A DNA stretch of 64,000 nt from Haloferax marinisediminis (GTDB taxonomy: Archaea > Halobacteriota > Halobacteria > Halobacteriales > Haloferacaceae): NCBI RefSeq assembly GCF_009674585.1, contig NZ_WKJP01000001.1, positions 1,240,001-1,304,000 on the forward strand. Reading direction: 5' to 3'. The notes beneath the pieces are model-generated. The model was not told the DNA's origin. It did not search any database and was given only the letters and a program-made list of their open reading frames with translations. The stretch's first letter is position 1. The number at the start of each line of letters is the position of its first letter. The position numbers were made by a program, and so were the translations under genes. Below are positions 1 through 64,000 of the stretch, piece after piece.

Positions 1-2
1 AC

Positions 3-2663
3 ACGCTCGGTGGCTCAGGGTCCGGCGTCGTCCACGAGATGGACGAACTCGTCAGCCGTGTCCGCAAGGGACTTCGCCTCTCGCGTAACAGCGAAGTGCT
101 CATCACGGAGTCCATCTCCGGTTGGGTCGAACTCGAATACGAAGTGATGCGCGACGCCGACGACTCGTGTATCATCATCTGTAACATGGAGAACATCGAC
201 CCGATGGGGATTCACACCGGCGAGTCCACCGTCGTCACCCCATCGCAGGTCATTCCCGACGAAGGTCACCAAGAGATGCGCGACGCCGCACTCGAAGTTA
301 TCCGCGAACTCGGCATCCAGGGTGGCTGTAACATCCAGTTCGCGTGGCACGACGACGGCACACCCGGCGGCGAGTACCGCGTCGTCGAAGTGAACCCGCG
401 TGTCTCTCGCTCCTCCGCGCTCGCGTCGAAGGCGACCGGCTACCCAATCGCCCGCGTGACGGCGAAAGTCGCCCTCGGCAAGCGCCTCCACGAGATTACG
501 AACGAGATTACCGGCGAGACGACCGCCGCCTTCGAACCCGCAATCGACTACGTCGTCACGAAGGTCCCGCGCTGGCCCAAGGACAAGTTCACCGACGTAG
601 ACTTCACGCTCTCGACGGCGATGAAGTCCACCGGTGAGGCGATGGCTATCGGCCGGACGTTCGAAGAGTCACTGATGAAGGCGCTTCGCTCCTCGGAGTA
701 CGACCCCGCCGCCGACTGGGACGAGGTGTCCGACGACGAACTCGAAGCAGAGTTCCTCGTGAAGCCGACACCCGACCGTCCGTACGCCATCTTCGAGGCG
801 TTCGAACGTGGCTACACGGTCGACGACGTGGTCGAACTCACGGGAATCGAAGAGTGGTACGTCGAGCGCTTCGGCCGCATCGTCGAATCGGTCGAAGCCG
901 CCTCGGAGGGTGACTTCGCCGCCGCCGCATCCGCCGGGCACACGAACGCCAGCATCGCAACGGCGACTGGCACCACCGTCGACGAAGTCGAGCAGAACGT
1001 CCCCGGCCGCACGTACAAGCAGGTCGACACCTGTGCCGGCGAGTTCGCCGCACAGACGCCATACTACTACTCCGCCCGCAAACCCGAGTTCTTCCGCGGA
1101 CCGTTCAAAGGCGACTCCGCGGGCAACGAACTCCGCGTCGACCGCGACATGGAGAGCGTCGTCGTGGTCGGTGGCGGCCCCATCCGTATCGGACAGGGTG
1201 TCGAGTTCGACTACTGTTCGGTCCACGCCGTCCAGGCCCTCCGCGACCTCGGAATCGACGCGCACGTCGTCAACAACAACCCCGAGACGGTCTCGACGGA
1301 CTACGACACCTCCGACGGCCTCTTCTTCGAACCAATCACGGCCGAAGAAGTCGCCGACGTCATCGAGGCAATCGACGCCGACGGGGTGATGCTCCAGTTC
1401 GGTGGCCAGACCTCGGTCAACATCGGTCACCCGCTGGAGACCGAACTCAAGCGTCGCGGTGTCGACTGTGAGATTCTCGGAACCACCATCGACGCGATGG
1501 ACCTCGCCGAAGACCGCGACCGGTTCAACCGCCTGATGGACGACCTCGGCATCCTCCAGCCACAAGGTGGCTCTGCCACGAGCGAGGCCGAAGCGCTCGA
1601 CCTCGCCAACGAACTCGGCTACCCCGTCCTCGTCCGCCCGTCGTACGTCCTCGGCGGCCGCGCGATGGAAGTCGTCCACTCCGACGACGAACTCAAAGAG
1701 TACATCGAGGAAGCAGTCCGCGTCTCGCCCGACAAGCCAATCCTCATCGACGAGTTCCTCGCCGACGGTGTCGAACTCGACGTCGACGCCGTCTCCGACG
1801 GCGAACGCGTCCTCATCGGTGGCGTGATGGAACACGTCGAGGCCGCCGGTGTCCACTCCGGTGACTCCGCGTGTATGATTCCGCCGCGCTCGCTCGACGA
1901 CGAGACGATGGCGCGTGTCCGCGAGGTCACAGAAGATATCGCAAAAGCGCTCGACACGGTCGGCCTGATGAACGTCCAACTCGCCGTCAAGGAGAACGAC
2001 GACGGGTCGAACGACGTGTACGTCCTCGAAGCCAACCCGCGTTCGTCGCGGACGGTCCCGTTCGTCTCGAAGGCGACGGGCGTCCCGATCGCGAAACTCG
2101 CAGCGAAGGTCATGGCCGGCAACACGCTGGACGAACTCGAAGCGACCGAGCAGATTCCCGACCAGGTCTCGGTCAAGGAAGTCGTCCTCCCGTTCGACCG
2201 CCTGCCGGGTTCGGACCCGCGCCTCGGCCCGGAGATGAAGTCCACGGGTGAGGTCATGGGAACCGCGACCACGTTCGCCAAGGCCTACGAGAAAGCCCAG
2301 ATTGCAGCGAACGATGCCATCCCGCTCGATGGGACGGTCTACGTCGACCTCGCCGATTCGGAGTTCCCTGACGCCGACAGCGAAGCGGGACAGGCACTCC
2401 TCGACGGGTTCGCCGACTACTACGACGTACTCACGCCCGGCGACGTAGACGACCTCCTGCCGCTCCTCCGCGAGGGTGACATCGACTTCGTCGTCTCCCG
2501 TGACCGCGAGACGCTCATCGACTGTGTCGAAGAGGAAGTCGGCTACTTCTCGACGTACGCCTCCTCGAAGGCAGCCCTCGAAGCACGCGGCGCGGCGGAC
2601 GAGGACATCGACGTCCACCCCGTCTCCGAGCGCCCGCGCACCATCGCCAACTGGGGTCAGTAG
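3..2663 (+). CDS. carB: Carbamoyl-phosphate synthase large subunit, 5' end missing
   Basis: This is the large, ammonia- and ATP-using subunit of carbamoyl-phosphate synthetase, which feeds pyrimidine and arginine synthesis. The reading frame is open from base 3, so the gene starts before the window; 886 residues are visible of about 1,050-1,070 expected. The part seen starts inside the first ATP-grasp domain (EVNPRVSRSSALASKATGYP) and continues through the oligomerisation domain. The second ATP-grasp domain follows, with the repeated signature VLEANPRSSRTVPFVSKATG and the metal/ATP-binding glutamates. The C-terminal allosteric (MGS-like) region, about 110 residues from GTVYVDLADSEFP, is short and acidic compared with bacterial enzymes. 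The partner carA is not in the window. The assignment is secure from the duplicated ATP-grasp architecture. Confidence 0.97.
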   Translation, partial: TLGGSGSGVVHEMDELVSRVRKGLRLSRNSEVLITESISGWVELEYEVMRDADDSCIIICNMENIDPMGIHTGESTVVTPSQVIPDEGHQEMRDAALEVIRELGIQGGCNIQFAWHDDGTPGGEYRVVEVNPRVSRSSALASKATGYPIARVTAKVALGKRLHEITNEITGETTAAFEPAIDYVVTKVPRWPKDKFTDVDFTLSTAMKSTGEAMAIGRTFEESLMKALRSSEYDPAADWDEVSDDELEAEFLVKPTPDRPYAIFEAFERGYTVDDVVELTGIEEWYVERFGRIVESVEAASEGDFAAAASAGHTNASIATATGTTVDEVEQNVPGRTYKQVDTCAGEFAAQTPYYYSARKPEFFRGPFKGDSAGNELRVDRDMESVVVVGGGPIRIGQGVEFDYCSVHAVQALRDLGIDAHVVNNNPETVSTDYDTSDGLFFEPITAEEVADVIEAIDADGVMLQFGGQTSVNIGHPLETELKRRGVDCEILGTTIDAMDLAEDRDRFNRLMDDLGILQPQGGSATSEAEALDLANELGYPVLVRPSYVLGGRAMEVVHSDDELKEYIEEAVRVSPDKPILIDEFLADGVELDVDAVSDGERVLIGGVMEHVEAAGVHSGDSACMIPPRSLDDETMARVREVTEDIAKALDTVGLMNVQLAVKENDDGSNDVYVLEANPRSSRTVPFVSKATGVPIAKLAAKVMAGNTLDELEATEQIPDQVSVKEVVLPFDRLPGSDPRLGPEMKSTGEVMGTATTFAKAYEKAQIAANDAIPLDGTVYVDLADSEFPDADSEAGQALLDGFADYYDVLTPGDVDDLLPLLREGDIDFVVSRDRETLIDCVEEEVGYFSTYASSKAALEARGAADEDIDVHPVSERPRTIANWGQ

Positions 2664-2788
2664 ACGACCGCTGGTCGGCGAACTGCGCGGTCCTTTCTGT
2701 GACGTGTCGTTCGTTCATCAGTCCGTGCGCTGCCCCCGACTTTTGACGCCTTCACGAAGGTTATTGAGTCTCGACCCCATGCGCGAGT

Positions 2789-3514
2789 ATGACACGGAAG
2801 CGCGGCCGCGTCCTCGTCGCCGGTGCGACGGGTCGGACCGGCCGGTTCGTCCTCGACACGCTGGCGGAGACTCCGTTCGTGGTCAGGGCGCTCACCCGCG
2901 ACTCCGACGCGGAAGCCACACTTCGGACACAGGGGGCAGACGAAGTCGTCGTCGGTGACCTCCTGAACCGCGACGATGCGAGGGAAGCGGTAATCGACGT
3001 CGACGCCGTCGTCTCGACTGTCGGCGTCGCCGCCGGTCTCGAAACGATTCGCGGAGAGCTCGTCGACGGTGAAGGCGTCGAAAACCTCGTCGATGCCGCG
3101 ACTGCCGCAGGCGTCAAACGCTTCGTTCTCACCTCGTCTATCGGCGTCGGTGATTCGAAAGGCGGTCTCCCGCTCTCACTCCGCGCGATTCTCACCGCTG
3201 CGGGCGTCCTCTCGGCCAAGGAACGTGGCGAGAGACGACTCAGAGACGCCCCACTCGACCACACGATTGTTCGACCGGGGGCGCTGACCGACGCGCCGGC
3301 GACCGACGAAGTCCTCGTCGGCGAGGGTGGAGACTCTGTCCGAGGAAGTATCCCCCGCGCGGACGTGGCGAACGTGCTCACCCGCTCGCTGTTCACCCCT
3401 GCAGCGGAGAACCGAACGTTCGAAATCGTCTCGCGACCGGGACTTCGTGGACGACCGAACTACCTCGTCGACATCCAGTGGGGATCCGTTCCACGAGGCG
3501 AACCCGCCGACTAG
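2789..3514 (+). CDS. NAD(P)-binding atypical SDR / NmrA-like oxidoreductase
   Basis: This 241-residue protein has an N-terminal Rossmann dinucleotide motif VAGATGRTGRFVLD (residues 10-23), as in atypical short-chain dehydrogenases and NmrA-like proteins. The middle carries GVKRFVLTSSIGVG, the usual strand before the active-site region, and a later HTIVRPGALTD segment typical of the NAD-dependent epimerase/NmrA group. No classical YxxxK pair is obvious, so catalysis is uncertain; it may be an oxidoreductase or a redox-sensing regulator. The substrate cannot be told. Its stop codon overlaps, in the shared tetranucleotide CTAG, the stop of the convergent NAD kinase gene. Confidence 0.8.
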   Translation: MTRKRGRVLVAGATGRTGRFVLDTLAETPFVVRALTRDSDAEATLRTQGADEVVVGDLLNRDDAREAVIDVDAVVSTVGVAAGLETIRGELVDGEGVENLVDAATAAGVKRFVLTSSIGVGDSKGGLPLSLRAILTAAGVLSAKERGERRLRDAPLDHTIVRPGALTDAPATDEVLVGEGGDSVRGSIPRADVANVLTRSLFTPAAENRTFEIVSRPGLRGRPNYLVDIQWGSVPRGEPAD

Positions 3515-4332
3515 TCGAGTTTTCCAAGCGCTTCGAAGAAGTCAGAGGTTGGGCCAGCGAGTCGAACTGGCGAGTCGGACTGCTCGATGCGAACCTCGAT
3601 TGGTGTCGAGACAGTCCGGCGGGTCCGTCCGTCACCCACGACGACGGCTGACTCGGCGTCTGTGACCGTCACAGTGACCGTGGCATCGAGTGGGACGACG
3701 AGCGACGGCATCCCCTCACGTGCAGCCATCTCGGTGACGACGAGTCCTTCGACGCCGGGATGGACGAGCGGCCCACCTTCGCTGAGGTTGTAGGCTGTAC
3801 TACCCGCAGGCGTCGTGACGAGAACGCCGTCTGCGTGACCGCCGGAGTAGAGCGAGCCGTCGACACGGATCTCCACCCCTGCACCCCCACCGTGGCCTCG
3901 TCGAGGGCCGTGGACGACGACTTCGTTCATCGAGGGGTCCATCTCCCAGTCGTCCCCGCGGGCGACGATACGCGGAACTTCGCGGACCGACGGCGTCCCG
4001 TCTCGGAACGCTGCGACTTCGCTCAACACTTCGTCGATTGCGTCGTCGGGAGAGACGGCGTTCAAGAACCCGACCTCGCCGAGGTTCACGCCGAGGATGG
4101 GGACGCCGTCTGCACCTCGTGCAGCGTAGAGAAACGTCCCGTCTCCCCCGATGCTCACCACGAGGTCACACTCGTCGAGCCGCTCGACTGGGAACCCACC
4201 GACGTCTAGTTCCTCGGCCGTCGCCGCATCGACAACCGCTTCGACATCGACGGCCGCCAGCGCCTCGCGCATGTCTGCGGCGAGGTACGCGGCCCGACTA
4301 TTGCCCTTCTGCGCGACGATGCCGACCTTCAT
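3511..4332 (-). CDS. nadK: NAD kinase
   Basis: It phosphorylates NAD to NADP using ATP or polyphosphate. The 273-residue protein contains the family motif SIGGDGTFLYAAR, which binds ATP and holds the catalytic Asp. It is followed by GVNLGEVGFLNAV and the NEVVVHGPRRG region, and by TPAGSTAYNLSEGGPLVHP, the NAD-binding signature. The start was placed at 4332, where MKVGIVAQKGN begins; a longer frame adds nine residues that do not look like the family. The gene is convergent with the SDR gene, and the two stop codons share bases. Cytosolic enzyme; identification is secure. Confidence 0.96.
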   Translation of the reverse strand: MKVGIVAQKGNSRAAYLAADMREALAAVDVEAVVDAATAEELDVGGFPVERLDECDLVVSIGGDGTFLYAARGADGVPILGVNLGEVGFLNAVSPDDAIDEVLSEVAAFRDGTPSVREVPRIVARGDDWEMDPSMNEVVVHGPRRGHGGGAGVEIRVDGSLYSGGHADGVLVTTPAGSTAYNLSEGGPLVHPGVEGLVVTEMAAREGMPSLVVPLDATVTVTVTDAESAVVVGDGRTRRTVSTPIEVRIEQSDSPVRLAGPTSDFFEALGKLD

Positions 4333-4470
4333 AACCCGCGGTTTGACGCCACCGGGCAAAAGCCCACCGTCACGTCACCACGAAAGACTGACACGGGAAA
4401 CGTTCATGACATCCCCTGCCCACGTTGAACTGATGGCAGGCACGGACGGTGGCCTCTCTGTTCGGCCGAG

Positions 4471-5571
4471 GTGGTCTCCGTGAGCGACGACGACGACTGG
4501 TTCGAGCGGGCGCTCCGCGAGCGCCGCGACGACACGGACGAAGCCGCCGCCGACCCAGAAACTGTGGAACTGGACGACGAGAACCACGACCACGCCGATA
4601 GAGACGGTCGCAGTGACGACGAGAGCGCGTCGGGTTCGCCGGCGAACGACTCGGATGGAGCGGCAGCGCCAGCCGACTCGATGGAGAACGCGGGCGACGA
4701 CCCGTTCTCGACGAACTTCGCGGAGGCGTTCAAAAACGCGCCGATGCCAGACATCGGCGATTCCGACGACGAATTCGGTGGGTCCGCCGGCAGTGGGATG
4801 GGCGACGACTTTCACTTCGACAGCAACGCGACCCGGGAGTCACTCCAGTTCGACGACGACGACTTCGAGTCGGACATCGACCGCATCGACATCGGCATCG
4901 AAGGACTCGACGAGATGATTCTCGGCGGCGTCCCGGAGCGGTCGCTCATGGTGACGATTGGGAGTGCCGGGACCGGCAAGACGACGTTCGGTCTGCAGTT
5001 CCTCTACGAAGCGCTCAAAAACGGAGACAACGCCGTCTACATCACGCTCGAAGAGAGCCGCAGTCGTATCCTCGACACCGCCGACGAGAAGGGCTGGCAG
5101 TTCTCGGAGTACGAAGCCGATGGAAACCTGGCAATCGTCGATTTGGACCCCGTCGAGATGGCCAACAGTCTCTCCAGCATTCGCAACGACTTACCTCGCC
5201 TCGTCGACGAGTTCGACGCCGACCGTCTCGTCCTCGACTCGGTCTCACTGCTCGAGATGATGTACGACCACCCCTCGAAGCGCCGGAGTGAAGTGTTCGA
5301 CTTCACGCGCTCGCTGAAAGATGCCGGTGTGACGACTATGCTCACCTCCGAGGCAGACCAGACGAATCCGTACGTCTCTCGACACGGCATCGTCGAGTAC
5401 CTCTCCGACGCGGTGTTCGTCCTCCAGTACGTCCGTCCCGACGACTTCCGAGAGACGCGACTCGCAATCGAGATACAGAAGATTCGCGATGCCAACCACT
5501 CTCGAGAGACGAAACCGTACGAACTCACGAGCGAGGGAATCAGCGTCTACCGGCAGGCGAATATCTTCTAA
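4471..5571 (+). CDS. KaiC/RecA-superfamily ATPase with long acidic N-terminal extension
   Basis: This 366-residue protein has two parts. Residues 1 to about 135 are acidic low-complexity sequence rich in D, E, S and A, probably disordered. From about residue 140 there is a single KaiC-type RecA domain: RIDIGIEGLDEMILGGVPE, then Walker A GSAGTGKTTFGLQF (about residues 163-176), then a hydrophobic Walker B-like strand DRLVLDSVSLL. The C-terminus ends in the family-like ELTSEGISVYRQANIF. In haloarchaea such proteins are often labelled HTR-like or RAD55-like, and their partners are unknown. It starts at a GTG; a second GTG three codons later (4480) is also possible. It is probably ATP-dependent signalling or scaffolding; no direct functional evidence exists here. 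Confidence 0.85.
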   Translation: MVSVSDDDDWFERALRERRDDTDEAAADPETVELDDENHDHADRDGRSDDESASGSPANDSDGAAAPADSMENAGDDPFSTNFAEAFKNAPMPDIGDSDDEFGGSAGSGMGDDFHFDSNATRESLQFDDDDFESDIDRIDIGIEGLDEMILGGVPERSLMVTIGSAGTGKTTFGLQFLYEALKNGDNAVYITLEESRSRILDTADEKGWQFSEYEADGNLAIVDLDPVEMANSLSSIRNDLPRLVDEFDADRLVLDSVSLLEMMYDHPSKRRSEVFDFTRSLKDAGVTTMLTSEADQTNPYVSRHGIVEYLSDAVFVLQYVRPDDFRETRLAIEIQKIRDANHSRETKPYELTSEGISVYRQANIF

Positions 5572-5578
5572 CTCCACC

Positions 5579-5583
5579 TTTTT
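5579..5583 (+). terminator. Oligo-T terminator after the KaiC-like gene
   Basis: A T5 run lies eight bases after the stop codon of the KaiC-like ATPase gene. Archaeal RNA polymerase terminates at such runs without needing a hairpin. The hairpin array that follows begins only nine bases later and may contribute. Confidence 0.5.
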
Positions 5584-5591
5584 CTTCGTCG

Positions 5592-5834
5592 GGGTCGCTA
5601 CGCGACCCGCTCTTCACGGGCGACCCGCGAGTCGCCCGTGAGGAAGCGAGACGGTGGTTCCGTCTCGCCCTCCTCGAAAAAGCTGTCTTCGTGAGCGTCA
5701 GCGAACGAAGGCTCGTGAGACGCGAGGCGTCTCACGGTGGACCACTGCTAGAAGTCACCGACTTCTGGCCGTTCAGCCAGAACGCGGCGCGTTCTGGCGA
5801 CAAAAAAGGCCGAACCTCGCTTCGCTCGGTTCGG
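5592..5834. repeat. Array of eight consecutive perfect or near-perfect hairpins
   Basis: This non-coding stretch of 243 bases is almost filled by short palindromes with tiny loops. They lie at 5592-5608 (7-bp stem), 5614-5641 (11-bp stem), 5646-5668 (9-bp stem), 5687-5710 (6-bp stem), 5714-5736 (10-bp stem), 5750-5766 (7-bp stem), 5776-5798 (10-bp stem) and 5810-5834 (7-bp stem). Most loops are 3-6 bases. The stems differ in sequence, so it is not a tandem repeat or a CRISPR array; what is conserved is the structure and spacing. The function is unknown; a transcript through it would fold into a chain of stem-loops. Confidence 0.8.
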
Positions 5835-5854
5835 TGCAGTACACTTGTTGGAGG

Positions 5855-6046
5855 TCAGGGAACTCGCCAGATCCTGTTGAAATCATCTGTCACTGACACT
5901 TCGTCGAGACCGTGCTGGATAGAGGGCGCGAGTCGGTCACGCGGTTGAATGAGTAGGTCGGCGATGCCACCGCTACTCAAGAGCCGTTTTTTCCGTTTGG
6001 TTGCTCCAGTACGTCTGGTAGTCCCACTGGTCAGTCCTGTTCTCAC
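5855..6046 (-). pseudogene. Probable insertion-sequence transposase relic
   Basis: The minus strand encodes a short open stretch containing IQPRDRLAPSIQHGLDEV. A 37-base piece of it (5911-5947) recurs in more decayed form at 7575-7611 with 27 of 37 bases identical. The second copy would encode Q-F-I-D-stop-F-A-C-S-I-Q-H, matching the first at Q, D, A and SIQH. Two decayed copies on either side of one gene suggest relics of the same IS family. The family itself was not identified. Confidence 0.35.
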
Positions 6047-6319
6047 TGTAAGTTGGCATATAGCAGCAGTTGTGTATCATATGGGAGTGATTTAATCGAT
6101 AGACTAACTGGCCGAGTCCTCGCACTGCGACGAATACGTGTCTGTTACTCCAGACTGACCTGATTTTAGAATGTCACAAGTTCGAGACAGATTTAACTGG
6201 TAAAGATATAACTCAGGTCCTGACATTCTGGTCATCGTAACTTTTCGCCACTCATGTGCGCTCTCGACGTAGGGTCGAGGTTCTGTGTGCGGTTTGGGGG
6301 GTTATACACTACACTACAT

Positions 6320-7342
6320 ATGTCGAACCAAAACAATTCTCCAGTAGACGGAACCGACAAGACAGGCGTCGAACACACTGGCCCTGAACTTTCGCGGCGC
6401 TCCGCGCTTCGTAGCCTCGCGGGTGCGGGCCTACTCGGTCTGGTCGGCCTCCCGGCGATGGCCGGGTCAGTGAGTGCATCTTCGTCCTCGTTCCTACACA
6501 GCGGTTCGTGCTCGAGAATCACCGGCGTCGGAGTGGGCCGCAACGGAACGTTCACGCCCGTCGACGCGCCCGCGATGGTTTCTCCATATCACGAGAGTGG
6601 TAACCCCCCGTGGGGCAGTGTCTTCAGCGCTGACGCCCAGCACGTGTGGTACTGCCCATCCGGGACGTGTGATCTTTATCAACCCGCAGACGAACGAATC
6701 CGCCTTGAGCAGACGTTCGACCTCGATATGGTGCCGAGTACAGCGACGCTCTCCGTCGCCGCGGACAACACAGCTGAGATCTATCTGAACGGCACTTTCG
6801 TACGCACTGTCGGATACTACCCACCGATGGTCGGGCAGGACGTCGTTCCCTTCCTACAGACCGGCGAGAACACTCTCGAGATACGCGCGTGGAACGACCC
6901 AATGTACGGTGACACACCTGCGGCAATCATCTTCGAGATGAAGGCACCTCTCCCACCGCAGAGCTGTGAATCAACCACTATCGACGTCAACATCGACATC
7001 AAGCCCGACAGTGACGACAATTCCATCAACCCGAACTCGAAGGGAGTCACCCCCGTCGTGGTCTACTCGACCGACGATTTCGACGCGACGACGCTTGACG
7101 TCTCTTCACTCGCCTTTGGCCCTGGCGGTGCGAGCGCGGCCCACGGCGGCCACGTCGATGACGTCGATGGAGACGGCCTGATGGACCTCGTGCTACACTT
7201 CCCGACTCAAGACGCTGGCTTCGCCGACGGCGACACCGAGGCCAACTTGGTCGGGCAGACCAACGATGGCACGGACGTTGTCGGGACCGACGCGATCAAA
7301 ACTGTCGGCGGCAAAGGTAAGAACAGAGGCCGCGCTCGCTGA
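6320..7342 (+). CDS. Tat-exported cell-surface protein with C-terminal EF-hand-like domain
   Basis: The 340-residue product begins with a hydrophilic stretch and a twin-arginine signal (SRRSALRS followed by AGAGLLGLVGLPAMAG), so it is exported folded. Residues about 70-215 resemble a galactose-binding-like beta-sandwich (ATLSVAADNTAEIYLNG, then EIRAWNDP). The last ~110 residues form a domain seen in many secreted proteins: VNIDIKPDSDDNSINPNSKG, then HVDDVDGDGLMDLVLHF, whose DxDxDG loop probably binds calcium. The start was set at 6320; a longer frame from 6254 adds 22 residues ahead of the signal without Tat character. It is flanked by two IS relics, which hints at an accessory, possibly acquired gene. 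Ligand or enzymatic activity is unknown. Confidence 0.8.
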   Translation: MSNQNNSPVDGTDKTGVEHTGPELSRRSALRSLAGAGLLGLVGLPAMAGSVSASSSSFLHSGSCSRITGVGVGRNGTFTPVDAPAMVSPYHESGNPPWGSVFSADAQHVWYCPSGTCDLYQPADERIRLEQTFDLDMVPSTATLSVAADNTAEIYLNGTFVRTVGYYPPMVGQDVVPFLQTGENTLEIRAWNDPMYGDTPAAIIFEMKAPLPPQSCESTTIDVNIDIKPDSDDNSINPNSKGVTPVVVYSTDDFDATTLDVSSLAFGPGGASAAHGGHVDDVDGDGLMDLVLHFPTQDAGFADGDTEANLVGQTNDGTDVVGTDAIKTVGGKGKNRGRAR

Positions 7343-7642
7343 GGATTCGTACCGTCGACGTTCTGAAAAGCGACATTTTTTCTCTGCGCGAAGTTGTTCC
7401 GGTCTGTCCCAATGTGCAGAACCCGTTGATCGTTGTATCTCAAAATTCCGAAAAAGTGCAGTGATGGGCGCCTCGTCCGGTAACCGTCACTCCGTAACGC
7501 TCGGAACTCAATAGTGAATACACCCTCTGAGTGTTGCACATCACTTCTGACAGCAACTGGGTCGCTTTCAGCGGCGTGCTGAATAGAGCACGCGAATTAG
7601 TCAATGAATTGCCTTTTTGTACGGTGCGTCTAAGTATCGGAC
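7343..7642. other. 300-base gap with IS-like repeat fragments
   Basis: It contains the T6 terminator, a palindrome-rich piece at 7575-7592 (CGTGCT-GAATAG-AGCACG) that is part of the second IS relic (7575-7611), and a TATA-like TTTTTGTAC around 7614-7622. The TATA-like element lies 26 bases before the small membrane-protein gene. The fragment at 7512-7537 resembles 7796-7819 beyond that gene. Confidence 0.5.
7376..7381 (+). terminator. Oligo-T terminator after the exported-protein gene
   Basis: A T6 run sits 34 bases downstream of the stop codon, on the coding strand, in an otherwise non-coding region. Confidence 0.5.
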
Positions 7643-7789
7643 ATGTCTCACCCCCACCCGATTGAAGTCTTCATTCCGGTGGTGTTCTTCGGTGGTGTCG
7701 GCTATCTGGTAGCAGGCCCCCTTGCAGCAGGTGTGGGAGTGGTCGTGGGTGCTGCATTGGGAACTTCAATTGGAAAATCAGAGTCGTAG
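7643..7789 (+). CDS. Small glycine-rich membrane protein (48 aa)
   Basis: This short open frame encodes 48 residues starting MSHPHPIEVFIPVVFFGG. Most of it forms one or two hydrophobic, glycine/valine-rich segments (residues 8-41), ending GTSIGKSES. A TATA-like element is centred 26 bases before the ATG, as expected for a leaderless haloarchaeal transcript. Decayed repeat fragments lie on both sides. It is probably a single-pass or hairpin membrane peptide. The function is unknown, and the gene could be part of the IS-related debris. Confidence 0.5.
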   Translation: MSHPHPIEVFIPVVFFGGVGYLVAGPLAAGVGVVVGAALGTSIGKSES

Positions 7790-7884
7790 CCTGTACTGAA
7801 TACACTCTCAATTCAGCACGCGATTTCTCTCAGTTGGTGCGCATCTCAACGGGCCAGTCGATGTTATCGACGCCATCAACGCAT

Positions 7885-8736
7885 TCAGACCGCTTCACTC
7901 ACCTCGTCAGCCACTCGGGAGTGCCGCCCTCTCGGAACCGCGAGGACGAACCTAATGGCCAGCGTCGCGGCGATGGCTGCCGGCAGGACCGTGAACACGA
8001 CGACGACGAGCGAAACCGTCACCTCGCCTGCGGTAAACAGCAGGAACGTCGCGAGCGTCAGCGTCGGTGCGAGAACCGCACCAAACACGAGGCTGATTCC
8101 AGCGAGCGTGTACCCCCACAGTCTCCCTTGCCAGACCCAGATTCCACTGACAGCGAGTGCCGGAACGACGACACTGAGGTCGAGGAAGTGCGAAATCATG
8201 GCCTGTGGACCGACTTCCGCGACGAGGAGTGGGGCCGACCCCGTGAGCGTGGCGGGAACGACTTCGGAGAGCCACAAGAACGCCAGCCCCAGTGCAATCA
8301 CGAGCAAGAACACGCCGTAGACGCGCTCTGTGATGTGTCCCGCTAGCGTGTCGTGAATCTCTCTCGCGTCGGTGGTCACGACCCCGCCCACGAACGTGAA
8401 CAGCGAGAGCGAAAAGAGTGCGACGTACCCGAGGAAGAACTGATTGAACGCAACCTGCAGGCCAATCGACGCCCACATGTACGTCATGTACGCGAGCGAC
8501 CCGAGCCAGACGATTCGCCCCCGGAGTGACCCACGCATCGTAAACCAGAGACCGAGTGCTAACATGGGAACACCGACTGCGAGCATCATCAGATCCTGTG
8601 CGAAGTACGTCGGGAGCAGGGCAGGGACGTCGTTGTAGTGCCCCGGCCGAAAGAGGCCTAAGAGGGCCGAAATGACAGACAGCACGACGAGTACGCTTGT
8701 CGTGACGACCTGCCAGCCTCGAATGAGCGTCGTCAT
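7885..8736 (-). CDS. Polytopic membrane protein, about eight TM segments
   Basis: The 283-residue protein is mostly hydrophobic. Eight membrane segments can be read, starting with WQVVTTSVLVVLSVISALLG and ending with FTVLPAAIAATLAIRFVL near the C-terminus. There is no signal peptide beyond the first helix, and no ATP-binding or catalytic motif was recognised. Charged loops are short. The tail HSRVADEVSEAV is polar and cytoplasmic-looking. It stands alone between the small ORF and the nitroreductase gene. Family and substrate are not recognised; transport or a membrane-embedded enzyme are both possible. Confidence 0.8.
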   Translation of the reverse strand: MTTLIRGWQVVTTSVLVVLSVISALLGLFRPGHYNDVPALLPTYFAQDLMMLAVGVPMLALGLWFTMRGSLRGRIVWLGSLAYMTYMWASIGLQVAFNQFFLGYVALFSLSLFTFVGGVVTTDAREIHDTLAGHITERVYGVFLLVIALGLAFLWLSEVVPATLTGSAPLLVAEVGPQAMISHFLDLSVVVPALAVSGIWVWQGRLWGYTLAGISLVFGAVLAPTLTLATFLLFTAGEVTVSLVVVVFTVLPAAIAATLAIRFVLAVPRGRHSRVADEVSEAV

Positions 8737-8901
8737 CGGTGAATCACCACTTAGAGATACGCTCGAACGAAGAATAATCCGGCTCGACGGTCCTCACACC
8801 CTGAGAACGGTGGAGTAACTGGTGTGGCGACTCACGTCGAAACCGGCGGGAAAAGAGGGATGAAGTGGAGTGGGGGTCGTGTCAGAGTGGACTGTCTGGC
8901 G

Positions 8902-9573
8902 TCAGTCGTCGGCAGGCGCGGGGACGGCCTCGCGCTCTGGCGAGAACTCCTCGTAGTGGACGACTTCGTCGACAGGGCGGCGGTATTTGGGCTCAGCCTG
9001 CAGTTCACCGGCGTCTTCGGCGGGAATACCCATCGTCAGAAGCATCACGGGTTCGTACTGGTCGCCGTCGATGTCGAACGCATCGAGGACGGCGTCGGGG
9101 TCGAAGCCACCGATGGCGCAGGTGGCGACACCTTCGTCCCACGCGGCGTGCATGAGGGCCATCGAGACGAGTGACGTCGAGCGAACGGTCCAGACGCGGC
9201 GTTCCTGCTCGGGCAGGTCGGCCATCCCGGCGATGTTTCCGAGGATGTCGTCGCGGACCTCCTCGTTCGGGAGGTAGCCCTTTTCGAGCATGTCGTCGGC
9301 GATGGTTTCGGCGTGTGCTTCGGGGTCTTTGTTGCCGAGGATGACGACCGACGCGGCGGCACCGGTGACGTGTTCTTGGTCGTACGCTGCTGCCCGGAGT
9401 GCCTCTTGAGTCTCGTCTTCACGGAGGACGACGAACTCCCACGGTTGCAGGTTGTAACTCGACGGTGCTTGAATCGCATTCTCGAAGATCGTTTCGAGCG
9501 TCTCGTCGTCGAGCGGTTCGTCTGCGTATTCGTGGATGGAACGGCGGGTCGTCGCAACCTCTTTGAATTCCAT
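8902..9573 (-). CDS. Nitroreductase family protein (FMN-dependent)
   Basis: This 223-residue flavoprotein-type sequence begins with MEFKEVATTRRSIHEYADEP, the N-terminal FMN-phosphate-binding RRS(I/V) motif of nitroreductases. It continues with APSSYNLQPWEFVVLR, the conserved substrate/FMN pocket. Near the C-terminus is a glycine-containing loop (LLTMGIPAEDAGE). Such enzymes reduce nitro compounds or quinones, or act in reductive dehalogenation, using NAD(P)H and usually as dimers. The physiological substrate cannot be inferred. A strong TATA element at 9593-9603 makes a leaderless start at 9573 likely. Confidence 0.92.
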   Translation of the reverse strand: MEFKEVATTRRSIHEYADEPLDDETLETIFENAIQAPSSYNLQPWEFVVLREDETQEALRAAAYDQEHVTGAAASVVILGNKDPEAHAETIADDMLEKGYLPNEEVRDDILGNIAGMADLPEQERRVWTVRSTSLVSMALMHAAWDEGVATCAIGGFDPDAVLDAFDIDGDQYEPVMLLTMGIPAEDAGELQAEPKYRRPVDEVVHYEEFSPEREAVPAPADD

Positions 9574-9592
9574 TGTTACCTCTCTAGGAGGA

Positions 9593-9603
9593 CAATATAA
9601 TAG
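9593..9603 (-). promoter_or_regulatory. TATA element of the nitroreductase gene
   Basis: The minus strand reads CTATTATATTG, centred 25 bases before the ATG at 9573. This spacing predicts transcription starting at or next to the start codon, i.e. a leaderless mRNA. Confidence 0.6.
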
Positions 9604-9843
9604 AGGGTCGCAATCCGGGCGAAACCGCCGATTTCAGTGTGCTCGCAGCCCTCATTCCACTGGTTTCACCAGGTGGCATTCGTGTAACCACCGACGAATT
9701 CGCCCCAAAAACGAGGGACGTCGGGGGAACGGCCGCCCGAGCGTGAGCGATGGTTCACACCTCGATAGCTCGTCGTGCGAATGCGAGCGTGCCGTTCACG
9801 TCGAAGAGGGTACATCTATCGCCTATGTGAGCGTATATATAGC

Positions 9844-11376
9844 ATGGCTTCCTCGACAGAGTCCGGTACACTTGCCCCCACGCCGGACGAGTTTCGCGAC
9901 TTGGGATACCGCGCAGTCGACATCATCGCGGACTATTTCGAGAGTATAGACGACCTCCCAGTGTTCCCCGGCAAAGCACAGACAGAGATCGAAGCGGTGT
10001 TCGAAGAACCGTTGCCGGAGACTGGCGAGGACCCTGCATCGATTCTCGAAGAGTGGCCCACCCGAGTCCTTCCGAACGCGACACACGTGGGTTCGCCTCG
10101 GTACTTCGGCTACGTCATGGGTTCTGGAACGGCGATGGGGGTCGTCGCAGACGCACTCGCTGCCTCCATCAACATGAACGCCGGTGGGTGGAAACCCGCA
10201 CCCGCTGCGACTGAAATCGAACGCCAGACGATCTCGTGGATCGCCGAGATGATTGGCTATCCCACAGACTGTGGTGGGCAGTTTACCAGCGGCGGGACGA
10301 TGGCGAACCTCACTGCGATTCTCACTGGCCTCAGAGCAAAGGCTGGATACGACACGAAACGCAGTGGGCTCCAGTCAGCTGACCAGTCGTTCACACTCTA
10401 CATGTCGGACCACGAAGGCCATTCGTCGATTTATCGTGTCGCAGAGATTCTCGGCCTCGGTAGCGACGCGGTCCGACTCGTCCCCAGCCACGACGATTTC
10501 ACGATGGATGTCGACGCACTCGCCGAGCAACTCGACGAGGACGTGTCCAACGGCGACACCCCACTTTGTGTCGTCGCGCAGGTCGGCTCTGTCAACGTCG
10601 GCGCAATCGACCCGTTAGACGAAATTGCGACAGTCTGTGCGGAACGTGACATCTGGTTCCACGCGGATGGTGCGTGTGGCGCGCTTGGGGCGATTCTCCC
10701 AGAGAAGCGACCGCAGTACGCCGGCTTGGAACGCGCAGATTCGGTCACGTTGGACCCGCACAAGTGGCTCTATATCCCCTACGACTGTGGCTGTGTGCTC
10801 GTGCGCGACCACTCGCTACTGGCTGATGCGTTCGAGATGCACGCCTCGTACCTGGAGGGGACGATGCGAACTCCCTACGAGGGGCTGGATTACTACGAAG
10901 TCGGCCCACAGATGTCACGCGGGTTCCGGGCACTGAAAGTCTGGATGAGTTTGAAGCACTACGGCGTCGAGGGCTATCGCACACTGCTCTCACAGAACGT
11001 CCACTGTACGGAGCATCTCGACGCACGTGTCCGCGATGCAGACGATTTCGTCGCACTCCACGAGCCAAATCTGTATCTGTACTCGTTCCAGTACGCACCG
11101 CCTGACCTCCAGGCGCTCGCCGCAGACAGTCCACAGGCACGCGACGCTGTCGACACCTATCTCGACGAACTCAACCAGCGAATCGCCGACGAGATTCAGC
11201 TTACCGGCACTGCGTTCGTCATGACCACCTCGATTCACGGGCGCACAGTGCTTCGATTTTCTATCTGTAGCCACCGGACGACGACCGACGACATCGACCG
11301 AACCTTCGAAGCGCTTCGTGACATCGGCGAACAGGTAGATAGCAGCCTCCGACAGACACTCGACCGACACGTGTAG
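9844..11376 (+). CDS. PLP-dependent group II decarboxylase (aromatic-amino-acid or tyrosine type)
   Basis: This 510-residue pyridoxal-phosphate enzyme removes the carboxyl group from an amino acid. Near the N-terminus it has APTPDEFRDLGYRAVDIIAD, typical of aromatic-L-amino-acid decarboxylases. The cofactor lysine lies in LDPHKWLYIPYDCG (about K307), preceded by WFHADGACGALG, where the Asp contacts the PLP nitrogen. The end FSICSHRTTTDDIDRTF matches the family's C-terminal domain. Substrate (Tyr, Trp, Phe or another amino acid) cannot be fixed from sequence alone. The start was placed at 9844; the 23 extra residues from 9775 lack family similarity. An AT-rich TATATATAG sits directly before the ATG. 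Confidence 0.92.
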   Translation: MASSTESGTLAPTPDEFRDLGYRAVDIIADYFESIDDLPVFPGKAQTEIEAVFEEPLPETGEDPASILEEWPTRVLPNATHVGSPRYFGYVMGSGTAMGVVADALAASINMNAGGWKPAPAATEIERQTISWIAEMIGYPTDCGGQFTSGGTMANLTAILTGLRAKAGYDTKRSGLQSADQSFTLYMSDHEGHSSIYRVAEILGLGSDAVRLVPSHDDFTMDVDALAEQLDEDVSNGDTPLCVVAQVGSVNVGAIDPLDEIATVCAERDIWFHADGACGALGAILPEKRPQYAGLERADSVTLDPHKWLYIPYDCGCVLVRDHSLLADAFEMHASYLEGTMRTPYEGLDYYEVGPQMSRGFRALKVWMSLKHYGVEGYRTLLSQNVHCTEHLDARVRDADDFVALHEPNLYLYSFQYAPPDLQALAADSPQARDAVDTYLDELNQRIADEIQLTGTAFVMTTSIHGRTVLRFSICSHRTTTDDIDRTFEALRDIGEQVDSSLRQTLDRHV

Positions 11377-11439
11377 TCGGAGGCGTTTCTGGTGTTTCTG
11401 TTTCTGTCGGAGAAGTGGCCGTGACCCCGACTGTGTGCC

Positions 11440-11874
11440 CTACCGGACGATTGTGACAGGGACCGGTGCGCGCCGGACGACTTCTTCGGCGACGCTTCCA
11501 AGCACGATTCGAGAGACGCCAGTTCGGCCGTGGCTTCCCATCACGACGTGGTCGTAGTCGGCCTCGTCGTCACTCAGTTCGTCGACGATGGCCTTGGCTG
11601 GACTGCCGACGGCGGTGACTTCGTCGATGACGCGCTCCGTGTCGACGAGTCCAACCTCGGCTTTCGCCTCGGCGAACGTCTCGCGCGCCTCGCGCTTTTC
11701 GTCTTGATACCACTCTTCGGACCCGCTGAGAGCACGTTCTCGATAGTCTGGGTCTGCAGGGTTGATGACTTTCAACAGCGTGAGATGAGCCTCCGGCCAC
11801 TCCGACGCGGCAAAACGGAGCGCAGCGACCGACTGGGGCGACCCATCGACGGGGACGAGAACGTGTTCGGCCAT
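11440..11874 (-). CDS. Universal stress protein (UspA family)
   Basis: The 144-residue cytosolic protein begins MAEHVLVPVDGSPQSVAAL, the typical first strand and adenine-binding loop of UspA proteins. It ends with VMGSHGRTGVSRIVLGSVAE, the G-x2-G-x9-G(S/T) ATP-binding signature, followed by VVRRAPVPVTIVR. It therefore probably binds ATP. Such proteins act in stress and starvation survival, often as dimers; the client is unknown. The frame could be extended upstream to 11958, but the extra 28 residues do not match the family. Confidence 0.93.
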   Translation of the reverse strand: MAEHVLVPVDGSPQSVAALRFAASEWPEAHLTLLKVINPADPDYRERALSGSEEWYQDEKREARETFAEAKAEVGLVDTERVIDEVTAVGSPAKAIVDELSDDEADYDHVVMGSHGRTGVSRIVLGSVAEEVVRRAPVPVTIVR

Positions 11875-11973
11875 GTGACTGTATAGACGGGGACAGGACA
11901 AAAACCCGCCCACGAAACGGCCCTCGCGGACGCCGTCAACTCCGGTCCAAGCGCCCACTGTCTGGCTCGACAG

Positions 11974-13860
11974 TTAGTCGCCGTGCCGTGTCACACAGGT
12001 CGAGAGGCCTTTCAGTTCGACCGGTTCGGAGTTGTCCGGCGAGTAGACGACCATCTGGCCTTTCTCCATGTACGGCACCTTGTCTTCGAGGTTGGGCGGG
12101 ATGTTGACGCTCTTGATGGCGTCTTCGTCGCCGAGGTTGAGCACGACTTTGGTGTTCACCTGTTTGAACACGGAGTCGGCGATATCCTGTGGGTCCTGTG
12201 TGATGAGGAACAAGCCGAGACGCTCTTTTCGGCCCTGCTTGGCCGCCTCGGTGAACTTCTCGATGACCTTTCGCGCCTGCACAGTGTCGGCGTTGGTCAA
12301 GAAGTTGTGTGCTTCGTCCATCCCGAGCACCAGCGGCGTCTCCTTGATTCGCTCACTGGACGGGTCGTTCGAGAGTTTGTCGTCGATGAGCAGTGCGGAG
12401 ACGGCGAGGACGAACAGTTCCTTCGCTCGACTCGACGAGAGGTGATAGGTCGGAACGACGGTCAGACCACCGGGGCGGACGAGTTCGTGGTCGAGTTCCG
12501 TGATTGGTCGGGCGTCTTGGTCGAACACGCCGTTTGGGACACCGCGAACGCGCCGCTTCACCGCGTCGAACGTCGCTTCGTGGACGCGCCCCGATTCGTC
12601 GAGTTCCTCTTTGAGCGCAGGGTCGTCGAGGAACGTCAGGAACTCACGGTAGGTTCCGCTGTCGCCGTAGTCGCGGAAGAATCGATTGAGCAGTTCGAGG
12701 AGTGCCGGGTACTGGTTGTCGTTGAGGCTACTGCCGGCGACCAACCACGGGAGGTCGCGAGCCATCGAGAAGGGAATCGTGAACTCCAACTGCTCTGAGC
12801 GGTGGTTCGACCCGGCGTACGACGACCCGGCCATCTTCGGGACGAGTGCGAGTGTGTCGTCGTGGCCGCCGTGGGCGATTCCCTCGCGCTCGTAGCGCCG
12901 GGCGGTTTCGTCGTCCATGTCCGGGTTGTCGTCGTGCATCTGTGCGTACTCGTCTTGCGGGTCGAACTGCACGACTGCCGTCTGAACCTCGCGTCCGTCG
13001 TCCATCTCGTACGTTCGCTCGGGTGAGAGGTACTGCCGAAGGATGTTCTTCGACCCGTGGGTCTTCCCGGAGCCTGTGCCACCCGCGACGAGCGTGTGCC
13101 GGAACACGAGGGGGTCGCCGTCGGAGTAGTCGTCTTTCAGTCGGTAGTCGATGGTCGGCGGTTGTGCCGCGGTTCGAACCTTCTCGCCGCCGACGGAGAG
13201 GTGTCCGAGGAAGACGCCGTCTTCCGGAATCTTCAGTCCGGTCTTGATTTGCGTCGCGTCGGTGGCCTCGCCGACCGTCGCACCGGGTTTAGGCACTCGG
13301 TCGACCATTCGGCGCTTGAGCTCGCCACGGTCCGAAAAGAGGACGGCGATGGGTTCGAGTTCGGCCATGAATTTGAAGTCACGCTCTTCGAACTCGTCGA
13401 GCGGTTGGCGCATCGCGCGCCGGGCGTGAATCTCGGTGGCGTCGTCGGTCTGGAACTCCTGGGCGTATTCGAGGCCGACGATGCGGCAGAACAGCAGTTC
13501 GTCGTCGGGGTAGGGGACGATGAGGTACTTCCCGAGACGAACGTGTTCGCGGTTCCCGGCCGTGACGAACGCCCGGAGAATCGTCCGTTCGTGGTCTTCG
13601 GAGACGCGGAGTCCCTGCGAGACGGCGATTGCACCGAGGCCGCGTTCGGTCCCAGTGGGTTCGGCGTCGTACTCCTCGAACTGGAGGCCACTGCCGCCGT
13701 TCGCGGTGGCCACAGACGATGTCGACGCGTACTCGTCATCCGCCTGTTCGGTGTCGTCGGAACTGTCTCCACCCGAGGGACGTCGACCCTCGCGTTCGTC
13801 TCGGTCCGTCTCGTCGGAGTCGTCGCCGACGAAATCGTTGAAGTCCCCCAGGTCGGTCAT
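11974..13860 (-). CDS. herA: HerA-type hexameric DNA translocase/helicase
   Basis: HerA pumps DNA and works with NurA and Mre11-Rad50 to resect DNA double-strand ends for recombination. The 628-residue protein has an acidic disordered start (residues 1-75) and a HAS-barrel-like beta domain (about 80-215). The RecA-type motor domain follows, with Walker A LVAGGTGSGKTHGSKN and Walker B PLVLGMDEAHNFL. The C-terminus contains GLFLITQDPQDIADSV, the typical sensor region, and DKVPYMEKGQMVVYSPD. Its usual partner nurA is the next minus-strand gene, separated by a small plus-strand gene. A TATA element at 13882-13892 suggests a leaderless start. Confidence 0.92.
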   Translation of the reverse strand: MTDLGDFNDFVGDDSDETDRDEREGRRPSGGDSSDDTEQADDEYASTSSVATANGGSGLQFEEYDAEPTGTERGLGAIAVSQGLRVSEDHERTILRAFVTAGNREHVRLGKYLIVPYPDDELLFCRIVGLEYAQEFQTDDATEIHARRAMRQPLDEFEERDFKFMAELEPIAVLFSDRGELKRRMVDRVPKPGATVGEATDATQIKTGLKIPEDGVFLGHLSVGGEKVRTAAQPPTIDYRLKDDYSDGDPLVFRHTLVAGGTGSGKTHGSKNILRQYLSPERTYEMDDGREVQTAVVQFDPQDEYAQMHDDNPDMDDETARRYEREGIAHGGHDDTLALVPKMAGSSYAGSNHRSEQLEFTIPFSMARDLPWLVAGSSLNDNQYPALLELLNRFFRDYGDSGTYREFLTFLDDPALKEELDESGRVHEATFDAVKRRVRGVPNGVFDQDARPITELDHELVRPGGLTVVPTYHLSSSRAKELFVLAVSALLIDDKLSNDPSSERIKETPLVLGMDEAHNFLTNADTVQARKVIEKFTEAAKQGRKERLGLFLITQDPQDIADSVFKQVNTKVVLNLGDEDAIKSVNIPPNLEDKVPYMEKGQMVVYSPDNSEPVELKGLSTCVTRHGD

Positions 13861-13881
13861 GTCCCAACGCTTGCAGGCGGC

Positions 13882-13892
13882 GTGTAAAAATC
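13882..13892 (-). promoter_or_regulatory. TATA element of herA
   Basis: The minus strand reads GATTTTTACAC, centred 27 bases before the herA ATG (13860). This is the spacing expected for leaderless transcription. Confidence 0.5.
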
Positions 13893-14031
13893 CTCACGTC
13901 GTGGCATCGAGTGAGAATCACTGGGTTCCCAACTTCGCACCGGCCGCCGAACCTCGCGGACGACACGGGCACTCGCAGATGTGAGGCGTTCCCGCGGACG
14001 ACTTTTCCGTGTCGCTTCCCTAGGGGTGTGC

Positions 14032-14388
14032 ATGCTTCTAGTCCGCGGTCACGGTGGGGGAACGGCACTCACCGGAACGATATTCGAACGAGGTGAGGAA
14101 GCGCCCACCTACCGCGGTGCCCCCGACGAAGCGGCACCGTACGTCTGGGTCTGCGACGAGTTCTACGAGGTCGAAAGCGGCGGCAGCGAGACGGAAATCG
14201 ACGGCCGGTCTATCAGAGTCGCGTTCGACACGCCGATGCCGCGCGGATTCGACACCCGCGAGCAGGCGCTCGTCGCGGCCAAAGAACACATTCGAACACA
14301 GTTCGCACGCGTCGGCGTCGACTCCGACGCCGTCCGTATCGAGGTCGTCAGACCCGACGAAGAGGGTCGCCCCGAAGAGGCGCCGTAA
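14032..14388 (+). CDS. Conserved haloarchaeal protein between herA and nurA, function unknown
   Basis: The 118-residue product starts MLLVRGHGGGTALTGTIFER and continues with APYVWVCDEFYEVESGG and RIEVVRPDEEG. It is small, acidic and soluble, with no signal peptide, membrane segment or recognised catalytic motif; mixed alpha/beta content is likely. It lies on the opposite strand between herA and nurA, with its stop only one base from the stop of nurA, so it is convergent with nurA and divergent from herA. The position suggests, but does not prove, a link with DNA end processing. An upstream extension to 13981 looks non-coding. Confidence 0.7.
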   Translation: MLLVRGHGGGTALTGTIFERGEEAPTYRGAPDEAAPYVWVCDEFYEVESGGSETEIDGRSIRVAFDTPMPRGFDTREQALVAAKEHIRTQFARVGVDSDAVRIEVVRPDEEGRPEEAP

Positions 14389-14389
14389 C

Positions 14390-15664
14390 TTACTCGTCGG
14401 CGTCGACCCAGCGGACGTTGTCGTAGCTTTTCATCTGGTCTGACCCGAGCTTCTCGGCGAGTTTCCGTCTGAGTGCAGCCTTCTCTCCGACACTCACTCG
14501 CGCTAACTCGTCTGCCTTCTCGACAGCGAGTGGTGGGCCGCGTGTCGCGGCCACGTCGCGCACCATGTGGCGCATCAGCTTCTCACGGCGTTCTTCGTCC
14601 TTCGTGAACACGTATGGCGCTTCGACCCGGTAACAGACGTCCGTCCGCGGGTCGTACAGCACGAAGAACGTGACCGTGTACGCTTCGGGGTCCAGCTTCC
14701 GCTCGACGCCGAACGCGTCTCCATCGGCGCTCATCTGACGGTCCGACCCGCCGCGTGAGATGAACCAGTTCGTGAACGTCAACGACTCCGTTCGCCGGTC
14801 GTCTGCGTCCGGTCCGTCGCGCCGTTCGAGCAACCTGACGAAGAACGAGGCGTCGTCGACCCACGGCACGTCGCCAGACTCGTTCTCGCGGAAGTGGTTC
14901 TGGACCGTGCGGACGATGTGCTTCGCGCCGGGGTTCTTCACGAATCCAGCGAGCGGAACGTCGCGTTCGGCGAACCGCTCGACCAGTCGGACGTAGTTCT
15001 GAACGATTGCCTTCGGTTTCGCGTCACGGGCGAGGTCGTTGAGTTCCGCGTCGCGGTCCCGCCAGTTCAGGAGTTGTTTCGGGTAGATGGGCCCGTCGAG
15101 GATGAGGAGGTCAGAGACCTCGTCCGCGTGTTCGAGTGCGTGAGCGCTTTCGGCGAGATACAGCGACAGCGCGTGGACGACACCCTCGGCGTAGCGGTTG
15201 ACTCGTGGCGCGCGGAGGATGCGCTTTCGGGCGTATCCACGGTCCGATTTCGTCCACTCGTCGGTGTCGAAAATCGAGAACGAGTCGCGGGTGTGCGCAG
15301 TCATGACGATGGACCGTGCGCGGTGGAGGTCGAGGTCCGATGGTTCGGCCGCCATCGCGGCGTGGGCCACGTCGAGGACGAGTCCGTTCTTGAACGTCGT
15401 CGGGTTGATGGTCCCCGAATCGAGGCCGTGGACGGTCGGAAACGGCGCGTCGACGAGTGCGATGTCGTCTACGTTCGCAGCGTTGAGTCGTTGCTCGCCG
15501 ATGGGTTCGATAATCGGTCGTCCGTCACCGACCGGCGAGAGCGGGTCCAGCCACGATTCCCAGACCGTCCGCGCGAGGTCCTCGTAGTCGGTGTCGTCGA
15601 CCGAGTCGGCGATGGAACTCGCCATGGAGGCGATGTCGTCCACGTGGACGGGGTCGAGGGTCAT
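14390..15664 (-). CDS. nurA: NurA 5'-3' nuclease
   Basis: NurA degrades the 5' strand at DNA ends in complex with HerA. The 424-residue protein has the NurA-domain signature GLDSGTINPTTFKNGLVLDV, in which the first Asp is the likely metal ligand, and a second motif LLILDGPIYPKQLLNWRD. The N-terminus (MTLDPVHVDDIASMASSIAD) is helical and mediates dimer contacts in relatives. Near the C-terminus, VTFFVLYDPRTDVCYRVEAP and PLAVEKADELARVS are also family-like. The frame could be extended to 15745, but the extra 27 residues are basic and unlike the family. It functions with herA (11974-13860). Confidence 0.92.
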   Translation of the reverse strand: MTLDPVHVDDIASMASSIADSVDDTDYEDLARTVWESWLDPLSPVGDGRPIIEPIGEQRLNAANVDDIALVDAPFPTVHGLDSGTINPTTFKNGLVLDVAHAAMAAEPSDLDLHRARSIVMTAHTRDSFSIFDTDEWTKSDRGYARKRILRAPRVNRYAEGVVHALSLYLAESAHALEHADEVSDLLILDGPIYPKQLLNWRDRDAELNDLARDAKPKAIVQNYVRLVERFAERDVPLAGFVKNPGAKHIVRTVQNHFRENESGDVPWVDDASFFVRLLERRDGPDADDRRTESLTFTNWFISRGGSDRQMSADGDAFGVERKLDPEAYTVTFFVLYDPRTDVCYRVEAPYVFTKDEERREKLMRHMVRDVAATRGPPLAVEKADELARVSVGEKAALRRKLAEKLGSDQMKSYDNVRWVDADE

Positions 15665-15774
15665 ACCTCGGCGTCGTCGCCGATGGTGAAAAATCCGCCC
15701 GTCTCCTGATGTGTCCGAGAACGGAGTCGTTCCCGGCATGCTCATATCAGTTCGTTTCCAATGCTTCGACGACG

Positions 15775-16434
15775 ATGTCAGTCAGCGCGGTCGGGTTCGA
15801 CCTCGACTACACACTCGCAGTTCCGACGCGGGACCGCGAGACAATCCTCTCAGAGGCAGCGGCAGCAGCAGGCGCGCCGCCGCTCTCTCGGGAGGCGTAT
15901 CTCCGGGCACATCAAGAGAATCTCACACGCGAGACGCGCGCGCCGATTTTCGAGGCGCTCCTCGCAGAGCACGACTCCCCTGTCGACCCTGAACACGTGG
16001 CGACGGCGTACCGTGAGCGTATCACGGACGCAGTCGTCCCCGTCAGTGGTGTCGAAGCGATGCTCACCGGCCTCCGGACGACCTACCGGGTCGGTCTCCT
16101 CACAAACGGCCCGGTCGTCGCACAGGAAGACAAAATCGAGAAACTCGGGTGGTTCAACCACTTCGATACGGCGCTCGTGACCGGTGCGCTCCCCGCAGGG
16201 AAACCGGACGTTCGGTCGTTCGAGGCCCTCCTCGACGGACTCGACACACCACCCGAAGAGACCGTCTACGTCGGAGACAGTGTCCATCACGATATCGCGG
16301 GCGCACACGACGCCGGGATGCTTCCGGTGCAGGTGGTCGGTGACGACTGTGACGACCCCGACCCGCGCGCCATCGCGCACATCCCCCGCGAGCTGTTGCC
16401 GACGAAGCTTCCCGAACTCCTCGCAGACCTCTAG
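15775..16434 (+). CDS. HAD-superfamily hydrolase (phosphatase-like)
   Basis: The 219-residue protein contains all four HAD motifs. Motif I is VGFDLDYTLAVP (Asp nucleophile). Motif II is VGLLTNGPVV. Motif III is the lysine in GALPAGKPDVRSF. Motif IV is VYVGDSVHHDIAGAHDAGM. The order and the helical cap between motifs I and II match phosphoglycolate phosphatase-like or YjjG-like enzymes. The substrate is unknown. The start at 15775 gives a normal N-terminus; an upstream extension to 15709 would add 22 unrelated residues. Its stop abuts the stop of the convergent gene at 16435. Confidence 0.9.
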   Translation: MSVSAVGFDLDYTLAVPTRDRETILSEAAAAAGAPPLSREAYLRAHQENLTRETRAPIFEALLAEHDSPVDPEHVATAYRERITDAVVPVSGVEAMLTGLRTTYRVGLLTNGPVVAQEDKIEKLGWFNHFDTALVTGALPAGKPDVRSFEALLDGLDTPPEETVYVGDSVHHDIAGAHDAGMLPVQVVGDDCDDPDPRAIAHIPRELLPTKLPELLADL

Positions 16435-16863
16435 TTACGCGGGTTCGTCTTCTGACGTGTTTTCGTCGTGCTCACCTGTCGCGTCTGCGTCGAGCGCTGC
16501 GACCAGCGCGCGGAACACCGGAAGCGTCCACTTCACTTGCGCGCCGTCTTCGACGAACACGAGCGTCCGCGGTGGTCGGACTGCCTTCGGACGCACTCGA
16601 AGGTTCTCTTCGCTCGCCGCATCGGCAGTCACGTCGGGGTGTGCGAGGAACTCGATGCGGGCACGGTCCGGTTGGACGTACACCTCGGCGACGCGCGTCT
16701 CGTTCGCGTCGACGGCGTAGGCGAAGGCACCGTCGTCGGTGGGCTCGACGTCGGGGTCCGCATCGACCACGGAGAGTATCGCAAACGCCTCCTCGTGGCC
16801 AGTCAGTTCGGAAGCGAGTAGTTGCGCGATGCGTGTTCCGTCGGTGAGTCTGTCGACGACCAT
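16435..16863 (-). CDS. Conserved haloarchaeal protein, function unknown (142 aa)
   Basis: It begins MVVDRLTDGTRIAQLLASEL and has a compact alpha/beta-looking region (YAVDANETRVAEVYVQPDRA), then a tail rich in acidic residues. No catalytic or metal-binding motif and no membrane segment were seen. It is transcribed convergently with the HAD gene, with adjacent stops, and codirectionally with the DUF2240 gene upstream, 60 bases apart. The two may form an operon. It is typical of haloarchaeal core hypothetical proteins. Confidence 0.7.
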   Translation of the reverse strand: MVVDRLTDGTRIAQLLASELTGHEEAFAILSVVDADPDVEPTDDGAFAYAVDANETRVAEVYVQPDRARIEFLAHPDVTADAASEENLRVRPKAVRPPRTLVFVEDGAQVKWTLPVFRALVAALDADATGEHDENTSEDEPA

Positions 16864-16923
16864 AGAGTCGGTTGTCGTGGAGATGCTTTTGGGGTGTCGC
16901 TTTCGTCAGCGATGTGGGGTGGG

Positions 16924-17370
16924 TTACTTCGACAACCCGTGTTTCGCCTTCGTCGCCGCCTCGTCGACATCGACGCCGTTCTCGCGGGCGAAGAGGACTG
17001 CTGCCGCCTCGGCGGTCACACCGAGGTTCGACTGTCGCTCGTTGATGCCGGCGACGGCAGCCTGTTTTTCGATGCCAGCAGCGACGCAGGCGTCGAGAAT
17101 CTGCTCGAACGCAGACTGCTCTCGGAGCACGGACGCGTCGGGTTCGAACTCCTCGGGAATCTGTACGTCGGCGGGGTCGAACGTCGCGACGACATCGCCA
17201 TCGTCGCGTTCGACGAGCCCGCGACCCGCGGCGAGGTCGATGAGGCGCTTCGCTTGGTCGGGTGAGAACCAGTCGCGGTCGAGTGACAGGGCGACGACGA
17301 ACTCGCCTTCGCCGAGTCGAGTCGACCCGTGCTGACGGAAGGGAACGGCGACGGTGACGTCGAGACTCAT
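16924..17370 (-). CDS. DUF2240 family protein
   Basis: The 148-residue acidic protein reads MSLDVTVAVPFRQHGSTRLG, then a winged-helix-like stretch (FSPDQAKRLIDLAAGRGLVE). A helical C-terminus follows (QSAFEQILDACVAAGI and AVLFARENGVDVDEA). The pattern fits the archaeal DUF2240 family, which is commonly next to the S8e ribosomal protein gene, as here (divergent, 129 bases apart). The function is unknown; the helix-turn-helix-like segment would allow nucleic-acid binding. Confidence 0.75.
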   Translation of the reverse strand: MSLDVTVAVPFRQHGSTRLGEGEFVVALSLDRDWFSPDQAKRLIDLAAGRGLVERDDGDVVATFDPADVQIPEEFEPDASVLREQSAFEQILDACVAAGIEKQAAVAGINERQSNLGVTAEAAAVLFARENGVDVDEAATKAKHGLSK

Positions 17371-17499
17371 CGGTTCGACGGCGGTGGCGGGTGAACTAAA
17401 CGGTTTGTGTTGGTCGCGGCGGGCGTACGCCTCGTTGTGACACCCCCTGACGAGAGCTGATTCGAGCGATTCAAGTAGTCACCGAGGTTTTTACCCCGT

Positions 17500-17877
17500 A
17501 TGAAGGACCAAGGACGCTCCAAGCGGAAGCGGACCGGTGGACGACTCAAGCCGGCGTCGAACAAGAAGCGCTACCAGCTGGGTCGTGAGCCCGCCGCCAC
17601 GACGGTTGGCGAGCCTCGATTCCAGGTTATCGACTCCCGCGGAAACAACGAAAAGCTCCGCATGCTCTCGACCAACGTCGCACAGGTCGCTGAGGGTGCC
17701 GAGGTCACGCAGGCCGACATCGAAGGCGTCGTCGACAACCCGTCGAACGTCAACTACGCCCGCCGTAACATCATCACGAAGGGCTCCATCATCGACACGA
17801 GCGCCGGTCGTGCCCGCGTCACGTCCCGCCCCGGACAGGACGGACAGGTCAACGCAGTTCTCATCGACGAAGAGTAA
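17500..17877 (+). CDS. rps8e: 30S ribosomal protein S8e
   Basis: This 125-residue small-subunit protein is an archaeal/eukaryotic-type ribosomal component with no bacterial homologue. The basic N-terminus MKDQGRSKRKRTGGRLKPAS and the following KKRYQLGREPAATTVGEPR match S8e. So does the central core NNEKLRMLSTNVAQVAEGAE with NYARRNIITKGSIIDTSAG. It is a monocistronic-looking gene. The upstream sequence has a T-rich patch (17490-17495) just before the ATG. Identification is secure. Confidence 0.97.
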   Translation: MKDQGRSKRKRTGGRLKPASNKKRYQLGREPAATTVGEPRFQVIDSRGNNEKLRMLSTNVAQVAEGAEVTQADIEGVVDNPSNVNYARRNIITKGSIIDTSAGRARVTSRPGQDGQVNAVLIDEE

Positions 17878-18096
17878 TTCTCTTTCACCGCGTCGGAATT
17901 CCGGCGCGGCCCCGTTTACTTCCAGAGAGCGACAGCCACGCGTAGACGTGGCTGTGAGTGTGAGCACCGTGCGTGAAGACGATAGCTGAGCGACGACTGT
18001 TGAGCGACTGGTTGTGTGGATAGAACGTGCGGAAGAACGGACTCGAACGAACTCACACCGTTGCGAGGTGGAGGGCCGATAGACTGCGTCGCCTGG

Positions 18097-19098
18097 TCAG
18101 GGGGTCGGTGCCGCTTTCTGGAGTGCCGTCTCGGCGATGTTGCCACCGTAGTCGGCGCTCCGCGAGACGGAGTCGACGATGAGCCCGAGGAGTTGGGCCC
18201 GTGCCGGGTCGAGGTCACGGAGCAGTTCGTCGATTTTGCGGGCGCGTTCGTCGATTGCTTGCACGGATTCACGAGCCTCGTTCGCGAGCCGCGCTGCTTC
18301 GTTGCTGTCTTCGGCGAAGAGCGCATCCATGCCGCCGTTGACGACCTTTTTCGCCTCTTCGAACAGTTCCTCGATAGCCGCGATAATCTCCTCGCTCACC
18401 GGTTGTTCGAAGTTCAACGAGAGGTGTGCAATCTTCGTCGCGTGGTCGGCGATGCGTTCGAGTTGTCGTGCGGCGGACTGGTAGTCGAAACACACCTCAC
18501 GGGGCAGGCCGAGTTCCTCTGCCGCCTTCGGGGTTCGGAGCGTCGCACGGAAGATACGAGAGACGACCATCCAGAGGCGGTCGACGTCGTCGTCTCGCTG
18601 GATGACGTCGTGGGCGAGGTCTTCGTCCATCTCCGCGATTGCGGCGATGGCGTCTTCGAGCATCGAGAGTGCGATGAGTCGCATACGCGTGACCGCGTTG
18701 TGGATGGAGAGTTCAGAAGAGTCCAGCAAGTCACGGATGACGACGCGGTCACGAGTCTCTTCGAGGACTTCGAGACCGACGAGGCTCTGTGTCGCCTCGC
18801 GAATCGTCCGACGCTGGTCGGTCGTGATGCGTCCACTCTCCAACGCGATGATGTCGAATCCACTGACGTACATCGTCATCACCGCGCGCGTGAGTTCGTC
18901 ACCTTCGAGGTTCGAGATGTCGAGCGTCCCTTCGGTTCGTTCCTCTTCGGACCGGGGAGTCAAGAACAACGAATCACCCTCTGGATAAAATTCGACTTCG
19001 CTCCCAGCGGAGACGCCGTTCTCGGTCGCCCAGTCTTTCGGGATAGAGACAGTGTAGGTGGAACCGCCCGTCACCTGCACCTTTCGGGTTTCGACCAT
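18097..19098 (-). CDS. AbrB-domain PhoU-like phosphate regulator
   Basis: The 333-residue protein starts with a SpoVT/AbrB-type DNA-binding fold (VETRKVQVTGGSTYTVSIPK, then NGVSAGSEVEFYPEGDSLFL). Two PhoU-type helical repeats follow, each with the characteristic E/D-rich metal-cluster helices (RMRLIALSMLEDAIAAIAEM, and ARQLERIADHATKIAHLSLN). This fusion is common in haloarchaea beside pst operons. It faces pstS divergently across 339 bases, so it is the likely phosphate-responsive transcriptional regulator, with the PhoU part sensing the transporter's state. Binding sites are not proven. Confidence 0.85.
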   Translation of the reverse strand: MVETRKVQVTGGSTYTVSIPKDWATENGVSAGSEVEFYPEGDSLFLTPRSEEERTEGTLDISNLEGDELTRAVMTMYVSGFDIIALESGRITTDQRRTIREATQSLVGLEVLEETRDRVVIRDLLDSSELSIHNAVTRMRLIALSMLEDAIAAIAEMDEDLAHDVIQRDDDVDRLWMVVSRIFRATLRTPKAAEELGLPREVCFDYQSAARQLERIADHATKIAHLSLNFEQPVSEEIIAAIEELFEEAKKVVNGGMDALFAEDSNEAARLANEARESVQAIDERARKIDELLRDLDPARAQLLGLIVDSVSRSADYGGNIAETALQKAAPTP

Positions 19099-19437
19099 AC
19101 GCGTCTCTGGACCTCATCGCACAATAAAACTGTCTATACCTATATACTATTTGAGCAGATTACATTCTAGATTCAGAACTGCGCTGTATTGTGCGCAGAG
19201 TCACAACCTCACTGACATCTCTGGAGGCAGCTGTGGAACTTCATATCTGTAGATATCGGTATGTATGAGCGCACCCATGCCAGTAGTTGACAATCCACTC
19301 CCCGAAATATCACGGGGAACGTCCCGGTACGTGCGGCGAGCAGGTCGGAGACGGCTCTGTCCGTGCCACAAGTACCAGAACATATCTCTATATAGTTGTC
19401 ATAGCAGCGTATTTACTTACAAATCATCTCGAAATCG
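19099..19437. promoter_or_regulatory. Divergent promoter region between AbrB-PhoU gene and pstS
   Basis: This 339-base non-coding region is AT-rich. For the minus gene, TTTTATTG-like sequence near 19118-19128 lies about 25-27 bases before its ATG. For pstS, CTATATAGT at 19390-19398 is followed by a short leader. The inside contains a palindrome ATATCT-GT-AGATAT around 19241-19254 and an inverted repeat CCCCG..CGGGG at about 19302-19319. These could be operators for phosphate control. No coding region was found. Confidence 0.55.
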
Positions 19438-20481
19438 ATGATGACGCACGAATCGGATGACGTCCTGTCTCGGCGCAAATTCTTGATTGCTTCCGGCGCG
19501 GCTGGCATCGTTGGCCTCGCTGGATGTACCGAGAACAACTCCGGCAGTTCGGAGGGCGGCAACTCCGGTGGCTCGGACGGTGGCTCCGAGGGCGGCGACA
19601 GCGAGACGCTCTCGGGTCCGGTCGACATCGCCGGTTCTTCGACGGTGTTCCCACTGGCCACCGCGATGGCCGAGCGCTTCCGTGGAGAGAACCCCGATGT
19701 CAACATCAACATCCAGTCGACGGGGTCCGGTGGCGGCTTCGCGAACTACTTCTGTACCGGGGATACGGACTTCAACAACGCCTCGCGCCCCATCGACTCG
19801 GAAGAAGAAGACCAGTGTGCGAGCAACGACGTCACGCCCGTCGAGCTCAAGGTCGCAACCGACGCTCTGACCGTCATCGTCAACAACGACAACGACTTCC
19901 TCGGCGAGGGCCTCACCGTCGAACAGCTCCAGACCATCTTCTCGGCTGAGGCACAGCCCGAGACGTGGTCCGACGTCAACTCTGACTGGCCGGAAGAGCC
20001 CATCGAAATCTTCGGTCCCACTGACGCATCCGGCACCTACGACTACTTCATCGAGGCCATCATCGGCGAAGAAGGCCCGGGCCACCGCCAGGACTACTCT
20101 GCAACCGAACAGGACCGCACCATCATCCAGGGTGTCGAAGGCTCCGAGTTCGCCATCGGCTACATGGGCTTCGCGTACTACACCGAGAACACCGACTCCG
20201 TGCAGGCGGTCGCCATCGAGAACGACGCCGGCGAATTCGTCGAACCGTCGCTCGACACCGCACTCTCCGGCGAGTACAACCCGCTCTCGCGCCCACTCTT
20301 CACGTACCCCGCCACGGAGTCCCTCGCGGAGCCGCAGGTCGCTGAGTTCGCTCGCTACTGGATGGAGAACTCCACGAGCAAGGAAATCGTCGCCGACGAA
20401 GTCGGCTACGTCCCGCTCGGCGAAGACGAACAGCAAGAGATGCTCGACAGGCTCAATTCGGCCATCGAAGAGGCTAACTGA
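19438..20481 (+). CDS. pstS: Phosphate-binding lipoprotein PstS
   Basis: It is the extracellular phosphate receptor of the Pst ABC importer. The 347-residue precursor has a twin-arginine signal (SRRKFLIASG) and a lipobox (GIVGLAGC), so it is exported by Tat and anchored by lipid. Glycine/serine-rich linker sequence follows. The binding domain begins ETLSGPVDIAGSSTVFPLAT, with the phosphate-contact loops IAGSSTVFP and IQSTGSGGGFANYFC and later DASGTYDYFIE. Residue content is highly acidic. It heads the pst operon, and a T6 run after its stop could limit transcription into pstC. Two ATG codons are adjacent (19438 and 19441). Confidence 0.95.
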   Translation: MMTHESDDVLSRRKFLIASGAAGIVGLAGCTENNSGSSEGGNSGGSDGGSEGGDSETLSGPVDIAGSSTVFPLATAMAERFRGENPDVNINIQSTGSGGGFANYFCTGDTDFNNASRPIDSEEEDQCASNDVTPVELKVATDALTVIVNNDNDFLGEGLTVEQLQTIFSAEAQPETWSDVNSDWPEEPIEIFGPTDASGTYDYFIEAIIGEEGPGHRQDYSATEQDRTIIQGVEGSEFAIGYMGFAYYTENTDSVQAVAIENDAGEFVEPSLDTALSGEYNPLSRPLFTYPATESLAEPQVAEFARYWMENSTSKEIVADEVGYVPLGEDEQQEMLDRLNSAIEEAN

Positions 20482-20512
20482 AGCCGTACTGGCAGAATAG
20501 GCTAACGAAGCG

Positions 20513-20518
20513 TTTTTT
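20513..20518 (+). terminator. Oligo-T run between pstS and pstC (possible attenuator)
   Basis: A T6 run lies 31 bases after the pstS stop and 26 before pstC. If it terminates partially, it would make more PstS than permease, as binding proteins are usually in excess. An AT-rich, TATA-like stretch follows (about 20519-20540). Confidence 0.4.
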
Positions 20519-20543
20519 CATAATCCACTATTCATACAATCCA

Positions 20544-21503
20544 ATGAGAACAGATGACCTCGAAACTGACCTCACGCGGAAGACGGAGAATTCTCCGCGT
20601 GAGTTGCTGACGCGGTCGTTCTTCTTTTTGTGCGCGGCGTTGTCCGTCGTGACGACCGTCAGCATCGTTGCACTCCTCATCACAGAGGCGGCGAAGTTCT
20701 TCAGCTTCACCGCCCCGCTGATGGGGGTCACGGGAGAAACAGCCTCACTCGTCGACTTCCTCACGGGAACGACGTGGCAGATTCACAATCAGGAGTTCGG
20801 TGTGCTGGCGCTCGTCTCGGCGACGCTGATGATTACCATCGGCTCCGCGATCATCGCGCTCCCACTCGGTGTCGCAACCGCGATTTACCTGAGTGAGTAC
20901 GCGAGCACGCAAGCCCGGTCTGTTCTCAAGCCGGCGCTCGAAATCCTCGCTGGCGTTCCGACCGTCGTGTACGGGTTCTTCGCACTCATCTACATCACGC
21001 CTGCGCTGGGCGTCGTCTTACCCGGAATCGGGACGTTCAACATCCTCTCGGCGAGCATCGTCGTCGGCATCATGATTATCCCGATGGTCGCGTCCATCAG
21101 CGAAGACGCGATGTCCGCCGTCCCCGACGACCTTCGACAGGCTGGCTACGGGATGGGTGCGACGAAGTTCGACGTCTCGACCGGAATCGTCGTTCCGGCC
21201 GCGCTCTCGGGCATCTTCTCGTCGTTCATCCTCGCACTCTCGCGTGCCATCGGCGAGACGATGGCCGTCACCGTCGCGGCAGGTGCACAGGCGAAGTTCC
21301 TCAACCCGCTGGACCCCTCTTCGTATCTCGAAGGCGCGTTGCCGATGACCGCGGCGATGGTCCAACTGCTCACCGGTGACATCACCGGCGGCGGTCTGGC
21401 CTACCGCAGTCTGTTCGCAATCGGTCTCGTCCTCTTCGTCATCACGCTCATCATGAACATCATCAGCGACTACGTCGCACAGAAATACCGGGAGGTGTAC
21501 TGA
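20544..21503 (+). CDS. pstC: Phosphate ABC transporter permease PstC
   Basis: This is an integral membrane permease of 319 residues, with about six transmembrane segments. The first is FFLCAALSVVTTVSIVALLI. The family core runs from ATLMITIGSAIIALPLGVAT, through PTVVYGFFALIYITPALGV, to the ABC-coupling loop EDAMSAVPDDLRQAGYGMGA (EAA-like motif). That is followed by ALSRAIGETMAVTVAAG. It pairs with PstA to form the channel energised by PstB. The gene is separated by one base from pstA. Confidence 0.93.
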   Translation: MRTDDLETDLTRKTENSPRELLTRSFFFLCAALSVVTTVSIVALLITEAAKFFSFTAPLMGVTGETASLVDFLTGTTWQIHNQEFGVLALVSATLMITIGSAIIALPLGVATAIYLSEYASTQARSVLKPALEILAGVPTVVYGFFALIYITPALGVVLPGIGTFNILSASIVVGIMIIPMVASISEDAMSAVPDDLRQAGYGMGATKFDVSTGIVVPAALSGIFSSFILALSRAIGETMAVTVAAGAQAKFLNPLDPSSYLEGALPMTAAMVQLLTGDITGGGLAYRSLFAIGLVLFVITLIMNIISDYVAQKYREVY

Positions 21504-21504
21504 G

Positions 21505-23133
21505 ATGGCAACCCAGAACGATACCGACCAGATAGAAGGGTTCGGCCAAGTCAGCAGAACGACCGGCACCATCTTCCGGTACCTCCTCATGGGGGCGACG
21601 ATGTTCGGCATCGTCACGCTGGCCATCCTCCTCGTCTACGTCGCAAACGACGCACTGCAACCGCTCACCGCAGACGCGGGCTGGTATCTCGTCTTCTTCG
21701 TCACGCTCGTCGCACCGGCGGTCCTCGTCGGCGCGTACCTGTACCGAACGAACATCGAGGCGCTCAAACTCGGTTCGATGGTCGTCGGCATGCTGGCGGT
21801 GACGCTGATGTTCAGCGGTGGTGTCGCCATCCTCTTCGTGGACATCATCCCGCCGCTCGTCAGTCTCTCCTACGTAATCGGTCTCCTCGTTGCCATCGGG
21901 GCCGTCGTCATCATGACCAAATACGAGGACAAAATCCCGTTCACCGTGCGTGTCGCGGCGACAGGCGCTATCTTCTTCCTGTCGCTGTTCGGGATTCCGG
22001 GCTACTACCACAGCATTCCGGAGATGGTCCAAAAGATTCCGGTCATCCCGACCGAGTGGGTCATCGTCACGCTCGTCTTCGGCGGTATCGGCGCCGTCGT
22101 CGTCGGCCAGTACTTCGCTCGCATTCGTGAGAACACGAAGGTGGGCATCGTCGCCGGCGCTGCAGCACTCGGTGCAACTGGACTCGCTGCGGCATCCGGG
22201 ATGTTCACCGGCGTCAACCCGACTGCACTCGCAGTCGTCACGGCCGGCGCGTTCGTTCCAACCGCCGCCTACGCTGGCGGCGCTGCACTCACGCGCGAAC
22301 GAGAACGAATCGGACTGCTGTTCGCGGCCGTCATCATCTTCGGGTCGCTCGTCGGTGCTGGTGTGGTCGACGCGCTCGGCTTCGCCGGCCCACAGTCGTG
22401 GGTCAACTGGCAGTTCCTCACGAGCCCACACAGTGGCTCGGCCGAAAACGCCGGTCTCTACCCCGCAATCGGCGGCTCCATCCTCCTGATGATTACGGTG
22501 GCCGCGCTCTCGTTCCCAATCGGTGTTGGGTCGGCGGTGTACCTCGAAGAGTACGCCCCGGACAACACCTTCACCCGCTTTATCGACGTCAACATCTCGA
22601 ACCTCGCTGGCGTCCCGTCCGTCGTGTACGGGCTTCTCGGGCTGGGTGTGTTCGTCACGTATCTCGGCCAACCAACGGGGACGGTCCTCATCGGCGGTGC
22701 GACGCTCGCGCTGCTCATCCTCCCAATCGTCATCATCTCCTCGCGGGAGGCGATTCGCTCTGTTCCCCAGGATATGCGACAGGCATCCTACGGGATGGGC
22801 GCGACGCGCTGGCAGACCGTCAAGAACGTCGTCCTCCCCGAGGCGTTCCCGGGAATCCTCACCGGGACCATCCTCGCACTGGGTCGGGCAATCGGTGAGA
22901 CCGCACCGCTCATCATGATCGGTGCGCCGAACGTCCTGTTCAGTCTCCCGACCGAACTCAGTTCGAAGGTAAGCGCGATGCCACTCCAGGTGTACGCGTG
23001 GTCGAGTCTGTTCGCCAGCGAGGACTTCTACACGAAGGCAGTGCCAGCGGGCGTCGTCGTGTTGCTCGCGGTCCTCCTCGCGATGAACTCCGTAGCAATC
23101 GTCCTCAGGAACAAGTTCGAAAGCGAAAGCTAA
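21505..23133 (+). CDS. pstA: Phosphate ABC transporter permease PstA, with long N-terminal extension
   Basis: At 542 residues it is much longer than typical PstA (about 280-300). Residues 1 to about 300 form an extra membrane domain with roughly eight hydrophobic segments (for example TMFGIVTLAILLVYVANDAL and AVLVGAYLYRTNIEALKLGS). The normal permease domain occupies about 315-535: ILLMITVAALSFPIGVGSAV, EAIRSVPQDMRQASYGMGAT (coupling loop), GRAIGETAPLIMIGAP. The role of the extension is unknown. It starts one base after pstC and is followed by pstB nine bases later, so it is translated within the same operon. Confidence 0.9.
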   Translation: MATQNDTDQIEGFGQVSRTTGTIFRYLLMGATMFGIVTLAILLVYVANDALQPLTADAGWYLVFFVTLVAPAVLVGAYLYRTNIEALKLGSMVVGMLAVTLMFSGGVAILFVDIIPPLVSLSYVIGLLVAIGAVVIMTKYEDKIPFTVRVAATGAIFFLSLFGIPGYYHSIPEMVQKIPVIPTEWVIVTLVFGGIGAVVVGQYFARIRENTKVGIVAGAAALGATGLAAASGMFTGVNPTALAVVTAGAFVPTAAYAGGAALTRERERIGLLFAAVIIFGSLVGAGVVDALGFAGPQSWVNWQFLTSPHSGSAENAGLYPAIGGSILLMITVAALSFPIGVGSAVYLEEYAPDNTFTRFIDVNISNLAGVPSVVYGLLGLGVFVTYLGQPTGTVLIGGATLALLILPIVIISSREAIRSVPQDMRQASYGMGATRWQTVKNVVLPEAFPGILTGTILALGRAIGETAPLIMIGAPNVLFSLPTELSSKVSAMPLQVYAWSSLFASEDFYTKAVPAGVVVLLAVLLAMNSVAIVLRNKFESES

Positions 23134-23142
23134 TACAGGTAC

Positions 23143-24033
<891 letters not shown>

Positions 24034-24292
24034 CGCCACGACCACGGCGTTCGTCGGGTTCGGTTCTCCGCTTTTTCTCGGTGTCGTCCGCGTCTGTGAG
24101 TGTCCCGTCTCGGCTGTTCCTGTGAGTTTCCGGTCTCATCCGCGTCTCTGAGTTGCCCGTCTCGTCCGTTTCTCTGTGTGTCCACCCAGTATCCGTGTGA
24201 CAATAGCACATCCCAGCACTGGTCACGGGACTGAACCTCACGTGAGGTGCACCATCACAAGGAATTTGACTGTTCCTCTCGGATGGACAGAC
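24034..24292. repeat. Degenerate tandem repeat between pstB and phoU
   Basis: Two copies of a roughly 50-base unit, beginning at about 24088 and 24138, share CCGCGTCT.TGAGT and then CCCGTCTCG with several differences. They lie in the 259-base gap between pstB and phoU. No open frame with coding character was found. It could separate phoU transcription from pst or be simple low-complexity DNA. Confidence 0.4.
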
Positions 24293-24973
24293 ATGGCTAG
24301 AAACGAGTACCAGACTCGACTCAGGGAACTCGAGGAAGACGTCTCGTACCTCGGTGAGTTGGTCTCTGAGCGTGTTCGACACGCACTCGACGCTCTCGAC
24401 GAGAAAGACGAAGACCTCGCACAGCGCGTCGTCGAAGGCGACGGGGAGATAAACCGCCTCTACCTCGACCTCGAACAGGACTGTATCGACCTGCTGGCGC
24501 TTCAGCAACCCGTCGCCGGCGACCTCCGGTTCGTCGCAGCGTCGTTCAAAATCATCACCGACCTCGAACGCATCGGTGACCTGGCAGTGAACCTCGCACA
24601 GTACGCCACCGACGCCGAACAGGATGTCTACACGGAAGTCGACATCCAGCGCATCGGTGATGCCGCTCTCGATATGGTCGACCAGGCGATGGATGCCTAC
24701 TCGACCGAAGATTCGGAACTCTGCCACTCGGTCGCCGAGCGGGACGACGACCTCGACACGATGTGCGACAACGCGTCGCAGACAATCGTGCGAGACCTGA
24801 TGACCAGTGACGACTTCGAAGGCGACGACGACCTCGACGCAGAGGACTCCCTCGTCGACGTGCGGCGACTCCTGCTGACGGTCCGTGACCTCGAACGCAT
24901 CGGCGACCACGCGGTCAACGTTGCGGCACGGACGCTCTACATGATCGACAACGACGACTCGCTGCTCTTCTAA
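24293..24973 (+). CDS. phoU: PhoU phosphate signalling protein
   Basis: This is a 226-residue all-helical protein with two PhoU repeats. Repeat 1 has DLEQDCIDLLALQQPVAGDL and ITDLERIGDLAVNLAQYA; repeat 2 has LLLTVRDLERIGDHAVNVAA. The E/D-rich helices bind metal clusters, and PhoU restrains Pst transport and signalling when phosphate is plentiful. It lacks the AbrB domain present in the other PhoU protein (18097-19098). The start was set at 24293; an upstream frame to 24176 is not family-like. It is last in the cluster and may have its own promoter in the gap before it. Confidence 0.93.
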   Translation: MARNEYQTRLRELEEDVSYLGELVSERVRHALDALDEKDEDLAQRVVEGDGEINRLYLDLEQDCIDLLALQQPVAGDLRFVAASFKIITDLERIGDLAVNLAQYATDAEQDVYTEVDIQRIGDAALDMVDQAMDAYSTEDSELCHSVAERDDDLDTMCDNASQTIVRDLMTSDDFEGDDDLDAEDSLVDVRRLLLTVRDLERIGDHAVNVAARTLYMIDNDDSLLF

Positions 24974-25078
24974 GCAGTCGTTCGCGGGTTCGTCTTCGAT
25001 TCACTCGGTGCGGTATTGTGCAGTCGCTCACAGTCGTGCGTGACGCAGAAAAAACACGAGCGAACGGTGATGCTCGAC

Positions 25079-27307
25079 TTACTGGAAGCCGAGACGACCG
25101 TCGCGAGTGTCGGGCGACAACCCTTCGCGGGCACCGCCTTTGAACTGGTCTTGGATCTGTTCGTAGTAGCTCATCAGGTCCTCGGTGATGGTCGGGCGGA
25201 CCGACTCCATCGCCTTGCGGAAGTGGCGCATCTCGATTTCCTTGGCGTTACCGTCTTCCCGAAGCGCCTCGATGGCGGCCTCGCGGCAGATGGATTCGAG
25301 GTCAGACCCGACGTAGCCGTCGGTAATCTCGGCAATCTCGCGGAGGCTCACGTCGGGTGCGAGCGGACTGTCTTGCGTGTGGATGTCGAGAATCTGCTCA
25401 CGGCCCTGCTCTTCGGGTTGTCCGATGAGGACGAGGCGGTCGAAGCGACCCGAACGGATGAGCGCGGGGTCGATCATGTCGGGGCGGTTCGTCGCCGCGA
25501 TGACCATGACGTTCCCAGCGTCTTCGAGGCCGTCTAACTCGGTCAGGAGTTGGTTGACGACGCGCTCAGAGACGTTGTTCCCCATATCTTGGCCGCGTGC
25601 TGGGGCGAGTGCGTCCAGCTCGTCGAAGAAGATAATCGTCGGCGAGACCTGCCGCGCCTTGCGGAACGTCTGCCGAATCGCCTTCTCCGACTCACCGACC
25701 CACTTCGACAGCAGTTGCGGGCCACGAACCGAGATGAAGTTCGCGTTCGTCTCGTTGGCGACTGCCTTCGCGATGAGGGTCTTCCCCGTCCCGGGTGGGC
25801 CGTAGAGGAGGACGCCTTTCGGCGGTTCGATACCCATCCGGACGAACTTCTCGGGCGTGGTCAACGGCCACTCGACGCTCTCTTTGACCTTCTGTTTGGG
25901 GTCTTCGAGGCCGCCGACGTCGTCCCACGTGACCTTCGGAATCTCGACGAGCACCTCGCGCATCGCCGAGGGTTCAACCTCGCCGAGGGCGCCACCGAAG
26001 TCGTCGTTCTTGACGACCATCCGGTCGATGAGACTCGGCGGGATGTCCTCTCTGTCGAGGTCGATTTCGGGGAGGTAGCGCCGGAGTGCCTTCATCGCGG
26101 CTTCTTTGGTGAGCGCCTCGATGTCGGCACCGACGAACCCGTGGGTGCCGTCTGCGAGGTCGTCGAGGTTCACGTCGTCCGACAGCGGCATGCCGCGGGT
26201 GTGAATCTGGAGTATCTCCTTGCGGCCTTCCTCGTCCGGGACGCCAATCTCGATTTCACGGTCGAACCGGCCGGGGCGGCGCAGCGCGGGGTCGACAGAG
26301 TCGACACGGTTCGTCGCCGCGATGACGATGACCTGTCCGCGTGCTTCGAGGCCGTCCATCATCGTCAGTAACTGGGCGACGACGCGGCGTTCGACTTCGC
26401 CAGTTACGTCCTCGCGCTTCGGCGCGATGGAGTCGAGTTCGTCGATGAAGATGATACTCGGCGACTCCTCTTTCGCGTCCTCGAATATCTCGCGGAGTTG
26501 TTGTTCGGACTCACCGTAGTACTTCGAGATAATCTCCGGGCCAGCGATAGAGAAGAAACTGGCAGACGTCTCGTTCGCCACGGCACGGGCGAGAAGCGTC
26601 TTCCCGGTGCCCGGCGGACCGTGTAGAAGCACCCCTTGCGGCGGTTCGATGCCGAGTTTCTTGAATATCTGCGGGTGCTTCATCGGCAGTTCGACCATCT
26701 CGCGGACGCGCTGAATCTCGTTGGTCAGGCCACCGATGTCTTCGTAGGTGATGCCGCCGCCGGTCTTTTCGAATCCGGAGATTGGCTCCTCACGGAGTTC
26801 GACGTCGGTGTCTTCGGTGACGAGCGCGACGCCGTCCGGTTTCGTCTCGACGGCGATGAGCGGAATCGCCTGCCCGGGCGACCGCATGAATGGGTGGTTC
26901 GTACTCGACATCACCGGGACGATGTCGCGTTCGACCACCGGTCGTTTGAGAATCTGTCGCTTGACCATCCCGGCCGCGTCGGACCCGAACTGGACACTCG
27001 CCTCTTCTGGCGGTGCCAACACGAGTTTTTCGGCCTTCTTCGCATCCGCTTTGCGGATGGTCACGCGCTCGCCGATGCTCACGTCGGCGTTCTGCCGCGT
27101 GAACCCGTCGATGCGGACCGTATCTGTATTCCAGTCCTGCCGGTCTGCCCGCCACACCTTCGCGGCGGTCGTCTTTCCTCCCTCGATCTCGATGATGTCT
27201 CCCGGCGAGAGCTTGAGATGGAGCAAGGTGTCCGGGTCAAGACGGGCGATACCGCGTCCCGAGTCGTTCGGGTACGCTTTCGCCACTTCAAGTTGGACTT
27301 CGTTCAT
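25079..27307 (-). CDS. cdc48: Cdc48/VCP-type AAA+ ATPase
   Basis: This is a hexameric unfoldase of 742 residues that extracts and unfolds proteins, often feeding the proteasome. It has a Cdc48 N-terminal domain (residues 1-180, [20 protein letters not shown]) and two AAA modules. D1 has Walker [19 protein letters not shown] and Walker [16 protein letters not shown]2 has [20 protein letters not shown] and [14 protein letters not shown]. The arginine fingers are [13 protein letters not shown] in D1 and [13 protein letters not shown] in D2. The start at 27307 has a GAGGT ribosome-binding motif just upstream. The longer frame to 27409 is not family-like. Confidence 0.96.
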
Positions 27308-27474
27308 ATGAATTACCTCGCGGGGATGCTGATACCTGTGGGAGGCCACCGGATAAGTCCTTCCCCGGTCTGCCCGGGTCGGCGTCTTCCGCAGGTGACA
27401 GCTTAGCACACAATAGGGCGGGCGGCTACTAATCCCTACCGACTAAACTGGTCTTCGCCGCGTCGATGGCGGGC

Positions 27475-27483
27475 GTTTTTACC
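27475..27483 (+). promoter_or_regulatory. TATA element of the larC-like gene
   Basis: GTTTTTACC is centred 28 bases before the ATG at 27507, typical for a leaderless transcript. It lies in the 199-base divergent gap from cdc48. Confidence 0.5.
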
Positions 27484-27506
27484 TCCGCACGCCGACGAAT
27501 ACTACC

Positions 27507-28991
27507 ATGAGACTCCTCGCGTTCGACGGTCGGATGGGTGCGAGCGGTGACATGCTCCTCGGAGCGCTCGTCGCCGCCGGTGCCGACCCGTCCGTTCTCG
27601 CCCCCGTCGAAGACGCTCTCGACGTCGAATACCGAGTCACCGAGGTGGACAAAAACGGCATCGTCGCGACGAAGGTCGACGTGCTCCTCGTAGAGACCGA
27701 CGGTGGCGACCCACGCGGCGAAGGCCACGACGACGACCACCCGCAACACGAAGACGAGCGCGACTCGACGCACGAAGACGAAGGCGACCAGCAGCCCGAC
27801 GAGGACGCCGACAGTTCTGACGAGACGCCACCGAACCGTGTACGCGGACATTTCTCTCCAGACCACGGACACTCCCACGACCACAGTGGCGACGGACACG
27901 GTCACAGTCACGGCCACAGTCATTCGCACGACCACGACCACACCCACAACCACTCACACCATTCTGACGACCACGACCACACCCACGCCGAAGGCCACGG
28001 CCCGCACCGGACGTATCCAGAAGTCGTCGAACTCGTCGAGTCGATGGACCTGCCGGCGGGTGTCGTCGACGACGCGACGGCCATCTTCCGAATCCTCGGC
28101 GAAGCGGAGGCCGCGGTTCACGGAACAGCCCTCGAAGAGACGCACTTCCACGAAGTCGGTGCCGACGACGCCATCGCCGACGTGGTCGGAACGTGTCTCT
28201 TGCTGTCGGACCTCGACGTCGACCGCGTCGTGACCGCGCCAGTCTCTGTCGGCGGCGGTGAGACCACGATGAGTCACGGAACGTACCCGATTCCTGCACC
28301 AGCGGTCCTCAACGTGGTCGAGCAGGCCGACTGGTCTATTCGCGGCGGCCCGGTCGAGGCCGAACTGCTCACGCCGACGGGCGCGGCCATCCTCGCCCAC
28401 CTCGCCGAGGGTGTCGAGGCGCTCCCCTCGCTGACCGTCGAATCCTCTGGCTACGGTGCCGGTGGGTGGGACTTCCCGGACCACCCAAACGTACTCCGCG
28501 CAATCGTCGGCGACGGCGGATCGCGACTCGTCCGCGACGAGATTTCCGTGTTAGAGACGAACCTCGACGACGCCACCCCCGAGGTTCTTGGAAGCCTCCA
28601 AGAGACGCTGAAAGACGCCGGCGCACGCGACGTGTCCATCATCCCGACGACGATGAAGAAGTCGCGCCCTGGTCACCTCGTCAAAGTCATCGTCAAACCG
28701 GAGGACGTCGAGCGCGTGGCCTACCGACTGGCTGTCGAGACAGGAACGCTCGGCATCAGAGAACACGGTGCGGGCCACCGTTGGACTGCCCACCGCGAGT
28801 TCGAGACGGCGACGCTCGACATCGATGGCGACACCTACGACGTGACAGTGAAAGTTGCCAGCGACGCAGATGGGGTCGTCTACGACCGAAGCGCCGAGTA
28901 CGACGATGCGCTCGCCGTGGCTAAAGAGACGGGGCTGGCGGTTCGAGAGGTCATGAGAAGAGCAGTGGATGCAGTCGCGGCAGACGAGTAG
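27507..28991 (+). CDS. larC: Nickel-insertion protein LarC (DUF111), histidine-rich
   Basis: LarC delivers nickel in assembly of the nickel pincer cofactor. The 494-residue protein starts MRLLAFDGRMGASGDMLLGA, the LarC signature with conserved Asp/Gly. Between about residues 70 and 170 is an insertion with over 30 histidines in a His/Asp/Gly-rich tract, a likely metal-storage or metal-sensing region. The rest has EETHFHEVGADDAIADVVGT and TNLDDATPEVLGSLQE, which are family-typical. In some bacteria it is split into LarC1 and LarC2; here it is one uninterrupted frame. No larA, larB or larE is in the window, so it may serve another nickel enzyme. Confidence 0.9.
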   Translation: MRLLAFDGRMGASGDMLLGALVAAGADPSVLAPVEDALDVEYRVTEVDKNGIVATKVDVLLVETDGGDPRGEGHDDDHPQHEDERDSTHEDEGDQQPDEDADSSDETPPNRVRGHFSPDHGHSHDHSGDGHGHSHGHSHSHDHDHTHNHSHHSDDHDHTHAEGHGPHRTYPEVVELVESMDLPAGVVDDATAIFRILGEAEAAVHGTALEETHFHEVGADDAIADVVGTCLLLSDLDVDRVVTAPVSVGGGETTMSHGTYPIPAPAVLNVVEQADWSIRGGPVEAELLTPTGAAILAHLAEGVEALPSLTVESSGYGAGGWDFPDHPNVLRAIVGDGGSRLVRDEISVLETNLDDATPEVLGSLQETLKDAGARDVSIIPTTMKKSRPGHLVKVIVKPEDVERVAYRLAVETGTLGIREHGAGHRWTAHREFETATLDIDGDTYDVTVKVASDADGVVYDRSAEYDDALAVAKETGLAVREVMRRAVDAVAADE

Positions 28992-29035
28992 GCGACATAC
29001 CTGGCTCACTTCGGAATCGAAGAGACCGGCTTCAC

Positions 29036-29440
29036 TCAGTCGTCGGTGAGTTGCGGATACGCGACTTCCCAGAGATGGCCGTCTGGGTCAGCGAAGTAAC
29101 CCGAGTACCCGCCCCAGAACACCTCTTGTGCCGGCTTGACGATTTGGCCGCCGGCCGCCTTCGCTTCCATGAGTACCTCCTCGACGGCCGCTTTCGTGGA
29201 GACGTTGTGCGCAATCGTGACGCCGGAGAAACCGCTACTAGCCTCGTCGAGGACAGTAGCATCTTCGGCGAGTAAATCCCGTGGATAAAGCGCTAACCAC
29301 GTCCCTTCGAGCGTGAAAAAGGCGATGTCACTGTCCGGTTCTCGGTCACGGAGTGGCAAGTCGAGACCGTCGCGGTAGAACCGAATCGATTCGTCGAGGT
29401 TCGACACACCGAGCGTTACGACTGTGATGCGAGGGTCCAT
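29036..29440 (-). CDS. VOC (glyoxalase/dioxygenase superfamily) protein
   Basis: The 134-residue protein has the paired beta-alpha-beta-beta-beta pattern of vicinal-oxygen-chelate proteins: TVVTLGVSNLDESIRFYRDG at the start and SGYFADPDGHLWEVAYPQ at the end. The C-terminal Glu, with an upstream residue, usually holds a metal. The family includes glyoxalases, extradiol dioxygenases and fosfomycin resistance proteins. Substrate and reaction cannot be assigned. It is adjacent to the hydrolase gene on the same strand, 53 bases downstream of it, so co-transcription is possible. Confidence 0.85.
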   Translation of the reverse strand: MDPRITVVTLGVSNLDESIRFYRDGLDLPLRDREPDSDIAFFTLEGTWLALYPRDLLAEDATVLDEASSGFSGVTIAHNVSTKAAVEEVLMEAKAAGGQIVKPAQEVFWGGYSGYFADPDGHLWEVAYPQLTDD

Positions 29441-29493
29441 TCAGAAGCGGTCGCTCGGACTGCGCATAAATAGGGTGTTCGTCAGTCCGTCCC

Positions 29494-30417
29494 TCACAAC
29501 TCCGCGACGAAGTCCCGAACCAGCGGCACGAGGTCCGCGCCGAACTCTTCTTGGACGTAGTGACCGACGCCGTAGAGTCGAACCGTCGACGAGTCTTCGA
29601 ACAGGCCTTCGAACGTCCGGAGTTCGGCCGGACGGAACGCCCCGTCGTCCATCCCCCAGATGAGGCGTGTGGGGATGTCAGCGAGGTGCTCACGGCGTTG
29701 CCAGAGCGACGAGAGCCACGCCTGCGACCCGATAATCGCCTGCGGGAAGACGCCCGTCCCGGTTCGGTCTCCCCGGTTCGCCAGTCGGTACTGCTCGCGT
29801 GCCGCCTTGGTGAACTTCGACCGGTCGGCGAACCCCATCGGCATTATCACGCGCGTGAACAGGTCGTAGCGCTCACAGAGTTCACGTCCGATGCGTCCGC
29901 CGAGGAGGCGGGAGAACCGCGCGAAGTGCGGGTCGTCGTTCACCGGCCACATCCACGTGTTCATCACGACGAGGCCACGGACGTTCTCGGGGTGTTCGAC
30001 GGCGTACGAGAGACCGATTGGTCCGCCCCAATCTTGGACGACGAGGACGACGTCTTCGAGTCCGAGTTCTTCGATGAACTCCTCGACGACGGCCGCGTGG
30101 TCCTCTGGTCGGTACGTGAAGTCGGCCGGATGCTCGGAGAGGCCGAATCCGAGGTAGTCGAGTGCAATACAGCGGTACTCGTCGCGCAGGCCACGAATCA
30201 GGTGCCGGTAGAGGAACGACCACGTCGGATTCCCGTGGAGCATCAGCAGCGTCGCAGCACCACCATCGACCGGTCCTTCGTCGACGTAGTGTACCGCGCC
30301 GGCGGAGAGCCCAACACAGTGTGATTCGAACGGGTACGCCGACCGGTCGACCCACGTGGTGTCTGTGTGGGCCATCGAGAGAGACTCGTCTATCGCACGT
30401 GAACTGATGGAAGTCAT
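29494..30417 (-). CDS. Alpha/beta hydrolase resembling haloalkane dehalogenase
   Basis: The 307-residue enzyme has the alpha/beta-hydrolase fold. The oxyanion region LMLHGNPTWSFLYRHLIRGL is present. Where serine hydrolases have Ser, it has Asp in VVQDWGGPIGLSYA; Asp as nucleophile is typical of haloalkane dehalogenases, which cleave carbon-halogen bonds. An acid follows in LIWGMDDGAFRP and the catalytic His in YGVGHYVQEEFG. The natural substrate is unknown; epoxide hydrolase is less likely. The start was set at 30417, because an AT-rich element centred 28 bases upstream suggests leaderless transcription there; 30432 or 30375 are alternatives. Confidence 0.88.
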   Translation of the reverse strand: MTSISSRAIDESLSMAHTDTTWVDRSAYPFESHCVGLSAGAVHYVDEGPVDGGAATLLMLHGNPTWSFLYRHLIRGLRDEYRCIALDYLGFGLSEHPADFTYRPEDHAAVVEEFIEELGLEDVVLVVQDWGGPIGLSYAVEHPENVRGLVVMNTWMWPVNDDPHFARFSRLLGGRIGRELCERYDLFTRVIMPMGFADRSKFTKAAREQYRLANRGDRTGTGVFPQAIIGSQAWLSSLWQRREHLADIPTRLIWGMDDGAFRPAELRTFEGLFEDSSTVRLYGVGHYVQEEFGADLVPLVRDFVAEL

Positions 30418-30623
30418 AGGAGAACTACGCATGCAACCAACATAAACTCGAACGGCGACGTGGTCGATTCGGGGCGAATTGCGGGTTAGGTAGTTCCTTC
30501 CCGGCCGTTCAGAACACCGTATCAACGCCGCACGAGAGGTCCGACCACCCCCACCAACGCGTCCACCTGAATCCAGAAGCACTCCTGCGTACGCAGCGGT
30601 GCATCACTGCGTATACGACTCGT

Positions 30624-31361
30624 TTACTCCTCTCGCGTCCGGTGTTCGTCGAGTGCTTCGTCGATGCTCAACTCACCGCCGGCGACCCGTCGTGCGAGGT
30701 CTTCGTCTATCGTTCGACTGTCGTCCGACACCTCACGAGAGCGTTCCTTGATGCGCTGGAGTTCACCAGCGGTTGGTTCGATCTCTCTGGATTCGATTCG
30801 TTTGCCACTCATCTGCGCGATGTTGACCGCCGCGAGCACATCTCCCATTCCGCGCGCACCCGTCCCCAGATACGGTGTCGTCCCCGTCTCGTCGACGAGT
30901 TCGACTGCGACGCCGTCGAGGTCGTTTATCAGTTTTGCACCCTGCAGACGGGCACCGTCGCCGATGCGGACGACCGGGTCGATAGCGTCGTCCGTCTCGC
31001 GTTTGATGACTTCGACAGCATCGGCCAGTGGCACGTGGAACGCGGCGACGACGGTCTGCCCCGAGAGGACGGCGATGCCGGGTCTCGTTCCGGGGTCGAC
31101 ACCGACGACGGTCTGGCCGCCACCACCACGGAGTGTCGCGAGCGCTTCGTCGACGGCGCGGCGGACGTCGTCGCCGGTTGCAGTTACGCGTGAGACGGTC
31201 GGGTCTGTCTCGACATCGTCACTCGGAGCGGTGATGAGGACACGTGTCTGGTCGGGGAGTGGGTCGCCCGGTTCGACGGTTGTGAAGGTGACTCCTCGAC
31301 TTCGCAGTTCTCCCACGGCCTCGTGGTACAGTTCGAAGTCCGCGGTGGCGACGACTATCAC
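30624..31361 (-). CDS. RNase H-fold/RuvC-like protein next to radB
   Basis: The 245-residue protein starts at a GTG (VIVVATADFELYHEAV). Its core contains GQTVVGVDPGTRPGIAVLSG (residues 83-102), the first strand of an RNase H-like fold with a D-x-G-x6-G arrangement like RuvC and actin-family ATPases. Later there is GDGARLQGAKLINDLDGV and GARGMGDVLAAVNIAQMSG. A charged helical tail ends the protein. It is divergent from radB with 104 bases between starts. Function is not established; nuclease or nucleotide binding are the two obvious possibilities. Confidence 0.65.
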   Translation of the reverse strand: MIVVATADFELYHEAVGELRSRGVTFTTVEPGDPLPDQTRVLITAPSDDVETDPTVSRVTATGDDVRRAVDEALATLRGGGGQTVVGVDPGTRPGIAVLSGQTVVAAFHVPLADAVEVIKRETDDAIDPVVRIGDGARLQGAKLINDLDGVAVELVDETGTTPYLGTGARGMGDVLAAVNIAQMSGKRIESREIEPTAGELQRIKERSREVSDDSRTIDEDLARRVAGGELSIDEALDEHRTREE

Positions 31362-31465
31362 GAGTGGAGGTTGGCGATGGTGACGAATAAAGCGTGTTGC
31401 GTCGGGCGCGCGCCCGCGCCTGACGGACCGGGGACTTTTTCGGTCGGTGGCGCACACTTCCGTCC

Positions 31466-32155
31466 GTGACAGCGCCAGTCTCCACCGGATGTGCTTCGCT
31501 CGACAACCTGCTCGACGGTGGGTTCGAACGCGGCACCGTCACGCAAGTGTACGGTCCGCCCGCCGCTGGAAAGACCAACGTCGCCCTCTCTGCGGCCGTC
31601 AACGTCGCCGCCGAAGGCAAAACCGTCGTCTACATCGACACAGAAGGGTTGTCAGTCGACCGCTTCCAGCAACTCGCCGAAGCAGTCGCACCCGCTGACG
31701 TGGAGGCTGTCACCTCGCGATTGATGATAAGCGAGGCGTACGATTTCGAAGACCAGGAGGAGGCCGTCCGCGACGCCGCCGAGTTCGTCGAACAAGCGGA
31801 TCTCATCGTCCTCGACTCCGCGACTGGATTCTACCGACTCGAACGCACCGCCGAGGGTGACGGTGGCGAGTCGCTCCGCCGTGTCGCGCGACAGGTCACC
31901 CACCTCTTATCCCTCGCGCGGAAACACGACCTCGCTGTGGTCTTGACGAATCAGGTGTACTCCGACCCCGATACCGACCGGACGCGTCCGCTCGGTGGAC
32001 ACACGCTCGAACACTGGACCGGAACCGTCGTCCGACTCGACCGCTTCCGCGGCGGGAACCGACGGGCGACCCTCGAAAAACACCGTGCGAAACCGGCCGG
32101 TGAGACGGCGACGTTCAAGATTACGGACCGCGGACTCGCCAGCACAGAGTTATAA
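31466..32155 (+). CDS. radB: DNA repair and recombination protein RadB
   Basis: RadB is the archaeal RecA/Rad51 paralogue that assists RadA in homologous recombination. The 229-residue protein starts at a GTG, with CASLDNLLDGGFERGTVTQ, then Walker A GPPAAGKTNVALSA. The Walker B strand is ADLIVLDSATGFYRLE. The family-specific ending HWTGTVVRLDRFRGGNRR is present. It lacks the N-terminal helix-hairpin-helix domain of RadA, as expected. The GTG start is supported by the correct N-terminal length. It is convergent with the CBS gene. Confidence 0.94.
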   Translation: MTAPVSTGCASLDNLLDGGFERGTVTQVYGPPAAGKTNVALSAAVNVAAEGKTVVYIDTEGLSVDRFQQLAEAVAPADVEAVTSRLMISEAYDFEDQEEAVRDAAEFVEQADLIVLDSATGFYRLERTAEGDGGESLRRVARQVTHLLSLARKHDLAVVLTNQVYSDPDTDRTRPLGGHTLEHWTGTVVRLDRFRGGNRRATLEKHRAKPAGETATFKITDRGLASTEL

Positions 32156-32159
32156 AAAA
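32154..32159 (-). terminator. Oligo-T terminator downstream of the CBS gene
   Basis: On the minus strand a T6 run lies 66 bases after the stop of the CBS-domain gene (32225). It overlaps the stop codon of convergent radB. Confidence 0.45.
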
Positions 32160-32224
32160 GTGGTCGACGGGGGTGCACCCGAGTCACCCCGGATTGCGGG
32201 TCGTGTCTCGGCGATTCTGCTCGC

Positions 32225-33367
32225 TTACAGTTCGTTCAGCTTCCGCAGGAGTTGGCCGCGGTAGCGTTCGTCGGCTTCGAAGCCTTTCACTTCGAGCACG
32301 TTGCGTTCGAGTTTGTCGAGCGCGACGTGGAACGCGTGTTCAGAGCCGTAGCCTTCACCGCTGCCGGCCAGTTGCCCGTGACTCGTGCGGAGGCGAATCT
32401 GACACTGGATGAGCGGCGTGCCGCGGAGTTTCTCTTTGTGTTCGTGGAAGCGAACGTGCGCGTGGTGGACGTTCATCCGCTGGTACTTGTTCGCCACCTC
32501 GGTGATGGCCGAGACGATGTCGGCGCGGCCGAGCGTCTCCAAGAGGCCGATGTTCGTGACCTGCACGTCCATCTGCTCTTCTTCCGTGAACGTGAGTGCG
32601 CGGAGCACGTCGGTCTTGGTCAGCACACCGAGCACCTCGCCGTCGTCGTCTTTGGGCGTGACGACGAGCCCAGCGATGTCGTTTTCGAGCATGCGCGAAA
32701 CGGCATCACGGACGCTCTCTTCGGGCGTCGCGGTGAGTGCGGGACTCGTCATCAGGTCGTAGACCGGGAGGTCGAGCATCCGGTCGGTGTCACCACGACG
32801 GTCCTGTTTCCCCTGTCTGCCTTCGTCGCGAACCATGAACTCGACCAGGTCGTACGTGGTGAGGACGCCTGCGAGGCGGCCGTCGCCGTTGGTGACGGGA
32901 AGTCGCGAGATGCCGTGTTCTCGGAGTTGGTTGATGGCTTGCCCGAGGCGGTCACGCTCGCCGATGGTGACGACGTCTTCGGTGTAAATCTGTTCGACCG
33001 TCAGCGCGTCGAGGTTCTCGAGGACTGCTTCGAGGATGTCGTTCTGCGTGACGACGCCGTACTGCTCTTTGCCCTCGTAGACAGGGGCGACTTTGGTGTC
33101 TCCCTCGACGAGCATGCGCGCGACTTCACGAACGTCCTCGTTTCGGTCGATTTTCGGGACTGCTTTCGTCAGCGCCGATGCTTTCGTGTTGTCTTCGACG
33201 TGCGAGTTGATGAGTTGCTTCTCACCGATGACGCCCGCGTACTCGCCGTCGTCCACGACGATGATTCCTTTAGGGTTTTCCCGCTCGAAGATCGAGCGGA
33301 CTTTGCCTAATCGCTCGTTAACGTCGACCTCGATGAAATCAGGAGTGGCGATATCAGCAATATCCAT
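32225..33367 (-). CDS. Four-CBS-domain protein with C-terminal ribosome-hibernation-like domain
   Basis: This 380-residue protein has four CBS motifs in two pairs, beginning at PDFIEVDVNERLGKVRSIF, VPKIDRNEDVREVARMLVEG, VVTIGERDRLGQAINQLREH and PALTATPEESVRDAVSRMLE. CBS pairs bind adenylates. After residue 285 there is an HPF/YfiA-like sequence (VANKYQRMNVHHAHVRFHEH and later HAFHVALDKLERNVLEVKG). The combination suggests ribosome inactivation under adenylate control. The start at 33367 has the conserved MDIADIATPDF. Longer frames add 32 unrelated residues. Confidence 0.85.
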   Translation of the reverse strand: MDIADIATPDFIEVDVNERLGKVRSIFERENPKGIIVVDDGEYAGVIGEKQLINSHVEDNTKASALTKAVPKIDRNEDVREVARMLVEGDTKVAPVYEGKEQYGVVTQNDILEAVLENLDALTVEQIYTEDVVTIGERDRLGQAINQLREHGISRLPVTNGDGRLAGVLTTYDLVEFMVRDEGRQGKQDRRGDTDRMLDLPVYDLMTSPALTATPEESVRDAVSRMLENDIAGLVVTPKDDDGEVLGVLTKTDVLRALTFTEEEQMDVQVTNIGLLETLGRADIVSAITEVANKYQRMNVHHAHVRFHEHKEKLRGTPLIQCQIRLRTSHGQLAGSGEGYGSEHAFHVALDKLERNVLEVKGFEADERYRGQLLRKLNEL

Positions 33368-33746
33368 AATACATCCTGATATACAACGTGTCCTATCTTG
33401 AAACTTCGTCCCGTTACCACCCCACAGGAACCAGCGAAATCGCAAGGCGTCGGCGAGTCTCAACGGCCGAATTCACGCGAGAGACGGCCTGTGTGTAACA
33501 ATGTCACGCACAGTAGCGTTGTCGAAGTGATGTCCGAGAGATATTTCGTCTGTCTCGCTGGGACGGCCGTGCGCGCTAGTGTCCCCGAATGACCACGACT
33601 ATCGGGTCGATAACGAGACTTATCGTCGTTCATACCAGTTCGAATGTTCTCCTAATTCTGGGAGTAGGGGCTACCTAACCCCTCAAATTCGGACATCTAG
33701 CCTCTCCATACTTACACGCTTTCCGACCGTTCATGATTTCAAGAGT
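33368..33746. promoter_or_regulatory. 379-base gap with promoter and small hairpins before the pilus-like operon
   Basis: No gene was seen here. It contains a TATA-like CATACTTAC at about 33708-33716, 31-39 bases before the ATPase start. A hairpin AGGGG-(8 nt)-CCCCT lies at 33666-33683, preceded by a second small CTCC..GGAG stem near 33648-33664. The hairpins could be the end of an upstream signal or part of regulation. The left part (33368-33560) holds the CBS-gene promoter; the rest shows nothing I recognise. Confidence 0.45.
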
Positions 33747-35861
33747 ATGGCGACTCCTGACAAGAACTCCAAGACAGACCGCTACGATGGCGAGGAATCG
33801 TTCCGAGCAGACGGCTCGGGCCGTGCAGCACTGATCCCAACGACCGGCCCAGACGCGATGGCTACGCGTGCGAAGGAACTCCCAGTTCCGGCGGCAGACC
33901 GCATCGAGTACGGCCCCGCCGACGTCGAGTCCGAACACGAAGAGCTGGACGACGAAGAGACCGAGGCCCCCGAGACACTCCGTGAGGCAGTCCTCCGCGA
34001 GGTCAAGGCGTTCTTCGCAGACATCGACGACGAAACCGCGTTCGCACCGACACCGTCTGACCAATTCATCGAAGAGAACTTCTTCGACTTCTCCTTCCTC
34101 GAAGGCGTCGAAGACGTCGAACACTACTGGGTGAACAAACCCTTCGCGTTCGTCTCGATTCTCTACGACCACAAACAGCGAGAACACCGCTACCACGTGA
34201 GCGAACCGATCCTCGACCCCTTCGAGACGTTCGTCCGCGACGACCTGACGAAGATTCTCCGAAACAGCCTGCTGTACCGCGACCTCGACCACGATGGCGA
34301 CCGCGAAGAGGTGTTCGACGACGAGGCACGCGAGATTATCTCTGAGCACGCCGCGACGGTCGAAGATGGCTCGCTCTGGAAGTTGTTCTACTTCCTGCTT
34401 CGCGACTTCATCCACTTCGGTCGTATCGACCCCGTGATGCGCGACCCCGGAATCGAAGACATCTCGTGTGACGGTGACGGCGTCCCAGTGTACATCTTCC
34501 ACGGTGTCTACCGCGACATGCCGACGAACGTCGTCTTCGACGACGGCGACCTCTCGTCGTACACCATCCGCCTCGCCCAACGCGCAGGCAAGCAGGTGAC
34601 CGTCTCCGACCCGCTCGTCGACGCGAGTCTCCCTGACGGCTCTCGCGTCCAACTGACGCTCGGCTCCGATATCGCGACCCGTGGGTCGAACTTCACCATC
34701 CGGAAGTTCGCAGACGAACCGCTGTCGCCAGTCGACCTCGTCCGCTGGAACACCTTCAGCGTCGAACAGATGGCGTACTTCTGGCTCGCCATCGAGAACA
34801 ACCGCTCGCTCATCTTCGCGGGTGGCACGGGGTCTGGAAAGACCACCTCGATGAACGCAGTGTCGTTCTTCGTCCCCGGACACGCGAAGGTCGTCTCTAT
34901 CGAGGACACGCGTGAAATCACCCTCCCGCACGACAACTGGATTCAGTCGGTCACCCGTGACACCTTCACGGCCGACGGTCGCGGCGAAGTGTCGATGTAC
35001 GCGCTCTTGCAGGCCGCCCTTCGACAGCGCCCCGAGTATCTCCTCGTCGGTGAGATTCGGACCGAAGAACGCGTCGCACTGACGTTCTTCCACTCGATAG
35101 CGACGGGCCACACCGCCTACACGACGTTCCACGCGGACTCCTCGCAAGGGGTCGTCCACCGGATGCGGAACGAACCGCTCGGCGTGCCCGCACAGATGCT
35201 GTCCGACCTCGACATCATCTCCGTCCAGAAGCAGATTCACCTCGACGGCGACCGGACGCGACGCAACATCGCAGTCACCGAAATCACCGGCGTCGACGAA
35301 GACGGTGAGGTCGAACTCCGCGACGTGTTCAAGCGCAACCCGACGAACGACGCGCACGAACGCGTGGGCGAGTCGAAGATTCTCGACGAAATCGCGGCCG
35401 AACGCGGCTGGACCCAAGCCGACCTCCAGTACGAACTGGACATCCGTGCCGACGTACTCCGCTTCATCGCTGCGCAGGGAATCGACGACTACCGCGCCGT
35501 GTCGGCGATGATTCGCCGGTTCGAACGCGACCGTGAGGGCCTCCTCGCCCACGTCTACGCAGAAACGTCCCTCGCAACCGTCGAGCCAGACGACGAAGCA
35601 GACAGCGGCGAATCCGCTGCCGATACTGAGTTCGACGAATCGCTCGACGACGAGGAACTCGCCGCCGAGGCAGAAGAAATCCTCTCTGACCTCTTCGACA
35701 TCGAGGTCGGCGACGCCGACGACTCCACGTCTGCTGACGACGCCGACGACGTCGAGACTGACGCTGCGACCACCGAGGAGACGTCCGAGGAAGACGCTGC
35801 GGCGTCTGCTGATGACGACGTGACCAACGGTTCCGACTCGGAGGACGACGATGCCCGCTGA
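33747..35861 (+). CDS. Type IV pilus/secretion-type ATPase (PilB/TadA/GspE family)
   Basis: It is the motor ATPase that drives assembly of pilin-like fibres. The 704-residue protein has a variable acidic N-terminal part (residues 1-150), then the secretion-ATPase core. Walker A is FAGGTGSGKTTSMNAV (about 357-372), the Asp box is IEDTREITLPHDN, the Walker B region is YLLVGEIRTEERVALTFFHS, and the His box is HTAYTTFHADSSQG. The last ~100 residues are acidic low complexity. The chosen start MATPDKNSKTDRYDGEES fits haloarchaeal PilB proteins. It overlaps pilC by 11 bases, so they are translationally coupled. Confidence 0.9.
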   Translation: MATPDKNSKTDRYDGEESFRADGSGRAALIPTTGPDAMATRAKELPVPAADRIEYGPADVESEHEELDDEETEAPETLREAVLREVKAFFADIDDETAFAPTPSDQFIEENFFDFSFLEGVEDVEHYWVNKPFAFVSILYDHKQREHRYHVSEPILDPFETFVRDDLTKILRNSLLYRDLDHDGDREEVFDDEAREIISEHAATVEDGSLWKLFYFLLRDFIHFGRIDPVMRDPGIEDISCDGDGVPVYIFHGVYRDMPTNVVFDDGDLSSYTIRLAQRAGKQVTVSDPLVDASLPDGSRVQLTLGSDIATRGSNFTIRKFADEPLSPVDLVRWNTFSVEQMAYFWLAIENNRSLIFAGGTGSGKTTSMNAVSFFVPGHAKVVSIEDTREITLPHDNWIQSVTRDTFTADGRGEVSMYALLQAALRQRPEYLLVGEIRTEERVALTFFHSIATGHTAYTTFHADSSQGVVHRMRNEPLGVPAQMLSDLDIISVQKQIHLDGDRTRRNIAVTEITGVDEDGEVELRDVFKRNPTNDAHERVGESKILDEIAAERGWTQADLQYELDIRADVLRFIAAQGIDDYRAVSAMIRRFERDREGLLAHVYAETSLATVEPDDEADSGESAADTEFDESLDDEELAAEAEEILSDLFDIEVGDADDSTSADDADDVETDAATTEETSEEDAAASADDDVTNGSDSEDDDAR

Positions 35862-37980
35862 TTCGTCGTCCTCGGTGCCGCTGCCCGACTACGAGGTCGA
35901 GCAGTACTTCCCACGCGAACACTTCGACGAATCGCCGGAAGACGTCCGTCGCCTCCGCGAGCGCTACGGGTACGTTCGCACGTACTTCAAGCGCCACCCT
36001 GCGGGACACCGTGACCTCCAGCGCTGGCTGAACCAGACGCGCATCGGGATGACCTACGACGTCTACCTCACGCAGTCTGTCAAACTGGCGCTCGTCGCTG
36101 CAGCTATCGGGTCACTCCTCGGTATCGCCGTGACGTTCGTCCTCGTGCAGATGGGCGTGCTGGCAAACGCCAGCAGTCCAGTGAGCTTTGGTGCTGGCTA
36201 CGGTCTCATCGCACCGCTCCTCCCGTACAAGGTTCCCATCCTCGGGACCCTTCTCGTCCTCCTCCTCGGAGGACTGTTCGGCGCCGGAACGTACTACGCG
36301 CGCTACTACACTCCGCGGAGTCGCGCCGAGATGCGTGGCCGAAGTGTGGACATCCTGCTCCCGCACGCCATCGTCTACATGTACGCCCTCAGCCACGGTG
36401 GGATGAGCTTCCTCGAAGTCATCCGCTCTGTGGCCGACGCACCCGACTACGGCGAAGTGTCACGCGAGTTCGAAATGATCGACCGCGACATGGACCTGTT
36501 CGGCAACGACCTGTTCACGGCCCTCCGCAACGCGCGGAACCTGACTCCGTCGCTCAACTTCGAGCAGTTCCTCGACGACTTACTCTCGGTTCTCGACTCC
36601 GGTGGCGACGTCACCGCGTTCTTGGACCGCGAGTCGTCTACCTACCTCGAAGAAGCACGTGACGAACAAGAGGACTTCATCGAGACGCTCTCGATGCTCT
36701 CTGAGGTGTTCGTCGCGGCGTTCGTCGCCGCACCACTGCTGCTCATCGTCACCCTGATGGTCATCAGTTTCCTCGGCGGCAACACGCTCGTCCAACTGTA
36801 CGCGCTGAACTACCTCATCTTCCCACTGGGGATGGCGTTGTTCTTGCTCCTCATCGACGTGTTGTCGGCCCCGTACACGCAAGATACGGTCCAGACGAAA
36901 CACGACGTGACGATCGTCGAAGAGCTTTGGATGGCCCTCCACGAGTTCGCCGCCGTCGCTCGGCGTGAACTCCAGCGCGCCCGTGAGGAACGCTGGGGAA
37001 GCGACGACGCAATCGCCTCCGACGGCGGCGTCGTCGACGCCCGACTCGACCACTACCGCCGCGCGAACGCGGTCAGCACTCTCCGGGAACTCGTCGGCGA
37101 CCCACTGGACATCATGCGCCGTCAGCCGTACCTCTCGGCGCTTATCACGGTGCCAATCGCAGTCGTCGCCCCCATCGTCGCCATCGCGCTCGGTCTCGCG
37201 ACGCCGAGCATCGACGCCATGCTGGCCGACCCGTACAACACGACGGTTTGGCTGGCTGTGCTCCCGTTCGCCATCGTCGCCGTCCCGCTCACCGTGTTCC
37301 ACGAGCTTCGAACTCGCCGCGAGCGAACTCTCGAACGACGCTTCCCAGACACGCTCAACCTGCTGTCGAGCGCGAACCAGATGGGCATCCCGCTCGTCGA
37401 GTCGCTCGCACTCGTCTCTCGGTGGTCGAGCGGCATCCTCGCGGACGAACTCCGCGCGCTCCGAAACGACATCCGCTGGAACTACGACGCGCACTCGGCG
37501 CTCATGGCCTTCGCAAGCCGCCTCGGCGTTCCACAGCTCTCGCGGGTCATCCGCCTCATCGCGAGCGGTGGCCGGACGAGTGGTGACCTCTCGCGCGTCC
37601 TCAGCGTCGCTGCCGAAGACACGCGAAACCGATACAAACTGGAGAAGTCCCGCCGTCGCGCGATGGGTTCGTACATCGCCATCGTCGTCATGGGATACCT
37701 CGTCTACCTGTTCGTCATCCTGATGCTGGGTGCGAGTTACCTCGCGCCCCTCGCCGAGATGACTGCGCCCACGACGGCGTCGAACGGGCAAGCACTCCCC
37801 ATCGGCATCGGCTCCGTCCCAATCGACAACTTCCACGTGGTGTTCCTCCACTCCGCGCTCATCCAGGCGGTCGGGAGTGGCCTCCTCGCTGGCAAACTGG
37901 CCGACAACAGTGCCCTCAGTGGCCTGAAGTACGCCCTCGGACTGTCTGCGCTGGCGCTCATCGCCTTCGCATTGGTGTAA
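35851..37980 (+). CDS. Type IV pilus/secretion-type membrane platform protein (PilC/TadC/GspF family)
   Basis: This 709-residue polytopic membrane protein forms the platform on which pilins assemble. It has two T2SSF-like domains: one around residues 165-330, with AIVYMYALSHGGMSFLEVIR, and a second around 490-650, with RRFPDTLNLLSSANQMGIPL. Each is followed by paired membrane segments (for example FVAAPLLLIVTLMVISFLGG and MGSYIAIVVMGYLVYLFVIL). Its ATG lies 11 bases before the end of the ATPase frame. It is the second gene of a four-gene operon and should be the partner of that ATPase. Confidence 0.9.
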   Translation: MPADSSSSVPLPDYEVEQYFPREHFDESPEDVRRLRERYGYVRTYFKRHPAGHRDLQRWLNQTRIGMTYDVYLTQSVKLALVAAAIGSLLGIAVTFVLVQMGVLANASSPVSFGAGYGLIAPLLPYKVPILGTLLVLLLGGLFGAGTYYARYYTPRSRAEMRGRSVDILLPHAIVYMYALSHGGMSFLEVIRSVADAPDYGEVSREFEMIDRDMDLFGNDLFTALRNARNLTPSLNFEQFLDDLLSVLDSGGDVTAFLDRESSTYLEEARDEQEDFIETLSMLSEVFVAAFVAAPLLLIVTLMVISFLGGNTLVQLYALNYLIFPLGMALFLLLIDVLSAPYTQDTVQTKHDVTIVEELWMALHEFAAVARRELQRAREERWGSDDAIASDGGVVDARLDHYRRANAVSTLRELVGDPLDIMRRQPYLSALITVPIAVVAPIVAIALGLATPSIDAMLADPYNTTVWLAVLPFAIVAVPLTVFHELRTRRERTLERRFPDTLNLLSSANQMGIPLVESLALVSRWSSGILADELRALRNDIRWNYDAHSALMAFASRLGVPQLSRVIRLIASGGRTSGDLSRVLSVAAEDTRNRYKLEKSRRRAMGSYIAIVVMGYLVYLFVILMLGASYLAPLAEMTAPTTASNGQALPIGIGSVPIDNFHVVFLHSALIQAVGSGLLAGKLADNSALSGLKYALGLSALALIAFALV

Positions 37981-37984
37981 ATCC

Positions 37985-40168
37985 ATGACTCACAAAATCC
38001 CCTCCAAACACACACAATCGCCACTCAGGCACGTATCGCGCGGGCTCGTCGCACGCTTCGGGAGCGACGGCTCGCACCTCCGAACCGACCAGCGAGGTGC
38101 ATCTGCCATCCTCGGGACGATGTTCGCGTTCGCACTCGTCGTCTCCGTCGTCGCCATGGTGCAGGTCTCGGCGGTTCCCGCGTGGAACCAACAGACCGAG
38201 TTCGAACACCTCCAGACCGTCGAGAGCGAATTCGCCATCTTCGACGAGAACGTCGCCAAGGCTGCTGACGGGCACGCAACCCGGTCGACCATCGACGCCG
38301 GCGTCGATTACCCGACTCGGGCGCTGTTCCTCTCGCCTGCAGCAGGCTCCGGAACCCTCCGAACGACGGACGAAGCGGCCGCGAGCATCACGGGTGCCGT
38401 CGCGACCGGCGAGACCGGAACGTACTGGGACAGTACCGAACACACCTTCGACACCCGTTCGTTCGTCTACCAGCCTGACTACCGTTACATGCAGGAAAAC
38501 CCAGCGCTCGTCCACGAAGGCGTCTCGCAGTACACTGCCTACTCGTCGGGCGAAGTCGGTGCGACGCAGTCGCTCGTCGACGGCACTAAAATCTCACTCG
38601 TGCTGTTCGAGGGTGACATCAACGTCGGCACCGGTGAGTCGACGACCTTCGGTGTCGTTCCACTGAGCGCTGGAACCGACTACATCACGGTCACGGACAC
38701 GGGCACGCCGATTACCATCTCCGTGCCGACTCGGCTCTCCAACGAGACGTGGCACGACCTCCTCGCTGACGAACCCAACGTCCAGTCGATTACGTACACG
38801 AACGGGACGGACTACAACACCCTGACCGTCGAACTCGTGCCCGGAAAGACGTACGACCTGCAACTCTCGCGCGTCGGACTCGACACGGCGGGAATCCAAC
38901 AGGAGCCAGCCTACATCGTCGATGTCGAGGGTGACGACGCCGTCGTTCCACCCGGAGCGACACACCGCGTCACTGTCGAAGTACGCGATGCACAGAACAA
39001 CCCAGTTCCGAACGCTGTCGTCAAGGCGAGTCCAGGACTGACCGACGAGAGCGGTCGCATCGAAGCCCGTGACACCGGAACAATCTCGACTGTCACCGAC
39101 GCCAATGGCCGTGCGACGTTCACCTACTCGGCGACGGGCAGCATCGACGGTGTCGTCTCCGACGAGTTCGACATCGTCGTCGAAGACTCGTCAGGAACCG
39201 AGGTCGACCGGATGACCTTCGACGTGCAACTCCGTGTCGGCGGTACCTCCGACCCCCTCCGTGGGTTGGTCGCTGACATCGACGACCCCGGCTTCGTGTA
39301 CGCTGACGTGGACGGAAACGGTGAGTTCGACGGGTCTGACTACCAGGTCTCCAACACTGGAACCGGCGACGCCGTCGTCTACGATGCAGGCTCCGACAGA
39401 CTCGTGGTTCCCCCGAGCGTTGGGACCATCTTCTCTAACGAGAGCGTCTCCCTCTCTGGCAACGGTGTGTCGCTCCACGTCGACGTCGTGACCTCCAGTT
39501 CGAGTTCGGGTGACATCACCATCGACGCACGGAGTGGGTCCGTCGCTGGCGTGGGTGTCAGTATCTCCTCGGTACAGAAGGGGAACATCCTCGTCCAAGC
39601 AGCCGACGAAATCGACATCTCGGGTGCGTCGGTCAACCAGGCCGACGGGTCGATAACGGTGACCGCTGATGGTGACGTCGACATCGACAATGCAGGGTTG
39701 ACGACCATCCAATCGGACACGATAACCGTCGAGTCGACTAGTGGGTTCGTCAGCGCTCGGAGCGCCGACATCAGTGGAAACGGAGACGTCGCAGTGGACG
39801 GCGCTACGGGCGTCGACCTGACAGGCGGTGGCCTGTCGAGCGTCAAAGACACCCGTGGTCTGTCCGTCGGGTCGTCGAGTGGTGGCGTCAACCTCAACGG
39901 TGTCGTCATGCTCGGTGACGGCGGCATCGACGTGACCGCAGAGAACAACATCTACGTCGTCGGTGCCAACATCGCGTCGTCGAAAGGGAACGCCAACAGC
40001 GACGTCATCATCACGTCGAATTCCGGGATGGTGAGTGGTCGCGAAGCGGCACTCTCCGCGAAGCACGACATCGTCATCACCGCAGCGACGCGCATCTCTC
40101 TGCCGCAGTCGTCGCTAGAAGACAGGGACAACTCCCCTGAACTGAACGCACCCACGGTGGAGGTCTGA
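37985..40168 (+). CDS. Very large pilin-like surface protein with Ig-like and beta-helix-like regions
   Basis: The 727-residue protein starts four bases after the platform gene. Residues 36-67 are an archaeal pilin-type N-terminus (TDQRGASAILGTMFAFALVV): a glycine before a hydrophobic helix, the kind of site cut by the PibD prepilin peptidase. The next ~240 residues are shared with the following gene. An Ig-like (Big_1-like) domain follows (HRVTVEVRDAQNNPVPNAVV). From about 430 to the end come repeated beta-strand units rich in D, G, S and V (SITVTADGDVDIDNAGL, DITIDARSGSVAGVGVS), like a parallel beta-helix adhesin. It is probably a displayed subunit or adhesin. Confidence 0.8.
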   Translation: MTHKIPSKHTQSPLRHVSRGLVARFGSDGSHLRTDQRGASAILGTMFAFALVVSVVAMVQVSAVPAWNQQTEFEHLQTVESEFAIFDENVAKAADGHATRSTIDAGVDYPTRALFLSPAAGSGTLRTTDEAAASITGAVATGETGTYWDSTEHTFDTRSFVYQPDYRYMQENPALVHEGVSQYTAYSSGEVGATQSLVDGTKISLVLFEGDINVGTGESTTFGVVPLSAGTDYITVTDTGTPITISVPTRLSNETWHDLLADEPNVQSITYTNGTDYNTLTVELVPGKTYDLQLSRVGLDTAGIQQEPAYIVDVEGDDAVVPPGATHRVTVEVRDAQNNPVPNAVVKASPGLTDESGRIEARDTGTISTVTDANGRATFTYSATGSIDGVVSDEFDIVVEDSSGTEVDRMTFDVQLRVGGTSDPLRGLVADIDDPGFVYADVDGNGEFDGSDYQVSNTGTGDAVVYDAGSDRLVVPPSVGTIFSNESVSLSGNGVSLHVDVVTSSSSSGDITIDARSGSVAGVGVSISSVQKGNILVQAADEIDISGASVNQADGSITVTADGDVDIDNAGLTTIQSDTITVESTSGFVSARSADISGNGDVAVDGATGVDLTGGGLSSVKDTRGLSVGSSSGGVNLNGVVMLGDGGIDVTAENNIYVVGANIASSKGNANSDVIITSNSGMVSGREAALSAKHDIVITAATRISLPQSSLEDRDNSPELNAPTVEV

Positions 40169-40169
40169 G

Positions 40170-42020
40170 ATGCCACGGTTCGCGACGCTATCTCGGTTCA
40201 CGAAACAGACGCGCGGGACGTCCGAGATCCTCGGCCTCGTCTTCGCGTTCGGCCTCGTCATCTCGGTCATCGCCATCGGCCAACTCGCGGGGGCACCCGC
40301 GTGGACTGCTGGGGACGAAGCGGACCACAGCGCGAGCGTCTCTTCCGACATCGCGTCACTCGATGCCGCAATCTTCCGGAGTTCTGGCACCGACGCCAGT
40401 GGTCGGGTCGCAATCGACGCGGACGTGTCGTACCCCGAGCGATACCTCGTGGTGTCGCCCCCCGGGAGCGTCGGTAGTTTCCACGTCGACGGAACCGACA
40501 CCGTGACCATCACAAACGTGACGGCGGCCGGTCCCGAGTCGGTGTTCTGGGACGGAACCAACCGAACCTACACGACGACGTCCATCGTCTACAAACCCGA
40601 CTACGCCGAACGTGACGAGGCCACGTTGGTCATCGAAAGCGGTGTCTCGTACCTCGAAAACGACGGGTCTGCAGTCGTTCACCGCCAGTCTCTCGTCCGT
40701 GGAACCGACGTCTCGCTCGTCTTCTTCGAAGGTGAGCTAGACGGCCACACGACGGGTGGCGAAACGGTGTCGCTGTCACCGATTTCGGTCCGAACCGAAA
40801 TCCTCCCAGTATACAACGAGGACGAACCGATTCGCATCACCGTACCGACGTTCCTGCCAGAAGACGACTGGCGTGACCTCATGGACGAGGAACCGCACGC
40901 GTCAGTCGTCTCCTACACGACGGCCGGTGACCACGCCACCGTGACCATCGAACTCGAAGCAGGCGTCATGTACAACGTCCGTGTCGCTCGGCTCGGCGTC
41001 GGCGACCCCGTCAACCCCGACCCGGGTGCGTACGTCGTCACTGAAGCGGGTGAAGATGCTGCCGTCCCTGCTGGTGGCCGTGAGACGCTCGCTGTCCGCG
41101 TGTTCGACCAGTACGGGGCACCCGTCGCAGGAGCGACGGTCACGGCACCGTCGTCGACACCGCTCGGTGGAACCGTCGCCCCACTCGGTGGAGCGACTAC
41201 CGTCACCGACGAGACGGGCCGTGCTCGGTTCTCGTACACCGCTCCCGAGGGAGTCACTGACATCGACCACGACACCGTCACCATCACGCTCGCCGGTGCG
41301 AGTGGCCCCGGTTCGACGGTGACTATCCCGTTGGAAGTCCGTGGTGCCGGTGAGACGTACGAGGTTCGGAACGTGGCGATGACGCCAACCGCGACGCCGA
41401 CACCCACCCCGACTCCGACCCCAACGCCCACCCCAACAGCGACGCCAACTCCAACGCCCACCCCAACAGCGACACCCACCCCAACAGCGACACCCACCCC
41501 AACGCCGACCCCAGAAGACAGCTTCGTCATCGACGATGGCTCGGTCGTTCCCTCTGTCGACTTCGTAGGTGACCTCGAACTGCTCGGAAGCGCAATCAAA
41601 CAAGGCACCACGGACGTCCCTGTGACGGTGTCGTTCGTCGCCGGCGGTGACACACACTCACCGTCGGAGTGGGACAACGTCAACGATGGTCAGCAGCACT
41701 CGTTCACCCTGAATGGACACGGTGGAGACGTGATATCCATCGTCGCCGCCGCCGAAGGATACGTCACTGCTGATTCCTCGGCTGACGCACAGCAGGTCGC
41801 CGTCCTTCGAAACGGTGACCCAGTCCCCGATATCAAGGGGTACGATGGTCAGCAGGACGCAGAGGAGTTCGTCGCCCCGTACATCAGCGACGACGGACAA
41901 ACGATGGAACTGGCAGACAACCAGGTCATCTTCCTGTTCGAACTGGGGTCGACGAACCCGAGCGACAACGCCTTCGACATGCAGGACGCCGTCATCCTCG
42001 TGACGCTCTGGGAAGCGTAA
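40170..42020 (+). CDS. Second large pilin-like surface protein with TP-rich linker
   Basis: It begins one base after the previous stop. The N-terminus (FTKQTRGTSEILGLVFAFGL, then VISVIAIGQLAGAPAW) again is pilin-like. Residues about 50-350 are paralogous to the previous protein: FWDGTNRTYTTTSIVYKPDY parallels YWDSTEHTFDTRSFVYQPDY, and both have a Big_1-like Ig segment (RETLAVRVFDQYGAPVAGAT). A Thr-Pro-repeat linker (about residues 407-447) follows, then a C-terminal domain of ~165 residues ending in NAFDMQDAVILVTLWEA. The TP linker is probably O-glycosylated and crosses the S-layer. Fourth gene of the operon. Confidence 0.8.
   Translation: MPRFATLSRFTKQTRGTSEILGLVFAFGLVISVIAIGQLAGAPAWTAGDEADHSASVSSDIASLDAAIFRSSGTDASGRVAIDADVSYPERYLVVSPPGSVGSFHVDGTDTVTITNVTAAGPESVFWDGTNRTYTTTSIVYKPDYAERDEATLVIESGVSYLENDGSAVVHRQSLVRGTDVSLVFFEGELDGHTTGGETVSLSPISVRTEILPVYNEDEPIRITVPTFLPEDDWRDLMDEEPHASVVSYTTAGDHATVTIELEAGVMYNVRVARLGVGDPVNPDPGAYVVTEAGEDAAVPAGGRETLAVRVFDQYGAPVAGATVTAPSSTPLGGTVAPLGGATTVTDETGRARFSYTAPEGVTDIDHDTVTITLAGASGPGSTVTIPLEVRGAGETYEVRNVAMTPTATPTPTPTPTPTPTPTATPTPTPTPTATPTPTATPTPTPTPEDSFVIDDGSVVPSVDFVGDLELLGSAIKQGTTDVPVTVSFVAGGDTHSPSEWDNVNDGQQHSFTLNGHGGDVISIVAAAEGYVTADSSADAQQVAVLRNGDPVPDIKGYDGQQDAEEFVAPYISDDGQTMELADNQVIFLFELGSTNPSDNAFDMQDAVILVTLWEA
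41386..41515 (+). repeat. Thr-Pro codon repeat (surface-protein linker)
   Basis: About 130 bases of near-repeating ACCCC/AACGCC/GACGCC units encode a run of Thr-Pro-Ala residues. It is an in-frame protein linker, not a genomic tandem array; slippage here would change linker length. Confidence 0.7.
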
Positions 42021-42096
42021 ATGCGCCGGTGTCGGAATCTCCGTCACACGCACTACCTGAACAGAGTTAACAAACCCCACATCGTATCATTTCGCC

Positions 42097-42780
42097 ATGC
42101 CGTTCGACTCAGACCGCGTCTCGACTGTTACGTTCGACTCGTACAGCACCCTCGTCGACGTCGACGCCGCCGAAAAGGCGCTTGCTGACCGCGTCGCCGA
42201 CCCAGAACCCGTCTCGAAACTCTGGCGGGCCCGCTCGCTGGAATACACGTTCGTCGGCAACCACATCGACGAATACCGTCCTTTCTACGAAATAAACCGC
42301 GCCGCGCTCCAGTACGCGCTGGATGCGCACGACGTGGGCGTCTCCGAAACCGAACGAGATGAAATTCTCGCCGTCTACCACGAGCTCGACGTGTTCGACG
42401 ACGTTCGAGACTCCATCGAACGGTTGCGAGACGCTGGCTACGCCTGTTACGTCGTCTCGAACGGAAACCCAGAGATGCTGGACTCGATGGTGGACCACGC
42501 GAACATCCGTGACCTCCTCGACGGCATCGTCAGCGCGGACGAGGTCGAGGTGTTCAAACCCGACGCAGAACTCTACCGCCACGCCGCGGCAAGAACGGGG
42601 ACCGCAATCGACGAGATTGCCCACGTGACCGCCGGGTGGTTCGACGTGATGGGTGCACAGCACGCGGGAATGCAAGGCGTCTGGGTCGACCGGAAGGACT
42701 CACCGTGGGAACCGTTTGGGCCGGAACCCGACCTCACGGTGCCGGGGATTACGGCGTTCGTCGACGAACTCGGCGTCTAA
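42097..42780 (+). CDS. Haloacid dehalogenase type II (HAD superfamily)
   Basis: The 227-residue enzyme is in the L-2-haloacid dehalogenase subfamily. The N-terminal nucleophile is in TVTFDSYSTLVDVDA. Motif II is CYVVSNGNPEMLDSMV. The lysine motif is VEVFKPDAELYRHAAA. The C-terminal motif IAHVTAGWFDVMGAQHAGM gives the subfamily its diagnostic tryptophan and Asp/Asn arrangement. It probably hydrolyses 2-haloacids to hydroxyacids, but related phosphatases exist. It stands 77 bases after the pilus-like operon and may use its own promoter (TATA-like GTTAACAAAC at about 42066). Confidence 0.88.
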   Translation: MPFDSDRVSTVTFDSYSTLVDVDAAEKALADRVADPEPVSKLWRARSLEYTFVGNHIDEYRPFYEINRAALQYALDAHDVGVSETERDEILAVYHELDVFDDVRDSIERLRDAGYACYVVSNGNPEMLDSMVDHANIRDLLDGIVSADEVEVFKPDAELYRHAAARTGTAIDEIAHVTAGWFDVMGAQHAGMQGVWVDRKDSPWEPFGPEPDLTVPGITAFVDELGV

Positions 42781-42870
42781 CTATCGATTCGATCGGTGAC
42801 GTTCCTCCTCGAGGGACAGTCGCATTCGACAGCGACCACGATTATTTGGCTAGGAGTCATATCTAGTGAC

Positions 42871-43242
42871 ATGGAAAAACGGCGAATCAAAGGTGGGTTC
42901 CTCGCAGTCGTCGGGTTCATCCTCTCGCCGTTATCGTGGTGGAACGACCTCGTGGTCAACCTCCCGTTAGCCTACGCGTTCGGTATCGCTGTCGCGCTCA
43001 TCTCACGAGAGTTGTTTCTGCCGGGCGTCATCGCGGGGTACTGGTTGACGAACGTGGCCGGGTTCGTCTTACTCCACAAGGGTGCAATCGACGTCGTCTC
43101 CGGTGAGCCAGAGCCGTACACGACCCGACGCTTCGTCAAAGACTTCCTCATCTCGGTCGGCTACACTGTGATCGTCATCGCACTCGTGTGGTTCGGCATC
43201 TTGACCATCCCCGACGGAATCTTAGCGGCGCTCGGACAGTGA
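42871..43242 (+). CDS. Haloarchaeal membrane protein, function unknown (123 aa)
   Basis: The protein has three or four hydrophobic segments (LAVVGFILSPLSWWNDLVVN, LPGVIAGYWLTNVAGFVLL, VGYTVIVIALVWFGILTIP) with short charged loops (EPEPYTTRRFVKDFL). It starts MEKRRIKGGF, so the N-terminus is cytoplasmic. No catalytic motif was recognised. Starting at 42871 is supported by an AT-rich element about 30 bases upstream; 42796 is less likely. Orphan gene between the dehalogenase and the surface protein. Confidence 0.75.
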   Translation: MEKRRIKGGFLAVVGFILSPLSWWNDLVVNLPLAYAFGIAVALISRELFLPGVIAGYWLTNVAGFVLLHKGAIDVVSGEPEPYTTRRFVKDFLISVGYTVIVIALVWFGILTIPDGILAALGQ

Positions 43243-43355
43243 GTTCGGTTGGTCGTCGAAGCATTCCGCGGTCAGCACCCTAACTGTCGTGTCATGCTGC
43301 GTATCGCACATTCGTCGAGCGAGGGCGCTACCACTCTCTGTCTCGCAGTGGGCTG

Positions 43356-43361
43356 AAAAAA
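43356..43361 (-). terminator. Oligo-T terminator of the repetitive surface-protein gene
   Basis: On the minus strand a T6 run lies about 75 bases after the stop codon at 43436, in an otherwise empty gap. Confidence 0.45.
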
Positions 43362-43435
43362 GGTCGATTCGGTGTCCCAACCGGGTCGAATTCGGCGGAT
43401 GATGGCCGAGATATCCGGTCGAGGTAGTCGTTCGT

Positions 43436-45118
43436 CTAGCTCTCGCTCGACGTTTCGTTCGTCTCGACAGTCACTTCCGCATTGTCAGTGACTGGCGCGC
43501 CGTTTGCCGTGTACGGGCCATCGTCTGCTCCCTCGGAGCTGACGAAGTCGAACTGTTCGTTACCGTTGCTGTCGAAGTGCGGCATCGCCGTGAGCGTCGC
43601 GTTCTCCGTCAGTGGTTCGTCGAGCGTTACTGCGATATCCTCCTGTTCACCGGCCGAGAGGTATCCGGATGCACCGATGACAGCACCGCTCTCGTCGTGG
43701 ATGACGATGAATCCACCTTCAGAGAGGGTCGCACTCGCCACGAGCACTGCAACTCCGGCGGTCGACTGGTCGTTGAACTGGACGGACGCGGTCGCCTCTT
43801 CAGCAGGCGGTGCTTCAGTGGTTGGTTCTTCAGTCGTTGGCTCTTCGGTCGTAGGTGCTTCAGTGGTTGGTTCCTCGGTGGTTGGCGTTGCCGTCGGCGT
43901 CGCGGTTGGCGTCGGCTCAGCAGCCCCGACAATCACGTTGGCGGTGTCAGTGACTGGTGCACCATTCATCGTGTACGGACCATCCTCAGCCCCTTCGGAC
44001 GTGAGGAAGTCGAGTTGTTGGTTGTCGTTGGTGTCGAGGTGCGGCATCGCGGTGAGCGTCGCGTTCTCGGTCAACGGTTCGGCAAGGGTCACAGTCACGT
44101 TGGACTGGTCACCGGGTTCGAGGTACTCAGACGCACCGACGACGGCACCACTCGCGTCGTGGATTGCGATGAACCCCCCGGCAGAGAGGGTCGCACTCGT
44201 GACGGTAACGGTGGTTCCGTCAGAGGTTTGGTCGTCGAACTGCACAGATGCAGTCGGCTCTTCAGCCGGTGGTTCTGGTTCTGCTTGCGCAACGGTCACT
44301 GCGGCAGTGTCAGTGACGGGTGCACCATCGACCGTGTACGGACCATCCTCTGCTCCCTCGGACGTGAGGAAGTCGAGGACCTGGTTGTCGTTGGAGTCGA
44401 CGTGTGCCTGTGCGGTGAGCGTGGCGTTCTCGGTCAACGGTTCGGCGAGGGCCACAGTCACGTTGGACTGGTCACCGGGTTCGAGGTACTCGGTCGCGCC
44501 GAGCACGGATCCGCTCTCGTCGATAATTGCGATGTAGCCTCCGTCAGGGAGGGTCGCACTCGTGACAGTGACCGAGTCTCCGTCGGTCGTCTGGTCGTCG
44601 AACTGGACCGACGCAGTCGGGACAGGTTCACTGGAGACGGTGAGCGTCGTCAGTTCACCCATGTCCTGTGTCTCGACACCGTGGATGTAGGTGCCCTCTG
44701 GGAGTCCGGACGTGCTGACTTCGAAGGTCACCGTCTCGGTCTCGCCGGGGTTGAGTGCCCAGCCGATTCGCTCGACGACGTCACCTTCGAGCCGGAACTC
44801 GACGCACTGAATCATCGGTACGGAGTTCGGGTTCGTGATGTCGGCAGTCACCGTCACCGTGTCGCCGGGTTGGACCGTCGACGGTGCGGAGAGGTTACTC
44901 ACGTCGTACGACGCGAGTGAATCGTTCAGTGGATATGTACACTGCTGGCCCTGTGCTTGTTGTTGAACCTGCGCGTACTGTGTTCCAACAGCCTGCGAAT
45001 TTGGTCCACCAACCGCCTGTGTCGCCCCTTCAGGCGCCGCGAAGCCGATACCTGTCGCCGCCACAGTGACGACTGCAGCGATGAAAAGTATGGTCGCGAT
45101 GTGTATTCGTGTGTTCAT
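43436..45118 (-). CDS. Exported protein with three DUF7282-like repeats
   Basis: The 560-residue precursor begins with a hydrophobic signal (ILFIAAVVTVAATGIGFAAP). After a ~120-residue beta-rich domain (VQPGDTVTVTADITNPNSVP) come three repeats of about 95 residues. Each opens with ASVQFDDQ or ASVQFNDQ and closes with DGPYT.(N/D)GAPVTD; they match the DUF7282 pattern of haloarchaeal surface proteins. A Pro-Thr-Glu linker separates repeats two and three. The signal suggests Sec-type export. The function is unknown, but repeat architecture suggests binding or spacing on the cell surface. Confidence 0.82.
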   Translation of the reverse strand: MNTRIHIATILFIAAVVTVAATGIGFAAPEGATQAVGGPNSQAVGTQYAQVQQQAQGQQCTYPLNDSLASYDVSNLSAPSTVQPGDTVTVTADITNPNSVPMIQCVEFRLEGDVVERIGWALNPGETETVTFEVSTSGLPEGTYIHGVETQDMGELTTLTVSSEPVPTASVQFDDQTTDGDSVTVTSATLPDGGYIAIIDESGSVLGATEYLEPGDQSNVTVALAEPLTENATLTAQAHVDSNDNQVLDFLTSEGAEDGPYTVDGAPVTDTAAVTVAQAEPEPPAEEPTASVQFDDQTSDGTTVTVTSATLSAGGFIAIHDASGAVVGASEYLEPGDQSNVTVTLAEPLTENATLTAMPHLDTNDNQQLDFLTSEGAEDGPYTMNGAPVTDTANVIVGAAEPTPTATPTATPTTEEPTTEAPTTEEPTTEEPTTEAPPAEEATASVQFNDQSTAGVAVLVASATLSEGGFIVIHDESGAVIGASGYLSAGEQEDIAVTLDEPLTENATLTAMPHFDSNGNEQFDFVSSEGADDGPYTANGAPVTDNAEVTVETNETSSES

Positions 45119-45499
45119 GTGTCTGCAATGACAGACTACCCAGTCCACAGATAAAAGATGACGAGATTGTTTCACTATCTCGCTGACATAGCTGTTGGTT
45201 TACGTGACTGTGTTGCGAAGGTTAGTTGATGGTTGAGGCCTTCACGGGTGCGTATTCGGGGCTCTTTGTGATTTTCCAGTATCAATGATTGTTTCTCTCA
45301 GACTGTTTCGATTAACTGTCATTGTGTGGATATAATTCGGGGATTTGACACTCTCTCGTCACTTTATTAAGAGTATCTTGACAAATGAACTGACGAGTTT
45401 CGGTGACTCTTTGCTCGGTGGATATGTGCTTCGTCTCCACTGACCAGAGCGATACACGAAAGCCGAGCAACTCCTTCAGCACCGTCGAGAGAATGGATA

Positions 45500-45519
45500 G
45501 GTTAGGGCAGATTCGAACT
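45500..45519. repeat. Copy of the 3' end of tRNA-Val (19 of 20 bases)
   Basis: GGTTAGGGCAGATTCGAACT here matches 45692-45711 of the tRNA gene with one difference. An inverted 13-base copy of the same T-arm segment lies at 45599-45611. Duplicated tRNA 3' ends are typical attachment-site remnants of integrated elements. Confidence 0.6.
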
Positions 45520-45611
45520 TTGTGAGACTGTCATCTCACGTGCTCACGCTCGCGTTGCTCGCGTGAACCTCACTCGCAAATCAGAGATTTGCTCGCTGGT
45601 TCGAATCTGCC
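45506..45611. repeat. Inverted repeat of tRNA T-arm sequence enclosing smaller hairpins
   Basis: The arms 45506-45518 and 45599-45611 are perfectly complementary over 13 bases and carry the tRNA-Val T-arm. Inside are at least three smaller inverted repeats: GTGAGA/TCTCAC (45522-45539), CACGC/GCGTG (about 45545-45565) and GCAAATC-AGA-GATTTGC (45576-45592). The style resembles the hairpin array at 5592-5834. Confidence 0.55.
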
Positions 45612-45689
45612 GTCATCATTTTCGATTCCACAGACTCCTCACCTCGCTCACGATGTTCGCTCCGCTCGAAGTTGCGAGGAATCAGAAAA

Positions 45690-45764
45690 TGGGTTGGGGC
45701 AGATTCGAACTGCCGACCTGCTCCGTGTGAAGGAGCCGTCATAACCTGGCTAGACCACCAACCC
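45690..45764 (-). tRNA. tRNA-Val (anticodon CAC)
   Basis: The minus strand folds as a standard 75-base tRNA. The acceptor GGGTTGG pairs with CCAACCC and a discriminator A follows. The anticodon stem GCTCC/GGAGC carries the loop TTCACAC, so the anticodon is CAC, reading valine GTG codons. The T arm is GGCAG-TTCGAAT-CTGCC. No intron is visible. The CCA tail is not encoded in the next bases and is presumably added afterwards. Confidence 0.96.
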
Positions 45765-45840
45765 GGCTTCGAACGTTCGTTCCCTGCGCCACCAATTAAG
45801 ACTTACGTTGTGCCCCAATTAGGGGGCCGCACCGACCTGC

Positions 45841-46101
45841 TCACTGACTGGTTCGACGAACACGTCGCCGAACCTTGCCGGCCGCCTCTCTGCTTCGAGT
45901 GGCTGCCCGGCGAGCCCCATACTCGACGCGTTCGCGGCGTGTCTCTAGGGTGATTTCTTCTTCTTCTTCAGGTTCCGCTTCACGACCCATCCGTTCCATG
46001 AGGTCTCTGCGGAACGGTGCTGTCTCCTCGTCGATTCCAGCGTACAGGTGCTCGAATCCACGTCGGAAGTAGTATCTCGCGTCGGTGAAGTGTCGGTTCA
46101 T
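45841..46101 (-). CDS. Small conserved haloarchaeal protein (86 aa, DUF7553-like)
   Basis: It starts MNRHFTDARYYFRRGFEHLY, followed by a charged helical stretch (DLMERMGREAEPEEEEEITL) and an arginine-rich C-terminus. Mostly helix is expected, with no membrane segment. Proteins of this look are common and uncharacterised in haloarchaea. The start at 46101 is preferred; a longer frame to 46200 has no family character. A DtxR-like palindrome (46192-46207) lies about 90 bases upstream. Family assignment is from memory and uncertain. Confidence 0.6.
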   Translation of the reverse strand: MNRHFTDARYYFRRGFEHLYAGIDEETAPFRRDLMERMGREAEPEEEEEITLETRRERVEYGARRAATRSREAAGKVRRRVRRTSQ

Positions 46102-46191
46102 ACCCTCAGATAGTCTCGCAGACGAGAAAACAATTGTGTTGGTTGATACCGATTGTCGTGATTCTATGAGAGAGCGACACACTTTTGGTGA

Positions 46192-46207
46192 TTTAGGCAT
46201 ACCTAAA
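46192..46207. promoter_or_regulatory. DtxR/IdeR-type palindrome
   Basis: The site is TTTAGG-CATA-CCTAAA, a perfect inverted repeat of six-base arms, like operators of iron/manganese-sensing DtxR-family regulators (half-site TTAGG). It lies between the genes at 45841-46101 and 46329-46862, which are both on the minus strand. The site is also two bases before an ATG of a 41-codon plus-strand open frame (46210-46335). Which transcript it controls is not clear. Confidence 0.55.
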
Positions 46208-46328
46208 ACATGGGAATGCCGACTGCCATCGTGGTCGGTCCCGTCAGCGACTGTCCCGCCGGGACGGCGATACCGTGGGCACGCTTCGTCCGTCCCGGTC
46301 TCACTATTCCTCCAGAGCGGCCGCGCTC

Positions 46329-46862
46329 TCAGTAGGTCGGCGACTCTTCAGGGACGCCGTCGCGTCTGTTGACCAACCGAGCGAAGACGAACAGCGCGTC
46401 TGACAGACGATTGAGGTAGGCGACGACTTCGGTGTTGACCGGTTCTTCGGCTGCCAGCGAGACGACACGTCGCTCTCCGCGCCGGGATACGGTGCGGGCG
46501 TGGTGGAGCTTTGCCCCCGTCTCACTTCCACCCGGGAGGATGAACGACGTGAGTGGGTCGAGTTCCGACTCTGCTTCGTCGATCCACGCTTCGAGGTCGT
46601 CGACGTGCTCCGACCGAATCTGCGGGTCGTCTTCGTCCGGGTCGGGGTTGGCGAGGTCCGCTTGGACGATGTGGAGGTGATTCTGCATCGCTTCGAGAAC
46701 CTCGTCCACGTCGTCGTATCCGGTCGGTCGGACGGTTCCGATGAGTGCGTTCACCTCGTCGACCGTTCCGTACGCCTCGATTCGACTGCTCGTCTTCGAC
46801 ACGCGAGTCATATCTCGCAGGTCGGTCATTCCCTCGTCGCCGCGGCCGGTGTATATCTTCAT
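46329..46862 (-). CDS. Cob(I)alamin adenosyltransferase, PduO type
   Basis: It transfers the adenosyl group from ATP to reduced cobalamin. The 177-residue protein starts MKIYTGRGDEGMTDLRDMTR, the ATP-binding PduO signature TG(R/K)GD(E/D)G.T, then RIEAYGTVDEVNALIGTV. The end is RRGERRVVSLAAEEPVNTEV followed by LNRLSDALFVFAR, typical of the trimeric helical-bundle family. It overlaps the upstream glutaredoxin gene by four bases (ATGA), so the two are co-translated. Cytosolic enzyme; confident assignment. Confidence 0.95.
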   Translation of the reverse strand: MKIYTGRGDEGMTDLRDMTRVSKTSSRIEAYGTVDEVNALIGTVRPTGYDDVDEVLEAMQNHLHIVQADLANPDPDEDDPQIRSEHVDDLEAWIDEAESELDPLTSFILPGGSETGAKLHHARTVSRRGERRVVSLAAEEPVNTEVVAYLNRLSDALFVFARLVNRRDGVPEESPTY

Positions 46863-47101
46863 TGTGCTAGTGTCTGCTCGACGTACTGGATGATGTTCTC
46901 GCTCTCGTTCATCGTCACACCACGTGCCTCGTCGACGAGGACGGGAACGGCACGCTGGCCACTCACCCGCTTCACCTCGTCGCGGTCAGAGTGCAACGGT
47001 TCGACCCAGTGCGTCTCGTAGTCGATGCCCGCGTCCGTGAGCGCGTCGTGGACTCGGACACAGAACGGACAGCCATCGAGTGCGTACAGAGTGACTCCCA
47101 T
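46859..47101 (-). CDS. Glutaredoxin-like thiol protein
   Basis: The 80-residue protein has MGVTLYALDGCPFCVRVHDA, a CxxC redox motif (CPFC) at the start of the first helix, and VSGQRAVPVLVDEARGVTMN, with the conserved cis-proline (VPVLV) of thioredoxin folds. It is short, like a glutaredoxin or the N-terminal domain of a glutathione transferase. Haloarchaea lack glutathione, so a gamma-glutamylcysteine-linked role is likely. It overlaps the cobalamin adenosyltransferase gene by four bases. Confidence 0.9.
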   Translation of the reverse strand: MGVTLYALDGCPFCVRVHDALTDAGIDYETHWVEPLHSDRDEVKRVSGQRAVPVLVDEARGVTMNESENIIQYVEQTLAQ

Positions 47102-47208
47102 GACCCGACCTTAGGAGCGACCGAGCAAAGAGATTTGGACGCCGTCCAGTGTGTCGTCTATCGGCCGGTCGAATGGCCGACCCCCGTCGTTCGACGTGGT
47201 AGCTAAGC

Positions 47209-47225
47209 TGATACCTGTCGTATCA
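47209..47225. promoter_or_regulatory. Inverted repeat just before the VIT-type gene
   Basis: TGATAC-(5 nt)-GTATCA ends 11 bases before the ATG. It could be an operator, since it straddles the expected start of transcription, but no known consensus was recognised. Confidence 0.35.
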
Positions 47226-47235
47226 ACCAGTTACG

Positions 47236-48354
47236 ATGAGCCATCCACAACCGCTGGACCCGGACCGTCTCAGAGTCGCATACCGCGACGAGATAGACGG
47301 TGCCTACCTGTACGACGTGTTGGCGGGACTCGCAGACACACCGGAACTCGAAACTGTGTACGAACGGTTGGCAACCTCCGAACGGGGCCACGCCGACCAA
47401 CTCCGAGCACTCCTCGGTGAAGACGAGTCAGTGCCGTCGACACCATCGTGGCGTGCTCGCGTGCTCGCTCGACTCGCTGGCCGATTTGGTCCGGGTATCG
47501 TGCTCCCGACGCTGACCGAACGCGAGGTGGACGGTGCCGCAGACTACCTCGTTGCCGGGGAATCGGGTATCGCAGCCGACGAACACGGCCACGCTCGAAC
47601 ACTGCGAGCGCTCTCGGAGACGACCGGGGGTGTCCAAGGGACGACGCTCGCGATGTTGGAAGGCCGCCACCGTGCGACGAGCGGAAACACCCTCCGTGCA
47701 GCAGTTCTCGGCGCCAACGATGGGTTAGTCTCTAACCTCAGTCTCGTGATGGGTGTCGCTGGTGCGTCGCTCTCGCCTGAGTCGGTCCTCATCGCTGGCC
47801 TCGCCGGCCTCGTCGCTGGGTCCGGGTCGATGGCGATGGGTGAGTGGCTCTCGGTCCAGAGTTCGCGTGAACTGTACGAACGACAACTCTCCGTCGAGGC
47901 CGCCGAACTCGAAGCGAGCCCCGAGGAGGAAGCCGAAGAACTCGTGCTCATCTACCGAGCCAAAGGGGTTCCGGAGGCGCAGGCCACGGAACTCGCCAGT
48001 CGACTCGTCTCGGACCGTGACACTGCACTCGACACGCTCGCGCGCGAAGAACTCGCCATCGACCCGGAAGACCTGGGTGGGTCAGCGTGGGGTGCCGCGG
48101 CGAGTTCGTTCGTCCTCTTCGCACTCGGGGCGGTCATTCCGGTGATTCCGTTCTTCTTCGTCTCGGGAACTCCTGCCGTCATCGCGAGTCTCGTTGCGAG
48201 CGCGATCGGACTCTTCGCAATCGGAGCAGGAATCACCGTGTTGACCGGTCGAAGTCTCCTCTTCTCTGGTGGCCGGCAGGTCGGAATCGGGCTCGCTGCC
48301 GCCGCGTTGACCTACGGTATCGGTTCCCTCGTTGGGGTCGGTTTAGTTGGCTGA
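47236..48354 (+). CDS. VIT1/CCC1-type transporter with ferritin-like N-terminal domain
   Basis: The 372-residue protein has two parts. Residues 1-130 form a ferritin-like/rubrerythrin helical region (RLRVAYRDEIDGAYLYDVLA, SERGHADQLRALLGED), with Glu and His residues placed to bind iron. Residues 150-372 are a VIT1/CCC1 membrane domain (ANDGLVSNLSLVMGVAGASL), with the cytoplasmic acidic loop and the C-terminal helix pair (FFFVSGTPAVIASLVASAIG). This architecture moves iron or manganese, typically out of the cytosol. It stands just before the metal-import operon and is oriented the same way. Confidence 0.9.
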   Translation: MSHPQPLDPDRLRVAYRDEIDGAYLYDVLAGLADTPELETVYERLATSERGHADQLRALLGEDESVPSTPSWRARVLARLAGRFGPGIVLPTLTEREVDGAADYLVAGESGIAADEHGHARTLRALSETTGGVQGTTLAMLEGRHRATSGNTLRAAVLGANDGLVSNLSLVMGVAGASLSPESVLIAGLAGLVAGSGSMAMGEWLSVQSSRELYERQLSVEAAELEASPEEEAEELVLIYRAKGVPEAQATELASRLVSDRDTALDTLAREELAIDPEDLGGSAWGAAASSFVLFALGAVIPVIPFFFVSGTPAVIASLVASAIGLFAIGAGITVLTGRSLLFSGGRQVGIGLAAAALTYGIGSLVGVGLVG

Positions 48355-48376
48355 CACCGTTTCACCACGGCCAATT

Positions 48377-48390
48377 TTAGACTAGTCTAA
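48377..48390. promoter_or_regulatory. Perfect 14-base palindrome before the metal ABC operon
   Basis: TTAGACTAGTCTAA is a perfect palindrome related in form to DtxR/MntR-family operators. It lies 56 bases before the start codon and about 20 bases upstream of a TATA-like AAATCTATATGC (48409-48420). The neighbouring genes are a zinc/manganese importer, so metal-responsive repression is plausible. Confidence 0.6.
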
Positions 48391-48445
48391 TTTCCAATTT
48401 AGAACAACAAATCTATATGCTTCCTCGAGTCTATATCTGATAGTA

Positions 48446-49528
48446 ATGAGTAACAAACCTCGTCAAGGACGAGAACGGGCCATGTCTCGGCGGCGTGTAC
48501 TTGCCGCAGGCACCGGTCTCGTGACTGCTGGTCTCGCAGGCTGTCTTGGCAGCTCTGAGGGAACCCTTGGAAGTAGCAACTCGGACGATACCGACGCAGA
48601 AGACGGTCCCGTCGTCGTCGCGTCGTTCTTCAGTTTCTACGACTTCGCGCGGAAAGTGGCGAAAGACACGCCAGTGACGCTGAAGAACTTGGTACCGACT
48701 GGACTCCACGGACACGGCTGGGAACCCGACGCGAGTGTCACGCGTGACATCATCGAGGCGGACGCGTTCATCCACGTCGGTGAGGACTTCCAACCGTGGG
48801 CAGACCGCGCCATTCAGACGCTGAAAGACGACGACGTCGACACGCAACTCATCAACGTGCGCGAGGGCGTCGAACTCGTCGAACTCGCCGCCAGTCTCGA
48901 CAGAGATGAAGAAGGTGTCGGCGAAGGCCGCGGTCGAGACCCGCACTTCTGGCTCGACCCACAGCGCGCGAAGACGGCAGTCGACAACATCACCGAGGGC
49001 CTCGTCGAACTCGCCCCCGAGTACGAAGACACCTTCCGCGAGAACGCGTCGACGTACAAGACCGACGTTCTCGACCGAATCGACAGCGACTACCAGGACA
49101 TCTTCGACAGAGCAGAGCGAAAAGTCGTCCAGTTGGCCGCACACAACGCGTTCCAGTACATCGGCGTCCGCTACGGCGTCGAGATGCGTCCGCTCGTCGT
49201 CAACCTCGCCGCGAGTGGCGACGTGAAGCCATCGGACATCACCGAAGCGAAACGCGTCATCGACGAGAACGACATCAAGTACATCGGTGCCGGCGTCTTC
49301 GAGACGCGCAAGCCCGCGAAGCAGTTGATTGCCGAGACGAACGTCGAAGCCTACTACCCCGTGACTCCGTACGCAGGCGTCCGTGAGGACTGGGTCGAGA
49401 ACGAGTGGGGCTACGAGGAGATTGCGTACAACATCAACATGCCGACGTTCGAAGTCGTCCTCGGGAACAAGTCGCCCGACGAGGTCGGCTACGATGGCTG
49501 GGCGGACGAGTGGAGAAACTTCGAATGA
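48446..49528 (+). CDS. Zinc/manganese ABC transporter substrate-binding lipoprotein (ZnuA-like)
   Basis: The 360-residue precursor has a Tat signal (MSRRRVLAAGTGLVTAGLAGC) with a lipobox Cys. The mature part has TGLHGHGWEPDASVTRDIIE, with a metal-binding His early on, and later GRGRDPHFWLDPQRAKTAVD, the His/Asp pair of ZnuA and MntC-type cluster A-I receptors. A His residue in QLAAHNAFQYIGVRYG completes the set. It is displayed outside the cell by a lipid anchor. The metal may be Zn or Mn. It overlaps the next gene by four bases. Confidence 0.92.
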   Translation: MSNKPRQGRERAMSRRRVLAAGTGLVTAGLAGCLGSSEGTLGSSNSDDTDAEDGPVVVASFFSFYDFARKVAKDTPVTLKNLVPTGLHGHGWEPDASVTRDIIEADAFIHVGEDFQPWADRAIQTLKDDDVDTQLINVREGVELVELAASLDRDEEGVGEGRGRDPHFWLDPQRAKTAVDNITEGLVELAPEYEDTFRENASTYKTDVLDRIDSDYQDIFDRAERKVVQLAAHNAFQYIGVRYGVEMRPLVVNLAASGDVKPSDITEAKRVIDENDIKYIGAGVFETRKPAKQLIAETNVEAYYPVTPYAGVREDWVENEWGYEEIAYNINMPTFEVVLGNKSPDEVGYDGWADEWRNFE

Positions 49529-50307
49529 GCATGATGCGTCCGTCTGAAGCACGAACAGAACTGCAAACGGGGGACGCCGTCGTCGAACTGTCGAACGTCG
49601 AGTTCGGCTACACCGCTAGTCCAGTCGTCGAAGATATCTCACTCCGTATCGACGCCGGCGAGTACGTCGCCGTCGTCGGACCGAACGGGTCGGGAAAGTC
49701 GACGCTGATGAAGCTCATGCTCGGCCTCCTCCGTCCTGATTCGGGAACTGCGCGCCTGTTCGACGAGCCATCGCACGCCTTCGACGACGGCGCTCGAATC
49801 GGCTACGTCGCCCAACACGCGAGCGCCTCGAAAGAGATGCCCATCACGGTCCGTGAAGTCGTGAAGATGGGTCGATTCCCACACGTCGGCTTCGGGCGAC
49901 TGTCTGCCGAAGACAAGCAAATCGTCGACGACGCGCTCGAAACCGTCGGCATGACCGCGTTCGCCAACCGCCGCGTGACGAAACTCTCCGGCGGGCAGCG
50001 CCAGCGCGCGTTCATCGCCCGTGCGCTCGCGAGCGAGGCCGACCTCCTCGTCTTGGACGAACCGACTGTCGGTGTCGACGCCGAGTCGGTCGACGCGTTC
50101 TACGACCTCCTCGAATCGCTCAACGAGTCGGGAATCACTATCCTGCTCATCGAGCACGACCTGAGCGCCGTCACCGAACACGCAGACCGCGTGGTCTGTC
50201 TCAACCGCGAGATATACTTCGACGGTCCAACCTCGGAGTTCGTCGAGAGTGACGCGCTCGCCCGAGCGTTCGGGACCGCAGCGACGTTCCTCGGAGGCTC
50301 GAAATGA
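49525..50307 (+). CDS. Zinc/manganese ABC transporter ATP-binding protein (ZnuC-like)
   Basis: The 260-residue ATPase has Walker A GPNGSGKSTLMKLMLGLL, the Q-loop YVAQHASASKEMPITVREVV, signature LSGGQRQRAFIARALASEAD and Walker B LLVLDEPTVGVDAES. The start at 49525 creates an ATGA overlap with the upstream lipoprotein stop. It energises import through the permease gene that follows, which it also overlaps by four bases (50304-50307). Confidence 0.94.
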   Translation: MSMMRPSEARTELQTGDAVVELSNVEFGYTASPVVEDISLRIDAGEYVAVVGPNGSGKSTLMKLMLGLLRPDSGTARLFDEPSHAFDDGARIGYVAQHASASKEMPITVREVVKMGRFPHVGFGRLSAEDKQIVDDALETVGMTAFANRRVTKLSGGQRQRAFIARALASEADLLVLDEPTVGVDAESVDAFYDLLESLNESGITILLIEHDLSAVTEHADRVVCLNREIYFDGPTSEFVESDALARAFGTAATFLGGSK

Positions 50308-51308
50308 CCGCCGCTCTGCTCGTTCCGTTGCAGGCCGGGTTGCTCGACACGCTCCTCTCGCCGATGTACGGGTTCCTCGAGTTCTGGTACTGGCTGTTGA
50401 CGCAGCTGTACTACCTGACGGGACTCGAACTCATCAGTCCGGAGTACAAGTTCATGCACCGGGCCATCCTCGTCGGTCTCTGTATCGGCGTGATGGCGCC
50501 GCTCATCGGGACGTTCCTCGTCCATCGCCAACTCGCACTCATCGGTGACGCGCTCGCACACACCGCCTTCGCCGGCGTCGCGGTCGGATTGTTCCTCAAC
50601 GGCGTGTTGAACCTCGGCGTCTCGCCGTACTTGTCCGCTGTCGTCGTCGCCGTCATCGCAGCACTCCTCATCGAACTCATCTCTGAGGCCACTGACGCCT
50701 ACAACGACGTGTCGATGGCCATCGTCCTCTCGACTGGGTTCGCACTCGGGACGGTCCTCATCAGTCTCAACGCCGGCGGACTCGCAGTCGGTATCAACCA
50801 GTACCTCTTCGGGAACCTCTCGACTGTCTCTGCAGAGAACGCGGCGATTCTGCTCGTCCTCTTCGCGATCATCGTCGGCACGATCGGACTCACGCGCAAC
50901 CAACTGCTCTACGTCACCTTCGACGAGACGGCCGCAGCAGTGTCGGGCCTCTCGGTCACGTGGTACAACCGCGTGATGGTCATGCTGACCGCACTCGTCG
51001 TCGTCGGTGCGATGCAGATTATGGGTGTCATCCTCGTCGCCGCGATGCTCGTCGTCCCCGTCGCTGGGGCGGCACAGGTGTCACGGAGTTTCTCCGAATC
51101 ACTCCTCGTCTCGGTCGTCCTCGCCCAGCTCGCCGTCCTCCTCGGTATCGGTGTCTCCTACTACGGCGAGGCGACGGCAGGGGGCGTCATCGTCCTCGTC
51201 GCCGTCGGCATCTACGTCGTCTCGGTCCTCATCGGGAAACTGCAGGCGCGTGTCCGTGAGGACACCGCACCAGAACTCGGCAGCATCGACTCGACGAGTT
51301 CAGACTGA
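50304..51308 (+). CDS. Zinc/manganese ABC transporter permease (ZnuB-like)
   Basis: This 334-residue polytopic protein has about nine hydrophobic segments, for example PLIGTFLVHRQLALIGDALA and GAMQIMGVILVAAMLVVPVA, the typical ABC-3 family pattern. The region LIGDALAHTAFAGVAVGLF is the signature of the Zn/Mn/Fe permease family. It is the last gene of the importer operon; its end overlaps the convergent gene at 51300 by nine bases. Confidence 0.93.
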   Translation: MTAALLVPLQAGLLDTLLSPMYGFLEFWYWLLTQLYYLTGLELISPEYKFMHRAILVGLCIGVMAPLIGTFLVHRQLALIGDALAHTAFAGVAVGLFLNGVLNLGVSPYLSAVVVAVIAALLIELISEATDAYNDVSMAIVLSTGFALGTVLISLNAGGLAVGINQYLFGNLSTVSAENAAILLVLFAIIVGTIGLTRNQLLYVTFDETAAAVSGLSVTWYNRVMVMLTALVVVGAMQIMGVILVAAMLVVPVAGAAQVSRSFSESLLVSVVLAQLAVLLGIGVSYYGEATAGGVIVLVAVGIYVVSVLIGKLQARVREDTAPELGSIDSTSSD

Positions 51309-51953
51309 GACGGTCACTGTTTCGTCGGCCTCTGCGAACCCTGATATCGTGAGCGTCGCCTCTCGGCGTCCGGTTTTTTCCACTTCGATACACGCGTTGA
51401 ACGAGGTCTTCATGCCGGCGACGACACTGTCGACGCTCGTCCCGATGTCACTATTCGTGTCGAGTGCGCAGACGCCGATACCCTCACCACGGCGAATGTC
51501 CGACAGGAAGTTCGAGTTCAAGAGTCTGTAGACTGACCGCACGTCTGTTGCTTCCTCGCAGATGCTCGTACAGAGGTAGATTCCCGACCGGAATCGAGGC
51601 GTCTTCTGTTGTGACTCCGAGAGAAGCATCGAGAAGTTCATCCCGAGTTTCGTGAGGTCACCGAGGTCGTCTATCGTCTCGACGTTGGTGCCACTCACAC
51701 CCGCACCGGCTAGCACAGACGACCGGGACCCAGACCCACGCGTCACCTTGTCGAGTGCCCGTTGGACCATCCGACCGCTGTCGTTCGTCGCCAGCACGAC
51801 ACTTCGTTCGTCTTCCTGTGCCGCGACGAGTTGATAGAACACCGACTGGAGGGCATCCGAGTCGTCGCCGACGAGCAAGATGCTCGTGCCACTGTCTATC
51901 GCGCCCAGTCCCATCGAGTCGGCAGTGAACGTCTCCGAAGACCTGAGACTCAT
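51300..51953 (-). CDS. RecA/KaiC-like fold protein without clear ATP-binding motif
   Basis: The 217-residue protein starts MSLRSSETFTADSMGLGAID and contains TSILLVGDDSDALQSVFYQL and RSVVLATNDSGRMVQRALDK, the beta-strands of a RecA/KaiC-like fold, but no Walker A consensus (GxxxxGKT). A second half has GEGIGVCALDTNSDIGTSVD. It is a degenerate member of the family common in haloarchaeal signal genes. It follows the receiver-GAF gene with an ATGA overlap (51950-51953), so they work together. Function is unknown. Confidence 0.6.
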   Translation of the reverse strand: MSLRSSETFTADSMGLGAIDSGTSILLVGDDSDALQSVFYQLVAAQEDERSVVLATNDSGRMVQRALDKVTRGSGSRSSVLAGAGVSGTNVETIDDLGDLTKLGMNFSMLLSESQQKTPRFRSGIYLCTSICEEATDVRSVYRLLNSNFLSDIRRGEGIGVCALDTNSDIGTSVDSVVAGMKTSFNACIEVEKTGRREATLTISGFAEADETVTVSV

Positions 51954-52843
51954 TGGACCGCCTCCACTGTCCGCGTTCCAAGCGCGGCCTGGCGAAGCTC
52001 GAGAATCTCCATCGCAGTTTCCGCGAACTGCTGAAGTTCGTGTCGCTCTTCGGCGTCGTACGTCCGCACAACGTCGTCGATGAGACACACCTGCCCGATG
52101 ACGTGGCCATCACTAGTCGTCATGTTTGCGCCCGCATACGACCGAATTCCGAGGTTCGCGAGGTGTGGGTTCTCACTGAACCGCTTGTCTTCTCTGAGGT
52201 CTTCGACGACCATCACGTCCGCTTGCAACATGCTGTGTGTGCAGATGGTGTCTTCGCGCGTCAGTCGGTCCCAGTCGCCACCGTGACAGGCGACGATGTT
52301 CTCTTCGTCCGCTTCGACCAGGCCGATGAACGCGATGGCCGTGTCGAAGTGACTGGCGATTAAGTCCGTGAGTCGGTCGAAACTCTCCTCGATCGGGAGT
52401 TCGTCGATGTCGTACTGTTCGAGGGCGTCCAATCGCTCCTGCTCGTCGTCTGGTTTCAAGAAACTGACCTGCGCGCTGTGGTTGATGACGTCTTCGACGA
52501 TGAACGTCAACCGGTCGTATGCGTCGGGTAAGTCGCGATTGATGTACTCTAAGAGGACCTCCTCGAACGATGCCGTGTCAATCTCTCCCGGCGATATGTC
52601 GGTGAACAGCACACACGGTGTCTGCGGTGCAGTCTGTCTGATTGCCTGTACGATTTCGAGGCCACTCCCGTCGTCGAGTTCGTACCCGGTGACGACACAG
52701 ACGACATCCCGTTCGTCGAGTATCGCATGGGCATCTTCGACAGACGTTGCTTCGACTGCTTCGAACGCCTCTTCAGTGTCTATCGCGGTGGACACCGCGC
52801 CAACTCGGTCCACTGTATCGACGCACAAAATTGTCCGACTCAT
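51950..52843 (-). CDS. Receiver-like plus GAF domain signalling protein, receiver lacks phospho-Asp
   Basis: The 297-residue protein has a receiver-like domain (residues 1-125, MSRTILCVDTVDRVGAVSTA). Where response regulators have the phosphorylated Asp, it has glycine (VVCVVTGYELDDGSGLEI, residue 53), so conventional phosphorylation is unlikely. Residues about 145-290 form a GAF domain (SHFDTAIAFIGLVEADEENI and GHVIGQVCLIDDVVRTYD). The 3' end overlaps the start of the next gene by four bases. The likely role is sensing a small ligand and signalling by protein contact. Exact pathway unknown. Confidence 0.8.
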   Translation of the reverse strand: MSRTILCVDTVDRVGAVSTAIDTEEAFEAVEATSVEDAHAILDERDVVCVVTGYELDDGSGLEIVQAIRQTAPQTPCVLFTDISPGEIDTASFEEVLLEYINRDLPDAYDRLTFIVEDVINHSAQVSFLKPDDEQERLDALEQYDIDELPIEESFDRLTDLIASHFDTAIAFIGLVEADEENIVACHGGDWDRLTREDTICTHSMLQADVMVVEDLREDKRFSENPHLANLGIRSYAGANMTTSDGHVIGQVCLIDDVVRTYDAEERHELQQFAETAMEILELRQAALGTRTVEAVQ

Positions 52844-53122
52844 TGTTCACCCGAAACTCAGTGAACCCGTGTAAAGTTCTATGTGCCAAATTATCGCCCC
52901 CGATATTTAGGGTGTTCAAGTAGGACGTTGGTCGTTCTGCCGCCGGTATCGTGCCGTAGCTACGACTTGCAGATGACGAAGGCCCAGAGTGCTCTGTTCC
53001 GACCAACGCCAATTTCGTATCGCAGTATGTGATTTATGAAGGAGGAATGCGTTCTCTCGACCCGAAAACGCGACCGCCCACGAACCAATATCTTCAACAA
53101 CGACCACAACGGATTCGCTTGC

Positions 53123-53299
53123 ATGAGCGACCTCGAGATCGAACGCAAGTGCCCCGTCTGCGACAACGACACGTTCTACCTCGCCGCGAGCATGGAGGTT
53201 CACCTCGGAAAGAAGACCAAGTGGCACTGTACGAACTGTGACTACGGCTACATCCACATCACGGACGACGTCGAAACCTACGCGAAAGCCGAAGCGTAA
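53123..53299 (+). CDS. Small zinc-ribbon protein (58 aa)
   Basis: The product is MSDLEIERKCPVCDNDTFYL followed by HLGKKTKWHCTNCDYGYIHI. The CPxC and CxxC pairs are spaced 24 residues apart and should bind one zinc. Such ribbons are common small haloarchaeal proteins, possibly RNA- or protein-binding. The start at 53123 is chosen because earlier in-frame codons (from 53036) encode unrelated residues. The gene is convergent with the gcv operon and ends 22 bases from its end. Confidence 0.75.
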   Translation: MSDLEIERKCPVCDNDTFYLAASMEVHLGKKTKWHCTNCDYGYIHITDDVETYAKAEA

Positions 53300-53304
53300 G
53301 GCCG

Positions 53305-53310
53305 AAAAAA
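53305..53310 (-). terminator. Oligo-T terminator of the glycine cleavage operon
   Basis: On the minus strand a T6 run lies 11-16 bases after the stop of the P-protein subunit 2 gene at 53321. Confidence 0.5.
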
Positions 53311-53320
53311 GGATTCTCTG

Positions 53321-54745
53321 TTATTCTTCGTCCGCTTCGAGCGATTGCCAGGAGAGTCGCGGGTTCCGGGCCGCAGACACCTGGTCGATACGCCGAGCGC
53401 TCGTCTTCGAGGGCGCAGTTTCGAGCGCCTCGTCAGAGTCTGCATAGGCAGCGTTGAAGGCGTGAGCGAGGTCGTCGAGCGACGCCTTGTCTTCGACTTC
53501 CGTGGGTTCCGTGAGCATCGCCTGTGAGACGAGTTCGGGCCACTTCGTCGTCGGTGGGTGGACACCGTAGTCGAGCATCCGCTTTGCCACGTCTGCGGCG
53601 TCGCGGTCACCCGATGTCGCCGCGAACTCGTGGTGGAACGGTCCGTACGGGACCTCCAAGTCGATTTGCGAGGCGAGGTAGTTCGCGTTCAACACGGCCT
53701 TCGCGCTGGCGTCTGCGAGTCCCTCGTCGCCGAGGCGGGCGATGTAGGCGTACGCCTTCACGAGGACGAGCCAGTTACCGGCGAAGCCGTGGACCTTTCC
53801 AATCGAGGACTCGGGTTCGTACTGTTCGTACCCGGCCGCAGTCTCGCGGACCATCGGACTCGGGAGGTACTCGGCGAGTTCTTCGACGACACCGACCGGA
53901 CCTGCGCCCGGTCCGCCACCGCCGTGGGGCGTGGCGAACGTCTTGTGGACGTTGTAGTGCATGATGTCGAAGCCCATGTCACCGGGGCGAGCACGTCCGA
54001 GAAGTGCGTTGAAGTTCGCACCATCGTAGTAGAGCAAGCCACCCGCCTCGTGGACCATCTCCGAAATCTCGACGATGTCACGCTCGAACAGGCCGAGCGT
54101 GTTCGGGTTCGTGAGCATGAGCGCGGCCGTCTCTTCGGAGATGGCAGCTTCGAGTGCCTCGATGTCGACTCGTCCCTCCTCGTCAGAGGGGAGTTCGACC
54201 ACGTCGTACCCCGCCATCGCGGCGGAAGCGAAGTTCGTCCCGTGCGCAGACGCCGGGATGATAATCTCCGAGCGGTCGTCGTCACGGGCCTCGTGGTAGG
54301 CTTTCGCGATGAGGATGCCGGCGAACTCACCAGCAGCGCCTGCTGGCGGTTGGAGCGTCACCGCGTCCATGCCGCCGATAGTCGCGAGGTACTCCTGCAG
54401 GCCGTGGAGCAGGCCGAGCGTCCCCTGAATCGTCCGGTCAGACCGGTCGGGGTGGACCGCTGCATTGGGGTCGCCGGCGACGTCCTCGGTGAACGACGGG
54501 TTGTACTTCATCGTACACGACCCCAGCGGGTACGGCCCCAGTTCGACGCTGTAGTTCATCTGCGACAGGCGCGTGTAGTGGCGCGCCAACTGAGGTTCCG
54601 AGAGGCCCGGCAGCGTGAGTTCGTCACGCGTCAGGTCGTCGGGGAGGACACCATCGGCATCGACTTCGACGGTAGTGCTGTCCTTTTCGGACAGAAGCGG
54701 TTCGTAGACGTCGTCGCGGCTGAATCGGGCTTGGTCGAAGTTCAT
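53321..54745 (-). CDS. gcvPB: Glycine dehydrogenase (decarboxylating) subunit 2
   Basis: This is the PLP-binding half of P-protein, which decarboxylates glycine and passes the aminomethyl group to the lipoyl group of H-protein. The 474-residue protein shows the family sequence LLYYDGANFNALLGRARPGD, then the PLP lysine in DIMHYNVHKTFATPHGGGG. Earlier it has LGSCTMKYNPSFTEDVAGD. Archaea split P-protein into two chains, as here. It begins where subunit 1 ends, with a one-base overlap (TGATG). Confidence 0.96.
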   Translation of the reverse strand: MNFDQARFSRDDVYEPLLSEKDSTTVEVDADGVLPDDLTRDELTLPGLSEPQLARHYTRLSQMNYSVELGPYPLGSCTMKYNPSFTEDVAGDPNAAVHPDRSDRTIQGTLGLLHGLQEYLATIGGMDAVTLQPPAGAAGEFAGILIAKAYHEARDDDRSEIIIPASAHGTNFASAAMAGYDVVELPSDEEGRVDIEALEAAISEETAALMLTNPNTLGLFERDIVEISEMVHEAGGLLYYDGANFNALLGRARPGDMGFDIMHYNVHKTFATPHGGGGPGAGPVGVVEELAEYLPSPMVRETAAGYEQYEPESSIGKVHGFAGNWLVLVKAYAYIARLGDEGLADASAKAVLNANYLASQIDLEVPYGPFHHEFAATSGDRDAADVAKRMLDYGVHPPTTKWPELVSQAMLTEPTEVEDKASLDDLAHAFNAAYADSDEALETAPSKTSARRIDQVSAARNPRLSWQSLEADEE

Positions 54746-56088
54746 CAGGCTACCTCCTCGAAGGCCGCGACGAGATCGTCTGCGGCGTCGGCGTTCGCCT
54801 CCGTGATACAGACCTGAATGTGGTGGTCGTCGAGCGCGTGGACCGCGAATCCACGACCTGCGAGGTCGTTCGTAATCGCCGGAGCGGGTTGGTCAGTGTA
54901 GGCGACGAACTCCCGGAAGTGGTGGCGGTCGTACACCGGTGCTTTCACACCCGAGATATCGTCGAGACGCTCCGCGAGGTCACGTGCGTTGACGACGGCG
55001 TCTTTGGCGACGTCGACGAGGCGGTCCGGGCCGAGCCACGCGATGTGCATTGCCGTTCGGAGTGCGACCCACGCCTGATTCGTACAGATGTTCGACGTAG
55101 CTCGCTCCTTGCGGATGTGCTGTTCGCGGGTCTGGAGCGTCAGCGTGAACGCTCGCATGTCTTCGGCGTCTTCGGAGACGCCGACGAGGCGGCCGGGAAC
55201 CTGTCGGAGGAAGTCTTCGCGGGTGGCGAAGATACCGAGGCCCATGCCGTACGCCGACCCGATTCCGAGTGCGCCTGCTTCGCCGACGACGACGTCGGCA
55301 CCGACGCTCGCGGGTTCTTGCAGGAGCGAGAGGGCGACGACGTCGCTTCCGAGACAGAACAGCGCGTCGTTCTCGTGGGCGATGTCGCCGATGTCGGCGA
55401 GTCGCTCTTCGATGACGCCCCGAACGGTCGGACTCTCGGCGTAGACCATCACCGTCTCGTCGTCGACGAGGTCGGAGAGGGCGTCGACGTCGACAGCACC
55501 GTCGTCCATCGGGTACTCCCCGATTTCCATGTCGGCACCGTCGAGGTAGTTCTCGAGGACGCCCAGACGGCCTTCGTGGATGTGTTCGGGGACGAGGACG
55601 CGGTGGCCACTCGCACCGCGTCGGAGGCGGTTTGCGAGGAGTGCGGCCTCAGCGAGGGCCGTCGCGGCGTCGTACATCGAGCAGTTCGCCACCGGGAGGC
55701 CGGTCAGTTCGACCAGCATCGACTGGTACTCGAAGAGCACCTGCAGGAAGCCCTGCGCAATCTCTGGTTGGTACTGTGTGTACGAGGTGAGGAACTCCGA
55801 GCGCCGCGAGAGGTCGTCGACCAGTGCCGGCACGTAGTGGGCGTGGTGACCACGTCCGAGGAACTCGGTCAGTTCTTCGTTTCGGGCGAAGAGGTCCGCG
55901 AGAGACTGTCTGAGTTCTCGCTCGCCGGTCGGGTCGATGCCGAACTCGTCGTCGAAGCGGACGTCTTCGGGGATGTCGAAGAGGTCTTCGACGGAGTCGA
56001 CACCGACTGCGTCCAGCATGTCGGCCTCGTCAGCGTCTGTGTGTGGGGCGTACGGGCTTCCGACCCGTCGTCCATTTCCAGCGGTCAT
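54745..56088 (-). CDS. gcvPA: Glycine dehydrogenase (decarboxylating) subunit 1
   Basis: This is the second chain of the split P-protein (447 residues). Family features: [40 protein letters not shown], and [20 protein letters not shown]. It lacks the PLP lysine, as expected, and forms the heterotetramer with subunit 2. It is preceded by gcvH, one base away, and followed by gcvPB with a one-base overlap. Clear operon membership. Confidence 0.95.
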
Positions 56089-56089
56089 C

Positions 56090-56470
56090 TCACTCCGTTT
56101 GCTCGCGGTACTCCTCTGGAGAGAGGAGGTCGTCGAACTCGTCCGTGTCGGACGGTTCCAGTTCGAGCATCCATCCGTCGCCGTACGGGTCGTCGTTGAC
56201 GAGTTCGGGGGCGTCGAACAGGTCTTCGTTGACGGCGGCGACCGTCCCCGAAATCGGGGCGTAGAGGTCGGAGACTGCCTTGATACTCTCGACGACGCCG
56301 AACTCGTCGCCTGCTGCGACTTCGTCGCCCTCGGCGGGGAGTTCGACGAACACGACGTCGCCCAGTTCGTCCTGTGCGAAGTCAGAGATGCCGACGCGGA
56401 CGGTGTCGCCGTCGGTGGTGGTCCATTCGTGCGATTCCAGGTACTTTCGGTCGTCGGGAATTTCGAACAT
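56090..56470 (-). CDS. gcvH: Glycine cleavage system H protein
   Basis: This 126-residue carrier holds the lipoyl group that receives the aminomethyl intermediate. The sequence begins [20 protein letters not shown] and contains [20 protein letters not shown]. The lysine of [10 protein letters not shown] is the lipoylation site. The length is standard. It follows gcvT with a one-base overlap (the gcvT stop shares base 56470 with the gcvH start codon). Confidence 0.96.
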
Positions 56471-57564
56471 TATCGGTCGATAAAGGGTGGTGTGACTATC
56501 TTTGCGCGCTTTTCACGGCCGCGGACGAGAACCTGTACGATGGTCCCCGACTCTGCGTATTCGGTGGGGACGTAGCCGAGTCCGATGGGTTCCGAGAGCG
56601 TCGGACTCATCGTTCCGCTCGTCACCACACCGACGACGTCGCCGTCCTCGGTGGCGATGTCGTAGCCGTGTCGGGGGATTCCGCGGTCGAGGAGTGTGAA
56701 ACCGACGAACGTCTCGTCGACTCCGTCCTCACGTTGCTGTTCGAGGGCGTCACGGCCCACGAACTCGGTGTCTAACTTGACGACGAAGCCGATGCCGGCC
56801 TCGTAGGGGGTTCGGGGTTCGTCCTCGGGGTCGAAATCTTGCCCAGAGAGCAAGTACCCCATCTCCATCCGGAGCGTGTCGCGGCACCCGAGTCCACACG
56901 GTGTGGCGTCGAGTGACGACCACACGGTCTCGGCGTCGTCCCACGGACAGAGGACTTCGAAGCCGTCTTCGCCGGTGTAGCCCGTTCGGGCGACCCAGCA
57001 CTCGACCCCCGCGACGTCGGCGAACGTCGCTTGGAACTTCGAGAGGCCGCCGAGGTTCGCGTCGGGTGCGGCATCCGTGACGGTGTCGAGTGCGTCCGGG
57101 CCCTGTACTGCGAACATGGCCCACTCTTCGGTGACGTCCTCGACGGTGGCGTCGAGGTCCCAGTCGTCACGGAACGAGGTCCACCGGTCGTACATCTCTT
57201 CGTCGTGCCCGGCGTTCGGGATGAAGAGGTACACCCGGCCGTCTCGGTCAGGTAATCGGTAGACGACGGTGTCGTCGATGATGACTCCCTCGTCGTCGAC
57301 GATGGCCGAGTACTGCGAGTCACCCGGGTCGAGGGCCGTCACGTCGTTCGTCGTCAGGCGTTGCATCAACGCGGTGGCGTCCGGGCCGGACACTTCGATC
57401 TCACTCATGTGTGAGACGTCGAAGATGCCAACGGACTCTCGGACGGCCGCGTGTTCTGCCTTGATGGAGTCGTACTCCACAGGCATGTCCCATCCGCCGA
57501 ACTCCGTGAAACGCGCCCCGGCGTCAGCGTGGGCGTCGTACAACGGCGGCTTTCGAAGGCCCAT
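56470..57564 (-). CDS. gcvT: Aminomethyltransferase (glycine cleavage T protein)
   Basis: It transfers the one-carbon unit from the H-protein to tetrahydrofolate (or its archaeal equivalent). The 364-residue protein has [40 protein letters not shown], and [20 protein letters not shown], all diagnostic. The folate-site Asp sits near [13 protein letters not shown]. The start was set at 57564; upstream extension to 57624 adds unrelated residues. A TATA-like TTACTTATC is centred 25 bases before this ATG. First gene of the operon. Confidence 0.95.
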
Positions 57565-57583
57565 ACGGGCCACTGCGAACCGC

Positions 57584-57593
57584 GATAAGTAAT
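57584..57593 (-). promoter_or_regulatory. TATA element of the glycine cleavage operon
   Basis: The minus strand has TTACTTATC within CATTACTTATCG, centred 25 bases before the gcvT start. This predicts a leaderless transcript. Confidence 0.55.
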
Positions 57594-57949
57594 GCTTTGG
57601 TATCTCCTCGCGCGGTATGGGCACGATTGTGTGTACATTGGCTTGTCAGGAAGTCAGAAAGAGCATGTATTCGCAACACCGCCGCCAAAAACTGCCACCT
57701 CGGGCGAACCACCGATTTCGCTGCTGACGGGCTCAATAAACTAGATACTGCGATACGGAATTACTCCCGTGTCCAATATCACGACCATTTACGAGAGGGA
57801 AACCGGGGAATCACCGCAGTACGTCAGCCAGAGCCAACGCTGAAGAGATAATTCGGAGCGCAGTCGTAGCTGAAGTCCGGTCTATAGGCTGGTAACCCGA
57901 CATTGTAGCCGTAGGTAGTTTTATTAGGACACGGGTGGAAATAGTTACT

Positions 57950-58051
57950 ATGATTGTTGTAACTTCTGAGAAGCAGACGCCCGTCCGCTCGACCCCCGTC
58001 CGCCGTACCGCCACCTTCGCCGAGATGTCTGCGGCGATGCGCGACCTCTAA
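57950..58051 (+). CDS. Possible 33-residue leaderless small protein
   Basis: The frame encodes MIVVTSEKQTPVRSTPVRRT and ends EMSAAMRDL. A strong TATA-like TTTTATTAG is centred 27 bases before the ATG, exactly the distance for a leaderless haloarchaeal gene. The peptide is basic, unlike most proteins here, so it might bind RNA. A G-rich/C-rich hairpin follows the stop. No relative was recognised. Kept as tentative. Confidence 0.35.
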   Translation: MIVVTSEKQTPVRSTPVRRTATFAEMSAAMRDL

Positions 58052-58348
58052 ACACTTCCTTTGATTCTAACTCGGGGGGTCTTCCCCACACCGACAGGTT
58101 CGTCCCGTCTGTACCTATGTTTATTTTGAACTGACAGTTTCTCACTCGGGGCAAACTGGAGCGAGTTGTCTGCGAAAAAACAGGAGATGGCGCTCAGTTC
58201 CGCTCAGGAACAGACTACTTTCCAAGAGAGTCGTGAGCGCGAAACTGTCGTAAACACGGGACTGTAGGCCTGAGACGTTGTATCTCGGGAAACGGATATA
58301 CCCTTGGGTGTCATATTTTACGAAACTGGGCACAGCGCCCTGATACCT

Positions 58349-59611
58349 ATGGCAGACAAACCACACCAGAACCTAGCCATCATCGGACACGTCGACCACG
58401 GGAAGTCCACGCTCGTCGGGAGACTCCTGTTCGAGACAGGCAGCGTACCGGAACACATCATCGAACAGCACCGCGAGGAAGCGGAGTCCAAGGGCAAGTC
58501 GGGTTTCGAATTCGCCTACGTCATGGACAACCTCGCAGAAGAGCGTGAGCGCGGTGTCACGATCGACATCGCCCACCAGCGCTTCGACACGGACAAGTAC
58601 TACTTCACCATCGTGGACACGCCCGGTCACCGCGACTTCGTGAAGAACATGATTACGGGCGCGTCGCAGGCCGACCACGCCATTCTCGTCGTGGCGGCCG
58701 ACGACGGTGTCGCTCCGCAGACCCGCGAGCACGTCTTCCTGGCCCGGACGCTCGGTATCGAGACGCTCATCATCGCGGTCAACAAGATGGACGTCGTCGA
58801 CTACAGCGAAGACACCTACAAGCAGGTCAAAGAGGAAGTCCAACAACTCCTGAAGCAGGTTCGGTTCGACAGCGACGATGCTCGGTTTATCCCCATCTCG
58901 GCGTTCGAGGGGGACAACATCTCCGAGCACTCGGACAACATGCCGTGGTTCGACGGCCCGACGGTGCTGGAAGCACTCAACAATCTTCCAGAGCCGTCAC
59001 CGCCGACGGACGCACCGCTCAGAATTCCGATTCAGGACGTCTACACCATCTCAGGTATCGGGACTGTTCCCGTCGGTCGCGTCGAGACTGGCATCCTGAA
59101 CGTCGGTGACAACGTGAGCTTCCAACCGTCGGATATCTCCGGCGAAGTGAAGACCATCGAGATGCACCACGAGGAAGTCGGTCAAGCCGGCCCCGGCGAC
59201 AACATCGGGTTCAACGTCCGCGGCGTCGGCAAAGACGACATCCGCCGTGGCGACGTCTGTGGCCCGGCCGACGACCCGCCGTCCGTCGCGAAGACGTTCA
59301 AGGCGCAAATCGTCGTGATGCAGCACCCATCGGTCATCACCGCTGGCTACACGCCGGTCATCCACGCGCACACCTCACAGGTCGCGTGTACGTTCGAATC
59401 GCTCGACCAGAAACTCGACCCCGCGTCGGGTGAAGTCGCCGAGGAGAACCCGGACTTCATCAAAGCAGGTGACGCCGCAATCGTCACGCTCCGGCCACAG
59501 AAACCACTCAGCCTCGAACCGTCGTCAGAAATCGCCGAACTCGGCAGCTTCGCCATCCGTGATATGGGTCAGACCATCGCGGCCGGCAAAGTGCTCGAAG
59601 TCAACGAGTGA
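58349..59611 (+). CDS. Translation elongation factor 1-alpha (aEF1A), apparently a second or stand-alone copy
   Basis: aEF1A brings aminoacyl-tRNA to the ribosome using GTP. The 420-residue protein has all G-motifs: [20 protein letters not shown] (G1), the G2 stretch [34 protein letters not shown] (G3), and [11 protein letters not shown] (G4). Domains 2 and 3 follow. Compared with the usual haloarchaeal VDCPGHRDF, this has Thr at the third position. The canonical gene is next to rps10, which is absent here; the neighbour on the 3' side is unrelated. The start at 58349 fits the family. Confidence 0.9.
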
Positions 59612-59632
59612 ACTACTCGTTTCGACCTGTCC

Positions 59633-59637
59633 TTTTT
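59633..59637 (+). terminator. Oligo-T terminator after aEF1A
   Basis: A T5 run lies 22 bases after the aEF1A stop codon, followed by another T-rich piece. Confidence 0.5.
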
Positions 59638-59649
59638 GTTTCGACGTAG

Positions 59650-59907
59650 TCAGGCTTGCCCTTCGACGCCCGGGTAGAGCGCTGAGACTTGCCAGACGTT
59701 CGCGCGGACACCCGCACGTTCGATGTCCATCCGAACCCGGTCGCCACTGTGATGGCTTGCGAGGTAGTCACGAAGGGCTCGGTTGTCGTAGGATGTGACG
59801 TGATACGTAGACCCGTTTTCGTCCCGGAGGGTCGCCGCCCCATGGTCATTTACCTCGTTCACGATTGTGAACGTTTTCCCACCACTTTTAGTTACCATTT
59901 CCACCAT
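59650..59907 (-). CDS. Small haloarchaeal protein of unknown function (85 aa)
   Basis: It reads MVEMVTKSGGKTFTIVNEVN, DHGAATLRDENGSTYHVTSY and RVRMDIERAGVRANVWQVSA. The strand-rich pattern suggests a small beta domain. A start at 59907 is preferred (alternatives 59934 and 59898); a TTTTATG-like AT-rich element lies about 27 bases upstream. It is convergent with aEF1A. Proteins like this occur widely in haloarchaea, but no function is known. Confidence 0.65.
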   Translation of the reverse strand: MVEMVTKSGGKTFTIVNEVNDHGAATLRDENGSTYHVTSYDNRALRDYLASHHSGDRVRMDIERAGVRANVWQVSALYPGVEGQA

Positions 59908-60261
59908 GCTCGATAATATGTGAGAATGTGGCATAAAACCGGCGGTCTGGCCGATAAATCATTATAAACTTATGAACAGTTTCATACTAGACTAACGAGA
60001 CTACGACGCGGCATTCCCCCACGCCCGTCGGTAGTAGTTTTCAAAACGGCCCGTCCCACGGTTGCAACGGAAGGTCATGCGCCAGCAGTTCATACTGGCG
60101 TGGGACGTGCCGTGGTGTCGAACCATCGTCAGTGAGACGACGGTTGTGCCCTGAGAAGTGGCACCGACCACGTGCTGTATGACCAATCCCTGCAGTGGGC
60201 CGAGCGCATTATGACTGGACGCCTCCTATTCGGATAACGAACTGGCCTGATATAGCAAGGG
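59908..60261. other. 354-base non-coding region with nested inverted repeats (possible ncRNA)
   Basis: It contains a TATA-like CATTATAAAC near 59961-59970. About 80-130 bases later there is a set of nested inverted repeats: outer arms 60052-60060 and 60099-60107, inner arms 60080-60085 and 60095-60100. A palindrome GTTGCAAC lies at 60061-60068, and GTTTTCAAAAC lies nearby. A short minus-strand frame (60001-60126, 41 codons) is basic and lacks support. It could be a structured RNA. Confidence 0.4.
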
Positions 60262-61557
60262 CTACTTATCTACTGATTCGCCCTTGACACGCCGCCGAAC
60301 GTCGACGTAGTAGTTTCTGAGGACGTCACGTCCAATTCGAAGTGGAGTATCTGGCTCGACATCGTCGTCGAGAACGGCTGTCACGGTCCGTCGGTCTCCG
60401 GCAAGTTCGACGACGATATCGACGCGCGGTGCCGCGTCACCAGAGAGGACAGACGGTGGTTCGGCACCGATTTCTATCGCCAGTTCGGGGTCGATTCGTG
60501 TCGTGTCGGCAGCAGTGTCGATGTGCGCGAGAACCGCCTTCGAGCCACTGATTCCAGTGACTGTGACTCGCTCTGAATAGCCGACGACTGGCACACGTTC
60601 GTCCCGAACCGAGGATGGCGCATCTTCGGGTGGCGTCCCATCGAGTTGGTGAGTGAGTCGTTCCACGTCAGCCTCGTTGACACTCCCACCTGCTCGCTCG
60701 ATTGCGAGTCGAGCAATCGCAGCAGCGGGCGAGGTCCCTGTCGCGCGGTAGAGTCCACGGAACCCTGCAGTCGGATTGACCTCGAGCACGACCCATCCGT
60801 CGGGGCTCTCGATGAGGTCGACACCAGCGAAGTCGAGTCCGAGCGCACGTGTTGCGCGGAGGGCCGCACCCGCTGCCTGTTGAGAGAGTTCGTCCGTCGC
60901 ATCGACGACGTCACCACCGAGTGCGACGTTGGTTCGCCAGTCTCCTGCTGGCGCGTATCGGTACATCGCCCCGACGATTTCGTCGCCGACGATGTAGACT
61001 CTGAGGTCACGGTGGTCCTCTGTCTCGCTGAGGTACTCCTGAATGAACGCTCGCCGGTCGTCGACGGTCGCGGAAAGCGGTCGGTCGTGGTCCACGAGCC
61101 ACGTCCCGCCCCCGTTGGTTCCGATGGCCGTCTTGTAGACCACTGGTGACCCGAACTTGACGCGTGCTTCGTTCAACTTGGCATCACTCGTGGCGAGATA
61201 CGTGTGCGGAATTGGGACACCTGCCGCTGCGAGTCGGGCCGCTGTCGCGTGCTTGTGGACTGCAAAGAGGACGTTACGTGGATCGTTGAGGACGGGCCGA
61301 ACTGCTGCGTAGCAACTCGCAATCGAGAGGTCTTCGAGCGGTGTCGTCGACTTCGAGAGCAAGAGTCGGTTGATTACGACGTCGACGTCCGGTTCGAGGC
61401 GGACTCCTTCAGACGAGACCTCTATACCGACTGCCTCTTCGTGGAGCCAGTACGCTTCGTGCCCTAGTTCGGAGACCGCGTTGCTGAGCGCCTTCGTCTC
61501 TCTGCTGTCGTGAAAGCCAAGAATACCCACCGTGATTGTCGCGTCTCCCCCAGTCAT
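60262..61557 (-). CDS. RimK-type ATP-grasp ligase fused to an aspartyl-protease-like domain
   Basis: The 431-residue protein has an N-terminal substrate-binding region (TITVGILGFHDSRETKALSN) and an ATP-grasp core at residues about 100-290 (VYKTAIGTNGGGTWLVDHDR, DWRTNVALGGDVVDATDELS, WVVLEVNPTAGFRGLYRATG). The C-terminal ~120 residues resemble the RimB/DUF785 retropepsin-like family: AVLAHIDTAADTTRIDPELA, with the aspartate in IDTAAD. RimK-like enzymes add amino acids to proteins or cofactors, and RimB-like proteases can remove or trim them, so both activities may act on the same substrate. Its identity is unknown. Confidence 0.85.
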   Translation of the reverse strand: MTGGDATITVGILGFHDSRETKALSNAVSELGHEAYWLHEEAVGIEVSSEGVRLEPDVDVVINRLLLSKSTTPLEDLSIASCYAAVRPVLNDPRNVLFAVHKHATAARLAAAGVPIPHTYLATSDAKLNEARVKFGSPVVYKTAIGTNGGGTWLVDHDRPLSATVDDRRAFIQEYLSETEDHRDLRVYIVGDEIVGAMYRYAPAGDWRTNVALGGDVVDATDELSQQAAGAALRATRALGLDFAGVDLIESPDGWVVLEVNPTAGFRGLYRATGTSPAAAIARLAIERAGGSVNEADVERLTHQLDGTPPEDAPSSVRDERVPVVGYSERVTVTGISGSKAVLAHIDTAADTTRIDPELAIEIGAEPPSVLSGDAAPRVDIVVELAGDRRTVTAVLDDDVEPDTPLRIGRDVLRNYYVDVRRRVKGESVDK

Positions 61558-61582
61558 ACCCCACATACGTGACCAGGTAGTA

Positions 61583-62084
61583 TCAGCACATCGAGATGTC
61601 TAGGGGAACGAGAATGTTTGTCGTGCTGACGAAGATACGAGACCGAACCCCGACGTGCTCATGAAGAATCGGTCGGTATGACGGTGTTGTTTGCCGGGGG
61701 TGTCGGGGTGTGAGGTCCTCGGATGTGTCTGGGTTGTCGACGACGATTTGCTCGGTGCTATCGGTCGACCACGACCGGTACTCGTCGTTGCGCGTCGTTC
61801 GTCGTGTAGAGTGCACTGTGGGTTGCATTGCGCTCTGCGAACGCGACCGCGGCGCCGCCGAGCGTCTCGTTCTCGTGAACGACTCGCACGTTCGTTGGGA
61901 CCTGTTGTTCGACCACCTGACGTGGACTGCCCGCAGTCTTCGAGACGCCGACGAGAACCTCGTTCTCTTTCGGTCCCGGTGTCCTGCCCGGTGTCGCCGT
62001 CGTCAGGCCGGCCACTCCTGTGATACCTGCAGTGGTGGAGGGCTTCAGGAAGGCCCGTCTGTCGAACGCTGGGGTGCCTGTCAT
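61583..62084 (-). pseudogene. Halolysin-type secreted serine protease, deleted and frameshifted
   Basis: The reading frame starts MTGTPAFDRRAFLKPSTTAG, a Tat signal, and continues with the halolysin propeptide (PGPKENEVLVGVSKTAGSPR, then VRVVHENETLGGAAVAFAER). It then reaches ALYTTNDAQ, where the catalytic domain should begin, and meets a stop at 61758. In another frame, 61700-61790 encodes DEYRSWSTDSTEQIVVDNPD, which resembles the far C-terminus of halolysin. Thus the whole catalytic region is missing (roughly 350 codons from family memory). A short gap in the propeptide (about 25 codons) is also likely. Not functional. Confidence 0.75.
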
Positions 62085-62273
62085 AGGCACCCACAACTCA
62101 GAAGAGTATCTCTATAGCTGTTATCGTAACTGAAATCCACATTTCACCAAATCTGTGGGAAGAAACTCAGCCCAAGCGTGGAAATACGAACAAATCTCCA
62201 AGCGAACGGCGGGGAGAATCGAGTCATCACTGTCTTGAGACGACGAACCGACGGCCCACGAGTGACCTCGAAA

Positions 62274-62282
62274 TTTATAAAC
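62274..62282 (+). promoter_or_regulatory. TATA element of the NYN-domain gene
   Basis: TTTATAAAC is centred 27 bases before the ATG at 62305. Leaderless transcription is expected. Confidence 0.6.
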
Positions 62283-62304
62283 ACGAAACCGGGCGAGGAG
62301 TTGT

Positions 62305-62784
62305 ATGGACCTCCTGCGGCGGTTGTTCGGTTCCGACGAGGCACCGTCGGGTCGAGTCGCCCTCTTCGTCGACGGACCGAACGTCCTTCGCGACGAGTTC
62401 GACGTCGACTTAGACGACATCCGTGAAGCGGCACGAGCGCTCGGTGGACAGATGAGTGCGACACGACTGTACCTCGACGAACACGCCACACCGGGACTGA
62501 TTCAGGCGGCCGAAGCGCGCGGCTTCGAGGTCATCATCACGAGCGGCGACGTAGACGTGAAACTCGCCGTCGACCTCACACGCTACGCCGTCGAAGGGCG
62601 CGCTGAAGTCATCGCCATCGCCTCCCGCGACACCGACTTCAAACCCGCACTGGAGACGGCCAACGAGTACGGTCTCCGAACCGTCGCCATCGCACCCGGA
62701 AGTTACGGTCGGTCAGACGCGCTCCAGAACGCGGCGACCCACGCGGTCACGCTCGACGAACTGGCCGACGAGCGCGACAACTGA
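62305..62784 (+). CDS. NYN-domain (PIN-like) RNA nuclease-type protein
   Basis: The 159-residue protein has the NYN pattern: RVALFVDGPNVLRDEFDVDL (first acidic residue), VIITSGDVDVKLAVDLTRYA and VIAIASRDTDFKPALETANE, with aspartates placed as in PIN/NYN metal-dependent nucleases. The end is GLRTVAIAPGSYGRSDALQN. It probably cuts RNA. A strong TATA element lies 27 bases before the start. It sits alone between the pseudogene and the TatD-like gene. Confidence 0.88.
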   Translation: MDLLRRLFGSDEAPSGRVALFVDGPNVLRDEFDVDLDDIREAARALGGQMSATRLYLDEHATPGLIQAAEARGFEVIITSGDVDVKLAVDLTRYAVEGRAEVIAIASRDTDFKPALETANEYGLRTVAIAPGSYGRSDALQNAATHAVTLDELADERDN

Positions 62785-62886
62785 GCGGTCGTCTCTCGCT
62801 GCTCACGCCCACACGAGCACGGACATCGACACCGGTGGCGACTCACGAACGGTTCGCTTTTTTCCCGGCCGGTCGACCACACGACC

Positions 62887-63735
62887 ATGCAGGAGTTCGA
62901 CACGCCGGTGCTGGACAACCACCTCCACCTCGACCCGGACCACGGCCGTGGGGTCGAGGCAGTCAAGGACTTCGTCCGAAGTGGGGGAACCCACCTCCTC
63001 GTCGTGAACAAGCCATCGTGGCTCTTGGGACACGAAGTCGAGACAGGCGAGGACTTTCGCCCCGTCTTCGAGACCACGGTCGACGTCGTCCGTGAGGCAT
63101 CTGCGATTCTCGACGGACAGGCGTGGCCCGTCCTCGGCGTCCATCCCGGACTCGTCTCGAAGCTCGTCGACGACCGAGGGTACGACGCCGAAGACGCCCG
63201 GGACCTGATGTGCGCCGGTCTCGACACGGCCGCCGAGTTCGTCCGCGCCGGCGACGCGCTCGCGCTCAAGTCCGGGCGACCGCACTACGACGTCTCCGAC
63301 GCCGTCTGGGAGGCGTCGAACGACGTGCTCAAACACGGACTCGAACTCGCCGCCGACTGCGACTGCGCACTCCAACTCCACACGGAGTCGACGACAGACC
63401 TCTCGGACGTCGCGTCGTGGGCCGACGAACGCGGGGTTCCCCGTGAACGCGTCGTGAAACACTACGCGCAAGGCCACCTCGTCGGCGGGACGCCGAGCGT
63501 GATGAGCGACAGAGACCGCCTCGAAGTTGCCGCCGAGCGTGGTGACCCGTTCTTGATGGAGACGGACTTCATCGACGACCCCGACCGACCCGGCGCGGTG
63601 ATGGGTCCGAAGACGGTTCCCCGCCGTGTCGACTGGCTGCTCGACGAGGGGTACGACGCAGCAGTCCGGAATGCGCACGTCGAGACGCCCAGCCTCGTCT
63701 ACGACATCGACACCGAAGCGACACTCGACCGCTGA
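62887..63735 (+). CDS. TatD-related metal-dependent hydrolase
   Basis: The 282-residue protein has the amidohydrolase/TatD pattern: TPVLDNHLHLDPDHGRGVEA (HxH metal site), WPVLGVHPGLVSKLVDDRGY, CALQLHTESTTDLSDVASWA (second His) and PFLMETDFIDDPDRPGAVMG (final Asp). TatD enzymes are metal-dependent nucleases; archaeal relatives may be deacetylases or phosphoesterases. The start at 62887 gives the family N-terminus. It follows the NYN gene by about 100 bases in the same direction. Confidence 0.88.
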   Translation: MQEFDTPVLDNHLHLDPDHGRGVEAVKDFVRSGGTHLLVVNKPSWLLGHEVETGEDFRPVFETTVDVVREASAILDGQAWPVLGVHPGLVSKLVDDRGYDAEDARDLMCAGLDTAAEFVRAGDALALKSGRPHYDVSDAVWEASNDVLKHGLELAADCDCALQLHTESTTDLSDVASWADERGVPRERVVKHYAQGHLVGGTPSVMSDRDRLEVAAERGDPFLMETDFIDDPDRPGAVMGPKTVPRRVDWLLDEGYDAAVRNAHVETPSLVYDIDTEATLDR

Positions 63736-63864
63736 GGGCATCTGACACCTGCTCGGACCGCGATAGCGCCTCGATTTCTGTGTTGTCGCGCGGCACGCCT
63801 CTGTGTCGCACGCCTTGCCATCGGATAAGAAAGGCATTTGAGTCCGGCACGGGAGGATGTAGGT

Positions 63865-64000
63865 ATGACCGAGGCCGAGGAACGATACTACTCCCCGGAA
63901 CGCTGGCAGAACTGGTTGACACGCGTCGAAGAAGAGGACCTGGACCTCGAAAGCGAAGAGACCGGACGCCTCCTGATGAACATCCAGAACGACGCAGCCA
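63865..64000 (+). CDS. DUF2150 family protein, 3' end missing
   Basis: The gene runs off the window after 45 residues: MTEAEERYYSPERWQNWLTR, then a helical acidic stretch (RVEEEDLDLESEETGRLLM). The YYS.ERWQNWL motif is characteristic of the archaeal DUF2150 family, usually about 190 residues. A GGAGG ribosome-binding motif lies about nine bases before the ATG, unusual for haloarchaea where leaderless starts dominate. The function is unknown. Confidence 0.8.
   Translation, partial: MTEAEERYYSPERWQNWLTRVEEEDLDLESEETGRLLMNIQNDAA

Follow-up and report, generated by a model that had tools for sequence, protein, structure and literature searches.

Mobile hairpins of the REP type are known from bacteria; short intergenic palindromes of the REP, BIME and REPIN kinds have been linked to termination and to the transposition of single-stranded DNA (PMC2817692, PMC3116915), and bacterial hairpin clusters have been tied to termination as well (PMC8355165). 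The PATEs of the haloarchaeon Haloquadratum are transposase-free and palindromic, insert without target duplication and in some cases measure about 52 bp; they are tied to IS605-type transposons, with the palindromes near the transposon ends (PMC3119063). For Haloferax volcanii, TTTTTC behind stop codons is described as the intergenic termination signature, and both T-stretch and some hairpin terminators are reported (PMC7237163). Finally, it is known from chemistry that DNA mini-hairpins whose GNA or GNNA loops are closed by G-C pairs, such as d(GCGAAGC), are extraordinarily stable (PMC4686876).

The locus presented here is an array of eight hairpins in Haloferax marinisediminis, contained in the window (the whole 64,000-nt stretch of DNA that was analysed). 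The array probably arose by accretion, with a terminator scaffold being loaded with mobile two-hairpin DNA cassettes, of which cassette C could be followed through many genomes. With the REP/BIME/REPIN elements the cassettes share the form of intergenic two-hairpin units, the arrangement in mosaics and the compensatory stem changes. However, the two hairpins of C are not inverted copies of each other, their stems vary widely among copies, no associated Y1 (RAYT) gene was found in this genome, and the GTAG foot is absent from C (judged by eye). The foot of the C hairpin is GTC, and CGTC arises only where the flank ends in CG. All of the PATE properties first listed above are shared by C, whereas a tnpA/tnpB link is missing and C is absent from a genome that is presumably Haloquadratum (G019). 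By the features compared, cassette C falls outside both groups, although these are its nearest analogues. A comparable and apparently independent family is found in the intergenic DNA of most of an archaeal order, and no description of these two-hairpin units was met in the literature searched, with subscription journals lying largely outside that search.

Architecture of the array behind the kaiC-like gene

The eight hairpins occupy positions 5592–5608, 5614–5641, 5646–5668, 5687–5710, 5714–5736, 5750–5766, 5776–5798 and 5810–5834. A preliminary description made from the letters alone had reported eight hairpins in 243 bases, and these proved to be real: at a stem length of at least 7 bp, seven hairpins were counted in the array, and none of 1000 dinucleotide-preserving shuffles, the randomisation by which that description could have failed, contained more than three. 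The folding z-score was −8.6 as RNA and −8.7 as DNA, with none of 200 shuffles being equally stable. The array was also the densest in a 464-kb genome sample (the window plus 20 pieces of 20 kb each, including three picked for holding array relatives), with 64 paired bases per 280-nt window against 39 in the next densest place.

The array directly follows a gene for a KaiC-family ATPase (4471–5571, + strand; PF06745, E 6.5e-55; close matches in 14/14 congeners), as had been proposed. Its placement before IS relics was not confirmed, as judged by Pfam alone: the next two open reading frames, 6254–7342 and 7885–8736, had no Pfam match. Farther on lies a nitroreductase gene (8902–9573, PF00881). 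In several congeners the kaiC orthologue directly abuts an apparent nitroreductase gene on the opposite strand (judged by eye), which suggests that the genes on either side of the array site probably converged until other DNA came to lie between them. A CRISPR or tandem repeat was rejected, in line with the preliminary description, with the array units having no common sequence at regular spacing. A coding function was likewise rejected, as the two overlapping GTG open reading frames (80 and 85 aa) are usual in GC-rich DNA.

Comparison with other genomes resolved the array into a mosaic of hairpin H1, three two-hairpin cassettes (B, C and D) and a final hairpin E, i.e., 1+2+2+2+1. Partial matches were found at four further places of the own genome and in 39 of 59 related genomes; they split into five blocks, A to E, with block E taking in the A-run before the last hairpin, and the order of the blocks was constant wherever they were seen together. 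The stems are indeed unlike each other inside the array, but each hairpin or pair has a recurring family elsewhere. Below, G-numbers denote compared genomes (G000 being this one) and L-numbers compared loci. Scaffold module A begins with a T-run at the 3′ end of the kaiC-like gene, CCACCTTTTTC (5574–5584, +), identical in L009, L010, L116 and L129 and similar in L034, and continues with H1 (5592–5608, GGGTCGC-TAC-GCGACCC). This hairpin recurs beside a gene that we take, from its protein sequence, to be gatD, with the loops TAC in G000, GTA in G001 and G003, and GGA in G010. Cassette B (5611–5668), two hairpins with GGAA between them, has relatives in G010, G020, G021, G029, G004 and G006. It is followed by an A-run and CTG (5677–5685, +), which the comparison with unfilled scaffolds identifies as the left half of the target CTG^GACC; the unfilled form, AAAAAnCTGGACCAAAAA, is present in L004, L116, L129 and L130. 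Cassette C itself spans 54 nt (5686–5739, +; 82.9 bits with covariance model R1) in the form T-hairpin1-GCT-hairpin2-GTG, and the right half of the target, GACC, comes directly after it (5740–5743, +). Cassette D (5744–5801) comprises the hairpins at 5750–5766 and 5776–5798, then GAC; its relatives in G020 and G021 have GCCAGAA..TTCTGGC pairs, and relatives also lie 3′ of the G020 kaiC orthologue. A T-run on the opposite strand, AAAAAAGG (5802–5809, + strand reading), common to L009, L010 and L034, precedes module E (5810–5834, CCGAACC-TCGCTTCGCTC-GGTTCGG), whose hairpin G005 and G010 also carry behind their kaiC orthologues. Elsewhere, the blocks occurred as A-B-E (G010), A-B-D (G021), C-E (G013) and A-E (G001 and G003). 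In addition, D-like hairpins with unlike stems form arrays of several units, without T-runs, in L122 and L123 of G016.

Without its cassettes, the scaffold consists of CCACCTTTTTC, H1, AAAAAnCTGGACCAAAAA and hairpin E. The T-run at 5579–5583 and the A-runs at 5677–5681 and 5802–5807 flank the array hairpins, and TTTTTC (5579–5584) stands 7 nt past the kaiC stop codon, a T-stretch followed by C behind the gene end as in the H. volcanii signature. In contrast to the H. volcanii T-stretch terminators, the T-runs of the array are opposed, with hairpins and inserted cassettes between them. Since each A-run reads as a T-run on the opposite strand, the scaffold that H1, E and these runs form is taken to be most likely a two-sided transcription terminator behind the kaiC-like gene. 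The suggestion of a termination barrier thus stands as far as the flanking runs go, while the terminator role is putative. A second type of scaffold, TGAAAGGGGC ... GGGGCTTTC, surrounds C at L178–L180 (G034), L185 (G096) and L165, and a gene tail with its terminator is tandemly duplicated at the hairpin scaffolds L108 (G010), L205 and L207 (G002 and G001).

Filled and empty sites of cassette C

At the kaiC locus, the arrangement was A-E in G005 and G010, A-B-C-D-E in this genome, and A-D plus a last hairpin in G020, which belongs to another genus. The gatD locus carried A-E in G000, G001 and G003, A-B-E in G010 and A-C-E in G009, so that cassette B is present at this orthologous site in G010 and absent in G000, G001 and G003. 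At 380.8 kb of this genome, C lies within TTTTTGGTC^CAG, while seven congeners (G001–G007) have an unfilled double T-run; in an eighth (G008) the scaffold was unrecognisable. L108 of G010 holds one terminator in two tandem copies, one filled with C and the other empty. A further C site, at 2075.0 kb, was left out of the filled/empty comparison, its right flank being non-syntenic in congeners.

The sister species G085 and G095 (L163 and L266) carry C as an exact 51-nt in-frame insert in a gene that is presumably trpA, judging by its protein sequence. The insert amounts to 17 codons with an apparently open frame; 10 of the 12 homologues aligned, including five from the same genus, lack it. Defining C as T-hairpin1-GCT-hairpin2-GNG explains the entire length difference. 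At L170 (G096), the same junction, GGTC^CAG, is used in the opposite orientation. No target duplication was evident at the trpA, L170 and 380.8-kb sites; at CTG^GACC sites, a 2-nt duplication of TG is indistinguishable from C's own end. The filled and empty sites show C to behave as a mobile unit that enters as an exact block of 51–54 nt, and parsimony favours its gain over its loss at the polymorphic sites. Cassettes B and D are likely mobile in the same way, few copies of either being available and the B junctions being unclean. The preliminary description had also considered an element that spreads, or is copied, in hairpin form; for C the spread holds, and copying in that form is presumed. 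Insertion of C into terminators takes place at a fixed junction; in one case a biosynthesis gene was entered, and no transposase is evident.

Range and genomic position of cassette C

The covariance model of C found 10 places in the own genome and matched 84 of 98 relatives, representing 14 of the 17 families. These relatives had between 1 and 53 matches apiece, which are minimum copy numbers, as no more than 52 candidates were scored in any genome. When genomes were drawn evenly across the phylum, C turned up in 21 of the 24 order members listed in that draw and in 1 of 124 others, where the single match had an E of 4e-4; one genome (G075) gave seven matches in the survey of relatives and none in the draw, in which 34 of its candidates were scored. 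Among the genomes searched, C hardly occurs outside the order. Moreover, an IUPAC pattern for hairpin 1 matched 41 stretches in 84,980 species genomes, all from haloarchaea by title. Carriage by plasmids or viruses was rejected on two weak negatives, i.e., no match of the array (a short query) in plasmid and phage collections and no match of the exact hairpin-1 pattern in viral contigs. The genes beside C were ordinary chromosomal ones in all ten cases tested, e.g., Hjc, RIO1 and NMD3.

Of 74 C copies, 2 lay within predicted genes, 3 had no neighbour and 69 were intergenic, with 20 between convergent genes, 35 between genes of the same direction and 14 between divergent ones. The background of 215 own-genome gaps of at least 100 nt was divided into 34, 102 and 79, respectively, a rough comparison with one genome set against copies from many and genes called by a crude codon-usage method. 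C is mildly shifted toward gene ends. Since its presence at convergent genes is only modestly above background and 14 of the 69 copies lie between divergent genes, a terminator role is not general. Within about 15 nt of the 69 copies, A-runs stood on both sides in 29 cases and T-runs in 4, while 26 had none. The window holds a degenerate second copy of C (45511–45574, − strand; 30.6 bits, E 2e-7). This copy is enclosed by a perfect outer inverted repeat of 13 bp, GGCAGATTCGAAC / GTTCGAATCTGCC (within 45470–45630), with three inner hairpins, and the arms of the repeat resemble a tRNA T-arm.

Folding of cassette C and rival readings

In an alignment of 26 C copies (from 29 candidates, three spurious ones being dropped beforehand), double changes were found at 16 of 17 pairs and 98.0% of cells were paired, a level reached by none of 500 shuffles; when the structure was slid along the alignment, paired cells dropped to 31–47%. 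The 98.0% is inflated because the copies had been chosen by stem pairing, so that the double changes are more informative. Constancy is highest in unpaired parts of C, namely the GT before hairpin 1, the GA..GA beside the cap, the GCT between the hairpins and the terminal GTG. The loops of hairpin 1, counted in 68 parsed copies of 71 unique ones (three unparsed copies being left out), were GNA in 39 of 44 triloops and GNNA in 18 of 23 tetraloops, 14 of the latter being non-GNRA. At 40 element loci, GNA or its complement TNC made up 24 of 43 triloops, while the genome sample had 30 of 183; the counts mix related copies, and their Fisher p-value should therefore not be read as a true probability. 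The hairpin caps are mostly GC-GNA-GC or GC-GNNA-GC and in this resemble the stable DNA mini-hairpins; the difference is that those are known from chemistry, whereas here the motif is the constant part of a genomic family.

Loops were also found inverted with the stem kept: that of hairpin E in G005 compared to G000 and G010 at the orthologous kaiC locus, and that of H1 in G000 compared to G001 and G003 at the orthologous gatD locus. In addition, one stem of the trpA copy shows a compensatory change, G-C to C-G, between G085 and G095. Taken together, covariation, DNA-type loops, loop inversions and the compensatory change in trpA point to folding as DNA, which falls short of proof.

It is rather unlikely, on our estimate, that the hairpins are instead terminators or mRNA-stabilising RNA structures selected for pairing and spread via recombination among terminators. 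The framework of T-runs agrees with this, as do the T-stretch and hairpin terminators of H. volcanii (PMC7237163) and the bacterial hairpin clusters tied to termination (PMC8355165). However, the T-run precedes the hairpin in both directions of transcription rather than following it, the loops are GNNA rather than GNRA, and the trpA copy sits in a coding frame without terminator homology. Moreover, among 408 pairs of C hairpin 1, T-G (6) was no commoner than C-A (5), although RNA would tolerate G-U; these numbers are small. Rfam covariance models gave no match at E ≤ 1 within positions 4000–8000 of the window. A structured RNA, as the preliminary description had considered, is less likely, because the loops obey a DNA rule and Rfam gave no match at the array. 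A search of 16 related loci with Rfam returned a single match, the leuA-Halobacteria RNA (RF03001), which lies in L122 at 1452–1504 near the array of D-like hairpins.

We regard it as similarly doubtful that the hairpins act as cruciforms of DNA, taking up supercoils or obstructing polymerases in the way proposed for BIMEs, and that arrays accumulate for this reason. The DNA-type loops and their inversion would suit such a function, as would the mild excess at convergent genes, but many copies of C are not in convergent regions.

Improbable, too, is an origin of C, B and D as non-autonomous IS200/IS605 remnants of the PATE type that a Y1 transposase moved in trans. Like elements of the IS605 type, C has two subterminal hairpins, prefers a certain junction and inserts without target duplication, and 52-bp terminal-only PATEs of Haloquadratum are described as possibly mobilised (PMC3119063). 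Against this, Y1_Tnp (PF01797) had no match in this genome or in G010, G013, G041, G096, G089 and G058; it was absent in 7 of the 10 genomes richest in C, the exceptions being G065, G034 and G067 with 1, 3 and 10 matches. C was carried by 37 of 44 Y1-free genomes, and across 98 genomes its copy number was unrelated to the Y1 count (Spearman −0.10, p 0.32). Conversely, the Y1-rich G019 lacks C, its 10 Y1 matches including several with internal stops. A full C (E<1e-4) was found at 0 of 30 tnpB loci, which came from 10 of the 12 genomes searched, and by this comparison no relation of the palindromes to the ends of resident IS605-type transposons was found. A linkage of C to tnpB or Y1 transposases was accordingly rejected; an IS200/IS605 mover is not supported, although it may act rarely or have acted in the past.

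The accretion reading, which is preferred, can be worded as a sequence of steps. A two-sided terminator (TTTTTC, H1, A-runs and hairpin E) would have stood 3′ of the kaiC-like gene, and cassettes of families B, C and D would have been added to it successively, B and D presumably moving as C does. C may move as a folded single DNA strand, by means of an enzyme acting in trans or by hairpin-primed template switching during replication. Its arms would be kept complementary either by the copying of one arm onto the other or by a need of folding for copying. Such accretion may also account for the dense clusters of hairpins seen in genomes of haloarchaea. With both empty and filled sites available and Haloferax being tractable, the spread and the upkeep of pairing in transposase-free hairpin repeats become testable. 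A bolder proposal, offered tentatively and with low confidence, is that C is the prototype of order-wide transposable units of 51–54 nt with two hairpins, which need no dedicated transposase: the folded single strand would be captured and copied by the machinery of replication or repair, and each hairpin would rewrite one arm from the other, so that the sequence drifts and the fold persists.

Chance or a composition artefact, to which a GC-rich genome with common background hairpins (955 in the 464 kb against 738 in shuffled sequence) might lend itself, is refuted by the 0 of 1000 shuffles, the z-score of about −8.6 and the conservation of the families across the order. A second, weaker hairpin cluster at 55130–55400 of the window lies within a predicted gene (54745–56019, − strand) and is probably due to codon usage.

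Follow-up and report, generated by a model that had tools for sequence, protein, structure and literature searches.

The closest described relatives of the locus reported here are the haloarchaeal PilB-PilC operons assigned to clade 2 by Makarova et al. 2016 (PMC4858521), among them PilB3-C3, PilB4-C4 and PilB5-C5 of H. volcanii, with which it has in common a PilB/VirB11 ATPase, a TadC/PilC platform and class-III prepilins carrying a DUF7289-like pilin region. It differs from these operons in the absence of a small pilin and in subunits of 616-727 aa that contain Ig, solenoid and head domains. A 2015 review refers to 'two relatively large pilins' in a PilB-PilC operon of H. volcanii (PMC4371748), which resembles this locus by description; sequence comparison assigned neither an HVO gene number nor a PilB number to the locus. 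Large pilins and such an operon were already in the literature (PMC4371748, PMC4858521). No mention of HVO_2385-2388 was found in the literature searched. The Sulfolobus bindosome (BasEF plus sugar-binding proteins) likewise displays large class-III-signal proteins at the cell surface by means of a dedicated ATPase and platform. In the Ups pili of Sulfolobales, the pilins are small. Ups pili also combine a dedicated motor with pilins of their own that differ between species in the exposed regions (PMC7064770), whereas the variation at the present locus takes the form of en bloc replacement over two large genes.

In the window (the whole 64-kb stretch analysed, from Haloferax marinisediminis), four contiguous genes, P1-P4, run in the same direction at 33747-42020 (+). 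P1 (33747..35861, +; 704 aa) encodes a PilB-type (VirB11/T2SSE family) assembly ATPase that matches PF00437 (E 7.8e-32; 110.8 bits, cut-off 24.9) as well as PilB3_N (1.2e-8) and PilB3_C (7.1e-9), both over cut-off, and its ATG start at 33747 is backed by orthologues starting MA(S/T)PDKN. P2 (35851..37980, +; 709 aa), which overlaps P1 by 11 bases, encodes a PilC/TadC-type membrane platform that matches PF00482 (T2SSF) in two stretches (E 9.1e-34; 116.6 bits, cut-off 25.2) and has orthologues at 37-92% identity. The large prepilin-like proteins P3 (37985..40168, +; 727 aa) and P4 (40170..42020, +; 616 aa) follow after gaps of 4 bases and 1 base, respectively. The original prediction that one operon combines a PilB ATPase with a PilC platform and a pair of large class-III-signal proteins is therefore confirmed, with coordinates, sizes and spacings that proved exact. 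P1 forms a group of its own, separate from PilB3-, PilB4- and FlaI-type ATPases, including those of the PilB3 and PilB4 types that this genome encodes. Membership of the archaellum was rejected (FlaI model 375.9 bits, cut-off 550), and the archaellum-type ATPase of this genome sits elsewhere. Membership of the bindosome was also rejected, as P1/P2 fall far under the NCBIfam cut-offs of the BasE and BasF models (189.3 vs 1000 bits and 49 vs 1300 bits) and no substrate-binding domain was found in P3 or P4. A link to Archaeoglobales, whose platform proteins give 26-30% matches, was considered and rejected, since apart from one 17-bit trace no large pilin of the P3/P4 family was found there.

P3 and P4 are paralogues (36% identical over 376 aa, E 6e-63); the common region predicted for them is real and slightly longer than the ~300 aa claimed. 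The prepilin-like motifs expected at their N-termini were both found, as RGASAILG in P3 (predicted PibD site between G38 and A39) and RGTSEILG in P4 (between G16 and T17). No other gene in the 64-kb window carries the strict class-III motif, which detects the DUF7266/DUF7289-type pilins of the PilB4-type locus and misses those of the DUF7287/7288 type. The motif precedes the hydrophobic segment in 82 of the 83 family members examined, with R at position -2 in 80 of these 82 (S in the other two) and G or A at -1 in all 82. The genome contains one match to the prepilin peptidase family Peptidase_A24 (PibD-type; 50.1 bits, cut-off 26.5).

The AlphaFold models (mean pLDDT 87.6 for P3 and 81.3 for P4) bear out both the pilin-like N-terminal helix and the adhesin-like C-terminal ends that had been proposed. 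In P3, a single predicted helix of 54 residues (41-94; 38105..38266, +) resembles pilin alpha-1, its first half being the conserved H-domain, and is followed by a beta domain (99-299; 38279..38881, +) that comparison with P4, the DUF7289 search and AlphaFold identify as the DUF7289-like region common to both proteins. A predicted Ig-like domain (310-417; 38912..39235, +) is indicated by Big_1 (PF02369; 1.7e-5, under its cut-off), by AlphaFold and by Foldseek matches to the FdeC adhesin and the S-layer proteins SbsB/SbsC, and the protein ends in a predicted beta-solenoid (438-726; 39296..40162, +) with coils of ~22 residues, modelled as short regular strands at high pLDDT and visible as a sequence repeat. 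In P4, profile search and AlphaFold indicate a helix of 60 residues (15-74), a beta domain (78-277) and an Ig-like domain (288-391), together spanning 40212..41342 (+). These are followed by a Thr-Pro-rich linker (395-449; 41352..41516, +), predicted to be disordered (pLDDT <50 over 395-449), and a folded head (452-614; 41523..42011, +) that was delimited by AlphaFold and sequence comparison and has no accepted Pfam match. Foldseek searches with the whole models returned general Ig-like folds only, at low TM-scores, which speaks neither for nor against a similarity to pilins or beta-helices; a sequence search of solved structures with P3 gave nothing significant, and the P4 profile gave only weak matches, to an S-layer protein and, at the H-domain, to Natrinema PilA2.

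Membrane-anchored adhesins are likewise laid out with one hydrophobic segment at the N-terminus and, after it, stalk-like Ig and solenoid domains, and P3 and P4 could in principle be uncleaved, membrane-anchored surface proteins that P1 and P2 secrete or insert without building a filament. This is highly improbable, however, given that 82/83 members keep the cleavage site in a constant position ahead of the hydrophobic segment, for which an anchor has no use, that the predicted helices of 54-60 residues are as in pilins, and that in P3 nothing but the H-domain was inherited together with the motor (see below). In searches of their own genome, P3 and P4 rank third (26.2 bits) and fourth (16 bits) for DUF7289 (PF23960; cut-off 27 bits), the family of a 253-aa pilin in the PilB4-type operon of this genome, and the profile search listed no Pilin_N (PF07790) match for either. 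Falling just under the DUF7289 cut-off without a Pilin_N match counts against reading them as part of a pilin device. Their rank in the genome speaks in favour of it, as does orthologue L045, which passes the DUF7289 cut-off (31.1 bits). Pilin_N scores are 21.8-22.2 bits in orthologues L048 and L045 and 24.5 bits in relative L117 (cut-off 25.2).

The operon was found in all 15 Haloferax genomes searched, while outside Haloferax the orthologous operon consists of PilB-PilC and one large pilin (about 370-680 aa), and is occasionally duplicated as a whole. P3 and P4 form sister clades, the outcome of a duplication within Haloferax; the prediction of paired large subunits holds for this genus but not elsewhere, where the large pilin is single. 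As anticipated, large pilins co-occur with a dedicated ATPase/platform pair: orthologous PilB/PilC genes are adjoined by a large pilin throughout Haloferax and almost without exception elsewhere, and tandem three-gene cassettes (PilB-PilC-large pilin) are present in Haloglomus halophilum and Halorarius halobius. Two additional PilB/PilC copies in Haloglomus (L114 and L116) have no adjoining large pilin, which counts against a dedicated device. The absence of an ordinary small pilin from the operon also extends to its relatives, as no recognisable small class-III pilin lies within 4 kb of any of the 65 motor-linked large pilins. On the other hand, the large-pilin family is commoner than was implied, occurring in 161 of 195 haloarchaeal genomes; most of its members stand alone and lie on other branches. 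These stand-alone homologues (about 500-1170 aa) are the majority, mostly adjoin HMG-CoA synthase and include one gene in this genome; they share family, N-terminal motif and Ig-like domain with P3 and P4 but have no ATPase or platform nearby, and a small pilin adjoins 4 of 28. The original prediction regarded homologues without ATPase and platform as fatal to a dedicated fibre; such homologues are widespread in the family as a whole, but the motor-linked genes form a clade of their own (support 97/84), with the stand-alone genes mostly elsewhere in the tree.

The idea of a self-contained machine stands in part, in that a dedicated PilB/PilC pair accompanies the large subunits, but 11 proteins with Pilin_N matches over cut-off are encoded outside the operon. 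The availability of these small PilA-type pilins in trans counts against a dedicated device, and it is possible, though not probable, that P3 and P4 are minor pilins (tip or initiation) which sit as adhesins at the tip of a P1-P2 fibre, the bulk of the fibre being small PilA-type pilins from other loci. In H. volcanii, PilB3-C3 assembles pilins whose genes lie in trans (PMC4858521, PMC6491452), and the P4 head also occurs at the C-terminus of pilins with PilA-type H-domains in other genera, such as the Pilin_N pilin L155. In addition, pilins of arCOG02911, which we infer to be DUF7289, have been proposed as minor pilins (PMC4858521), and this proposal for relatives of P3 and P4 likewise counts against a dedicated filament. 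However, the H-domain of P3 and P4 differs from the PilA type, and the large pilin and its motor move and are duplicated together, in a three-gene cassette that lacks a recognisable small pilin, which would be odd if the main substrate lay elsewhere.

Within Haloferax, the exposed parts of P3 and P4 have been replaced en bloc between species, as phylogenetic conflict and a sharp drop in identity show, in a block that extends from codon 76-100 of P3 (about codon 79) to the end of P4 (38210..42017, +). Judging from the trees, the motor, the platform and the P3 H-domain were inherited vertically, and P3 residues 1-75 track the species/motor phylogeny. Between H. larsenii and H. elongans, the motor proteins are 96-98% identical, compared with 56% for the exposed part of P3 and 45% for P4; differences at fourfold sites amount to 0.13-0.16 in the motor but 0.47-0.52 in the block. 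The grouping found for the motor is rejected for the pilins (AU test, p 7e-7), and the H. larsenii cassette is akin to that of H. marinum. Fourfold-degenerate sites, too, approach saturation within the block but not beyond it, and fast positive selection was for this reason rejected as an alternative to recombination. This block exchange is newly described here. A constant motor with exposed pilin regions that vary between close species is also what species-specific cell-cell recognition in mating or DNA exchange might produce, as in Ups pili, whose pilin regions decide which Sulfolobales species aggregate (PMC7064770). Such a role in place of general surface adhesion is unlikely, since a locus exchanged between species, as in H. 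larsenii and H. marinum, does not track species identity and pibD is dispensable for H. volcanii mating (PMC4371748). It concerns function, and is compatible with the explanation preferred here.

The protein families, the conserved site, the single PibD-type gene, the operon's presence in all Haloferax genomes searched, the motor linkage, the lack of recognisable small pilins nearby, the AlphaFold helices, the DUF7289 results, the P4 head on the Pilin_N pilin L155 and the block exchange together indicate that the locus probably encodes a dedicated archaeal type-IV-pilus-like surface device, which most likely displays exchangeable adhesin heads. P3 and P4 would be synthesised as prepilins and cleaved after RG by PibD, leaving the hydrophobic H-domain N-terminal, and the P1 ATPase on the P2 platform would then extract the subunits from the membrane. 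Their long N-terminal helices may stack into a filament core or a short pseudopilus, with the DUF7289-like beta domain, the Ig-like spacer and the variable adhesin-like end of each subunit (the solenoid of P3; the linker and head of P4) outside the core. P3 and P4 are far larger than the archaeal pilins known to form filaments, and subunits of ~600-690 residues will not necessarily stack. The exposed ends would touch surfaces, other cells or viruses and so be under pressure to change, which may explain their replacement as a single block by interspecies recombination, while PilB, PilC and the H-domain would be retained because they must fit the motor. That related species keep the motor and the buried part of the subunit but swap the exposed parts together is suggestive of a fibre that serves surface recognition and has tips passed from one species to another. 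It is more doubtful whether the filament consists of mature P3 and P4 alone (600-690 residues), as a two-component structure with a dense solenoid/head coat and no small pilin, the whole coat being swapped between species by recombination starting just after the buried H-domain; if so, one conserved motor and core would serve coats that can be exchanged.

These findings raise the questions of what the heads recognise, be it surfaces, partner cells or viruses, and of whether filaments can be made of very large pilins. They define a recognisable haloarchaeal variant of the type IV pilus, the PilB-PilC-large pilin three-gene cassette, and set it apart from the commoner stand-alone large-pilin family. 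In addition, the block exchange provides a natural experiment in H. larsenii and H. elongans, in which near-identical motors serve very different pilin exteriors.

The four genes of the operon (window 33747-42020, + strand) match the original prediction exactly in size and spacing, and its assignments of their products also held: P1 is a PilB/VirB11-type ATPase, P2 is a PilC/TadC-type platform, and the two large proteins P3 (727 aa, 37985-40168) and P4 (616 aa, 40170-42020) are paralogous (36% identity across 376 aa) and both have an N-terminal class-III prepilin motif. Outside P3 and P4, the strict form of this motif was absent from the 64 kb window. The operon was present in all 15 Haloferax genomes searched and was complete, with both P3 and P4, in 12 of the 12 named Haloferax loci; a scan with the platform protein P2 had its nearest matches in Haloferax profundi (91%) and H. 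marinum (89%), which places the window in a Haloferax chromosome. Three further loci lie in the same genome: L012 holds a pilin-free PilB3-type pair, L011 a PilB4-type locus with a row of small pilins, and L010 a locus of the archaellum type. A gene converging on the pilus operon (43436-45175, - strand) encodes a secreted protein that has three DUF7282 repeats plus a linker rich in Thr/Pro; the called lengths of the same-position gene in other Haloferax clearly differ (about 317-628 aa), which suggests variation in repeat number.

AlphaFold models built from alignments of 51 rows (P3) and 50 rows (P4) predict a helix (residues 41-94), a beta domain (99-299), an Ig-like domain (310-417) and a solenoid (438-726) in P3 (mean pLDDT 87.6), and a helix (15-74), a beta domain (78-277), an Ig-like domain (288-391), a disordered Thr-Pro linker (395-449) and a head (452-614) in P4 (mean pLDDT 81.3). 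At the solenoid start, window 39287-39346 (P3 residues about 435-454) encodes DVDGNGEFDGSD, which is reminiscent of a calcium-binding dockerin/EF-hand-like loop. The cleavage motif hardly varies: it was found in 82 of the 83 family members examined, with R at -2 in 80 of these and G/A at -1 in all 82. Over their N-terminal 250 residues, P3 and P4 show a distant relationship to DUF7289, to which the 253-aa pilin in the PilB4-type operon belongs; P3 and P4 ranked third and fourth in the whole genome with the DUF7289 model, and the orthologue L045 exceeded its cut-off. This region agrees with published features of arCOG02911, an all-beta pilin of variable length that is prone to duplication (PMC4858521); the identity of the two is putative.

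The P4 head, which had no accepted Pfam match, is also C-terminal on pilins with PilA-type N-termini in other haloarchaeal genera (L155, with a Pilin_N match over cut-off, L156, L158, L160 and L170) and occurs on a large pilin (L157). Because it is C-terminal on both PilA-type and large pilins, sequence comparison indicates that the head is mobile among pilin types; P4 of H. marinum and H. larsenii is without it. Weaker partial matches were seen in large secreted proteins (L164, L165).

A P3 relative was identified in 161 of 195 genomes of the order, while an ATPase of the P1 type is much rarer. These relatives split into a motor-linked set, ordered PilB-PilC-large pilin and directly adjoining close P1-P2 relatives (Natrinema, Haloglomus, Halorarius, Halorubellus, Halomicroarcula, Halapricum, Halorientalis, Halosimplex, Salinigranum, Natronomonas and one Halorubrum), and a stand-alone set, encoding proteins of about 500-1170 aa and mostly adjoining HMG-CoA synthase, one member of which (on L009) is roughly 23 kb from the P1-P4 operon. 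Co-occurrence with the ATPase and platform was thus partly upheld: motor-linked pilins fall on one branch (97/84), three stand-alone rows included, but stand-alone relatives also exist. Three Natronomonas loci (L117, L120, L125) have a divergent pilin just upstream of the motor, and those of L117 and L120 fall outside this branch. The ATPases of the motor-linked set form one group apart from the PilB3 and FlaI types, with modest support (71). The predicted pairing of large subunits is found in Haloferax, but every motor examined in the other motor-linked loci is accompanied by a single large pilin; Haloferax P3 and P4 are sister clades (100/99), and the phylogeny indicates that the two subunits are a Haloferax-specific duplication.

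Several other arrangements were observed. The stand-alone gene L009:4543-6180 (-), a third family member in this genome, is divergent from a small Pilin_N pilin (L009:6271-6705, +), and similar small pilins adjoin a stand-alone large-pilin gene in L071, L075 and L080. Three large-pilin genes lie in tandem in L072:8637-13206 (+), a stretch without PilB/PilC, the first with a P4-type head. In Halomicroarcula sp. SYNS111 (L149), the orthologous ATPase, platform and large-pilin genes seem split over several frames, perhaps through decay of the copy or sequencing errors. In Haloglomus, Natronomonas and Halorarius (L094-L098, L102, L103, L106), the PilB3-type operon is followed immediately downstream by the large-pilin operon, after which come two small genes, for a response-regulator-like protein and a partner.

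The anatomy of P1-P4 fits a dedicated type-IV-pilus-like device, for which we infer the cleavage, assembly, filament length and binding of P3 and P4. The chief alternative is a fibre built from PilA-type pilins encoded elsewhere in the genome, where 11 PilA-type matches exceeded the cut-off, with P3 and P4 as its minor or tip components. However, the dedicated device is favoured because the motor is duplicated together with its large pilin and because a recognisable small pilin lay near none of the 65 motor-linked large pilins, as judged with a motif that would miss some pilin types. The whole cassette occurs as a tandem double copy in Haloglomus halophilum (L105) and Halorarius halobius (L107); the large pilin is missing beside two extra Haloglomus copies (L114, L116).

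In the CBS protein, P1, P2 and the HAD gene downstream, the window is closest to H. profundi and H. marinum; in the exposed part of P3 and in P4, it is closer to species that are otherwise more distant. H. gibbonsii matches the window at 78% across the P3 beta domain and at 70% across the solenoid, compared to 61-63% and 40% for H. profundi and H. marinum, and the nearest species switches between P3 residues 75 and 100. Two trees are in strong conflict: that of the motor and P3 residues 1-75 places window, H. profundi and H. marinum together (100/100), a group rejected for P3 from residue 101 plus P4 (AU p 7e-7), where H. marinum joins H. larsenii (100/100) and the window joins nine others (100/99); the long branches of H. 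marinum, H. profundi and H. larsenii warrant a degree of caution on exact placement, and the abrupt steps in DNA identity are independent of the trees. The cleanest case is the pair H. larsenii and H. elongans, whose DNA is 90-100% identical as far as P3 codon 79, about 45-80% identical across P3 and P4, and 95-98% identical again in the next conserved gene. Fourfold-degenerate sites differ by 0.09-0.16 outside the block and 0.47-0.52 inside; therefore, the block has been replaced, and its divergence is not the product of fast amino-acid change. The exchange junction is at a conserved EFxHL motif, at the end of the H-domain half of the helix.

H. volcanii has five or six known pilB-C pairs (PMC6491452, PMC7921747), and for this species an operon of PilB, PilC and large FlaFind-positive pilins, with 'two relatively large pilins' accompanying PilB4-C4, was mentioned in 2015 (PMC4371748); PilB, PilC and large pilins are common to that operon and the present one. 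In the papers examined, no description was found of the cassette of three genes as a clade, of the duplication confined to Haloferax, of the mobile head that pilin types share or of the exchange of exposed parts as one block. The device would combine a conserved motor and a conserved buried helix with an exchangeable exterior.
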